39,474 nt of DNA, taken from positions 1 to 39,474 of the IMG/VR virus record IMGVR_UViG_3300042503_000840. One strand, given 5' to 3'. Positions within the stretch are counted from its first letter, which is position 1. Each line of letters opens with the position of its first letter. Of this stretch, positions 1-39,474 are shown piece by piece. The DNA is from a virus. The notes under the pieces are model-generated. The model searched no databases, was not told the DNA's origin, and worked only from the letters and a program-made list of their open reading frames with translations. The translations under genes were made by a program, and so were the position numbers.

Positions 1-227
1 GCGGCATCATCGAAACGGGAGTCATCGAGTTTAGGCAATTCGCGGGACTGCATATACGCACCAATCATCACGCCTTGGTGGGTGTAGATGAAGTATCCGA
101 TAAAGCCCAAACAGCCAAGAAGGATGACGACAAACAACTTAAACGGGCTGTCAATGTAGCCAAGAACGGACATGATGCCGTCCTTGATTTGCGATTGCGA
201 TTGCGATGGTTGTTTGTCGTCTGCCAT
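1..227 (-). CDS. Membrane protein of the lysis cassette, 5' part (split by contig end)
   Basis: The gene starts at the ATG at 225-227 and reads leftward off the contig start. It continues in the copy at the other end (39474 down to 38898), because 46-171 equals 39349-39474. The joined protein is about 210 aa. A polar Ser/Gln-rich N-terminus is followed by one strong transmembrane segment (about residues 33-49) and then a soluble domain. It lies between the fibre-assembly gene and Rz, so a holin or lysis-accessory role is possible, but one transmembrane segment with a large soluble domain is not a classic small holin. Bases 1-45 differ from the end copy only by synonymous changes. I do not recognise the family. 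Confidence 0.75.
   Translation of the reverse strand, partial: MADDKQPSQSQSQIKDGIMSVLGYIDSPFKLFVVILLGCLGFIGYFIYTHQGVMIGAYMQSRELPKLDDSRFDDA
46..171. repeat. Terminal overlap, left copy (126 bp, identical to 39349-39474)
   Basis: Bases 46-171 match 39349-39474 exactly. The repeat lies inside the coding sequence of the membrane protein. Bases 1-45 align to 39304-39348 with 11 mismatches, all silent. This fits an assembly overlap that closes a circular or permuted genome, with a strain variant at the very start, better than a physical T7-type terminal repeat. Confidence 0.9.
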
Positions 228-229
228 GA

Positions 230-547
230 TTAGATAAGCGACAAGGCTTCTTCTTCGGTCAGGCCGAGCGCCTTTAGCTTTGCGATGGCTGAATCTCTTG
301 TCGCCTTTTTAGCCGCTTCGGCTTGTGCGATTGCTGGGTCCACTGGAGGTGCGACATACGCAGCAATTGCGCCGTACTTACCAGCGGTGGCATCGGCGTG
401 AATCTGCCGACCCCAAGGCTCTGAGTCTTTAGCGTTGGCTAGAAACGGCACCTCACGGTCCAACTCAACAAACTTAACTGTGAGTTTGATTAAGGTGTTG
501 GCTGCGTCTGCGTACACAGGGTCTTTTGCTGATTCAATAGTTCTCAT
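230..547 (-). CDS. Tail fibre assembly-like protein
   Basis: A 105-aa protein immediately downstream of the two collagen-like fibre genes and two bases from the next gene, with an AGGAG Shine-Dalgarno in the 21-bp gap upstream. The middle section (about residues 30-66), with the order 'PFLANAKDSEP.GRQIHADATAGKYGAIAAYV', resembles the core of caudoviral tail-fibre assembly chaperones, where a 'DpepwGreiy...aGeyG.ia.y' pattern recurs. The C-terminal 40 residues are Ala/Lys/Glu-rich and probably helical. Such proteins assist folding or attachment of adjacent fibres and are not usually part of the virion. Position and motif agree; the exact family is inferred. Confidence 0.65.
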   Translation of the reverse strand: MRTIESAKDPVYADAANTLIKLTVKFVELDREVPFLANAKDSEPWGRQIHADATAGKYGAIAAYVAPPVDPAIAQAEAAKKATRDSAIAKLKALGLTEEEALSLI

Positions 548-568
548 GTAAATCTCCTGATTTAAAAG

Positions 569-1222
569 TTAAGCAACCCTAGTTGCAGGTCCCACGACAT
601 ATGCGTCAAACTCGCCATGCACACACCACATATGTGGGCCATCCCAGCGCCAAGTGCCGGGGAGCGCAAAATCCGCGTCAGACGCATACGCTCCGTTCTG
701 CCACCACCACATTGGGCTTACTACGGTGTATTGGTCTTGTGGGTAGTGCATCTGATACACACTAGTACCAACTTCGTTGGGGTAAAGATTTGCGCTACCT
801 CCGTTATCAGTTCCCTTGATGGGGAACGAAACAAGAAGGCTTGCGCCAAGCGATCCTGCCCCCGCAGTACCACCTGTGGGGCCTTGTGGGCCTTGTGGAC
901 CCGCTGGGCCTTGTGCGCCTTGTGGTCCGGGGACTTGTGAGTCTGCCCCCGTAGGACCTTGGGGACCCTGTGCGCCTTGAGGCCCCGGGACTGTTGAGTC
1001 AGCCCCCGCGGGGCCTTGTGGTCCGACAGAGCCTTGAGGTCCCGCAATCCCGTCTGCACCTGCTGGTCCCGGCGCACCGTTTGCTCCCGCTGCGCCTTGT
1101 GGCCCCGGAGGTCCCGCATCGCCTTGAGGACCCGCAGGTCCTTGCGGTCCGGGTACTAAGTCCGTGCTTTCAAGCACCGCGACCCTGCACTCTAGGTCGG
1201 CTAAGTTTCTAGTTTTGGTCAT
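569..1222 (-). CDS. Short collagen-like fibre protein
   Basis: 217 aa. Residues 1-22 look like a short trimerising coiled coil ([13 protein letters not shown]). About residues 23-122 are Gly-X-Y collagen repeats rich in GPQGPAG and GADS interruptions. Residues 123-217 form a Trp-rich C-terminal head. This head shares GTWRW and a VVGPA.RVA terminus with the C-terminus of the long fibre upstream, so the two genes carry related receptor-binding or capping domains. It lacks the N-terminal virion-attachment domain of the long fibre, so it may bind to that fibre or be a side fibre. AAGGAA Shine-Dalgarno upstream. Expressed in the late operon; the role in host recognition is inferred. Confidence 0.75.
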
Positions 1223-1249
1223 GCTGATTTCCTTGATGGAGACTGTTTG

Positions 1250-4006
1250 TTAAGCGACTCTGACTGCTGGCCCCACTACGGTCGATGGCAGTGCCCCAGC
1301 GAGTGCAGCGGTTGACGGTCCCAACCACCGCCATGTACCGGATAACAACTCCCCACCGTAACTTGAGTTACCAGCTTCGATGGTGTACGCTCGCGTGGTT
1401 GCGGCAAAATCCACATTCGGACCCACGTTCACATAAGGTGGGAGGTCAACCCTAACCATCACACACATACCAATTGCGTCATACGTGTTGGCTGCACCGC
1501 CAGCAGGACCTTGTGGGCCTTGTGGCCCGGGCGCACCATCTAATCCGTTTGCGCCAGCGGGACCTTGGGGACCCGCAGCGCCATCTAAGCCGTTCGCACC
1601 AGCAGGACCCTGTGCGCCATCCAAACCAGCAGGGCCTTGAGGACCCGCAGCACCGTCCAATCCGGCGGGACCTTGGGGACCCGCAGCACCATCTAAACCA
1701 GCAGGCCCTTGTGGCCCGGGAACTTGTGAATCTAAGCCAGCAGGTCCTTGTGGCCCGGCGGCACCGTCTAAACCATTTGCGCCAGCGGGTCCTACTTCGC
1801 CCTGTATTCCCTGTGGACCAACAGCACCGTCTAAACCAGCGGGACCTTGAGGACCAGCAGGGCCAACTTCGCCCTGTATGCCTTGTGGTCCTGCGGCTCC
1901 GTCTAATCCTGCGGGGCCTTGGGGTCCAACTTCACCTTGAATGCCTTGAGGGCCAGCGGGTCCAGCCACAGTAGAGTCTGCGCCAGCAGGACCCGCAGGA
2001 CCAACTTCGCCTTGAATGCCTTGAGGACCAGCGGGTCCCGCCACAGTAGAGTCTGCGCCAGCAGGACCCGCAGGACCCACCTCGCCTTGAAGTCCTTGGG
2101 GGCCTTGTGGTCCGGGAACGGTTGAATCAGCACCAGCGGGACCTGCGTCACCCTGCGGTCCTGCGGGGCCTACCGCGCCATCTGCGCCAGCGGGGCCTGT
2201 TGGACCTGCGTCACCTGTGTCACCTTTCGGGCCTGCGGGACCGACTGCCCCGTCAACACCCGCTGCGCCCGTGTCGCCTTTTGGTCCCGCAACACCGTCA
2301 GCACCAGCAGGACCCTGTGGACCAACTGGACCTGCGGGGCCTTGGATTGGTCCGGCATTAACCCAACCGCTCCCCTCCCAGAGCCAGAGGTCTGGGCCGA
2401 TGATGTAACCCTCACCGGGGTTTGCAGAGGCAGGGAGTTCGCTCTCGCTTTCAAGATGTCCTTTAATGACAAGACCAGCGCCATCCACACCAGCAGGACC
2501 TATTGGACCCTGCGGTCCGGGCACTGTTGAGTCTGCACCAGCGGGTCCTTGGGGTCCGATTTCACCTTGAATACCCTGCGCTCCGGGAGCACCGTCAGCA
2601 CCAGCAGGTCCAATAGGTCCGGCAGGTCCGACCTCACCTTGTGGACCCGCAGGACCCTGTGGTCCTGTCTCACCTTGTGGCCCGGGGACTGTTGAGTCTG
2701 CACCTGTTAATCCTTGGGGACCAGTCTCACCTTGTGGGCCAGTCTCACCGCGTGGGCCAACCTCACCTTGAGGGCCAGTCAGACCAATTGGGCCTGCTGG
2801 GCCTGCTGGACCTGTCTCGCCTTGTGGCCCAACCTCGCCTTGAATGCCTTGTGGACCAGCGGGTCCCGTTTCTCCAGTCAGTCCTTGAGGGCCTACGGGA
2901 CCCTGTGGCCCAACATCTCCTGTTTGACCAGTAGGACCCGCAGCACCTTGTGGTCCTGTCGCGCCCATCTCACCCGCAGGACCTTGTGGTCCGGGGATGT
3001 AAGACGCAGGACCCGCCGCACCAGTTTCTCCGGTAGCGCCTTGAGGACCCTGCTCTCCTTGAGGACCGCGTTCGCCTTGCAGTCCAGCAGCGCGTGTGAC
3101 TTCAACGAACGACACGACAGCACCCGCAGGAACCGGAGCGCCAAAGGTGACTGAGGTGGAGTCGGTTTGTTGAAAGTTCGGGGTGTAGATACCGTCGATG
3201 AAACCAATCAAGCCGCCCGCTTCGTATCCGAATGTTTGACCCGCTTGGTCTAGTCCTGTGAATACAGTCTGCCCTTCGGTTGCTGTAAACACAAAAGATG
3301 TGAGTGGTGGGCCATCAAGCGATGTCATCCCCGGAGGACCCATCGGACCCTCTGGACCTGTTGGACCGGAGACAGCGGTGAGTTCGATTACGAGCAACGA
3401 ACTGCCATCGCAATCCGTTGGCTGGGTAAGCGTGATGGTGGCGTTGTTAGTAAAAATGTAGTCATCGCCCGGAGCCAAGAGCGCACCGTTTAGGCTCACC
3501 ATCGTGGCTGACGCAACGTAGTTAAGCACCACGCCGTTCAAATCCGCGCCAGAGAAAACTGTCTGCCCAAGCGTGGACGCGAACTCCCACGTTGTGAGGA
3601 CACCGCGACCTACACGCGCATCCACATACGAACGATTAACCACGGAGGTGGCGGATACTGGAGCGCCCGTCACATTCATGTCAATGCCGGGGGGTACTGA
3701 GACAGCACCGTGTTGATAAACAAAAACAGTCTTGCCGCCCACCGTGACGCACATCGCGCCATCGGGGCGACGATACAGACCTGTTCGTGCATCGCGTGTA
3801 AAGCGCAGACCGGGGGCTGTCTCTGTACCATCAATCAGGCTTACAGGACCCACGAATGGCGCGGTGCCATCACGGGGCATACTTGCGGTCAATGCCGCAG
3901 CGATGTCATCCATCGTGGTGTTCGCCCAATCGGACGTGATGGTCGAGCCTGTCTCAACTGGATTACCGTCTGGAAGCGAGTACGTTCCTGCTTGATTACG
4001 TGGCAT
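1250..4006 (-). CDS. Long collagen-like tail fibre protein
   Basis: 918 aa. Residues 1-110 look like a virion-attachment domain (the 'GLRFTRDARTGLYRR' region resembles N-terminal domains of podoviral fibres). Residues 140-212 and 240-305 are two related beta-type modules, each with a '(L/E)GQTVF.G' start. Collagen-like Gly-X-Y repeats run from about 309 to 515, are interrupted by a short 'GWVNAGPIQGPAG' module (about 515-560), and resume to about 825. The last 90 residues form a globular head ending VVGPAVRVA, homologous to the head of the short fibre. AGGAG Shine-Dalgarno overlaps the end of the upstream gene. Collagen-type phage fibres are stiff trimers that carry receptor-binding tips. Repeat number could vary between relatives. 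Confidence 0.85.
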   Translation of the reverse strand: MPRNQAGTYSLPDGNPVETGSTITSDWANTTMDDIAAALTASMPRDGTAPFVGPVSLIDGTETAPGLRFTRDARTGLYRRPDGAMCVTVGGKTVFVYQHGAVSVPPGIDMNVTGAPVSATSVVNRSYVDARVGRGVLTTWEFASTLGQTVFSGADLNGVVLNYVASATMVSLNGALLAPGDDYIFTNNATITLTQPTDCDGSSLLVIELTAVSGPTGPEGPMGPPGMTSLDGPPLTSFVFTATEGQTVFTGLDQAGQTFGYEAGGLIGFIDGIYTPNFQQTDSTSVTFGAPVPAGAVVSFVEVTRAAGLQGERGPQGEQGPQGATGETGAAGPASYIPGPQGPAGEMGATGPQGAAGPTGQTGDVGPQGPVGPQGLTGETGPAGPQGIQGEVGPQGETGPAGPAGPIGLTGPQGEVGPRGETGPQGETGPQGLTGADSTVPGPQGETGPQGPAGPQGEVGPAGPIGPAGADGAPGAQGIQGEIGPQGPAGADSTVPGPQGPIGPAGVDGAGLVIKGHLESESELPASANPGEGYIIGPDLWLWEGSGWVNAGPIQGPAGPVGPQGPAGADGVAGPKGDTGAAGVDGAVGPAGPKGDTGDAGPTGPAGADGAVGPAGPQGDAGPAGADSTVPGPQGPQGLQGEVGPAGPAGADSTVAGPAGPQGIQGEVGPAGPAGADSTVAGPAGPQGIQGEVGPQGPAGLDGAAGPQGIQGEVGPAGPQGPAGLDGAVGPQGIQGEVGPAGANGLDGAAGPQGPAGLDSQVPGPQGPAGLDGAAGPQGPAGLDGAAGPQGPAGLDGAQGPAGANGLDGAAGPQGPAGANGLDGAPGPQGPQGPAGGAANTYDAIGMCVMVRVDLPPYVNVGPNVDFAATTRAYTIEAGNSSYGGELLSGTWRWLGPSTAALAGALPSTVVGPAVRVA

Positions 4007-4011
4007 ATCAA

Positions 4012-6051
4012 TTACTCCTGTGTTTGTTCAGATTGGCGCTGTCTGTAAAGTTCGATCAACGCTTGGCCCATGCCGATGCCACCTACGTCACCGCCCTTGC
4101 GCAAAGCCTTTGATGTTGCCTTCTGCGCATTTGGGAACATTTCCCCGAGCGCGTACTTACGCGTGGGCGTAGTGCTTGTTAAAAGCGCGTGCGCGGAAAG
4201 CGGTAACGTCCAAGGCGACCAGTAATTTGCCCCGCCGAAAAGGAGCGCAGCTAGTCCCATGCGTCCAGCCGAGCCAGAGTCAGGGTATGTGCCGCCTAGC
4301 ACCTCGTTTGCATCTTTGGAAAACGCTTGGCTTGGTAAAGTACCCGCACCAAACGGCGTTTCGTTTCCGTTTTTCAAAGCGTTATTGCGAAGTGCGGAGG
4401 CGTACTCGCCGGGGGTAAACACGCCACCCCTCTGGTTTGCCGCGGTTGCGGATCGCGATGCAAGCTGCGCGGGTTTGTACGCCGCGTAGTCGCTCTGCAC
4501 CTTTCTCCAATCAATGAGGTCGTTAACCGAATTGAGGCCCTGATTTTGCAAACCATCATCAATCGCGCTTAACGAGTCTCTGAACAAAGGTGCTGCCGCG
4601 GATACCAATGGATCATTAGACTTTGAAAAACTCGCTCTCTGCTTGCGCACATACTCGCGCAGCCGAGCCACGGACCTACCATCAATAAGCGCGGGGTCCA
4701 TGCCTGCTGCGGGGGCGGCTCCTGCTTGAGCGTAACCACCCGCACCGCTTGATGCGCCACCCAATGGGCCTACGTTAGTACCTGCACCGCCGCCTGTGTA
4801 TGCGCCCACTCCAGTGTCACCAGACACGGTAAACCCCGGCGTGGTCGATTGAGATGCAGGAGGAACCCCTCTGACACCAGCGCCTTGCGTGCCGTGGAAC
4901 TGAACTGGTCCAAGGTTGTGCGCGGTTCTAAAGTCGTTCATGCTGTCGGTGAACATATTGATCGCTGTACGATTGGCTACATTGTTACGTAGCGAATCGC
5001 TCATCGCTTGCATGAAAGCTGGGTCGTTCATATTGAATGAAAGGGGTGCTTCGGTCGTACGAAAACGAGTGTTAAACCCGTTGTCGATCATTCCTATTGC
5101 ATCACTTCCGATTTCATCGCCAACATTTATACCGCTTCGACGAAGTGCTGCCGAATTAAATTCCTTGTTTACTTGTCTGCGGCCCCGCGATAGAAAATCC
5201 CCCGCTACGGGCAAAGATGACAGCTTATCTTCAAAGTATTTAAACGCTCCGCCCTTAGCTTGACCCATCGTTGGGTAAATGCCATCGTCAATGAGACGCT
5301 GCGCGGCTGGAGTGATTTTTTGTACGGGTTGGGCAAGGTGCGAAAGCGCGGCACCCACATGGGTCCCAAGCATTTGACCACCGCCCGCAAACGCGGCGTT
5401 AAGGCCGCGGTCCCGACCATCGCCGGGAGTTTGCAATCCTGCGATACCCGCTTGGGTCAAAGTGTTGGCGAGTAGTCCTGCGCCTTTGATCGGACCCATC
5501 GCGATACCATCGCGGCCTTGGCCCAGTGCCTCGCCTAAGTTCGCCATCCAGCTATTCTGGTCAACGAACTTTTTACCTTCAGCGAGTTTGGCAGCGCGGG
5601 ACTCTTTGTATGTCAATCCAGTCACGGGGCTTGGCTTGGTGTCGTCCATGCCGATAGCGGAGAACGCTTTGTCAACAAGCTGCTCCATGCCTTCGGTGGC
5701 TAGGCGGCGGCCTTGTTTAAAGCCCCCGATAATTTGACGTGGCGCATCGAGCACACCCGCCAACGTCTTAAAACCAACGCCCGCGTCTCTGTGGCGAACT
5801 TCCATGTTCCTGAGAAACTGCTCATCAGTGTGCCTGCCGAGCGCCCTTCCAACAGGCAAAAGTAGAGCATCTTCGATCCGGGTGCCGAAACCACCCCCGC
5901 TCAGGCCATAGGCTTCATGCTTTTCGATAATATTTGCGTAGGCCTGCGCGACAGCTTCTTCGCCGTTGGCTACCGCGTTGGCGTAAGCCGTGCGGTAGTC
6001 CCTACGTTTTGCAAAGTACGCATCTATCTGTGCTTTTTTATCGTTTGCCAT
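4012..6051 (-). CDS. Large internal virion/ejection protein candidate
   Basis: 679 aa, not confidently recognised. The N-terminal 50 residues are charged and helical. The middle contains basic helical stretches and a Gly/Ala-rich low-complexity linker at about 430-465. A hydrophobic segment at about 600-635 (GLAALLFGGANYWSPWTLPLSAHALL) could insert in a membrane. It sits between the M23-domain protein and the tail fibre, the usual place of podoviral internal core or ejection proteins that form the DNA-delivery channel, so that role is inferred from context and composition. Nearly abutting neighbours on both sides indicate one transcript. No catalytic motif is visible. Confidence 0.6.
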   Translation of the reverse strand: MANDKKAQIDAYFAKRRDYRTAYANAVANGEEAVAQAYANIIEKHEAYGLSGGGFGTRIEDALLLPVGRALGRHTDEQFLRNMEVRHRDAGVGFKTLAGVLDAPRQIIGGFKQGRRLATEGMEQLVDKAFSAIGMDDTKPSPVTGLTYKESRAAKLAEGKKFVDQNSWMANLGEALGQGRDGIAMGPIKGAGLLANTLTQAGIAGLQTPGDGRDRGLNAAFAGGGQMLGTHVGAALSHLAQPVQKITPAAQRLIDDGIYPTMGQAKGGAFKYFEDKLSSLPVAGDFLSRGRRQVNKEFNSAALRRSGINVGDEIGSDAIGMIDNGFNTRFRTTEAPLSFNMNDPAFMQAMSDSLRNNVANRTAINMFTDSMNDFRTAHNLGPVQFHGTQGAGVRGVPPASQSTTPGFTVSGDTGVGAYTGGGAGTNVGPLGGASSGAGGYAQAGAAPAAGMDPALIDGRSVARLREYVRKQRASFSKSNDPLVSAAAPLFRDSLSAIDDGLQNQGLNSVNDLIDWRKVQSDYAAYKPAQLASRSATAANQRGGVFTPGEYASALRNNALKNGNETPFGAGTLPSQAFSKDANEVLGGTYPDSGSAGRMGLAALLFGGANYWSPWTLPLSAHALLTSTTPTRKYALGEMFPNAQKATSKALRKGGDVGGIGMGQALIELYRQRQSEQTQE

Positions 6052-6055
6052 CGCC

Positions 6056-8038
6056 CTATCTCCGAAGTCGGCGTTTTAAGTCCGCGTCAATTTCGTCTGG
6101 AGTTGGGTTCTTTGGGTCTTTGAATGGCGAGGGGCGATTCCCTGTTGCCATAGGCAAAGCAGACGGTGGCGCGGCGGTTTGGGGGGTTGCCGCGGAGCCA
6201 CCGGAGAGCTGTCGATTAGCTGCTGCGATGAAGGCTGGACCGTACTTAGATTGTAGCTCAATAGCAAACTTACGCGCACCTTCTAGCTTGTTCAAAATCG
6301 TCTGCGGATTGTCCTTTTCCGTGATTAAAAACTCACTCGCACGCGCTGCTTCGCCAAGCGATTGCGCGGCACCAAAGAGGCGACTCATTTCCTCGGCGGA
6401 GTCCTTCATAATCCGAGCACGCAGCGCCATGTTCTCTGGCGTATTTGTCATCGAGGTAATTTGGTTAGCGACACCTTGTGGCAGATAGCTATGGACTGAG
6501 TTTGTTAACAAATCAAACGCACCCGGATTCTTTTCAATCTCAGCTTTTAACTCTCCTGCTTTTTTCGCACTGTGAATTAAAGTTTTAGCTTCTTCAGTCC
6601 CTTTGCGGAAAGCCACCTCATCAATCACACCTTTCGATGGGTCGTAAGTGTGGAATCCATCATGGCGCTGCACAAACAACATACCGTTAGTCGGACCCGG
6701 TTTCGTCACACGCAAAACCATATCGCCTGTGTCGCTCGTAAACCCTTCAGTTTTGTGCTCAGGTATTTGAGTCGCCACGCGAGATACAAAAGGCGCAGGC
6801 GCACCGGGCGCGGCACCCGGTGGTGTTTCCACTGGAGGCGGAGCGACCACAGGTGGAGCCACTGGAGGCGCTGCCACTGGAGGTGCTGCCACTGGAGGTG
6901 CTGGGGGCTGCGGTGCGCCCGGGGGCACAGGCACACCAACCGGAGCACGAGGGCCTGTGGGCGTAGTGATTGGGGGCGTGAGAGTTGGCGTAGGGGTGTT
7001 GGTTGTGGGCTGCGGTTGGTCCGCCCACCGGATTTGACCGTTGTTTTGGGCATCGTCTGCGCGACCATCCGCTTTAATTTTAAGTTCAAGCCCTCTAACA
7101 GCTAACCAGTTATTGATGATGTTTTGTTGCTGATCGTTGTTCAAACGGTCCCACTGGTTTTGAAGGCCAGCGGCTTGGATGTATTGCGTAAACTGTTGAG
7201 TTTGGGCCGCTTGCTGTTGGCGAATCGCATCGCTCTGAGCGCGTTGGGACAGCCCGAGTGCGAGTTCAAGCACTTTCTGATTGCGCTTGACATCGCCCAC
7301 AGGGTTTCTAACAAAACCACCTGTGTTCGGGTCGTAGAAACCTTCCTCGCCAATAGCCTGTGGATTGAGCGCCTCTTGACCGTCTTTGTACATTGAGCCA
7401 CCAAGAACCGCCATACCCTTGTCGCCAGAGAGCATCGCGCCCATCGCGAGTGGCAAGTTGTTAACTCGACGCTGCGCATTTTGCTGCATCATCGCCATCA
7501 ATTCGGGTGTGGGCTTTGCTTGCGGAATCAACGCCTGTGTTTGGCGCACGTAATCTTCCATCGCCAACGGTGGCGCACCTGTCGCTAGTGGTAATGCAGT
7601 GTTCATATTCGGGCCTCCTAAATTTTGTGTCGGCGCAGCTTGTGGGCCTGTTGCGAATTGGGTAGGTGCGCGACCACCAACGGACGCAAGAAGTGGACGC
7701 GGGTCCATCGGGCGACCACTCTGGTCGTGATGCTCAAAGTGCAAATGTGGGCCTGTTGAACGCCCTGTGGAACCCGCCAAGCCGATCTCGTCCCCACGTT
7801 TGACTCGTTGACCCTCACCCCGCGAGATGATGCCTGCGTGGGCGTAGCGGCCTGTCGTGCCATCGTCATGCAAGATGTCAACGAAATTGCCGTAGCCATT
7901 CGGATCGTTTGAGATTCTCTTAATCACGCCATCTTGTTTGGCGTTAATCATCTCGTTCATGCCGTAAGGCAAGTCGATGCCATCGTGGCGCTCAAACTGC
8001 CCCGGGAAAAATGGGTTGCGGCGAATGTTCCAAGACAT
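6056..8038 (-). CDS. Internal virion protein with N-terminal M23 (LytM-type) peptidase domain
   Basis: 660 aa. The first 115 residues form an M23 metallopeptidase domain: the zinc ligands H18 and D22 (HDGID), H67 in YAHAG, and H98/H100 in GPHLHFEH are all present, as in lysostaphin/LytM enzymes that cut peptidoglycan cross-bridges. A Pro/Ala-rich linker (roughly residues 360-420) follows, then a helical C-terminal region. Lying among structural genes and far from the GH19 endolysin, it most likely makes a local hole in the cell wall during DNA entry rather than lysing the cell. Gln-rich helical segments in the middle suit an internal core protein. The domain call is strong; the entry role is inference. 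Confidence 0.8.
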   Translation of the reverse strand: MSWNIRRNPFFPGQFERHDGIDLPYGMNEMINAKQDGVIKRISNDPNGYGNFVDILHDDGTTGRYAHAGIISRGEGQRVKRGDEIGLAGSTGRSTGPHLHFEHHDQSGRPMDPRPLLASVGGRAPTQFATGPQAAPTQNLGGPNMNTALPLATGAPPLAMEDYVRQTQALIPQAKPTPELMAMMQQNAQRRVNNLPLAMGAMLSGDKGMAVLGGSMYKDGQEALNPQAIGEEGFYDPNTGGFVRNPVGDVKRNQKVLELALGLSQRAQSDAIRQQQAAQTQQFTQYIQAAGLQNQWDRLNNDQQQNIINNWLAVRGLELKIKADGRADDAQNNGQIRWADQPQPTTNTPTPTLTPPITTPTGPRAPVGVPVPPGAPQPPAPPVAAPPVAAPPVAPPVVAPPPVETPPGAAPGAPAPFVSRVATQIPEHKTEGFTSDTGDMVLRVTKPGPTNGMLFVQRHDGFHTYDPSKGVIDEVAFRKGTEEAKTLIHSAKKAGELKAEIEKNPGAFDLLTNSVHSYLPQGVANQITSMTNTPENMALRARIMKDSAEEMSRLFGAAQSLGEAARASEFLITEKDNPQTILNKLEGARKFAIELQSKYGPAFIAAANRQLSGGSAATPQTAAPPSALPMATGNRPSPFKDPKNPTPDEIDADLKRRLRR

Positions 8039-8047
8039 GGTGTTAGC

Positions 8048-8419
8048 CTAATTAAGAACTTGGGGTCCAATCGTCTCGCCGAGCATCTGCCCTGCTGGCA
8101 CACCACCGCCAAGCGCATTGGCCTGCATCTGCTGCATGAATTGCTTTTTCATATCCATGTTTTGACGATACTGATACGCGCCAAGACCTTGCTTGACTGC
8201 GCCATCGAGCGATTGGGTCCATGAGGGAGGCACAAAACGGTCGCCCACCATACGCCCACCGGGCTGGTCTGTCGTCATCAGTTCTTTGACCAAACCGCTG
8301 TCATTCATCTGCGCCAAGGCTGCGGCTAATTGCCACTGGTCAATCGACTGTTGGGGCTTCACACCAAAGCCTTGAAAGCCTTGTGTATTTGGGTCAGCAG
8401 GATTTGTTGGGGTTGTCAT
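8048..8419 (-). CDS. Hypothetical late protein, 123 aa
   Basis: A small protein between the S74-domain protein and the M23-domain protein, spaced nine bases from the latter. It is Gln/Met-rich with a helical C-terminus (MDMKKQFMQQMQANAL) and no cysteines, signal peptide or membrane segment. Its position suggests a minor structural or internal virion protein. I do not recognise the family. The coding call rests on tight spacing, operon orientation and uninterrupted frame. Confidence 0.6.
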   Translation of the reverse strand: MTTPTNPADPNTQGFQGFGVKPQQSIDQWQLAAALAQMNDSGLVKELMTTDQPGGRMVGDRFVPPSWTQSLDGAVKQGLGAYQYRQNMDMKKQFMQQMQANALGGGVPAGQMLGETIGPQVLN

Positions 8420-8423
8420 GTTC

Positions 8424-10094
8424 TTACGCTCCTAATAACTTGGAATAGTTGACTGCCATAAAGCCTGAGTCTGTTTTAATCACACAATCTGGTCTGACAC
8501 GCGCCACGTCCTGAGCCATCACGCCTGTGTGAATCTCAGGCATACCGAGGTACTTGAATCGGTAGACGTTCAAGCCATTAGCCAACTTGCCCACGCGTTG
8601 AATGATTTTCTTCAAGCGTTTGTCAGACATCGCGCCAGCCATCATTGCCGAGCCACCGAGACTAAAGAGGCCGCTCATCATGCCGCCGTTAGCTGCTTGT
8701 TGGGCGTTGAAGGTGTTCATGTCGTACTGACCTTGCTGTGTTGCTGCGCCCGAATAGTTCACGCCTTGGAACGGTGTGGCGTTGTTAAACGAAGGCATCT
8801 GCGGCATACCGACCTGTTGGCCTGTCACCAATGCGTTCATCTCGTTTAGCGGCTGCAATCGCTCTTGGTTCTGCATCGCAAACTGCGCTTGGCGCAACGT
8901 GTTGTCATAGTTCGACTGACCCATCTGCTGCGTGTAGTCCTGCTGCTGCGCTTGGTTGCCGTAGTTGATGGCCTGATTACCGAAGTTGCCCGCAGTCAAA
9001 TTCTGATTAAAGATTTGATTCTGTGCGGTGTTGTTGGCAGCGGCTGACTGATTCGCAAAATTGCCAGCGTTCAAATTCTGGTTGAATTGCTGATTCAGAG
9101 AATTGTTGTTCTGGTCAGACGCTCTATTTGCGAATTCTCCGGCTTGCAGATTTTGAGCAAACGCTTGGTTCTGCATTTGGTTGGACAGTGAAGCCGATTG
9201 ATTCGCAAAATTACCTGCGTTCAAGTTCTGATTAAAAATCTGGTTCTGTGCGCTGTTGCCGAAGTTGCCAGCGTTCAAGTCCATGCCTTGAATGCGCGAG
9301 GCATCAGACGCAGCCTGTGCAGTGGCGCTGTTCATCGCAGTCTGGTACGCATCGTTGCGCTGCATCGACATATTGTTCTGTGCGCGGTTGTACGCCTCAG
9401 AGCCAGCCGTAATGCCCTGATTTGCTAGACGTGAGTCAAGGTCAGACTGAGCCTGACTGAATCGTGGGTCAAGGCGTGAAGTCGCTTGGTTATAAATCGC
9501 GTTGCCAGACTGATTGATGTACGCAGGAGTATTGCCCACGCCCGTTTGGATGTTGGACGTGGTGGTCGGGACTGAAGATTGGAAGTCTTTAAAATTGCCC
9601 GAAGTCTTATCCACTGACGATTGATAGCCAGTGAATTTGTCAGTATTGGTTGGAACAGACGACTGAAAGTTTTGAAAGTTGCCAGTAGTCGTTGGTACCG
9701 AGGTCTGGAAGTTCTTGTTCGGTCCCGCGCCTGTGTAACCATCGCCCCACTCTTTCATGCCAGAGAAGTCAAAGGGCTTGTTGATGCTCTCTGCCACCCG
9801 TGGCATTGTAGAGTTAGCGAGGTCGCTGCGCCCTTGCTGCATAGCCATTTGGCTGTCCAACGCGGCTTGTGCCTTCGGGTCAAGCGTAGTGTTCTGGGTC
9901 CAGTTTGTGATTTTCTGACCCGTTGCAGGGTCAACACCAGCCTCACTCGTCCACGACTGTGAACCAAAAGGTGTGTTGATATTCGGGCGATTCGCTGCGG
10001 TGTTGTATACCGCTGCTTCTTTGTTCGATGCCGCGGTCGCTTCGGCTGCGCCTTTATAGTCCGGCGCTGGTGGCGCTTTTACACTCTTACCCAT
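8424..10094 (-). CDS. Asn/Gln-repeat tail or ejection protein with C-terminal S74 (endosialidase-type) chaperone domain
   Basis: 556 aa. The N-terminus (about 1-120) resembles a family common in podoviral tail regions. Residues about 120-190 hold four repeats of the type 'NFQ.FQSSVPT.T', and residues about 280-420 hold repeats built on 'NQ.FNQNL.AGNFANQ'. The C-terminal 67 residues begin SDKRLKK at about residue 490, the signature of S74 intramolecular chaperones, with S490 and K495 as likely autocleavage dyad residues; the later GVMAQDV and VNYSKLL motifs also fit. S74 domains help trimer folding and are then cut off. A long Asn/Gln repeat array in front of such a domain is unusual. It may be a fibre, or an internal protein that uses the chaperone. 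Confidence 0.75.
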   Translation of the reverse strand: MGKSVKAPPAPDYKGAAEATAASNKEAAVYNTAANRPNINTPFGSQSWTSEAGVDPATGQKITNWTQNTTLDPKAQAALDSQMAMQQGRSDLANSTMPRVAESINKPFDFSGMKEWGDGYTGAGPNKNFQTSVPTTTGNFQNFQSSVPTNTDKFTGYQSSVDKTSGNFKDFQSSVPTTTSNIQTGVGNTPAYINQSGNAIYNQATSRLDPRFSQAQSDLDSRLANQGITAGSEAYNRAQNNMSMQRNDAYQTAMNSATAQAASDASRIQGMDLNAGNFGNSAQNQIFNQNLNAGNFANQSASLSNQMQNQAFAQNLQAGEFANRASDQNNNSLNQQFNQNLNAGNFANQSAAANNTAQNQIFNQNLTAGNFGNQAINYGNQAQQQDYTQQMGQSNYDNTLRQAQFAMQNQERLQPLNEMNALVTGQQVGMPQMPSFNNATPFQGVNYSGAATQQGQYDMNTFNAQQAANGGMMSGLFSLGGSAMMAGAMSDKRLKKIIQRVGKLANGLNVYRFKYLGMPEIHTGVMAQDVARVRPDCVIKTDSGFMAVNYSKLLGA

Positions 10095-10095
10095 G

Positions 10096-10518
10096 CTATT
10101 GCTCCTGAGATAACCAGCGGCATTGGTCCCGCGTCATCGTTAAAATAATTAAGTCCCCACCCGGCACTGCGTCCTCAATAACGGCCTCTTTCTCAAAGCC
10201 GAGTTTGAAATCGAAACGCAACGCGCCTTTGTTCCACGATGGCACCATGCCGATGACTTTATGAACACCAAGTTGGTTAAACACGTAGTCAAAACACGCA
10301 CGGATGAACTCACGGTTCAACCATCGGCGACCATCGCCCGCAACGTGCATCGCGATCGAACGCCCGTTGTAGTGGTCAAAAAGCACGCCACCAACTAAGT
10401 TGCCGTGTGCATCAGCCAAACCCATGGTGCTGGAGTCGCCGGGAACATACGTGCCACCAGTGCGCTCACAAACCCAAGGGCCTACGATGTGATCTTCACG
10501 AACGATGATTTGTTTCAA
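10096..10518 (-). CDS. GNAT-like acetyltransferase-fold protein
   Basis: 140 aa. The pattern of a beta-rich N-terminus, 'GVLFDHYNGRSIAMHVAG' and then 'FDYVFNQLGVHKVIGMVPSWNKGALRFDFKLGF' matches the GCN5-related N-acetyltransferase fold, in which the last segment binds acetyl-CoA and the NxxxLRxxxKLGF motif is typical. Its substrate is unknown. Similar genes occur in the tail region of several podoviruses, where they may modify a virion or host protein. It overlaps the upstream tail gene by four bases (10515-10518), so it is translationally coupled to it. Confidence 0.7.
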   Translation of the reverse strand: MKQIIVREDHIVGPWVCERTGGTYVPGDSSTMGLADAHGNLVGGVLFDHYNGRSIAMHVAGDGRRWLNREFIRACFDYVFNQLGVHKVIGMVPSWNKGALRFDFKLGFEKEAVIEDAVPGGDLIILTMTRDQCRWLSQEQ

Positions 10519-12152
10519 AGCATCCCTCCGACTTCAGCCGTTATGTGTGAACCCAAGTACATCAACCCACGCTCACCCTCAATCATCAAATCCAAAGCGC
10601 CGAGATAGCCGACACCTAAGATGCCAGTCCAAACGTGAAATACGTTATCGCTGCCTGACCAGTAGGCTTGGTCCCAAATAGCTGCGTCCCATGTAGCGAT
10701 GTCGGTTCGCGCATACGTTGGCAGAGATACGCTGGTGTTAGAGGCGTAGTCCATACGCATACGCACCGCCACGCTTGGAGGGTGTGCGCACATGAATATT
10801 GGTCGTGCGAGTAGGAAGCGTTTTAGATTCGCGCCCACTCCAAAATCGGTGTAAGCGGAAAGCACCCGCCCGCGAACAGGCTGACCCAAGTCCGTCATGC
10901 GTGACTTTTTGACACCCATCGCATCGTTGTTCACATCAAAGGCGTGACCCACTCGACCATCGGGTGTACCGATATAGGTCTTGCGGTCGTGCATTGTCAT
11001 GGTCTTGATTGTCATTGCAGTGAATGTTGACCACCCACGCGCTGCCAAGCCTAAGCAGTAATGCTCGTAAGAACCACCGCCTTTGCGTGGTGCGATGAGC
11101 AACACCGATTCGATGTCCGAGCTATAACGCACCTCCCAAAAGCCCACGGTCTTACCCGGAGCGAGGCGGTGCATTAACTGTTCAGCAATCTTGTTGATGA
11201 TTGGGTTCATCTCCCCAACTGCGGAGGCGTTACCCGTAATCAACTGCTGCATTGAGGTCAGACCAAGTTCCGACAATACGAGCACATCGCCACCGTAGTT
11301 GGTGAAGAAACGGTCGCCTCTTGGGTACCGTCCGATGCTCCAGACACCTACTAGCGTGTAGGTCTCCATATTCGATGGGTCTGTACCTTTGTAGACCAGT
11401 ACATCACCACCGCTTCCAAAAATTAGCTGGTAGTCGTCGGTACCGTTGCCAGCGTCCATTGTCCAGTTCGTGATGGCAACAACCGAGCCGCCACGCTTGA
11501 ACATTGGGCCGTAATCAAAGAATTTTGCCTCGCCACCCAACACCTCACCGATGCCGAGGTAAAACACTTCGCTTGAATTTAATTGTGTAAACCACAGTCT
11601 GTTTTTCCAGACTGCGATAGACGTGAGGTTGTCGTGGTCAACGCCTGTAATCTCACGCTTGACCCAACCACCCGCTGCGTCATACGTGTAGTAGCCCGCA
11701 CCGTTAGCGACCGCGCAGAGGTACTTATCGGTCTTGAGCGAGTAACTTAGACTCGACCAATACCCGTGGTCCACGCCCTCTGCGACTTCAAGGGTTGGCA
11801 AAGGCTCCAGAGGGTCTGCCGTATCAAGCGCGGGAGTTACGTCAAACACACTATTGCCCACGCAAGCAAACAATTTATTGTCAGCAGGATTAGTGGCCCT
11901 GTAACTCATCAGCGTGGACACCTCGCCCGTGAATGGCGACTCCAGTACATCCTGCCACCCGCCACGCAACTCTGCGCCGCGTGGGCGACAAATGAAGTTC
12001 TCAAGTATCTGAGCGTCCTTGCCATCCATCGTTGCCAAGGGGTCTTTGCTGTTCAACCCGCCAACAGGGGGCGGCAGCACTAACTTCTTGTGCGTTTGAG
12101 TCGCCGCCGAACGCTGTGGTGTTCGGTAATTGGGGACCTGTTTGAGCGCCAT
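10515..12152 (-). CDS. Tail hub/stabilisation protein (tail tubular B or P22 gp10-like position)
   Basis: 545 aa, rich in Trp, Gly and beta-strand patterns with repeated short blades (for example 'WSSLSYSLKTDKYLCAVANG' and 'VWKNRLWFTQLNSSEVFYLG'), consistent with a beta-propeller-like tail nozzle or hub protein. It follows directly after the head-tail adaptor gene: its ATG overlaps the TAA of that gene by one base (TAATG), so translation is coupled. In podoviruses this position is occupied by tail tubular protein B or DNA-stabilisation proteins that close the tail after packaging. Assignment is by context and fold impression, without a family-specific motif. Confidence 0.65.
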   Translation of the reverse strand: MALKQVPNYRTPQRSAATQTHKKLVLPPPVGGLNSKDPLATMDGKDAQILENFICRPRGAELRGGWQDVLESPFTGEVSTLMSYRATNPADNKLFACVGNSVFDVTPALDTADPLEPLPTLEVAEGVDHGYWSSLSYSLKTDKYLCAVANGAGYYTYDAAGGWVKREITGVDHDNLTSIAVWKNRLWFTQLNSSEVFYLGIGEVLGGEAKFFDYGPMFKRGGSVVAITNWTMDAGNGTDDYQLIFGSGGDVLVYKGTDPSNMETYTLVGVWSIGRYPRGDRFFTNYGGDVLVLSELGLTSMQQLITGNASAVGEMNPIINKIAEQLMHRLAPGKTVGFWEVRYSSDIESVLLIAPRKGGGSYEHYCLGLAARGWSTFTAMTIKTMTMHDRKTYIGTPDGRVGHAFDVNNDAMGVKKSRMTDLGQPVRGRVLSAYTDFGVGANLKRFLLARPIFMCAHPPSVAVRMRMDYASNTSVSLPTYARTDIATWDAAIWDQAYWSGSDNVFHVWTGILGVGYLGALDLMIEGERGLMYLGSHITAEVGGML

Positions 12153-12898
12153 TATTGAGCCACGCCCATGTTGGGGATGTTGTGATAGCCGAGTAGCGCA
12201 GACGAACCACCGCGGCTCATGTTGAGCACAGGCGCACCTGTATCGTTACCGATGCGGTTGTCGTAGAGGCGCTGGAAGTCACGCATCGCCACACCTGAGT
12301 CAAAGCCGTTTGTCTCAAGCCAGCGAACACGCCCACCCATCACGATTAAGTCTGGGTCGAGCAAAATGATGTCGCCGTTCTTGCCCGCTACGTTTTTAAA
12401 TAAATTCGCATCATCAGCGTCCTCAACCCAAGCACAAGATTGGTACTCAAAGGTCAAGGTCTGTGGCGTGACGGTTGGGTTCAAGAAACACAACTGACTT
12501 CCCCGTACACGCCAGAGAAGATTCGTATTCACTCCGGGCGCAAGCGTCTTAATTGCTTGCCACTCACGGGCCAGCATAGGGTTGTGCGATGGTAGTCGTG
12601 CAGTCGCATTGTTCTGTGTCTGGTCCACGAAGCGTCCAAAGTCCTCTGGCAGAGGTACTGACACTTCTGTCTGTCCGGGTTCAACGCTTGATACTGTCAC
12701 TTGCCCGTTGCGTGACAAGACTTGCCAATCGCGCATCGTAATGAGGTCATTGGCGGCTGCGTTAATCGAGGCAATCATCTGGACCATCTTGGGGTCGTTA
12801 GACCCCGCAGGGTCCACGGACATGGGATAGCCAATCAACGCCGCCATAGCGTTCACCGCTTTAATCAACGTGCTATTGCGCGTAATTTGAAAGGCCAT
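12152..12898 (-). CDS. Head-tail adaptor / tail tubular A-like protein
   Basis: 248 aa. The N-terminal helical segment (TLIKAVNAMAALIGYP...MIASINAAANDLITMRDW) followed by a beta-rich half and a C-terminal region is the usual build of podoviral adaptor proteins (T7 gp11 / P22 gp4 type), which join the portal to the tail nozzle. It lies between the virion protein at 12910-13497 and the tail hub gene, the expected order. No membrane or signal sequences. It is translationally coupled to the next gene through TAATG. Family assignment is inferred from size, order and layout. Confidence 0.65.
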   Translation of the reverse strand: MAFQITRNSTLIKAVNAMAALIGYPMSVDPAGSNDPKMVQMIASINAAANDLITMRDWQVLSRNGQVTVSSVEPGQTEVSVPLPEDFGRFVDQTQNNATARLPSHNPMLAREWQAIKTLAPGVNTNLLWRVRGSQLCFLNPTVTPQTLTFEYQSCAWVEDADDANLFKNVAGKNGDIILLDPDLIVMGGRVRWLETNGFDSGVAMRDFQRLYDNRIGNDTGAPVLNMSRGGSSALLGYHNIPNMGVAQ

Positions 12899-12909
12899 CC
12901 CAGTACCCC

Positions 12910-13497
12910 TTACTTAGTTTTTGCTTTGAGCAAATCGTCGAACTTCTTTTGCATACTTTCGAGTTGAGCCTTCATGGCCTCGTTCTCTTTGGACAAACGT
13001 GCGTCCACTTCTTTGACCGCTGCGTTGTCTGTTGCCAAGGCCAGATAGCCCTTGGCACGCGTCTTGTCGGCTTGGAACTGCATGAACTGCTGCCCCACGC
13101 TGTCTGACGCATTAGCCAACATCTCAATCGTCTTGATGCCGAAGTGCTTGTATTCTTCGACCTTGCCAGCAGTCATGCCGGGCAACATATCGAGGGGCGT
13201 GCCCACGGTCTGCTCGGATTGGCCTGCCTTGAATCGGGCGTAGTGTTGTGGAAAGCGTTGGCGGTCCTCATCACTTGCCATGCGGTCAATGACGGTGCGC
13301 TTGTCGCCGGGGACCATGATTTTCACGAAGTCTGCATCGACGAAAATTGGTCGCTTGGATTCTGCACTTGCCACTGAATCCTGCACGGGGCGCGAGTAAA
13401 ACTGAACAAACAATTTCTTGTCCTCAGAGAAGCGCCCTTCGCTGTCGTTAAACACTTGCGCGTCATCATTCCATTCTGTTGCTTGGGTGGTTTGCAT
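12910..13497 (-). CDS. Hypothetical head-associated protein with C-terminal coiled coil
   Basis: 195 aa. The N-terminal half is mixed, with 'FVDADFVKIMVPGDKRTVIDRMASDEDRQRFPQHYARFKAG', a pattern I have seen in conserved phage proteins next to capsid genes. The last 35 residues form a strong heptad coiled coil (VDARLSKENEAMKAQLESMQKKFDDLL). A terminator lies just upstream, so the gene probably needs its own promoter or readthrough. It could be a head-completion or internal scaffolding factor; I cannot name it. It starts after AAGGAAATATCC, a good Shine-Dalgarno at the right distance. Confidence 0.6.
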   Translation of the reverse strand: MQTTQATEWNDDAQVFNDSEGRFSEDKKLFVQFYSRPVQDSVASAESKRPIFVDADFVKIMVPGDKRTVIDRMASDEDRQRFPQHYARFKAGQSEQTVGTPLDMLPGMTAGKVEEYKHFGIKTIEMLANASDSVGQQFMQFQADKTRAKGYLALATDNAAVKEVDARLSKENEAMKAQLESMQKKFDDLLKAKTK

Positions 13498-13522
13498 CTT
13501 GGATATTTCCTTTTTAGATGTG

Positions 13523-13552
13523 AAAAACCCTCAGACTTTTTGGGTCTGAGGG
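13523..13552 (-). terminator. Rho-independent terminator
   Basis: On the minus strand, CCCTCAGAC and GTCTGAGGG form a perfect nine-pair stem around a seven-base loop, followed by five T. It lies in the 63-bp gap after the 117-aa gene and before the coiled-coil protein gene, so it limits transcription past the capsid genes. Confidence 0.85.
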
Positions 13553-13560
13553 GGTGGTAC

Positions 13561-13914
13561 TTAAACGGGTGCAGTCCAGACACCGATTGCGGCTTGTCCC
13601 GCTTTCAACGTCTGTCCTGTGGCGTTGATTACTGCGCCACCCATATTCAATCGCTCACCGATGCTTGCGCCCGGTGCTACATCTGCTGTCGCTGTCATGC
13701 CCACCAAGATGTCTCCGGGTGTTCCAGCTACCGTGAGGCCTACGGAGTCATCGTAAAAACCAATACGACGAATGCCGAACGCATTGCCCTCTTTAGGGAT
13801 TGGGCTTTGCTCGATGCCGCCATAGATTGCGTTCGTACCGAACCCAATACCAGTGCTTGCACCACCACACGCCACGCCGGGGTCCATAAACGACCCTGCA
13901 ATACCTGTTGCCAT
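13561..13914 (-). CDS. Capsid decoration or head-fibre-like protein, 117 aa
   Basis: The ATG at 13912-13914 was chosen over upstream starts because those lie in the terminator hairpin. The 117-aa product is Gly/Ala-rich and beta-type ('GTPGDILVGMTATADVAPGASIGERLNMGGAVINATGQTLKAGQAAIGVW'), with no charged helices or membrane segment. It resembles small decoration or cement proteins encoded next to the major capsid gene, which bind the shell surface. It is flanked on both sides by terminators, suggesting dosage is tuned separately. No catalytic motif. The assignment is from context and composition. Confidence 0.6.
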   Translation of the reverse strand: MATGIAGSFMDPGVACGGASTGIGFGTNAIYGGIEQSPIPKEGNAFGIRRIGFYDDSVGLTVAGTPGDILVGMTATADVAPGASIGERLNMGGAVINATGQTLKAGQAAIGVWTAPV

Positions 13915-13925
13915 AATATTTCTCC

Positions 13926-13960
13926 AAAAAACGGGGCAGTCCAATTGCTCAGACCGCCCC
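13926..13960 (-). terminator. Rho-independent terminator after the major capsid gene
   Basis: On the minus strand, GGGGCGGTC and GACTGCCCC pair (nine pairs, one G-U) around a ten-base loop, followed by GTTTTTT. It lies 31 bp after the capsid gene stop. Partial termination here would favour capsid protein over downstream tail genes. Confidence 0.85.
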
Positions 13961-13990
13961 TAAAGATGCCCCACCCGAGGCACCCTTTGT

Positions 13991-14974
13991 TTAGGCGGTG
14001 GTGTTAACCAAACGGCCTTGGAACTGCGCACCGCGACAGGTCATTGCCCCAGCCCAAGCTAAAATCTGAACTTCGGCATCTTGGTTAATGGCAACGCGCT
14101 TGTTGGGTGACAGTGGGACCATGTTGCGGTCCTTGTGTGGACGCAGGCTCAGGTACTTAGTGTTGAGCATGAACGCGGTCTTGGGTGGGCAGAAGCCGCC
14201 AATACCACCGTCGAGCACAACGTCACAGTCCATGAACTTGACGCTTGGGAAACCGAGGTTGCCAGTTTCAGCAGAAGTGAAACGCTGCTGGTTCTGCAAC
14301 TCGCCCAAGTAGGCTGTCCACATCTCACCGTCCATGACGATTAGGTTTGGACGGTCTGAACCACGAACCAGCTTGGACCACATCGCGGACAAGGCACCGG
14401 AGATTGGGCCGGGCTTGGCTGCTGCGAAGTCTTTCACGTCAGCGACTTGTGAGCGCCAGAACGCAAAAGTTGCGCGGTCGATTCCACCGTACACGCCTGT
14501 GGCGGGAGAAACTGGAACCGCAGCGTTCAAGCCAACCACTTCCTTGCCACCGTTACCAGTGCCATCGGAGTAGATTGAGCCGCAGAGCTTGTTGCTCATT
14601 GTGCTTTCAGCCACAGCCATACGTGCTTCGAGCAGGTCGATGAACGCCTCTTTGCCGCTGTTCTGTAACTGCTCCAGACCGGAGATAATCACAGGGCAAG
14701 CAAGCTGCTTGAGTGTGAACTCGGCAGCAGACACAACATCTTGTGCTGCGATTGGGAGCAAGTCGTAGCCCGAATAGAAACCAGCGTTTGCGTTTTCAGC
14801 GAACGAGAGTTCTTCGAGAATGATGTTGCCGCCGGAGACCGTGCGCACACCACCTGACGAGGCCAACTTAGCCAGCAGAGCGTTATTTTTTGTGACGTTA
14901 TCAGCAATTTTCTTGCTGCGATTTTGAATCGTTGTAGCGATGATGTCGCTAATGTTTGCGTTAGCAAATGACAT
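13991..14974 (-). CDS. Major capsid protein
   Basis: 327 aa. It lies just downstream of the scaffold gene, is followed by a strong terminator and has the length expected for an HK97-fold coat protein. The N-terminal helix (ANISDIIATTIQNRSKKIADNVTKNNALLAKL), the internal 'EAFIDLLEARMAVAESTMSNKL' spine-type helix and the 'DRPNLIVMDGEMWTAYLGELQNQQRFTSAE' stretch fit phage coat proteins of this class. It assembles the procapsid around the scaffold. GGAG-type Shine-Dalgarno precedes the ATG. Structural identity is inferred from order, size and regulation rather than from a diagnostic motif. Confidence 0.8.
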   Translation of the reverse strand: MSFANANISDIIATTIQNRSKKIADNVTKNNALLAKLASSGGVRTVSGGNIILEELSFAENANAGFYSGYDLLPIAAQDVVSAAEFTLKQLACPVIISGLEQLQNSGKEAFIDLLEARMAVAESTMSNKLCGSIYSDGTGNGGKEVVGLNAAVPVSPATGVYGGIDRATFAFWRSQVADVKDFAAAKPGPISGALSAMWSKLVRGSDRPNLIVMDGEMWTAYLGELQNQQRFTSAETGNLGFPSVKFMDCDVVLDGGIGGFCPPKTAFMLNTKYLSLRPHKDRNMVPLSPNKRVAINQDAEVQILAWAGAMTCRGAQFQGRLVNTTA

Positions 14975-15130
14975 GGTTTAACTCCAATATCTGATAAATG
15001 AATGGGAAAAATTCCCGTCTATTTGTCAGACGCATCCTTTACGCTCGGATAGTTCCGCGAGGTCAGGGTGGGCGGCTTGGTGCCGATCCTTGGAGTCGGG
15101 TGGCTATGGCTTGTTAGGCACGTCCACTTA

Positions 15131-15167
15131 GTACTTACGGAAAACTGGATAAGTAATCCGTAAGTAC
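15131..15167. promoter_or_regulatory. 11-bp inverted repeat in the scaffold-capsid gap
   Basis: GTACTTACGGA (15131-15141) and TCCGTAAGTAC (15157-15167) are perfect complements around a 15-base loop. They sit in the 204-bp non-coding gap (14975-15178) between scaffold and capsid genes. No T-run follows on the minus strand, so it is not a simple terminator. It could be an operator or an RNA processing or stability hairpin that raises capsid expression. The rest of the gap shows only a weak CGTCT/AGACG hairpin before the capsid gene. Confidence 0.5.
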
Positions 15168-15178
15168 GTACTTTAATA

Positions 15179-16321
15179 CTATCTGCTCATTTGTGCAAGA
15201 GATGCCTCAATTGCGCCACGAATATCATCAGCGCCCTGCTCTTGCGCCATCCCGCCGCCTGCGGGCGACCCTGATACCGATACGGCGCGATTACGAGCCG
15301 CCTGAGCCGCGTTTGAGTTCTGCTGCAACTGCTGGGTCTGCTGCTGTCTATTGACGAGCACAGAGACCTCTGGGTGCAACTCACACGCTTTGCGGTAGCA
15401 CTGCTCAAGCGTCATAGTCATGCCGCGCCTTGTCGCATAGTCCATGAGGTCCGCCATGTCGGCGCGGACCACATCGCCATAGGGCTGGCTGCTGATGAAG
15501 TTCTCCACCGCGTCCCTTGCCGCTTGGCTCTGAGCCTGCATCTCTTGCTGTTGCTGCATCTCCATTTGCTGATAGCGCTGCTGGATGGGCGCAATGGCTT
15601 GATTCACGCGCTGATTGATGCGTTCCTCCATGGGGTCCACTTGCGGCCCCTGCCCGACCAACGCTTGGTCGAGCATCCCCACGTCAATGCCGAACTGCTT
15701 AACCAGCGAGGCCACAAGCTGCGCCTTCTGTGCTGGGGGCGCAGTACGCAACGCTCCAGCCGTTTGGAACAGACTTGCAATGGCGGTCACAGGTGTGCCG
15801 CCCTCGCTTTGGATCATCGCCATGTACGGGTTCACCGCTTGGCTCACGGCCTCGGCGAACTTACGCGCCTCAGTCGTCTCTTGAAGTGTCTGCTGAATCT
15901 GGCGCTCACGCGTCATCACTCGTGTCTTAATATCATCAGGCAGTGCTGCCCACTTCTCACGCTCGGCGGGTGTCCACGACTGAGGTGCTCGGTCAATGGG
16001 CCGAGCCTGCTCAGGCGCGGGCAAACCTGACTCAGGCGCGGCAACAGGTGGCTGATTGCCCTTGGGGCCGGGCACAATGCCCTCGGCGGGCTTAGGCGCA
16101 AAGCGCCCAGACTCATCGCGGGGGCGTTCAGCCAGTGCGTTTAAATCCGGCGCTTGCACATCAGGGGTGGAGGTCGCCAACGCGGCAGACGAGGGGGTCT
16201 CAGCACCTTCGGATAAAGGAGTAACCGTGGGCGCTGTGGGTTGCGTTGCGACCTCCGTAGAGGGGTCTAGTTCCGTGTCTTTAACGGCGTTTTCTAGTTC
16301 TTGGCGTAAATCGTTGCTCAT
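15179..16321 (-). CDS. Scaffolding protein
   Basis: 380 aa, acidic and low-complexity at the N-terminus (Thr/Pro/Ala/Glu-rich to about residue 120, with 'RDESGRFAPK', a common scaffold marker), then highly helical and Gln/Met-rich (about 235-275, QQRYQQMEMQQQQEMQAQSQAARDAVENF), ending in a short Gly/Ala tail. This layout and the place between portal and major capsid genes is typical of podoviral scaffolds, which direct procapsid assembly and then leave. No protease motif is visible, so removal is probably by exit rather than digestion. Some relatives with this composition are annotated only as hypothetical. Confidence 0.7.
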   Translation of the reverse strand: MSNDLRQELENAVKDTELDPSTEVATQPTAPTVTPLSEGAETPSSAALATSTPDVQAPDLNALAERPRDESGRFAPKPAEGIVPGPKGNQPPVAAPESGLPAPEQARPIDRAPQSWTPAEREKWAALPDDIKTRVMTRERQIQQTLQETTEARKFAEAVSQAVNPYMAMIQSEGGTPVTAIASLFQTAGALRTAPPAQKAQLVASLVKQFGIDVGMLDQALVGQGPQVDPMEERINQRVNQAIAPIQQRYQQMEMQQQQEMQAQSQAARDAVENFISSQPYGDVVRADMADLMDYATRRGMTMTLEQCYRKACELHPEVSVLVNRQQQTQQLQQNSNAAQAARNRAVSVSGSPAGGGMAQEQGADDIRGAIEASLAQMSR

Positions 16322-16346
16322 GTGTCGTGCTCCCGGGTGAGGTTAC

Positions 16347-16718
16347 TTATAGGTTTTGATATACAACTCTTGAAATTTCTTCTCGACGCGCACGTCTATC
16401 GTCCGAGCCATCGGTGAAGTGCTTTGCGCGTTGGCTCTGAGCCTGCGCCCACGTCTCTTTAAAATCGTCGGCATAGGCCAGGTTGTTGTCCCTCATGTAC
16501 TTGGCGCGTTTTGTTCTGCTCGATATATCCGTACCATCGGTTGCACGCAAATCACTGAGCGTCTCGTCAGCCGCCAACATCGGGGCCTCAATGACACGCT
16601 CAGTTTTCACCATGCACTCGGGGCAATCGAACTCACGATCAGCCGAGTACGCTTTGATTGAACACACGCGGTGAAAGTGCTCACCGCACGCGTTGCACTT
16701 GTAGCGATAAAAGGCCAT
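16347..16718 (-). CDS. FmdB-like zinc-ribbon protein
   Basis: 123 aa starting at the ATG at 16716-16718, four bases after the portal stop, with GGAG inside the portal gene end. Residues 4-36 form a compact zinc ribbon: C8-x2-C11 and C32-x2-C35, with the YKCNACGEHF start typical of FmdB-type ribbons. The rest is charged and helical, with an 'SSRTKRAKYMRDNNLAYADDFKETWAQAQSQRAKHF' stretch that recurs in phage proteins at this location. Function unknown; DNA or protein binding during head assembly is possible. A longer reading from 16760 exists but overlaps the portal. Confidence 0.7.
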   Translation of the reverse strand: MAFYRYKCNACGEHFHRVCSIKAYSADREFDCPECMVKTERVIEAPMLAADETLSDLRATDGTDISSRTKRAKYMRDNNLAYADDFKETWAQAQSQRAKHFTDGSDDRRARREEISRVVYQNL

Positions 16719-16722
16719 CTTC

Positions 16723-18855
16723 TTACTCCACCGCAGCTTTCGCGCCATCAATCCCTGCACCGCGTGTTGCGGGCAAGTTTGGGTTCGGTTGCTGCATCAC
16801 TTTGTTCTGTGCCTGTATGCGGGCCACAGCCATGTCGTGTTTGTCTTTCGTAATCTGCTGCATCAACTCTTGCTCCGACTTCTGAGCCGCAGCACCCATC
16901 TTCATTTGCGCCATGGCCTGCTCGTTCTGCATTTTCTGTTGTGCTTTCTGGCCCTCAAGCTGCATCTGCATCTGACCTTTCTGCATCTCGGCCTGCGCCT
17001 GTGCTTGTGGGTTCGATTGAGCCAGCATCATCGTCTCGGCCCGCAGCTTCTCAGCCTTCGCCATGTTCTCCATGGTTTCAGACTCCACCTTTTTCAACTC
17101 CGCAATCTGACCGGGGTTAGGCTCTGGTGGCTCGGGCGGCTTACTGGCTGCCGCAATCGCATGGTCCAAAATACTCTCGACGTTGCTTGCGCCCTTGACA
17201 CCAGCCAACATCGCTTGGAGCAACTGCAAGACAAAGGGTGCTGCGCCCGGTGAGGTCTGCGCCAATGGTGTTAACTGCGCCACAAAGTTGCCAATGCCGT
17301 TGAGTAAATCGGCAGCGTCTTGTTTCTTCTGCGCCCAATCGACCGCCGCCATGGTGTCTGCGTCCACGTTCACGCGGTACTGATTCATGCCCATCGTTGC
17401 AATCACTTCAAGCGCCGCAGGGATATGCTCGGCATCTGCTGTGTGCATCATGTTGCTCATCTTGACCAAGGTATCAGGCTGAAAGTGTGTCGCCATAATC
17501 TCAGCTTTAAGTCTCAACGCATGGCGCACCCAACGTGCCAATTCAAACTGGTAGTACTGAAGTCTTGTGCTACCGAATTGCGCCTTGATGCTCTGCGCTG
17601 TTGCTGTCTCCGATGCCTTCGATGCGCCACGCATGATGTCACTAATCCCAAGCACTTCGTAAATCTGTTGAGTCTTGTCGCTACGCTGCATACGCAAGTA
17701 CTCGATGGTCTTGGCAATCATCTCAATGGGCACAAACTCCATCTGACCCTTGATGCCGCCACGCTCGGCGAACATCGCCCAATTGTCCACGGGCAGCAGT
17801 CTGTTCTCCACGCCTTCAGTAAACAAGCGCTGCACGCCTTCTGCTGACTTGTCGTACACGCCAGTTACTTTGCACGCCTCGGTCAAATACTTAATGCGAG
17901 TGTTGATGACATCTAACTCATCGAACTGATCTTGCGCAAAGACGAACAACGAGCGCGGCATCAGATTCGATGTCGTCGTGTTCATCATTGCAGGCTTGGG
18001 GCATGGGAAGAAGTCGTCAAGCGTGAGCGGATCGTCTTTCACGTCCAGAATGACATCGACACCCTTGCTGTACCAGTACACCTTCAAATCGTCTTTAGAC
18101 CAAATCTCAAAGACCTCTGCGCGGTCCCATGGCTCGTTCTGAGGTGTGCCATCGCCGCTACCCTTCTTCGGTTTCTTGGCGTAATTCAACTGTCCTGCGA
18201 TGACTTTACCGAATCGCTTTTCAGCTTTGTCTTTCGTCAAATACGTGCGTCTCGCCACCCAGCGCACTTCGTCCCACGTTCTTGCTGGAGACCAAAAGAA
18301 GTCGGCCCAATAGATGTAATCGGTTGCCACTTCTTCGGATGTAATCTGCTCATACTCAGCCTCGGGCTGCATCTCCACGCCGCTTGGGTGCATAATCGCG
18401 GGCACTCGCACTACTTCAGTCTCGACCTCATAGCGCAGCCAAATTTGACCCAGCCCCACGATTAACCAATCACTGATGCCGTGTCTAAGTGACGAGTCGA
18501 AGTCCGACCCGTCCTCGCTCAAGCCGCTATTTAAAATTCTCTCAAGCATGGTGGCGGCGACCCGTGCGCCATCGTCAGTCGCATCGTAATTACTCCGCGA
18601 CACATCGGCTTTCGGTGGTCGTGCATACAAAGACGCTTTCATCGTCTCAATGGTTGACCAAAATAAATTCACACGACTCTGGCCTTCTTCAAAGCCATCG
18701 CGCTGGTCCAAGTACCGCTTGGTGATCTTTTTAGAATCCTCGTGCCACTTCAGCACCTCTTTACCCGAGGCCTCAATCTCTTTGTTCCAACGTATCGCCA
18801 AGCCTGCTGGCGTATTGTCGTCGGGCCTGTCCATGCCATCGTTAAATTGACTCAT
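16723..18855 (-). CDS. Portal protein
   Basis: 710 aa, the expected length for podoviral portals, lying directly after the large terminase gene (3-bp gap). The N-terminus (KKITKRYLDQRDG) and the 'VNLFWSTIETMKASLYARPPKADVSR' stretch are characteristic of this portal class, in which twelve copies form the ring at one capsid vertex through which DNA is packaged and ejected. The C-terminal 120 residues are Gln/Met/Ala-rich coiled coil (about 590-690), resembling a barrel. No obvious truncation. Confidence 0.85.
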   Translation of the reverse strand: MSQFNDGMDRPDDNTPAGLAIRWNKEIEASGKEVLKWHEDSKKITKRYLDQRDGFEEGQSRVNLFWSTIETMKASLYARPPKADVSRSNYDATDDGARVAATMLERILNSGLSEDGSDFDSSLRHGISDWLIVGLGQIWLRYEVETEVVRVPAIMHPSGVEMQPEAEYEQITSEEVATDYIYWADFFWSPARTWDEVRWVARRTYLTKDKAEKRFGKVIAGQLNYAKKPKKGSGDGTPQNEPWDRAEVFEIWSKDDLKVYWYSKGVDVILDVKDDPLTLDDFFPCPKPAMMNTTTSNLMPRSLFVFAQDQFDELDVINTRIKYLTEACKVTGVYDKSAEGVQRLFTEGVENRLLPVDNWAMFAERGGIKGQMEFVPIEMIAKTIEYLRMQRSDKTQQIYEVLGISDIMRGASKASETATAQSIKAQFGSTRLQYYQFELARWVRHALRLKAEIMATHFQPDTLVKMSNMMHTADAEHIPAALEVIATMGMNQYRVNVDADTMAAVDWAQKKQDAADLLNGIGNFVAQLTPLAQTSPGAAPFVLQLLQAMLAGVKGASNVESILDHAIAAASKPPEPPEPNPGQIAELKKVESETMENMAKAEKLRAETMMLAQSNPQAQAQAEMQKGQMQMQLEGQKAQQKMQNEQAMAQMKMGAAAQKSEQELMQQITKDKHDMAVARIQAQNKVMQQPNPNLPATRGAGIDGAKAAVE

Positions 18856-18858
18856 GAT

Positions 18859-20199
18859 TTATCCTATGCGTAAGTTTTGTTTTGGCGCTGTGTCCCAGAT
18901 GTCATCGAGACAGAACTGATACTGCTGGGGCACGTCTGGCACGACCACATCTGCCGTGTAGTCGCGCTGCTTTCTAATCTTTAATTTCTTTGCCACAATC
19001 GCTAAGTACCTAAAACTGTCACTCGCGTGACTGTGCGCATCGTGTTTAGGTTTCTGTCTAAACGTGCCACTCTTTTCGTCCCACTCGCGTGAGTACGCAC
19101 GCAAATGTTCCAGCCCTTCGTAAGTCGATTGCTCGTTGAACCAACATAACGGTATGACTTGTCTAGCCGCTTCAATCCCATCTTGCAACGACATATCGGG
19201 GACCAAATCGGGCTTGATGCCTTGCTGCAAGAACGTCTCGACCATCGAGCGCCCCGTCTGCAATGACTTTGCTTTCGCATCGTGTGGCAACCAAACCTTA
19301 TCTACTGTGTACGGCAGCGCTTTTATCCACTCGACGTAGTGCGAAATTGCCTGACTATTGGCCTCGTAAAAATCAATAATCCGATAGCCCTCCGAAGTTG
19401 TCTGCCAGACCCACCAGCTACACGAGTCCGTGTAACCAAGGTCTGCCACCACCTCCACGTGCAACGTCTTATCCACGGGGAAGTCTTTGACTTGACCCGC
19501 GTCATAAATTTTCCCAATCTCTTTAGCCCAGTACGCCCCCGGAATCGCTGCGTCAAACGAACACTCGAACTCGCGCTCGTAATCTGCGTCCGTCATCTGC
19601 GCTCTCGCGTCTCTTAATTCATCTGGATGGAGTAACCCGGAGGTCGAGGCCTTGACCTCAATCAACAGGTGCGTCTCTGAGTTCAACCGCGCTTCTTCGC
19701 GCAGGTTCCAGAACATATTTTTTCCCTTCGGAGTCCCCGCAAATATTGCCCAGCCGCGGCGATCAGATAAAGCGGGCCTCAAGACGGAGTACCAGATACT
19801 TGGTCTCATGTCGCCTACCTCATCCAACACCACGCCATCGAAATACAGACCACGCAATGAGTCTGGGTTATCTGCTCCAGCCACAAAAATCTTCGATACA
19901 CCACCCTTGCTGTTGCGAATGAACACGGTCAACTCTGACTCGTTGGGTTTTTGCGCCCAGAGGGGGCGAGATAGGTCTTTCAAGTACGCCCAAGCCACGC
20001 GCTTGGCCTGATCTCTGAAGGGCGCTAAGTATGCAAACTGTGGGTTTGGGTATGGGGTCTCTAATGCGCCAACAATGAGGTCGGCGCAACACGAGACTGT
20101 CTTTCCCGCACGGCGATGACAGACCAGCGTGGTCCACCGTGCCTTTCGGTTATGCAAAGGCATCGCAAAAGGGCGCGGGGCGTACTCTTGGATGTTCAT
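18859..20199 (-). CDS. terL: Terminase large subunit
   Basis: 446 aa from the ATG at 20197-20199, which overlaps the stop of the preceding gene (ATGA). The N-terminal ATPase has a Walker A variant CHRRAGKTV (27-35, K33), Walker B VVLDEVGDM (123-131, D126/E127) and the FAGTPKG coupling motif (153-159). The C-terminal RNase H-like nuclease has D252 (VADLG), D307 (HDAKA) and the D387/D394 region (HDAHSHASDS). It docks on the portal, pumps DNA with ATP hydrolysis and cuts concatemers. All key residues are present. Upstream in-frame extension to 20280 is possible but lacks a good ribosome site. Confidence 0.95.
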   Translation of the reverse strand: MNIQEYAPRPFAMPLHNRKARWTTLVCHRRAGKTVSCCADLIVGALETPYPNPQFAYLAPFRDQAKRVAWAYLKDLSRPLWAQKPNESELTVFIRNSKGGVSKIFVAGADNPDSLRGLYFDGVVLDEVGDMRPSIWYSVLRPALSDRRGWAIFAGTPKGKNMFWNLREEARLNSETHLLIEVKASTSGLLHPDELRDARAQMTDADYEREFECSFDAAIPGAYWAKEIGKIYDAGQVKDFPVDKTLHVEVVADLGYTDSCSWWVWQTTSEGYRIIDFYEANSQAISHYVEWIKALPYTVDKVWLPHDAKAKSLQTGRSMVETFLQQGIKPDLVPDMSLQDGIEAARQVIPLCWFNEQSTYEGLEHLRAYSREWDEKSGTFRQKPKHDAHSHASDSFRYLAIVAKKLKIRKQRDYTADVVVPDVPQQYQFCLDDIWDTAPKQNLRIG

Positions 20200-20438
20200 G
20201 GCTCGGCGAACTCTGCGATGAGGGTGTCGGCATCTGTTTCGTGCACCCAGATGGGGGTGCTTTCGCCCACGTAGGCGCACTCAATGTTGTGTTCGAACCA
20301 CTCGATGGCTTCTTGCTCGTCAAAATCGTGCTCTGCTTGGAGGATTTCGAGTACTTTGCTAATTGCGTACACGGCTCGTGGTACGGGGGTGGTAGTGAAC
20401 CCGATGATTGCGGCGTTGAGTCCATTGGCTAAGAGCAT
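20196..20438 (-). CDS. Hypothetical protein between terminase subunits, 80 aa
   Basis: An acidic, single-domain protein (IECAYVGESTPIWVHETDADTLIAEF at the C-terminus) with an N-terminal hydrophobic helix (NGLNAAIIGFTTT) too weak for a sure membrane anchor. Its stop overlaps the ATG of the large terminase, so the two are translationally coupled. AAAGG Shine-Dalgarno lies nine bases before the start. I do not recognise it. Coupling suggests a packaging-related role, which is inference. Confidence 0.6.
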   Translation of the reverse strand: MLLANGLNAAIIGFTTTPVPRAVYAISKVLEILQAEHDFDEQEAIEWFEHNIECAYVGESTPIWVHETDADTLIAEFAEP

Positions 20439-20739
20439 TTTAGTGACCTTTTTGAATCAAAAAATGCAAAAATTTCACATATAGGCCCTGTCCGCGACCT
20501 AGGCCCCCCACCACCGGGTTGATACACCCCCGCCCCCCTAAATTTTCCTTCATGCTGCGCTGCATCATAGGGTTTTCCCTAATAGCGTAGGCCAAATAGC
20601 GTACAGGTTTACCCGTATATCTACGGGTTTACCCTTACGGGTTTGCACTGAGAGTACACCAAAGGGCCAGCGCGGGCACCCCCCAGCGTCCGCGCTACAC
20701 GGTTTCCTAATCCGCAGGTTTGCGTTATATATCAAGGGC
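20439..20739. promoter_or_regulatory. Non-coding gap with inverted repeats, downstream of small terminase
   Basis: 301 bp without a convincing gene. It holds ACCCGTA-tatc-TACGGGT (20611-20628), a perfect seven-pair inverted repeat followed by a second half-copy (ACCCtTACGGGT, 20631-20642), and GTTTTCCCTAA (20572-20582) beside TTCCTTCATGCTGCGCTGCA (20545-20564). The last two motifs recur together at 24729-24762. Terminase genes often border packaging signals, so a pac/cos-type site is a possibility; operators are another. I see no clear terminator or sigma-70 promoter. Confidence 0.45.
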
Positions 20740-21282
20740 TTACGCCTCATCTGGGCCGCTAGTGGGCCGCGGCTCGATCGTCTCAGCATCGAGCACCAGA
20801 CCACGCGAGGCCGGACCCAGCCATGACAGGGCTATCGCCACTGGGGCACCGTCCGCGCCTGTCACTTCGGACCGTTCGCGCCAGACCTTGGGCGCTCGAT
20901 TGTTCAGCCAGTAGCGGGCCGCGTGCACGTCAGGCGGGAGGGTTTCGTACGTCTCGTGCACCTCTTGCGTCCCGTCCGCGGCTGTAACCACTTTGCGCGT
21001 GGTTTTGCGCGTCTGGCCTGTCGCACGCTGGTACAGGGCCGAGGCCACCGCGGTGTCAGCGATCACGCGCTCTTGACTTAAGGCCTCTGCAAACTTGGGA
21101 TTTTTTGCTTGCCACTCGTAAACCTGCGACACGCTCACACCAAAATGCACCGCGATATCTTCGCGAGTAAACCCAGCGCGAACATACTCGCGGGCCTTGT
21201 CGATCATCTCAGGCCGGAACAACGTAGGCCGCCCAACAGGGCCGCGCTTTATTGTTTGTCGCTGGGTTTGCACTGCGCTCAT
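20740..21282 (-). CDS. terS: Terminase small subunit
   Basis: 180 aa from the ATG at 21280-21282. Residues about 18-62 form a helix-turn-helix (TLFRPEMIDKAREYVRAGFTREDIAVHFGVSVSQVYEWQAKNP), the DNA-recognition domain of small terminases that bind the packaging site. The middle (ALSQERVIADTAVASALYQRATGQTRKTTRKVV) is the helical oligomerisation region; 'LPPDVHAARYWLNNRAPKVWRERSEVTGADGAP' near the end is the well-known conserved C-terminal pattern of this family. It recruits the large subunit. An in-frame extension to 21417 is possible but longer than usual. First gene of the late operon. Confidence 0.9.
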   Translation of the reverse strand: MSAVQTQRQTIKRGPVGRPTLFRPEMIDKAREYVRAGFTREDIAVHFGVSVSQVYEWQAKNPKFAEALSQERVIADTAVASALYQRATGQTRKTTRKVVTAADGTQEVHETYETLPPDVHAARYWLNNRAPKVWRERSEVTGADGAPVAIALSWLGPASRGLVLDAETIEPRPTSGPDEA

Positions 21283-21704
21283 TTTGGTATCACGTCCTGT
21301 ATTTTCTTGCAAGCGAATGACGCGAGTATAAACCACGATTGTATAAAATGCGCGTTTTGAGCGTACTTTGTCGCGAGGCCGTATATCCCCACGTGCAAAA
21401 TACGATCGCGTCTCCACGGCCTTTTATGCGCGTTTAAACGGCAAAACTCGCAGGCGCTGCGAACGCGAGGCAAGCAAGGCAAGGGTATCAATACGCGAGA
21501 AAACGCCACCACGGGCTATTTAAGGGCCTTGCTGGGCATATTTCCACTGGTTATAAAAGGCCGTGTTTGTCATTTTTGCCGTGTACTTACATACAACGTG
21601 TATAGGTTTGCGCTTATTCACAAACAAGAGTAAAGTCGAGCGCGTAGTACCAGTAACGAGTAAGCGCAACGGGCCGCACTGCCCGAATTTTTGGAGTGAT
21701 AAAA
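21283..21704. promoter_or_regulatory. Divergent control region between late operon and rightward accessory cassette
   Basis: 422 bp with no convincing gene. It contains CGTTTAAACG (21431-21440), sharing the GTTTAAAC core with two palindromes in the repressor region; two GTATAAA direct repeats (21329-21350 area, TATACT-type -10 on the minus strand); and a rightward TTGTCA -35-like hexamer in the GTGTTTGTCATTTTTGCC stretch with only a weak -10. It ends with the first hairpin/Shine-Dalgarno leader. This should hold the late leftward promoter and a rightward promoter, but I cannot place either with confidence. Confidence 0.4.
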
Positions 21705-21707
21705 ATG
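21664..21707 (+). promoter_or_regulatory. Hairpin-Shine-Dalgarno leader, copy 1
   Basis: GCGCAACGGGCCGC (21664-21677) starts a leader whose CGGGC/GCCCG stem (21670-21685) is followed by AATTTTTGGAG and then AAAAATG. An almost identical unit precedes the third gene at 21973. The hairpin plus T-run resembles an attenuator placed directly before the ribosome site. Confidence 0.55.
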
Positions 21708-21869
21708 TTGTTTGCACACTTTTTCAAGGCCCGCGGTAAGGGCAATTTTGAATTGATTATCAGCACGCACGCTGGCCTGCAAGGCGTTATCGCAACGCAT
21801 CCAGTAGCAGGCAAACGCGAGGCCCGCGCTCTGGCCTTGTCACTCAACGCTAAGCCATGGAATTTTTGA
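21705..21869 (+). CDS. Small protein of the rightward cassette, 54 aa
   Basis: Starts at ATG 21705-21707 after TTGGAG. The product has a beta-beta-alpha look: 'FELIISTHAGLQGVIATHPVAGKREARALALSLN'. The GVIATHPVAGKREAR pattern is vaguely reminiscent of small YegP/DUF1508-type domains, but this is only an impression. No membrane segment or cysteines. It is the first gene of the rightward cassette and one base separates it from the next. Function unknown. Confidence 0.55.
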   Translation: MLFAHFFKARGKGNFELIISTHAGLQGVIATHPVAGKREARALALSLNAKPWNF

Positions 21870-21870
21870 A

Positions 21871-21963
21871 ATGAAATATTCATTTTGGGAAGACGCTTTG
21901 TGTGTGGTGCTAATGGCCCTTGCGGGCCTTGTCTCATACATCACACTCGCAACATTCATTTAA
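21871..21963 (+). CDS. Single-span membrane peptide, 30 aa
   Basis: ATG at 21871-21873, one base after the preceding stop. The peptide has a short polar N-terminus (MKYSFWEDA) and one hydrophobic span (about residues 9-30, LCVVLMALAGLVSYITLATFI) reaching the C-terminus. Tiny membrane peptides in phage early cassettes can be lysis, superinfection-exclusion or membrane-effector proteins; nothing in the sequence decides which. The tight spacing and membrane character support it as coding; it could also be a chance frame. Confidence 0.45.
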   Translation: MKYSFWEDALCVVLMALAGLVSYITLATFI

Positions 21964-21972
21964 TTTTTTAAC

Positions 21973-22017
21973 GCGCAACGGGCCGCGATTTGCCCGCTTT
22001 TTGGAGTCTTAAAAATG
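21973..22017 (+). promoter_or_regulatory. Hairpin-Shine-Dalgarno leader, copy 2
   Basis: The same GCGCAACGGGCCGC start (21973-21986), a CGGGC/GCCCG stem (21979-21996) and TTTTTGGAG...AAAAATG. Compared with copy 1, stem and ribosome site are conserved while the loop differs, which suggests the structure matters. Confidence 0.55.
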
Positions 22018-23397
22018 CCAGCTTTATACGCTTTCACACCTCGCAACACCCAGCCAGCAACACCTCACGCCGCGCTCTATCACCTAGGGGCCGCGCCAGA
22101 TGATTTTTTTAGATATTTTTCTAAATTAAAAATGGCCTCTGCTATGTCGCGACCATGGCACGCACGCGAACAACTCGCAGCAGAATTGCACCCTTCAATC
22201 AGTGAAATTTTGATTACGGACGCACTGCGCGAACACTTGCGCGACTGGCGCGAGATGATTTTGGAATGGCCTCACGTATCGGACGGGGACGCGCTCAAAA
22301 TTGCATACACGCGCAACGATGCGGACGGGGCCGCGGACCGCCAGACCACTACGAGCGTGGGCCGTTACATCAAGCGACACGCGCCCACAATGCCGGACCA
22401 CCTCATACGCGATCTAGTCGCGACTGTCACGCCGGATTCATTCGAGATGACTAGCAACATGGACCTAATGTTGCGGGCCGTGATTGAGGGGCCTCAGTCG
22501 TGCATGGACGGGCGCCATTTTGACGTGGCAACTGAACACCCCTACAACGTGTATAGGCCCGCGCTGGGCTGGTCCATGATGATACGGACGGACGCACACG
22601 GGCACATCATGGGGCGCTGTATGTGCCACAGTGGACACGGTACGGACGCAGGCCCGCATTTTGTACGCTCATACGGACGCGACACGCCAGACGGGTACAG
22701 CAGCACTGACCAAGGTATAGAGGCCACGCTCAAAAAATTAGGCTATGAGAAGGCCTCAGAGTGGGCCACTGGTGCCCAGCTTGCCAAAATTGCCGCGGAC
22801 GATGGCCAGCATTTAATGCCGTACCTCGATGGGGACTGTATGCGCGTCAGTGATTGCGGGGACCACTTCGAGGTATCGCATTATGGGGATTTCAATTCGA
22901 GCACTTGCGGGTACATCACCACAGAGGATCGCGTGTGTTGTGAGCATTGCAACGAGTACGTGCCAGAGGATGAAATCACGTGGACCGGATACCACGAGGA
23001 CACACGCGTATGTGATAACTGCATATGCGATTGCTACGTGCACGCCACGGGCCGCAACGGTAACGAGTATTACGTGCACGTTGACCACGCGGTAGAAGTG
23101 GACGGGGACTGGTACGTGTCGAATTACCTCAGTGATAACAACATTATCGAACTGGCAAACGGGGACTATTGCCACCTCGACAATGCCGTAGAACTTTCGA
23201 GTGGTGACTACGTGCACGTAGACGATCTGGACGATTACGTGCACCTCGCGGAGGCCGCGGACAACGGCTCTATGTACGCGGACGAATCGGACGCGTGGCG
23301 CGATGAAATCACGGGCGAGTGGTACTCACACGATACGGACAGTGTGACTGTCACAGTGCACCCAAACACGCTCGAATCCCACGCCGCACACGCATAA
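22015..23397 (+). CDS. Cys-rich protein of unknown function with zinc-finger-like centre, 460 aa
   Basis: I do not recognise a named family. Residues about 150-215 contain 'GPQSCMDGRHFD...HPYNVYRPALGWSMMIRTDAHGHIMGRCMC', a pattern I associate with uncharacterised phage proteins. Residues 308-340 carry two CxxC pairs (C309/C312 and C333/C336) that should bind zinc, and residues 338-412 contain tandem Tyr/His/Asp segments (YYVHVDHAVEVDGDWY, DYVHVDDLDDYVHL). The protein is strongly acidic toward the C-terminus. No membrane segment or signal peptide. It lies behind a hairpin leader and before the metallopeptidase gene, in a cassette between packaging and replication modules. A host-takeover or counter-defence role is plausible but unproven. 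Confidence 0.75.
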   Translation: MPALYAFTPRNTQPATPHAALYHLGAAPDDFFRYFSKLKMASAMSRPWHAREQLAAELHPSISEILITDALREHLRDWREMILEWPHVSDGDALKIAYTRNDADGAADRQTTTSVGRYIKRHAPTMPDHLIRDLVATVTPDSFEMTSNMDLMLRAVIEGPQSCMDGRHFDVATEHPYNVYRPALGWSMMIRTDAHGHIMGRCMCHSGHGTDAGPHFVRSYGRDTPDGYSSTDQGIEATLKKLGYEKASEWATGAQLAKIAADDGQHLMPYLDGDCMRVSDCGDHFEVSHYGDFNSSTCGYITTEDRVCCEHCNEYVPEDEITWTGYHEDTRVCDNCICDCYVHATGRNGNEYYVHVDHAVEVDGDWYVSNYLSDNNIIELANGDYCHLDNAVELSSGDYVHVDDLDDYVHLAEAADNGSMYADESDAWRDEITGEWYSHDTDSVTVTVHPNTLESHAAHA

Positions 23398-23405
23398 AAA
23401 AATTT

Positions 23406-23421
23406 CCCCGGGATCCCGGGG
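23406..23421. promoter_or_regulatory. 16-bp perfect palindrome before the metallopeptidase gene
   Basis: CCCCGGGATCCCGGGG in the 50-bp gap (23398-23447), flanked by A/T runs. As RNA it folds into a six-pair hairpin with a four-base loop, upstream of AAGGAAA and the AAAAATG start. It parallels the two hairpin leaders upstream. Confidence 0.6.
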
Positions 23422-23447
23422 ACAAAAAACACAAGGAAATTTCAAAA

Positions 23448-24299
23448 ATGAAAATCACTCAATCCCGCATTGATTACGTGCTGCGCTTGCTGTCCCATTG
23501 CAGGCCAGACCGCAGCAAAACAGAGGCCCGCTTTATTCGCGATTATTTGCTCTCGATCCCCACGGCCCGCGCTGATACGTTTGGCAACGTGCACCTAGAC
23601 TTGCGCACGCTCAAAAGTCACCGCACACTATTTGTGGCCCACACTGACACCGTGCACCACGCCTCAGGCTTTCAATCTGTTTATTACGATCCAGTGCACC
23701 AGCTTGTGCGAACACGGGGCCAGTGTTTGGGCGCGGACGATGGCGCGGGTATTATGGTTTTGTTGCACCTCATTCGTAACGCGATACCCGCGTATTACAT
23801 TTTTACGCGTGGCGAGGAACGAGGCGGGAAAGGGGCGCGACACCTCGCAGGCGAACAGTACAAACTACTCGAGCAATTCGATCGCGCTGTCGCGTTCGAT
23901 CGCCGCGGGACTTCGAGCGTTATCACTCACCAGTCGTACGGGCGCACGTGTTCGGACACGTTCGCGGACGCGCTCAGTGATTGCCTCAGTACGGACGCAC
24001 TCATGTACGCGCCAGACCCTACGGGCGTTTATACGGACACGTGCGAATTTATTGATTCAATCCCAGAGTGCACAAACATATCTGTCGGGTACCAGAACGA
24101 GCACACCAGTAAGGAAACGCTTTCAATCCCTCACCTGTTCGCGCTCATGGCCCGCGTGGTTGAAATCCCATGGGACGAACTGCCCACGGCCCGCGACCCG
24201 TTCGAGGCCGCGCCGGACGCGTGGACCAAGTGGGACACGGACGCGTCTACTGGCGTGGCCCTCGCGCCGTGGCGCGGGTACGACTGGGGCCTTCAATGA
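23448..24299 (+). CDS. Zinc metallopeptidase of the M20/M28/M42 (MH clan) type
   Basis: 283 aa from ATG 23448, after AAGGAA. All clan MH signatures are visible in order: H65-x-D67 (VAHTDT), D97-D98 (GADDGAG), catalytic E123/E124 (FTRGEERGGKGA), D151 (AFDRRG) and H219 (YQNEHTS). These ligate two metals and activate water for amino-peptide or amide hydrolysis in the cytoplasm. No signal peptide, so it should act inside the host. Such peptidases are not a standard part of phage cores; possible jobs are processing of host or phage peptides, amino-acid release, or attack on a defence signal. The next gene starts within its stop (ATGA). Substrate unknown. Confidence 0.85.
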   Translation: MKITQSRIDYVLRLLSHCRPDRSKTEARFIRDYLLSIPTARADTFGNVHLDLRTLKSHRTLFVAHTDTVHHASGFQSVYYDPVHQLVRTRGQCLGADDGAGIMVLLHLIRNAIPAYYIFTRGEERGGKGARHLAGEQYKLLEQFDRAVAFDRRGTSSVITHQSYGRTCSDTFADALSDCLSTDALMYAPDPTGVYTDTCEFIDSIPECTNISVGYQNEHTSKETLSIPHLFALMARVVEIPWDELPTARDPFEAAPDAWTKWDTDASTGVALAPWRGYDWGLQ

Positions 24300-24451
24300 T
24301 CGCCGCACTCGCACTGTCCGCGCTTGTCTGGGCGGGCACCACCGAACGCCGGACCATTGCCGCGCTTGTGGTGCTGGGTGTGTCTGGTGCCCTTGTGGTG
24401 CTGGCCCTGCCCGTGGCGATCCTGTCCGCCGTGTATCGGTACGGGCGATGA
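24296..24451 (+). CDS. Small membrane protein coupled to the metallopeptidase, 51 aa
   Basis: The ATG (24296-24298) overlaps the metallopeptidase stop as ATGA, so translation is coupled. The 51-aa product has two short hydrophobic stretches (IAALALSALVWAG and about residues 22-45, AALVVLGVSGALVVLALPVAIL), separated by TTERRT, giving one or two membrane spans. Small GC-rich coding regions can be misleading, but coupling and hydrophobicity support it. It could anchor or work with the peptidase; that is inference. Confidence 0.55.
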   Translation: MIAALALSALVWAGTTERRTIAALVVLGVSGALVVLALPVAILSAVYRYGR

Positions 24452-24477
24452 CACGGGCCACAGGCCACCACGGCCCA

Positions 24478-24720
24478 CGGGCGGGCGCTCTGGGGCCTCT
24501 GGGCGCTCAGGCGGGCGCTCTGGGCGCTCTGGGCACGCTCTGGGGCCTCAGGGCACGCTCTGGGCGCTCTGGGCGCTCTGGGCGCTCTGGGGCCTCTGGG
24601 CGCTCAGGCGGGCGCTCTGGGGCCTTTGGGGCCTCAGGGCACGCTCTGGGGCCTCTGGGGCCTCTGGGGCCTCTGGGGCCTCAGGGCACGCTCTGGGGCC
24701 TCTGGTGCCCGCCTCTGGCC
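24478..24720 (+). repeat. GC-rich minisatellite with G-quadruplex motif
   Basis: About 240 bp of near-tandem units, mostly nine bases (GGGCGCTCT, GGGGCCTCT) mixed with 12-15-base variants such as CTCAGGGCACGCTCTGG (three or more copies). Most units are multiples of three, so several frames stay open. Four GGGG tracts separated by CCTCT loops lie at 24648-24678, a textbook G-quadruplex pattern on the plus strand. No gene is convincing here. The array lies in the gene-free stretch 24452-24959. Confidence 0.85.
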
Positions 24721-24782
24721 CGTGGCCTGTTTTCCCTAAGCGTTCCTTTATGCTGCGCTGCAACACCTACGCGCGTACGCCC

Positions 24783-24824
24783 GCGGGCGTATGCGGGCGT
24801 ATGCGGGCGCGTGCGGGCGCGGGC
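24783..24824 (+). repeat. GCGGGCG short tandem repeats
   Basis: Right of the minisatellite, GCGGGCGTAT occurs twice in tandem, followed by GCGGGCGCGT variants. It is GC-rich and probably non-coding. It lies between the shared motif at 24729-24762 and the 26-bp iterons at 24862. Confidence 0.6.
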
Positions 24825-24861
24825 GCGAGGCACCACATACCCCACCAGACCATCAAAAAGG

Positions 24862-24913
24862 CCAAGGCAAATTTCCAGAAATTTTGACCAAGGCAAAAAC
24901 CCAGAAATTTTGG
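24862..24913 (+). repeat. Two tandem 26-bp iterons
   Basis: CCAAGGCAA-(4 nt)-CCAGAAATTTTG occurs twice back to back (24862-24887 and 24888-24913), differing mainly in the four-base spacer. They lie in the AT-rich end of the gene-free stretch, 47 bp before the 89-aa gene. Tandem iterons next to AT-rich DNA are a common feature of replication origins and of operators; either is possible. Confidence 0.65.
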
Positions 24914-24959
24914 AAATATCTACAATCAAAACCGCTGCACTTTTTACCCAAGGACTTTC

Positions 24960-25229
24960 ATGGACTACCTCAAAGGCTTTGCCACCATCCACTTGGACGC
25001 AAACCCACTAGACTATTGCACGAGCATCCCCGCTACTGCCAAGTGCTTAGGGGTCATCACGATGGGGTCAACCGCCCCCGGCGCTCTGCTCTACTTCCCC
25101 ACCCCCATCACCGACAACCGAGGCGACACCTACCCCTTCCAACTCCGCGCCTTGGTGGGCGACACCATGTACCGCTTACCGATGAGCAAAGTGCTCAAAG
25201 CGCTGCGCGAGGCGGGCGTGGAAATTTAA
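24960..25229 (+). CDS. Hypothetical protein, 89 aa
   Basis: Starts at ATG 24960 after AAGGA. The product (LDYCTSIPATAKCLGVITMGSTAPGALLYFPTPITDNRGDTYPFQLRALVGDTMYRLPMSKVLKALREAGVEI) has a mixed beta/alpha pattern, no membrane span, and codon use like the other cytoplasmic genes rather than the GC-rich array before it. Its last four bases overlap the stop of the opposite-strand Cys protein gene, so the two are convergent. It could be a small regulator or inhibitor. I do not recognise it. Confidence 0.55.
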   Translation: MDYLKGFATIHLDANPLDYCTSIPATAKCLGVITMGSTAPGALLYFPTPITDNRGDTYPFQLRALVGDTMYRLPMSKVLKALREAGVEI

Positions 25230-25573
25230 CGGAAGTGTTTGAGGTGCGCCCACACCATTTCGTTTCTGATTTTTGGGGAGCCACCGCCAAGTTTATGCTT
25301 ACCGCACCTTGGCACTCTTTGCGGTAGGTACTCAAGCGGGGGTCCCGTCATATCGTAGGTGTCCTGCGCACAAACTTCACAGACACTTCGCCATATTCGA
25401 TACGTTCTAGTTTTCTTATCTTTGCACGTGTGCGTGGTCACACCCAAATCTAACCAGTGGTATTGCACCGCCCCCTTCTCTGGGTGTAGAGCCGCTACCG
25501 AAACTTGCCGGGGCGCGGCGGGCGACCCGTGTAAAGTTTTACCAGCCTCATTTTCTATCTCTTTTTGCAACAT
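25226..25573 (-). CDS. Small Cys/His protein downstream of the primase gene, 115 aa
   Basis: Last gene of the leftward primase block. Possible metal ligands are C50, C65-x2-C68 and C90-x2-H93, suggesting a zinc-binding fold; the sequence is otherwise basic and of unknown family. The ATG lies inside a TTGCAACAT repeat (25565-25573 on the plus strand), one of about seven in the 170 bp upstream, so the protein or its promoter may be controlled through these sites. It could be autoregulated or bind the repeats as an initiator. Function unknown. Confidence 0.6.
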   Translation of the reverse strand: MLQKEIENEAGKTLHGSPAAPRQVSVAALHPEKGAVQYHWLDLGVTTHTCKDKKTRTYRIWRSVCEVCAQDTYDMTGPPLEYLPQRVPRCGKHKLGGGSPKIRNEMVWAHLKHFR

Positions 25574-25737
25574 AACCTTTTCCTAATTTTTATTTAACTT
25601 TCAATGCAACAATCGGTGCATTCACTTGCAACATACGGGGCACCCCTAAAAGGTGCACCCGTTTTATGTTGCAAATCAATGACTTATGCCGGAAGTGCAA
25701 CATTGCAATGTTGCAACCCAATGTTGCAATGTTGCAT
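25565..25737. repeat. Array of TTGCAACAT/ATGTTGCAA repeats with a 20-bp palindrome
   Basis: ATGTTGCAA or its complement occurs at 25565-25573, 25626-25634, 25666-25674, 25708-25716 and 25721-25729, with near copies at 25604-25612, 25695-25703 and 25729-25737. TGCAACATTGCAATGTTGCA (25696-25715) is a perfect 20-bp palindrome. Together they fill the gap between the primase gene end and the Cys-protein start. They look like binding sites for one DNA-binding protein, for replication initiation or repression. Confidence 0.75.
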
Positions 25738-25774
25738 ATCAACTTGTAATTATTTGCAAGTAATTTAATGCAAA

Positions 25775-27790
25775 TCACACCCCCTCCCCGCCCTCAATAA
25801 CCAAGTCAATACACCCATCAACCACCTTGAAGTACCCCTCAGTGCACAGTTCCGTAACCGCCCTTTTGACCACTTGCTTGCGGGTATCGCGCTTGCCCTC
25901 AACCTTCGGCATCCCCGCCACAATCTCATCCACGATGGCCTCTGGTTCGATGCCCGTGTTCTGGCCCAACGATGTGACGTGGTTGTAGATTTTTAAGCGC
26001 AGGCCCGTGAGGGGCTTAGAACCTTTTGCCTCATCGGCTGTGGGTGGCTCCACTACGCGACACACGGCTGAACTAATGACATTCAGATCAGCGTCCACGC
26101 CAAGCTCGACACCCTCCAAGCTGAAAAAGAACTGTTGACCGTCCTCACCGTCTTTGCTCTTGGATACCGTCAAACAGCGCACAAGGCCGTGGTCATCAGC
26201 ACGCGCAACTTCCAGTTCCACGTCCATCGCAGCCTTCATGCCCGACCAGCCACGAGCGCCACGCGTGGCATCCTTGCCTGAGTGGTGGATAATCAGAACC
26301 AAGGCCCCTGTGGATTTAGCGAGGCGCGTGGCTAGATCGAGCGCCACACCCATCTCTTTGGATTGCTCATCCGCGTCTGGTGTCACACGGGATAACGTAT
26401 CCAGCACGATGAGTCCCATCGGGATGCCTGTGGCTTGTATCCGCGCATCAATTGCGGCCTTCACACGCCGGACTTCTTCCACGTCCATGAAGTCAGGCGC
26501 ACCGTCAATGACACCGAACCATGGCGCAATGTCAGCCATATCGACGTTGTGGTGTTGCGCGTAGGCTTTCACGCGCTTGACGAACCCGCCTGCGCCCTCG
26601 GCAGCAACGTACGTGACACCGCACTGAGAGGTAGAAAGGCCGCGCCACTGAATCCCCCGGGCGTGCGCCATGCACATATCCAGCACGATGAACGACTTGC
26701 CGGAGCCACTGGCCCCATAGACCATACCCACGTGCTGCCGAGGTAAGACCCCGTACATGAGCCACTCAGGGATAGGACGTTGGGCGAACTCATCGGCTGG
26801 AATGATTTGGTAAGGAATACGGGGGGCGGCTGGTGTTGTTGACTCAAGCGGCTGGTCTAGTTCGCCCACCGACTGCGCCACCATCTTCTTGACTGTTGCC
26901 ATGGTCACAAGTTTGCCGCCCTCGCGCTTAAACGACTCCCAGACGCGCTCGATGGGCTGGCCCACGCCGTACTTAGTACCACCACGGCTCCATTCGTCCC
27001 AGAGGTTGAAACCTTCAAGAGACCCTGCTAATTCGTGGTGCAGAGCCATACCGACTTGCATCCACTTGTCGCGAGACATATCGGGATTTAATTGGGCCAG
27101 CATCGCACGTATGTCATCAGGCGCGACACCAACGATGGGTTGGTAGTCCATCAGCGCGTCACCCGTGCTCACTCCAGCACTCACCCGTCCAGGACCCAGA
27201 CGCGCAGCCACGAGCGCTTGCAACCTGTCTGTCACCGGAGCCACAAGGTCCGTGCAATCGAGCATCTCTGTATCAGGCGTGGGGCAACCCGTGAACGTCA
27301 CGTAGCCACGCGTGGAGAAAATTTCCACCCCATAAGGCTCACCGTGCGCGTCTTTAGCGTTGCCCATGGAAGGACCACGGTAAAAAGCACGGATGCCTGC
27401 GCCCGAAGGGCTGAACTCAGCATAGGTGCCCAGAATGATCTCTGCGACCTCGGGGTGGATCACACCGCCCTCAACACAGTTGTCGAAGTCAACGGCGACA
27501 ATGCCTGCACGCTCAACCAGTGCCAAGCCCACGCCATCATGGCCTCGGCGCGTGGCAGCAGCGCGGGCCTGCTCAAAGGTGGTGAGGCGGGCCAGATCAG
27601 CAGGAGCGCCCTGCTGCCCGGCTCTACGCGTACCATCAGGGTAATACGGCACCTTGCGTGGCTTGGCAGTGGGTGCATCGTTTGCGTCACGCTCGTACTT
27701 CCACGTGAGCCACAGCTTGCGCCCCCTGAGCCACGTGGGAGCGTCCACCCGCATCACGTGGGGCGATATAGTGTGCACGTTTGAACTCAT
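25775..27790 (-). CDS. PrimPol-RepA-type primase/helicase
   Basis: 671 aa. The N-terminal AEP primase-polymerase domain has D101-F-D103 (AVDFDN) as catalytic acids and the SPSGAGIR motif (127-134). Residues about 222-300 match the linker/PriCT-like region common in phage replication proteins. A RecA-type hexameric helicase (RepA-like) follows: Walker A GASGSGKS (359-366, K365), Walker B IVLDTLS (461-467) and HHSGKD (502-507). It should make primers and unwind DNA at the fork, partnering the family A polymerase made from the rightward operon. The ATG overlaps the upstream regulator stop (ATGA). Confidence 0.9.
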   Translation of the reverse strand: MSSNVHTISPHVMRVDAPTWLRGRKLWLTWKYERDANDAPTAKPRKVPYYPDGTRRAGQQGAPADLARLTTFEQARAAATRRGHDGVGLALVERAGIVAVDFDNCVEGGVIHPEVAEIILGTYAEFSPSGAGIRAFYRGPSMGNAKDAHGEPYGVEIFSTRGYVTFTGCPTPDTEMLDCTDLVAPVTDRLQALVAARLGPGRVSAGVSTGDALMDYQPIVGVAPDDIRAMLAQLNPDMSRDKWMQVGMALHHELAGSLEGFNLWDEWSRGGTKYGVGQPIERVWESFKREGGKLVTMATVKKMVAQSVGELDQPLESTTPAAPRIPYQIIPADEFAQRPIPEWLMYGVLPRQHVGMVYGASGSGKSFIVLDMCMAHARGIQWRGLSTSQCGVTYVAAEGAGGFVKRVKAYAQHHNVDMADIAPWFGVIDGAPDFMDVEEVRRVKAAIDARIQATGIPMGLIVLDTLSRVTPDADEQSKEMGVALDLATRLAKSTGALVLIIHHSGKDATRGARGWSGMKAAMDVELEVARADDHGLVRCLTVSKSKDGEDGQQFFFSLEGVELGVDADLNVISSAVCRVVEPPTADEAKGSKPLTGLRLKIYNHVTSLGQNTGIEPEAIVDEIVAGMPKVEGKRDTRKQVVKRAVTELCTEGYFKVVDGCIDLVIEGGEGV

Positions 27791-27999
27791 GCGGCCCTCC
27801 TGCCGCGCTTAGGCGTGCGGGTAATGTCATCGAGCAAGTGCGAGAGTTGGAGCGTGGTGGACCAGAAAGCGCCGCGCTGTTTGTTTGCATGAATACGATG
27901 AATCGTGGGCTGGGACACCCCGATGCGACGAGCGATTTCGCTCTGTGTGTAGCCCAGTTCGATGAGCTTATCCACCGCCTCTTTTGCCGAAACAATCAT
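27787..27999 (-). CDS. Cro-like helix-turn-helix regulator, 70 aa
   Basis: First gene of the leftward block. Residues about 13-36 form a helix-turn-helix (KLIELGYTQSEIARRIGVSQPTIHRIH). The remainder is basic and ends RTPKRGRRAA. Small HTH proteins transcribed divergently from a CI-type repressor usually act as Cro. AGGAG lies eight bases before the ATG, and a sigma-70-like promoter at 28038-28067 fits. Overlap with the primase start means regulator and replication protein are made together. Confidence 0.85.
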   Translation of the reverse strand: MIVSAKEAVDKLIELGYTQSEIARRIGVSQPTIHRIHANKQRGAFWSTTLQLSHLLDDITRTPKRGRRAA

Positions 28000-28037
28000 T
28001 GGTTAATCTCCTTTTTTATACCAATCGAGTAAACGGC

Positions 28038-28067
28038 TTTATACCATGACGAATAGAAAAGAGACAA
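28038..28067 (-). promoter_or_regulatory. Leftward sigma-70-type promoter candidate
   Basis: On the minus strand, -35 TTGTCT (28067-28062), an 18-bp spacer and -10 TATAAA (28043-28038). It would start a transcript near 28030 for the Cro-like/primase genes. TTTATACCA occurs twice (28015-28023 and 28038-28046) and may be an operator half-site. Confidence 0.55.
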
Positions 28068-28081
28068 TAAACAGACACTTT

Positions 28082-28157
28082 GGTTTAAACCCTACGATTG
28101 GCTTATACGTTAGCGTATAGATCGTGTATATTCGTATTTCTCAAGCTGTTTAAACAG
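28082..28157. promoter_or_regulatory. Candidate repressor operators
   Basis: Three palindromes lie in the divergent gap: GGTTTAAACC (28082-28091), TATACG-ttag-CGTATA (28104-28119) and CTGTTTAAACAG (28146-28157). The two outer ones share GTTTAAAC, also present as CGTTTAAACG at 21431-21440 in the late control region. These are likely sites for the CI-like or Cro-like proteins. Confidence 0.6.
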
Positions 28158-28182
28158 ACGAGTACTCTAGGAGGACCACACA

Positions 28183-28827
28183 ATGTCCAAAACCCTCGCA
28201 AGTAACATCCGCCATTTGATGACCTTGAATGACGTTAAGACTCCAAGTGAATTAGCTAGGCTCACAAAGATTGCCCAGCCCACGCTCTACCGCTGGATGG
28301 TGGAGGACGCACGAGAGCCACGGCACTCATCTTTAACACCGTTGGCGGACTTCTTTAACGTCACAGTGTTTGACCTGCTGGAGCGCAACCTAGAGACGGG
28401 CGATAAGGTCCAGATGAAGGCCTTTGTCACCGCACGGCGCGAAGTGCCACTCATGCGCATTAGCAAAGACGGTATGAAGGTCGAGGCTGCGGGCGAGAAC
28501 GATACCGTTCCAGCCATGAAAATCAAAGCCACCAGAGATATGTTCGCCATCACCGTGGTTGGGGACTCAATGGCCCCTTTCCTGCCGGGGGACTCAGTGG
28601 TAATACTCACCCCCAAACACGAAATAATCACTGGGAAAGGTATGAAAATCGTACTGGCCCGTGAGCCTGTAACCAAAGCGCTTGTGCTGCGCCGCTTGGA
28701 GCATGAGGGCGGGCACTGGTACCTGTTGCCTGAGAACGTAGTCTACGGAACCTCGTGTTTAGTGGAGGCACCGGACGTGCTTGGAACGGTGGTCGAAGCG
28801 CAAATCGTGCGCACTTTTGGTAATTAA
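28183..28827 (+). CDS. CI/LexA-like S24 phage repressor
   Basis: 214 aa with a strong AGGAGG (28169-28174). The N-terminal 65 residues contain a helix-turn-helix (TPSELARLTKIAQPTLYRWM). The C-terminal part is an S24 (LexA-type) domain with S129 in VVGDSMAPFLPGD and K165 in TKALVLRRL, 36 residues apart as expected for the Ser-Lys dyad. A possible Ala-Gly cleavage site is A103-G104 (AAGEND), though it is closer to S129 than usual. It should hold the lytic genes silent in a lysogen and be inactivated on DNA damage via RecA. The early operon lies downstream in the same direction. Confidence 0.9.
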   Translation: MSKTLASNIRHLMTLNDVKTPSELARLTKIAQPTLYRWMVEDAREPRHSSLTPLADFFNVTVFDLLERNLETGDKVQMKAFVTARREVPLMRISKDGMKVEAAGENDTVPAMKIKATRDMFAITVVGDSMAPFLPGDSVVILTPKHEIITGKGMKIVLAREPVTKALVLRRLEHEGGHWYLLPENVVYGTSCLVEAPDVLGTVVEAQIVRTFGN

Positions 28828-28868
28828 AAACGGCTATTTTTATAGGGACTTACCCTAATACTCTCCTA

Positions 28869-28884
28869 TGTGACATAAATCACA
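28869..28884. promoter_or_regulatory. CRP-type binding site
   Basis: TGTGACATAAATCACA matches TGTGA-N6-TCACA exactly on both half-sites. Its centre (28876.5) is about 67 bp upstream of the predicted start of the early transcript, a plausible activator distance. Host CRP/Vfr-type proteins would bind here; the host having one is inference. Confidence 0.65.
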
Positions 28885-28937
28885 AATGTAAAAATTAACC
28901 AATTAGTATTGTTTTACATTTATTCATGAAGTAGAAT
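28884..28937 (+). promoter_or_regulatory. Early rightward promoter with 10-bp inverted repeat
   Basis: -35 TTGTTT (28909-28914), a 17-bp spacer and -10 TAGAAT (28932-28937). AAATGTAAAA (28884-28893) and TTTTACATTT (28912-28921) form a perfect inverted repeat with an 18-bp spacer; the right arm covers the -35 region, so a bound protein would block the promoter. A CGGTGG/CCACCG hairpin follows in the leader (about 28945-28966). Confidence 0.6.
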
Positions 28938-28991
28938 TCTGTCTGCGGTGGTCAATTGAGTCCACCGTTGACGAGAACAGGATTCTTCAAA

Positions 28992-29192
28992 ATGAATAAA
29001 AATATGCGCTATCCACGCACTCGGCTAGAGGCGTTCCCGCAGTTCCCAGATGACACCTATCACTGTGCCGACACCACCCCTCATTGGGTACGTGTGGTAG
29101 GTCGTATCGCATTTGTCACCATCTCCCTGTCGTTAGGCGCTGCCGCAGGCTGTGGCCTGTTTGTCCTGTTCGTTGGAGGCACACTCCAATGA
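28992..29192 (+). CDS. Small membrane protein, first gene of early operon, 66 aa
   Basis: ATG at 28992 with AGGA nine bases upstream. About residues 34-60 (VVGRIAFVTISLSLGAAAGCGLFVLFVGG) form one membrane span; the N-terminal half is basic and polar. Its stop overlaps the next start (ATGA). Early phage membrane proteins often exclude other phages or alter the envelope, but nothing diagnostic is seen. I do not recognise it. Confidence 0.65.
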   Translation: MNKNMRYPRTRLEAFPQFPDDTYHCADTTPHWVRVVGRIAFVTISLSLGAAAGCGLFVLFVGGTLQ

Positions 29193-29551
29193 GTCTTGAG
29201 CAAGCGATTGAGCAAAACACCCGTGCTATTGCCGAACTGACACAGATTCTCCGCGCCCAGATGGCGCAAGTACCAGCCGCCCCCGTCCCTGCTCCCGTGC
29301 CCGCGCCTCTCTCAGAGATTGCGCCACTGCTCAACGAAGTGCCAGTGAACAACCCCGAGCCTCTGCCCGCCGAGTTGTTTGACGCGGACACCGTGCGCGA
29401 TGCGTTTATTGCGTTTGCACGCACCCATGGTCGTGCCGGACAACTTGAGGCGCTGGCGCAATTTGGCGTGGCGAAGTTGGGCGAACTGCCTGAGAGTTCT
29501 TACGGCGACATGATTCATTTTCTGAACAGCTATGGTGCGTCCAATGGTTGA
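29189..29551 (+). CDS. Early operon protein with Pro/Ala linker, 120 aa
   Basis: ATG at 29189, overlapping the preceding stop. Residues 1-28 are helical (LEQAIEQNTRAIAELTQILRAQM), probably a coiled coil. A PAPVPAPVPAP linker (about 32-45) follows, then a second helical domain to the end (DTVRDAFIAFARTHGRAGQLEALAQFGV). Two-domain helical proteins with flexible linkers often bridge partners; the position before the nuclease suggests a recombination or replication accessory. Not a family I can name. Confidence 0.6.
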   Translation: MSLEQAIEQNTRAIAELTQILRAQMAQVPAAPVPAPVPAPLSEIAPLLNEVPVNNPEPLPAELFDADTVRDAFIAFARTHGRAGQLEALAQFGVAKLGELPESSYGDMIHFLNSYGASNG

Positions 29552-30755
29552 GCAGGAAATTCTCCCCATCGCCCACGCTAAAAAGTACCCAGCTAGTGGC
29601 ACCGATATGTACATGGCCTGCGGGCAGTGGAAGTCGAGCAGCACCTCCAGCAAGTACGCTGCCGAAGGCACCGTGGCCCACGAGGTCGCCTCCATGTGTC
29701 TAGTACTCAAGCGCGATGCGGATTCATTTCTGGGCCAGACCTTCATCGTTGAGGGTTACGAGTTCATCGTGACCCGCGACATGGCAGCACACGTCCAGAA
29801 GTACATCGACTACGTAAGAGACGTTGCGGGCACGCGCACTTTGCTCGTAGAACAACGCTTACCGATCGGACACATCACGGGCGAGGCAGACGCACATGGC
29901 ACCACCGATGCAGTCGTGCTCGATGACCGCGAGATGATTGTGTGCGATTTGAAATTTGGCATGGGCGTATCGGTCTCCGCCGAGAACAACGGTCAGTTGA
30001 TGATGTACGCGCTCGGTGCGCTGGAAGAATTTGGTTTGGTCTGCGACCCTGAGCGCGTGCGCTTAGTCGTGCACCAGCCACGCATCGGTAACGTGAGCGA
30101 GTGGGTCGTATCAGTTGCGGACCTTAAAGCGTTTGGCGAACTGGTCCGTGCACGCACCGCTGAAATTGATGCGGGCGGAGTCGAGGCCGTTGCAGGCGAC
30201 AAGCAATGCCGCTGGTGCGCTCGTGCTGCCACGTGCGAGACCTTAGCCAATCGCGTTTTGACTTCCGTTGCAGATGACTTTGTGAACCTCGATGCGCCCA
30301 TCGCACCACAGCTTGAGTCATCCGTTGAGCGCGTCAAAGCCTCAGACGATGCGCACGTAGCGAACTGCTTTGCTGCCGTGGACTTAATCAAGCTCTGGGT
30401 CAAAGCGGTCGAAGATGAGGCCCGCACACGCTTACTCGCTGGCAACACCTTGCCCGGATTCAAACTCGTTGAAGGCAGACGCGGCAACCGCAAGTGGGCC
30501 AACGAGATGGAGGCCGAACTGGCGCTCAAAGCGATGCGCGTCAAGCACGAAGTTATGTACGACTACTCATTGATTAGCCCCGCCACGGTGGAGAAGCTAG
30601 TCAAGCAAAAAGTAATTGGTGAAAAGCGTTGGGCGAAGTTGTCCGCGCTGATTACTCAATCTGATGGTGCGCCAGTCGTGGCACCAGCAAGCGATAAGCG
30701 GCAAGCGATTGTCGTGGATGTAACGGGGGGTTTTGACTCCCTTCCAACTCTCTAA
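29544..30755 (+). CDS. DUF2800 / Cas4-like PD-(D/E)XK nuclease with likely Fe-S cluster
   Basis: 403 aa from ATG 29544, overlapping the previous gene by eight bases. Core motifs: H46 (AHE), D122 (TTDAVVL), D135-x-K137 (VCDLKFG) and Q151-x3-Y155 (QLMMY), the RecB/Cas4 pattern. C26 near the N-terminus plus C222, C225 and C231 near residue 225 match the one-plus-three cysteine arrangement of Fe-S nucleases such as Cas4 and AddB. It probably acts as a DNA exonuclease in phage recombination with the SSB-like protein next to it. The N-terminal ATG at 29532 is an alternative start. Confidence 0.8.
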   Translation: MVEQEILPIAHAKKYPASGTDMYMACGQWKSSSTSSKYAAEGTVAHEVASMCLVLKRDADSFLGQTFIVEGYEFIVTRDMAAHVQKYIDYVRDVAGTRTLLVEQRLPIGHITGEADAHGTTDAVVLDDREMIVCDLKFGMGVSVSAENNGQLMMYALGALEEFGLVCDPERVRLVVHQPRIGNVSEWVVSVADLKAFGELVRARTAEIDAGGVEAVAGDKQCRWCARAATCETLANRVLTSVADDFVNLDAPIAPQLESSVERVKASDDAHVANCFAAVDLIKLWVKAVEDEARTRLLAGNTLPGFKLVEGRRGNRKWANEMEAELALKAMRVKHEVMYDYSLISPATVEKLVKQKVIGEKRWAKLSALITQSDGAPVVAPASDKRQAIVVDVTGGFDSLPTL

Positions 30756-30771
30756 ACCTCAAAGGTAAATC

Positions 30772-31320
30772 ATGAAAACAAAATTGTTAAACGTCCGTCT
30801 GTCTTTCCCCGCAATCTTCTCGCCCAAAGTCTCTGACGATGGTAAGGCGAAGTATGGCGCAGCGTTCCTGTTCGCCGCAGGCTCCGATGCTTACAAAGCT
30901 GTCGAGGCCGCTATCGAAGAAACTGGCAAAGAAAAATGGGGTGCGAAATGGCCCGTGGTCAAGAAGTCGCTCACCGCAGGCCAGAAGTTGTGCTTGAAGG
31001 ATGGCGACACCAAGGCTCAGTACGCGGGCTACGAGGGCCAGTGGTTCATTAACTCATCGAACACACTCGCCCCACGCGTGGTAGACCGTGACGTGAGCAT
31101 CCAATTGACCGAGGCCAGTGGTCGCCCCTATGGCGGCTGTTACGTCAACGCGGTTGTGGATGTCTGGGCGCAGGACAACAAGTATGGTCAGCGCATTAAC
31201 GCGACTCTCATTGCGGTCCAGTTCGTCAAAGATGGCGACAGCTTTGGTGGCGGCGCACGTGCATCAGGCGATGAGTTTGAATCACTCGCCACCGCAGACG
31301 ATGCGGACGACTTGCTGTAA
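30772..31320 (+). CDS. DUF2815 single-stranded DNA-binding-like protein
   Basis: 182 aa. The pattern (KTKLLNVRLSFPAIFSPKVSDDGKAKYGAAFLF... then WFINSSNTLAPRVVDRD... then GCYVNAVVDVWAQ) is that of DUF2815, an OB-fold family regarded as phage ssDNA-binding proteins (like T7 gp2.5). The acidic C-terminus (ATADDADDLL) matches the tail through which SSBs contact partners. It lies next to the nuclease, the usual pair for single-strand annealing recombination, and near the polymerase gene. A terminator-like hairpin follows. Confidence 0.8.
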   Translation: MKTKLLNVRLSFPAIFSPKVSDDGKAKYGAAFLFAAGSDAYKAVEAAIEETGKEKWGAKWPVVKKSLTAGQKLCLKDGDTKAQYAGYEGQWFINSSNTLAPRVVDRDVSIQLTEASGRPYGGCYVNAVVDVWAQDNKYGQRINATLIAVQFVKDGDSFGGGARASGDEFESLATADDADDLL

Positions 31321-31327
31321 ATAAAAA

Positions 31328-31359
31328 ATGTCCCACCTGACTGCAATCGGGTGGGACAT
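31328..31359 (-). terminator. Terminator-like hairpin reading leftward
   Basis: ATGTCCCACC (31328-31337) and GGTGGGACAT (31350-31359) form a ten-pair stem. The plus strand has an A-run before it (31323-31328), so the T-run lies after the hairpin only on the minus strand, where it would be a rho-independent terminator. The genes here are rightward, so it would stop antisense transcripts, or act as a stability hairpin on the sense RNA. Confidence 0.6.
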
Positions 31360-31393
31360 CAACATCTCTAAAACTCTCAAACTGGAATATAGC

Positions 31394-31744
31394 ATGACAA
31401 ACTCAACATCAAAAAGACATCAAATCACGGGCGCTCAACTTATCAAGATTGGTCGCGAACTTACTGACATGGACCCAAAGTTCATGGCCTCTAAGTCCTG
31501 CGAACAACTCGCCCTGCACTTGACCACCACTTTAGGCTTTGAAATTTCGTGCAGCAACTTGCGCTATGCGGCAGACGCGCACGAGATCAAGCTGGCAGTC
31601 AAAGGCTCTCATCGCGTCAAGGTAGGCAACTACCACACGTCAGACCGACTGCGCAGACTCGCTGGCGTGGTGCGCGATTTGTTCGTCCAATTGGGCCAGC
31701 CGTTGCCCGATGAACTCTCGAAGATTTTGAGAGGCGAGAAGTAA
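31394..31744 (+). CDS. Hypothetical early protein, 116 aa
   Basis: ATG at 31394, in the gap after the hairpin. The helical, basic product includes 'SKSCEQLALHLTTTLGFEISCSNLRYAADAHEIKL', which could be a DNA-binding winged helix, and ends 'LPDELSKILRGEK'. Its stop (TAATG) overlaps the start of the polymerase gene, so translation is coupled. I do not recognise it; a replication regulator is possible. Confidence 0.6.
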   Translation: MTNSTSKRHQITGAQLIKIGRELTDMDPKFMASKSCEQLALHLTTTLGFEISCSNLRYAADAHEIKLAVKGSHRVKVGNYHTSDRLRRLAGVVRDLFVQLGQPLPDELSKILRGEK

Positions 31745-34074
31745 TGACCAACTACCGCAACACAGACCCCGATACATCGGTGGCTGCGGGCGACTCAGTG
31801 GACAAGACCGCCCTTGAGGGGGCGGTGCTTGCTGCCATTGCGGCTGCGGGTGAGCGTGGCCTGATTAGCGATGAGGTAGGTAGCGCCCTTGGTATGAGTC
31901 ACCAGACTGTATCCCCACGCTACGCTCCCTTGCAGCGCAAGGGCCTCATCGCCCCAATGGGCAAGCGCATGGCGAAGTCTGGCAGAAGTCAGACCGTGTG
32001 GGTGGCATCACAGCACGCCCCCGCGGCTGGTCATACGCTCTGGATCGACCTAGAGACATATAACGAGACACCGATTACCTATGGCACGCACGCCTACGCT
32101 GCGACCGTGGAGATCACGCTCTGCGCCTACGCGATTGACGATGGCCCAGTAACCGTGGTCGATCACCTGACCCCATACTTGGCGGACTTTTTAAACGATC
32201 CGCGCCTAAACGTCTGCGCACATAACTCAGCGTTTGACCGGGCCATGCTCCGGCACGCGTGGGGCGTGGACTTACCCATCGAGCGCTGGCGCGACACGAT
32301 GGTGCAAGCACTGGCCCACGGTCTGCCCGGTGCGCTCGGGGACTTGTGCGACATATTGAAAATTGATGCGGACCAAGCCAAGGACAAAGACGGTCGCGCA
32401 CTTGTCATGTTGTTCTGCAAGCCTCGGCCTGTGAACTCCCCCATTCGTCGAGCAACCAAAGAGACGCACCCAGAGGAATGGGCACGCTTTGTCTCTTACG
32501 CTGGGCGCGACATCGAGGCCATGCGTGCAGTCGCCAAGATTTTGCCCGAGTGGAATTACAAGGGCGAAGAACTCGCGCTCTGGCATCTGGACCAGACGAT
32601 TAACGACCGAGGCGTTGCCATTGACATGGACCTCGTGCGCGGTGCCGTGCGGGCCGCGGACATCGAAAAACGTGCGCTTGCCAAGCAGGCCAACGCGATG
32701 ACTGATGGCGCAGTGAACGCTGCCACCCAGCGCGATGAGATGCTTAAATTCATGTTGGCTGAGTACGGTGTTGATTTACCAGACCTGACTAAATCCACGC
32801 TTGAGCGCAGACTTAACGACCCAGACTTGCCCGTGGGCCTGCGCGAATTGATTGGCGTGCGCTTGGCAGCGACCACAACCTCCGTGGCTAAGTACAAGTC
32901 TTTAGAGCGTGGCGTATCTGCCGATGGACGACTGCGCGGAACGCTCCAGTTTTGTGGCGCATCGCGTACAGGCCGCTGGGCGGGCAGACTGTTCCAGCCC
33001 CAGAACATCAGCCGCGGCACGCTCAAACCTCAAGAGGTCGAAACAGCCGTACAAGCGATTAAAGCCGACTGCATAGACTTGGTGTACGACAACCCAATGT
33101 CGGTGCTCTCAAGCTGTTTGCGTGGCTGCATCATCGCCCCCGCAGAGCGCAAGCTAGTCGTCGCCGACCTATCGAACATCGAGGGCCGTGTGGCTGCATG
33201 GCTTGCAGGCGAGTCGTGGAAACTCCAAGCATTTCGCGATTTCGATGCAGGCGCGGGACCAGACTTGTACAAGATGGCTTACGCCAAGTCCTTCGGCATC
33301 AAGCCTGAGCAAGTCAACAAGGACCAGCGCCAAGTCGGTAAGGTCCAAGAGTTAGCACTCGGCTACCAAGGTGGTGTGGGCGCGTTCATCACGTTCGCTA
33401 ACGCCTACGGCATTGATTTGGAGGCGATGGGCGAACAAGCCTATGACGTATTGCCCGCAGGACTCTTGCGTGAGGCCGATGAGTTCTTTGATTGGCTCAC
33501 CACCGAAAAGCGCCCCACGCATGGGCTGTCTCGCCAAGCGTTCGTGGTGTGCGACACGTTCAAGCGTGCATGGCGGCAAGCGCACCCCAACATCACCGCG
33601 TTGTGGAGCCAGCTTGAGCAAGCTGTGCGCGAGGCCATTGAGAATCCGAAAAAGGTTTTCGAGGTACGCGCTTTAAAAATACAGCGCATCGGAAATTGGC
33701 TCTGCATCCGTCTGCCCTCGGGCCGCAGGCTTTGCTATCCCTCGCCCTCCATTGAGGCGGGCAAGATTAGCTACATGGGCGTGAACCAATACACCCGCAA
33801 GTGGAGCCGCATCACGACCTACGGCGGCAAGATTTTCGAGAACCTGTGCCAAGCCGTGGCCCGAGACGTGATGGCATCGAACATGGCGTTCATCGAGATT
33901 GCGGGCTACGAGATTGTGTTGTCCGTGCATGACGAACTCATCACCGAGGCACCAGCACATCCAAGTTATTGCAGTGAAGAACTAGCAGCGCTTTTGGCAG
34001 CTAACCCGCCATGGGCGCAAGACCTACCGCTGGCAGCAGCGGGCTTTGAAACTACCAGATACAAAAAGGACTGA
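31744..34074 (+). CDS. Family A DNA polymerase with N-terminal winged helix and 3'-5' exonuclease
   Basis: 776 aa. Residues 20-90 form a winged-helix domain (LISDEVGSALGMSHQTVSPRYAPLQRKGLI), unusual in front of a polymerase. The exonuclease has D102/E104 (WIDLET), N161 to D165 (AHNSAFD) and Y252-x3-D256 (YAGRD). The polymerase has motif A with D475 (VADLSNIEGR), motif B R529-x3-K533 (DQRQVGKVQELALGYQGG) and motif C H729-D730-E731 (VHDELI). All catalytic residues for proofreading and synthesis are present; no 5'-3' exonuclease domain. It should replicate the phage genome with the PrimPol-RepA protein and SSB. Confidence 0.95.
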   Translation: MTNYRNTDPDTSVAAGDSVDKTALEGAVLAAIAAAGERGLISDEVGSALGMSHQTVSPRYAPLQRKGLIAPMGKRMAKSGRSQTVWVASQHAPAAGHTLWIDLETYNETPITYGTHAYAATVEITLCAYAIDDGPVTVVDHLTPYLADFLNDPRLNVCAHNSAFDRAMLRHAWGVDLPIERWRDTMVQALAHGLPGALGDLCDILKIDADQAKDKDGRALVMLFCKPRPVNSPIRRATKETHPEEWARFVSYAGRDIEAMRAVAKILPEWNYKGEELALWHLDQTINDRGVAIDMDLVRGAVRAADIEKRALAKQANAMTDGAVNAATQRDEMLKFMLAEYGVDLPDLTKSTLERRLNDPDLPVGLRELIGVRLAATTTSVAKYKSLERGVSADGRLRGTLQFCGASRTGRWAGRLFQPQNISRGTLKPQEVETAVQAIKADCIDLVYDNPMSVLSSCLRGCIIAPAERKLVVADLSNIEGRVAAWLAGESWKLQAFRDFDAGAGPDLYKMAYAKSFGIKPEQVNKDQRQVGKVQELALGYQGGVGAFITFANAYGIDLEAMGEQAYDVLPAGLLREADEFFDWLTTEKRPTHGLSRQAFVVCDTFKRAWRQAHPNITALWSQLEQAVREAIENPKKVFEVRALKIQRIGNWLCIRLPSGRRLCYPSPSIEAGKISYMGVNQYTRKWSRITTYGGKIFENLCQAVARDVMASNMAFIEIAGYEIVLSVHDELITEAPAHPSYCSEELAALLAANPPWAQDLPLAAAGFETTRYKKD

Positions 34075-34075
34075 T

Positions 34076-34342
34076 ATGTTAGAAAAAATGATAGAGGCAT
34101 TTCTAGTCAAGCGCGTCGAAGCGCGTGGCGGGATGTGCCTCAAGCAAGAGTGGATTAACACGCGTGGCGCACCGGACCGCTTGGTGATTCTGCCCCGTGG
34201 CGAGATTGTCATGGTTGAACTCAAACAAAAAGGCGTGGCCCCCGAGCCGCATCAAGAGCGTATGCACGCAAGGCTCAAAGCGCTGGGCGTGCGCGTTGTG
34301 GTGCTCGACTCCATCGAGGCCGTTGAGGACTTCATTAAATGA
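34076..34342 (+). CDS. VRR-NUC nuclease
   Basis: 88 aa from ATG 34076, one base after the polymerase stop. The PD-(D/E)XK core of the VRR-NUC family is intact: E7, the GAPDRLV motif with D34, E48-x-K50 (MVELK) and Q60 (HQERM). Stand-alone VRR-NUC proteins next to SNF2-type helicases are common in phages and probably resolve or cut branched DNA during replication or packaging. The stop overlaps the helicase start (ATGA), so they are made together. Confidence 0.9.
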   Translation: MLEKMIEAFLVKRVEARGGMCLKQEWINTRGAPDRLVILPRGEIVMVELKQKGVAPEPHQERMHARLKALGVRVVVLDSIEAVEDFIK

Positions 34343-35718
34343 GCCTGCGTCCATATCAACACGATATGTTGCTGCACATCATCCGCACGCCTCGCTGCGC
34401 GGTGTGGGCAAGTATGGGTAGCGGCAAAACGAGAGCAGTGCTAGAGGCGATCAGTATGCTTGAAGTCTTAGAGCCTGTGATGCCAGTGCTGGTGGTCGCG
34501 CCTTTACGCGTGGCGAAGTCTACGTGGCCCGCAGAGATTGCGAAGTGGCCCACGCTTGACCACCTCACCTGTCAGTTCATTGGTGGCAGCACCAAAGAGC
34601 GCCTGCAATCGGTCAAGGTCCAAGCCGATGTCTTTACCACCAACTACGAAAACTTACCGTGGCTCGTGGACCACTTCAAAGACGCGTGGCCCTTTAAGAT
34701 GGTTGTGCTCGATGAGTCCACGCGCTTTAAGTCTTTCCGCTTGCGCCAAGGCTCGATGCGGGCACGCTCATTTGCCAAGGTCGCTTTTAAGCACGTCAAG
34801 CGCATCGTCTTGCTCACGGGCACACCCGCCCCGCAAGGCATCGTAGACCTCTGGGGCCAGCAGTGGATGGTGGACCAAGGTGAGCGCTTAGGTAAATCGT
34901 TTGACGCGTTCAAGAGCCGCTGGTTTCAATCCATTCAAGTGGGGGCGAGTCGCTTTGCAACCAAACTCCAACCCCTGCCCCATGCGCAAAAAGAAATCGA
35001 GGACATCTTAAAAGATGTGTGCTTGACGATTGATGTCGCGGACCACTTAGACATCGGTGAACCCGTGGTCAACGTCATCGAACTGGCCCTACCGCCTGCT
35101 GCGATGAGCGCGTACCGCGAGATGGAAAAAGAGATGTTCACCATCTTGCAAGACACAGAGATTGAAGTATTTAACGCCGCGGCCCGCACGATGAAGTGCT
35201 TGCAGATGTGCAACGGCGCGTTGTACCACCCCGAGAACCCTGACGAATATATGGAGGTCCATCGTGAGAAGCTGGATGCACTTGCGAGCATTGTTGAGGA
35301 ATCATCAGGTGCGCCCGTCTTGGTCGCCTACCACTTCCGATCAGACTTGGAGAGACTTTGTAAAGCCTTCCCACAGGGCCGAGTCCTCGACAAAGACCCA
35401 AGCACCATCGACGAGTGGAACGCAGGCACCATCCCCCTGCTCTTTGCCCACCCCCAATCAGCGGGACACGGATTGAATCTGGCCCAAGGCGGCAACATCT
35501 TGGTGTTCTTCGGGCTGAACTGGAGCCTAGAGGAACACTTGCAAATCATTGAGCGCGTGGGTCCCACTCGCCAAGCGCAGCTTGGAACGGGACGGGCGTG
35601 CTTTATCCATTACCTCGTTGCCAAGGGCACAGTCGATGAGATGGTGCTTGAGCGTCTGAGGTCCAAGAAAAGTATTCAAGACATATTACTTGCAGCAATG
35701 AAACGGAGAACAACATGA
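34339..35718 (+). CDS. SNF2-type DNA helicase/translocase
   Basis: 459 aa. Motif I GSGKT (K30) and motif II VVLDESTRFK (D125/E126) define the ATPase; LLTGTPAP (158-165) is motif III. The C-terminal half has the ATP-coupled QIIERVGPTRQAQ-type motif VI near residue 400. This compact SNF2 subfamily is often encoded with VRR-NUC in phages and may remodel or migrate branched DNA for the nuclease. No accessory domain is visible. It is coupled to both neighbours by four-base overlaps. Confidence 0.9.
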   Translation: MSLRPYQHDMLLHIIRTPRCAVWASMGSGKTRAVLEAISMLEVLEPVMPVLVVAPLRVAKSTWPAEIAKWPTLDHLTCQFIGGSTKERLQSVKVQADVFTTNYENLPWLVDHFKDAWPFKMVVLDESTRFKSFRLRQGSMRARSFAKVAFKHVKRIVLLTGTPAPQGIVDLWGQQWMVDQGERLGKSFDAFKSRWFQSIQVGASRFATKLQPLPHAQKEIEDILKDVCLTIDVADHLDIGEPVVNVIELALPPAAMSAYREMEKEMFTILQDTEIEVFNAAARTMKCLQMCNGALYHPENPDEYMEVHREKLDALASIVEESSGAPVLVAYHFRSDLERLCKAFPQGRVLDKDPSTIDEWNAGTIPLLFAHPQSAGHGLNLAQGGNILVFFGLNWSLEEHLQIIERVGPTRQAQLGTGRACFIHYLVAKGTVDEMVLERLRSKKSIQDILLAAMKRRTT

Positions 35719-35918
35719 GTGACCCAGTGAACCACCCCACGCACTACACGAGTCACCCCAGTGGCGTGGAAGTTATCGCAATCACCGAGCACATGAATTT
35801 TTGTCTCGGCAACGCAATTAAATATATTTTGCGGGCGGACTTGAAGGGCAACCCCATCGAGGACTTGCAAAAAGCGCAGTGGTATTTGGACCGCGAAATC
35901 GCACGGAGAATGAAATGA
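35715..35918 (+). CDS. DUF3310 protein
   Basis: 67 aa. The sequence VNHPTHYTSHPSGVEVIAITEHMNFCLGNAIKYILRADLKGNPIEDLQKAQWYLDREI matches the well-known small phage family DUF3310 (VNhPsHY...giEcIdv...f.lGNaiKYi.R...K...EDLkKA.wYLdr). Its function is often given as a nucleotide-kinase-associated protein but is not established. It overlaps the helicase stop and the next start by four bases each. Confidence 0.85.
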   Translation: MSDPVNHPTHYTSHPSGVEVIAITEHMNFCLGNAIKYILRADLKGNPIEDLQKAQWYLDREIARRMK

Positions 35919-36109
35919 GCGAATGTACTTGCCAAGACCTTATTGACCGCACCAAGACGTTCGCACGCGAAGGCATCGCCCGCGAACTCATGGCCCAGAT
36001 TAGCGACAAAGAGCGCCAAATCGCCCACCTCTCCAGACAGGTGGATATGCTCACTCTCGACCTCGCCATTGCGCGTGGCGAGATCAATTTCGACGGAGTG
36101 AAAAAATGA
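35915..36109 (+). CDS. Small coiled-coil protein, 64 aa
   Basis: ATG at 35915 overlaps the DUF3310 stop. The product starts MSECTCQDLIDR (two Cys) and continues as a charged helix (LMAQISDKERQIAHLSRQVDMLTLDLAIARGE) with heptad character. Probably a dimerising coiled coil; no known family. It belongs to the same coupled early operon. Function unknown. Confidence 0.55.
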   Translation: MSECTCQDLIDRTKTFAREGIARELMAQISDKERQIAHLSRQVDMLTLDLAIARGEINFDGVKK

Positions 36110-36435
36110 GTGGCAGACGAGACGAATTAGATAAACAGAACTTGTATGCGCGTGCGCGTGAGGCCTTAGTAGAGCAAGGCGTGGTGCTCAACTCCACCCG
36201 CAAGTCGGTCCTCGTGGGGATCGTGGCGGTGCTGGGCAACGAGCACTTAGATGAATTGCCCCTGCTGCGCCTGTACCTAAACTCGGTCGATGAGAAAAAA
36301 GCGAGGTCCGAAAAGCTAGTCATCGACAGGCCTTACGTAATGAATTTGGCGCTGCGCTTGGCGGCACAGCGGGCCATGTCCCAGCCCGTGCTCATCTCCC
36401 CGAATAGTCGTGTCAGGTACGCACACCATGACTAA
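36106..36435 (+). CDS. Hypothetical early protein, 109 aa
   Basis: ATG at 36106 overlaps the preceding stop. It is helical and charged (LDKQNLYARAREALVEQGVVLNSTRKSVLVGIVAVLGNEHLDELPLLRLYLNSVDEKKARSEKL...), with no cysteine pair or membrane span. It is the last gene before the excisionase-like regulator, which it overlaps by eight bases. I do not recognise it; an early regulator is possible. Confidence 0.55.
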   Translation: MSGRRDELDKQNLYARAREALVEQGVVLNSTRKSVLVGIVAVLGNEHLDELPLLRLYLNSVDEKKARSEKLVIDRPYVMNLALRLAAQRAMSQPVLISPNSRVRYAHHD

Positions 36436-36790
36436 ACAATTTCATCGGCTCTCAGAGGTGGCCCAGATCACAGGGCTGTCTTACGCCACCGTCTACGCGA
36501 TGCGCGAAAAGATTGGGACCCAACCCCCCGGCTCCCGCATTTGGCTGGTTCATCAATCAGTAATAGACGCACTTATACATTTTCGTATAGAATCAACCCT
36601 GCTATCGCCGCGGGACCGAGAGGAAGCAAAATGCCCATCTTCAAAAAACCCCAAAGCAACATCTGGTACATCGACTTCACAGATGCAAACGGCAAGAGAA
36701 TTAAAAAGTCTACTGGCACGCAAGACCGCAAAGCAGCACTCGAACTCCACGACAGACTTAAAGCTGATGCGTGGCGGGAAAGCAAGCTAG
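36428..36790 (+). CDS. Excisionase-like helix-turn-helix protein overlapping integrase
   Basis: 120 aa from ATG 36428. The first 45 residues (RLSEVAQITGLSYATVYAMREKIGTQPPGSRIWLV) form a MerR/AlpA-type helix-turn-helix like those of excisionases. Beyond about residue 68 it runs in another frame over the first 160 bases of the integrase gene, and its composition becomes polar and atypical, so the functional protein may be mainly the N-terminal half. Excisionases bend attP DNA and switch integrase to excision. Overlap with integrase would couple their translation. The call is probable, not certain. Confidence 0.65.
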   Translation: MTKQFHRLSEVAQITGLSYATVYAMREKIGTQPPGSRIWLVHQSVIDALIHFRIESTLLSPRDREEAKCPSSKNPKATSGTSTSQMQTARELKSLLARKTAKQHSNSTTDLKLMRGGKAS

Positions 36791-37677
36791 GCGAAACGCC
36801 AGACCACACTTTTGATGAACTTGCTGTGAAGTACCTACGCTCTGAACTAGGCAGCAAATACTACCGCAGCAAGTGCACCATGGTGGAATATTGGCTGACT
36901 CAATTCTCAGGTCGTGGCTTACGCTCTTTAACAACCAGTGTCATCAAAACGGCCCTGCCTACGACCCTACAAGTCGAACGGCTGGCCTCGCGCAAAATGT
37001 CCACGGCTACGCAAAACAGATACCTGTCTTGCATCAACCGGATGTTGACTATGGCGGTCGAACTTGAGTGGCTGGTCAACAACCCGAAACTCAAGATGGG
37101 CCGTGAGCCAAAAATCAACGTGCGCTGGATTACGTCCTTGGAGGCTCAAAAACTTCTGGACTGCGCCCAAGACAAGCCATGGCTCTACAACATCATCCGC
37201 TTTGCTCTGGCGACTGGGTGCAGGGCTGGTGAGATTACGAGCCTTGAGTGGTCAAGCGTTGATATGGATGCGGGCCACGCGTGGATTAACGCCGATAAGG
37301 CTAAGTCTGGGTACTCAAGGGGCGTGCCTCTGAACAGTGAGGCCATCGCCTCCATGCGAGGCAGGCCACGCACGGGTCGGGTGTTCCTCGGGTCCACGGG
37401 TAACGAACTTGGCGAGATCAGCCGCAAGGCGTTTCAAAAGGCGTGCGCCGATGCTGGAATCGAGAATTTTAGGTTCCACGATTTGCGCCACACGTGGGCA
37501 AGTTGGCACGCGCAAAAAGGCACGCCATTGATGGCACTTAAAGAGCTTGGAGGCTGGGAGGATGTCACGATGGTTCAGAAGTATGCACACATGGGGGCGA
37601 GTCATTTGGCGGACTATGCCACCAATGTCCTCTTTTCGTCCCACCCTGCTTCTGTCACTTTACTCAAATCGGCCTGA
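36631..37677 (+). CDS. int: Tyrosine-family phage integrase
   Basis: 348 aa from ATG 36631, chosen over an in-frame start at 36541 because GAGGAAG lies at the right distance and the arm-binding domain begins at once (PIFKKPQSNIWYIDFTDANGKRIKKSTGT). A SAM-like core-binding domain follows (about 60-155), then the catalytic domain: R198 (GCRAGE), K225 region, H283-x2-R286 (FHDLRHT), W309 (GGWE) and Y318 (KYAHMG). It recombines attP with a host attB, here apparently a tRNA gene whose 3' half lies just downstream. All catalytic residues are present, so the phage should be able to integrate. Confidence 0.95.
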   Translation: MPIFKKPQSNIWYIDFTDANGKRIKKSTGTQDRKAALELHDRLKADAWRESKLGETPDHTFDELAVKYLRSELGSKYYRSKCTMVEYWLTQFSGRGLRSLTTSVIKTALPTTLQVERLASRKMSTATQNRYLSCINRMLTMAVELEWLVNNPKLKMGREPKINVRWITSLEAQKLLDCAQDKPWLYNIIRFALATGCRAGEITSLEWSSVDMDAGHAWINADKAKSGYSRGVPLNSEAIASMRGRPRTGRVFLGSTGNELGEISRKAFQKACADAGIENFRFHDLRHTWASWHAQKGTPLMALKELGGWEDVTMVQKYAHMGASHLADYATNVLFSSHPASVTLLKSA

Positions 37678-37692
37678 GAGCCGCGTATTTAG

Positions 37693-37739
37693 TGGTGGCG
37701 CATCCCTGATTCGAACAGGGGACCTGCGGATTATGATTC
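37693..37739 (-). other. Putative attP core: 3' half of a CAU-anticodon tRNA gene
   Basis: Read on the minus strand, this 47-bp stretch has the anticodon loop ATCATAA, a TCCGC 3' anticodon stem, a variable loop, the T arm CCCTG-TTCGAAT-CAGGG, the acceptor strand ATGCGCC and ACCA. The 5' half (D arm and first acceptor strand) is missing, so it is not a working tRNA. A tRNA 3' half directly after an integrase is the classic attP core; on integration it rebuilds the host tRNA. Identity as tRNA-Met (or tRNA-Ile2) follows from the CAU anticodon. Confidence 0.85.
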
Positions 37740-37761
37740 GTAGGGCTATGCAGCATGAAAA

Positions 37762-37864
37762 ACCCCAAGAGTAGCATAAACATTACGTCTAGCGGCGATA
37801 GCACCCGCTAACTGTTTATGCCCTTTTGGGGTCTTTTTATGCCCTTTTTGGGGTGTTTATGTCC
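37762..37864. repeat. Candidate integrase arm-type sites
   Basis: GTTTATGCCCTTTTGGGGT (37814-37832) and TTTATGCCCTTTTTGGGGT (37836-37854) are direct repeats, followed by a partial GTTTATGTCC (37855-37864). ACCCCAAGAGTAGCATAAAC (37762-37781) is an inverted imperfect copy on the core side. Between them is an AGCGG...CCGCT hairpin. Repeats flanking a tRNA core on the integrase side fit arm-type binding sites. The T-runs could also terminate transcription from either direction. Confidence 0.65.
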
Positions 37865-37882
37865 ACATTTCGTCCCACCCTT

Positions 37883-38491
37883 TTAGACTTCCATCGAGGC
37901 CAAAACGGCGGCGTACTTCGCCTGACGGTCATCAAGCCCGTGCGTCCCGCCATTGATTCGCTTAGTCATGCCGACCACATCTTTGGCATCCGCTAGGGCG
38001 TTCAATCCGTTCGTCGACCAGAACCAACCTGCCGACAATGCTGCCATTTCTGGCTCTGCCAACAGTTCTGGATTCTCGACAGCATCGACACCAGTGGCGG
38101 CGGCAAAGCGGGTGTAGTTATCCTTGCCCGTCAACTGAATAAGACCTTTTCCGCGGTACTTCCAGCCATCGCCGCTGTCCTCAGGACCGTTGCCCATTCT
38201 TGAGCTATACGCTTTATTTGCAATCTTCTCAGGATTACGAGCGTATTCTTGGCAGTTCTCAGCGTTAAAGCGTGCAGGCCAGACACGGCAAAGCGCCTCG
38301 GCTGAATAGTTCAGGTTCTCGGATGTCGCTGTAAACCCTGCGGACTCATGAGCGATTTGAGATAAGAACCCAGCGATACGGTCTGGAGTATTTATGTCGA
38401 ATTGTTCGGCTGTGGCGTTCAATGCGTCGAGCCATTTGTCAGCTTGCGCTGGTGTTGTGACGGCGAGTAAGTTTTCACGAGTGATGCTCAT
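37883..38491 (-). CDS. GH19 chitinase-like endolysin
   Basis: 202 aa. The fold of family 19 glycoside hydrolases used as phage endolysins is clear: catalytic E49 in AHESAGF, E58 in SENLNYS, and the conserved YRGKGLIQLTGKDNY (112-126). The C-terminal AALSAGWFWS...DAKDVVGMTKRINGG continues the family. It cleaves peptidoglycan glycan bonds. No signal peptide or SAR segment, so it needs a holin-type exit. Four-base overlap with Rz (ATGA). Its last gene position puts it at the end of the late operon. Confidence 0.92.
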   Translation of the reverse strand: MSITRENLLAVTTPAQADKWLDALNATAEQFDINTPDRIAGFLSQIAHESAGFTATSENLNYSAEALCRVWPARFNAENCQEYARNPEKIANKAYSSRMGNGPEDSGDGWKYRGKGLIQLTGKDNYTRFAAATGVDAVENPELLAEPEMAALSAGWFWSTNGLNALADAKDVVGMTKRINGGTHGLDDRQAKYAAVLASMEV

Positions 38492-38901
38492 TTCTGTTGC
38501 TCCTGCTGTTTAGAAATCCATTTCTGAAGGGTGACTAGCTGCGCAGTGGTCTCACTGCATTTCATAATAAATTCTGGGTCGGTGGTGGGGTCATAAGCTC
38601 TGGCGGTGGTACTGGCATTTTTGGGCAAGTTACTGCTACCGGAACTCTGCTGGCACACCCTGCCAGCATTAGCGTACTTATTGCGCAAGCCAGCAATCTT
38701 GAGTTCATATTCATTTTTAATCGCCTCAGAAATAATTTCCGCTACCTCAACAGCGTGTTGATTTGCAGCCTCTTGCGCCTCACCCACAGCCTGTACTTCA
38801 GCGACAAAGAGCAAGTGCTTATCACGCATCCTGTCGTACCCTGCCCAGTAAGCAAGCCCGATGGCAATCACGGCAGCGGCTATCTTGGCGTAGAGAATCA
38901 T
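38488..38901 (-). CDS. Rz: Rz-like inner-membrane spanin
   Basis: 137 aa. An N-terminal transmembrane anchor (about residues 5-20, AKIAAAVIAIGLAYWAGY) is followed by a long charged helical region (DKHLLFVAEVQAVGEAQEAANQHAVEVAEIISEAIKNEYELKIAGL), the normal build of i-spanins, which cross the periplasm and fuse membranes with Rz1. A complete Rz1 frame is nested inside it (38562-38714). It overlaps both the endolysin and the membrane-protein genes by four bases. Strong evidence that the host has an outer membrane. Confidence 0.88.
   Translation of the reverse strand: MILYAKIAAAVIAIGLAYWAGYDRMRDKHLLFVAEVQAVGEAQEAANQHAVEVAEIISEAIKNEYELKIAGLRNKYANAGRVCQQSSGSSNLPKNASTTARAYDPTTDPEFIMKCSETTAQLVTLQKWISKQQEQQK
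38562..38714 (-). CDS. Rz1: Rz1-like outer-membrane spanin lipoprotein, nested in Rz
   Basis: 50 aa in a different frame of Rz, from ATG 38712-38714 to TGA 38562-38564. A hydrophobic signal (LLACAISTLMLAGC) ends in an LxGC-type lipobox with C20 as the lipidated residue. The mature part is short and Pro-rich (CPKMPVPPPELMTPPPTQNLL), as in lambda Rz1. It binds Rz across the periplasm and completes lysis. Because it is shorter than usual gene-length cut-offs it is easily missed. Confidence 0.88.
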   Translation of the reverse strand: MNMNSRLLACAISTLMLAGCASRVPVAVTCPKMPVPPPELMTPPPTQNLL

Positions 38902-39474
38902 TTGGCTTTCACCAACATATCGGCAACGATAGTCAGGATTGCACGGGCGTGTTCAAGGTCCGGTTCAGCCACCCACCCGGCTGTAATTTGCCCCACGAAC
39001 TGTTCCCTCGCAGAGGGTGAACTCACACGACAGCTGTACTGCGCACCTTGGCTGATATAGAACAAACCAGCGACACTCCGTGGGCGTGTGTAAGGGCCGC
39101 ATGGAAGTTCACCGTTCATCAATTTGATGACATCGTTGTTGTTGCTCGCGTTGTTTGAGAACAGCTTGATATCCACGCCTTCGAGCGACTTCTGTCGCCC
39201 TCCGGTCTTGGTGTAGGCGCGAACCAGCACACGCTTATTCAGAATCGGGTCAACAGTAAATATCGACACGACCTCTGCGCCAGTCTCTTTAAACAGCATC
39301 GCTGCTGCGTCATCAAACCGAGAGTCATCTAGCTTTGGCAATTCCCTTGACTGCATATACGCACCAATCATCACGCCTTGGTGGGTGTAGATGAAGTATC
39401 CGATAAAGCCCAAACAGCCAAGAAGGATGACGACAAACAACTTAAACGGGCTGTCAATGTAGCCAAGAACGGAC
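38898..39474 (-). CDS. Membrane protein of the lysis cassette, 3' part (split by contig end)
   Basis: The 3' part of the gene that starts at 227; the two join through the identical terminal overlap to give about 210 aa. This end carries the transmembrane segment (LFVVILLGCLGFIGYFIY) and the soluble domain (ELPKLDDSRFDDAAAMLFKETGAEVVSIFTVDPILNKRVLVRAYT... to VADMLVKAK). The domain contains C-residues but no catalytic motif that I recognise. It overlaps Rz by four bases and probably belongs to the lysis operon; a holin-like or regulatory role is inferred from position alone. Confidence 0.75.
   Translation of the reverse strand, partial: SVLGYIDSPFKLFVVILLGCLGFIGYFIYTHQGVMIGAYMQSRELPKLDDSRFDDAAAMLFKETGAEVVSIFTVDPILNKRVLVRAYTKTGGRQKSLEGVDIKLFSNNASNNNDVIKLMNGELPCGPYTRPRSVAGLFYISQGAQYSCRVSSPSAREQFVGQITAGWVAEPDLEHARAILTIVADMLVKAK
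39349..39474. repeat. Terminal overlap, right copy (126 bp)
   Basis: Identical to 46-171. The adjoining 45 bases (39304-39348) align to 1-45 with 11 differences, all synonymous in the membrane-protein frame. It indicates circularity of the assembled genome. Confidence 0.9.

Follow-up and report, generated by a model that had tools for sequence, protein, structure and literature searches.

Several described replicons resemble the locus analysed here. In Sulfolobus pRN1, which encodes the PrimPol ORF904, a 100-nt stem-loop located downstream of the PrimPol gene serves as the origin and is necessary and, together with the replication operon, sufficient; it has no iterons, and no specific binding to it was detected (PMC4234260). 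A similar stem-loop has been proposed 3' of a PrimPol-PriCT_2 protein in Bordetella phage BIP-1, and the alpha protein of P4 unites primase, helicase and a C-terminal winged helix in one protein that binds origin repeats (PMC4234260). The work on pRN1 did not settle what sequence is recognised by a PrimPol initiator at the origin (PMC4234260), and the phage family described here offers a concrete, testable answer, consisting of an iteron word, of constant spacing around a stem-loop, and of a single recognition-helix residue that tracks one base in about 50 phages. In the open-licence literature, we found no description of such an iteron and stem-loop arrangement beside a PrimPol-RepA initiator.

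The window, by which we mean the whole stretch of DNA analysed, is an IMG/VR virus record of 39,474 bases. Along its minus strand lie, in order, a cro-like gene, a gene for a 671-aa primase, a repeat array directly 3' of it, and a gene for a Cys-containing protein. The features of this locus are as follows.

25226–25573, minus strand: 115-aa Cys-containing protein, its ATG overlapping the outermost repeat (ORF list).
25566–25736, minus strand: TGCAAC iteron array, a candidate replication origin (repeat counts, palindrome, site layout).
25574–25620, no strand: AT-rich distal flank, 30% GC (composition).
25639–25659, minus strand: apex of a GC-rich stem-loop inside the array, GGTGCACCTTTTAGGGGTGCC on the minus strand (fold, comparison with the relative L007).
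25696–25715, no strand: 20-bp perfect palindrome TGCAACATTGCAATGTTGCA, two iteron copies back to back (palindrome search).
25737–25775, no strand: AT-rich primase-side flank, 20% GC, holding ACTTGCAAATAATTACAAGTTGA (composition, comparison with L007).
25775–27790, minus strand: PrimPol, PriCT_2, RepA-like helicase and C-terminal winged helix in one protein of 671 aa, the proposed initiator (domain, profile and structure matches).
25787–25883, minus strand: predicted recognition helix and wing, residues about 637–663 (AlphaFold model; coordinates reckoned from the ORF).

The repeat array claimed by the first-pass annotation is real. There are exactly five exact copies of ATGTTGCAA/TTGCAACAT (25565–25573, 25626–25634, 25666–25674, 25708–25716 and 25721–25729) and none outside 25565–25729 in the whole 39,474 bp, compared to a chance expectation of 0.49; none of 100 shuffles reached five. 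The perfect palindrome and the start codon within a repeat, both claimed at the same time, were also found, the ATG of the Cys-protein (25571–25573) forming the start of the outermost copy. Nine TGCAAC cores, two of them overlapping, lie on both strands between 25566 and 25736. Relative to the hairpin apex and in primase-coding orientation, the sites stand at -85>, -77>, -64>, -50<, -22>, +19<, +41< and +80<, with the -64> site overlapped by one < core, and the apex itself is embraced by the inverted iterons at 25666–25674 and 25626–25634. For the 220 nt that follow the primase stop, the repeat-pairing score is 87, versus 7.8 in shuffles. The locus thus has several short direct and inverted repeats beyond chance and in ordered spacing, as in an iteron origin, along with flanks of 20–30% GC in a window of 55% GC, which provide the AT-rich region of such an origin, and it adjoins the gene of its putative initiator, the PrimPol. 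The GC skew of the window shows no clean V at the array, and comparing the region with GenBank phages at the DNA level gave no match.

Several other features of the window were recorded. A 22-bp direct repeat at 37815–37858, just 3' of the integrase gene (36541–37677), may mark an attachment-site region. A GC-rich tandem array with the 9-bp unit GGGCCTCTG occupies 24483–24709, and the tRNA-Gln called by ARAGORN at 24591–24682 falls inside it and is probably spurious; between this array and an 89-aa gene lies a two-copy 26-bp direct repeat (24862–24912). Several tandem repeats at 875–3079 have periods in multiples of 9 bp, a pattern also seen in collagen-like tail genes. An M28-type peptidase-like gene (phrog_4191, E = 1e-68) at 23319–24299 stands beside a gene for a 460-aa protein of no known family (22015–23397).

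One near-identical contig (L006/L009) shares 99.9% DNA identity with the window, and the closest distinct relative is L007, at 74–83%. Its array lies at the same place, the first iteron standing, as in the window, ~40 nt past the PrimPol stop, and the stem of the hairpin is kept while the letters of the apex and the arms differ. The primase-side AT-rich flank with ACTTGCAAATAATTACAAGTTGA is largely common to both and is possibly an unwinding element. L007 starts, and the contig L022 ends, inside the primase gene with an overlap; both come from one sample and are probably two pieces of one phage. The conserved pairing of the GC-rich hairpin, together with a strong predicted RNA fold (z = -4.8), would also suit a structure acting behind the primase message, either as a transcription terminator or in processing. 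We consider such an RNA element quite improbable, as the primase strand lacks a T-run behind the hairpin, Rfam returned only sub-threshold matches, and an RNA structure leaves unexplained both the direct repeats outside the hairpin and the co-variation with a DNA-binding winged helix described below.

Among more distant relatives, we collected homologs from viral contigs and bacterial genomes and read the sequence 3' of each primase. Of 90 non-redundant homologs, 40 showed significant repeat pairing (p ≤ 0.01) in the 220 nt that follow the primase stop. The first-pass annotation had proposed to seek the same repeat in relatives; the array is conserved in L007, and the arrays of other relatives often use other words. 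TGCAAC, TGCACC, TGGCAC, GCTTCAC, TGAAGC, TGTAGC, TTACTC, TGTCCC and others were found. In the 40 homologs with significant pairing, the stretch 3' of the primase is usually the most repetitive of the whole locus; an array beside the primase is absent from about half of the homologs, and the arrangement is not universal. A scan for TGCAACATTGCAACAT returned 46 contigs, two of them already known, and a first alignment-based scan of genome contigs gave no confirmed match. In 401 genomes of the host family of L077 only the known prophage was found, indicating that sequenced hosts rarely carry close kin. A further element, ACGTGCAA, lies near an A/T run and borders many iteron arrays irrespective of their word (for example in L077, L160, L171 and L286); 3' of the primase, the 8-mer was present in 30 of 62 loci versus 2 in shuffles, and it may act as an additional binding site or in unwinding.

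Many loci contain a hairpin with the apex CCC-TATA/TTTA-GGG, and spacing around this central hairpin is nearly fixed in phages with the two commonest words. In 29 phages of these classes, chosen by this apex, iterons lie in fixed orientation at -84, -76, -65, (-57), -49, -22, (+10) and +18. The -84 site is occupied in 27/29, the -22 site in 25/29 and the +18 site in 28/29, compared to at most 14, 8 and 11 phages in a random-shift control; because the list of sites was picked by eye from the data before counting, these counts describe more than they test. Since an automatic hairpin finder gave wrong apexes in many loci, geometry was counted only where the apex motif is present. The window, whose own apex does not match the pattern by which the 29 phages were picked, fits the family layout with its sites at -85, -77, -64, -50, -22, +19 and +41; its +80 copy, at the ATG of the Cys-protein, lies outside the conserved set.

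This outlying copy bears on the purpose that the first-pass annotation had assigned to the array, namely an operator, bound by Cro, by the 115-aa protein or by PrimPol, that serves to control the Cys-protein gene. The position of the ATG inside a repeat copy favours such control, and the array does look like a protein-binding array, with PrimPol among the candidates then named. Blocking of the Cys-protein gene as its main role is not supported: the gene, whose product has no match in Pfam or PHROGs, was not detected in L007 or its companion L022 (both fragments), and L007 includes the place where it would lie, the array being followed there directly by the 89-aa gene. As the array is kept in L007 without a detectable Cys-protein gene, the overlap with the start codon is not its conserved purpose, and in distant kin arrays stand beside unrelated genes. 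Cro is an unlikely binder, as no core copy is present between the cro-like and repressor genes (27990–28190), the intergenic region where a Cro/CI-type operator would repeat the same site. Control of the Cys-protein gene as the reason for the array is therefore very improbable. We propose that the copy at the ATG is an extra, lineage-specific outlying site that might block the gene as a side effect, gene control probably being secondary. On this evidence the readings as Cro operator, RNA terminator and Cys-gene operator rank below that of an origin.

The protein encoded upstream of the array contains PriCT_2 and AAA_25 domains. Its N-terminus matches the NrS-1 PrimPol (6a9w; profile E = 5e-16, profile positions 8–168) and its helicase part matches RSF1010 RepA (1g8y; profile E = 4e-10, positions 351–502); Foldseek agrees, with the NrS-1 PrimPol domain as top hits and RSF1010 RepA at a TMt of ~0.7. 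An AlphaFold model, folded from an alignment of homologs, places a recognition helix at residues 637–650 and wing strands at 654–657 and 660–663, in a block with a pLDDT of about 87–91.

The repeat word co-varies with this predicted helix. In a first set of 21 phages with TGCAAC or TGCACC, the best of 647 alignment columns for telling the two words apart was that of window residue 640, a valine in the window that lies in the predicted recognition helix. These phages yielded a rule, in which H after KRDTRKQ goes with TGCACC and R, K, V or L with TGCAAC, that was written down before the repeats of later sets were read. The rule held in 12/12 and then another 12/12 later phages (24/24 in total), with one phage of the first later set having M, counted as non-H, and the R of L311 in the second being read by eye because the pattern missed this phage. 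Over all 49 phages, H is found at position 640 in 15/16 with TGCACC versus 0/33 with TGCAAC, where the residue is R, K, V, L or M (p = 1e-11, by far the strongest association; the runner-up among 641 columns gives 3e-5); the single exception is L076, a Magnetospirillum prophage. As loci were deduplicated by shared peptides, residual relatedness remains, which makes a tree-based test the safer statistic. On a tree built without the primase C-terminus, at least 7 changes of repeat class fall on well-supported branches, and among 7 phylogenetically independent pairs, the only supported ones, the residue changed in the same direction in 6 and the opposite direction in 0, with no difference in 1 (p = 0.031). 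The C-terminal winged helix of the primase thus appears to read the repeat. Additionally, L151 and L299 have CTTCAC-type iterons 3' of the primase, with N apparently occupying the recognition-helix position in each, possibly a third specificity class.

Co-variation shows only that reader and site match and not that replication is involved, and the outermost copy overlaps the ATG of the Cys-protein, so that an autoregulatory operator, at which PrimPol on the iterons controls the downstream gene or its own message with no origin present, would account for both. We regard this as unlikely, given that the array follows the primase gene on its 3' side instead of occupying its promoter, that downstream genes vary between phages, as in L007, and that an origin accounts better for the conserved stem-loop and the AT-rich flanks. 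Judged by position and repeats only, the array might also be another phage DNA site that happens to adjoin the primase, such as one for packaging or partition; the co-varying residue belongs to the primase itself and the terminase genes are far from the array, making such a site most improbable.

The presence of the array, the conservation of its place and spacing, the co-variation at residue 640 and the predicted winged-helix fold together support the reading that the array is most likely the phage replication origin, bound by the neighbouring PrimPol-helicase via its C-terminal winged helix. It is best explained as an iteron-plus-stem-loop origin, P4-like in logic and pRN1-like in position. 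In the mechanism that we propose by analogy, the PrimPol-helicase encoded immediately upstream would bind the TGCAAC iterons through its winged helix, in two blocks made up of direct sites followed by an inverted site, and of an inverted pair embracing the GC-rich stem-loop. The bound protein would then open the DNA, either by melting its AT-rich flanks or by extruding the stem-loop, after which, judging from the domain set and known systems, the RepA-like helicase ring could be loaded and priming could occur on the exposed single strand.

We further think it reasonably likely that these loci represent a widespread, uncatalogued class of phage origin, in which a fixed iteron and stem-loop scaffold stands beside a PrimPol-RepA initiator and the word has been swapped repeatedly together with the residue that starts the recognition helix, producing many replication specificities (incompatibility types) among related phages. 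If this is true, the origins of many uncultured phages could be located from sequence alone, and the family would supply a naturally occurring set of initiators with their origins in which changes of replication specificity could be studied; the change of residue and base in step makes recognition directly testable.

Compared with known systems, the locus resembles pRN1, which shares an origin just downstream of the PrimPol gene, an initiator with a C-terminal winged helix, and a stem-loop, essential in pRN1, whose structure is kept in both while its sequence varies. The helicase of pRN1 is of the SF3 type, whereas that of the window is RepA/RecA-like, as indicated by its AAA_25 and RSF1010 RepA matches, and the window family differs in having iterons of fixed geometry and a nameable specificity residue. 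Bordetella phages BIP-1 and BPP-1 share a PrimPol with PriCT_2; no iterons were assigned to the BIP-1 origin (PMC4234260). In BPP-1 (L322), a near relative of BIP-1, TTTGCCTCG words, direct and inverted, surround a hairpin that lies 3' of the gene and is similarly flanked, but these repeats lie beyond an intervening gene, bbp28, about 465–560 nt 3' of the primase bbp29, and the C-terminus of the protein looks different from that of the window primase. The TTTGCCTCG repeat region of BPP-1 is a candidate origin in a cultured phage. The match to the NrS-1 phage primase-polymerase covers only the N-terminal PrimPol domain. P4 alpha, like the window protein, joins primase, helicase and winged helix in one polypeptide; its primase is of the bacterial Toprim type whereas that of the window is of the PrimPol (AEP) type, and the iterons of the window embrace a stem-loop. 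The oriV of RSF1010 (IncQ) shares a RepA-like helicase, iterons and short stem-loops near the site of priming, but uses three separate proteins (RepA, RepB' and RepC) where the window encodes one polypeptide that would prime at its stem-loop. P4 and RSF1010 thus share with the window system its logic and not its protein make-up.
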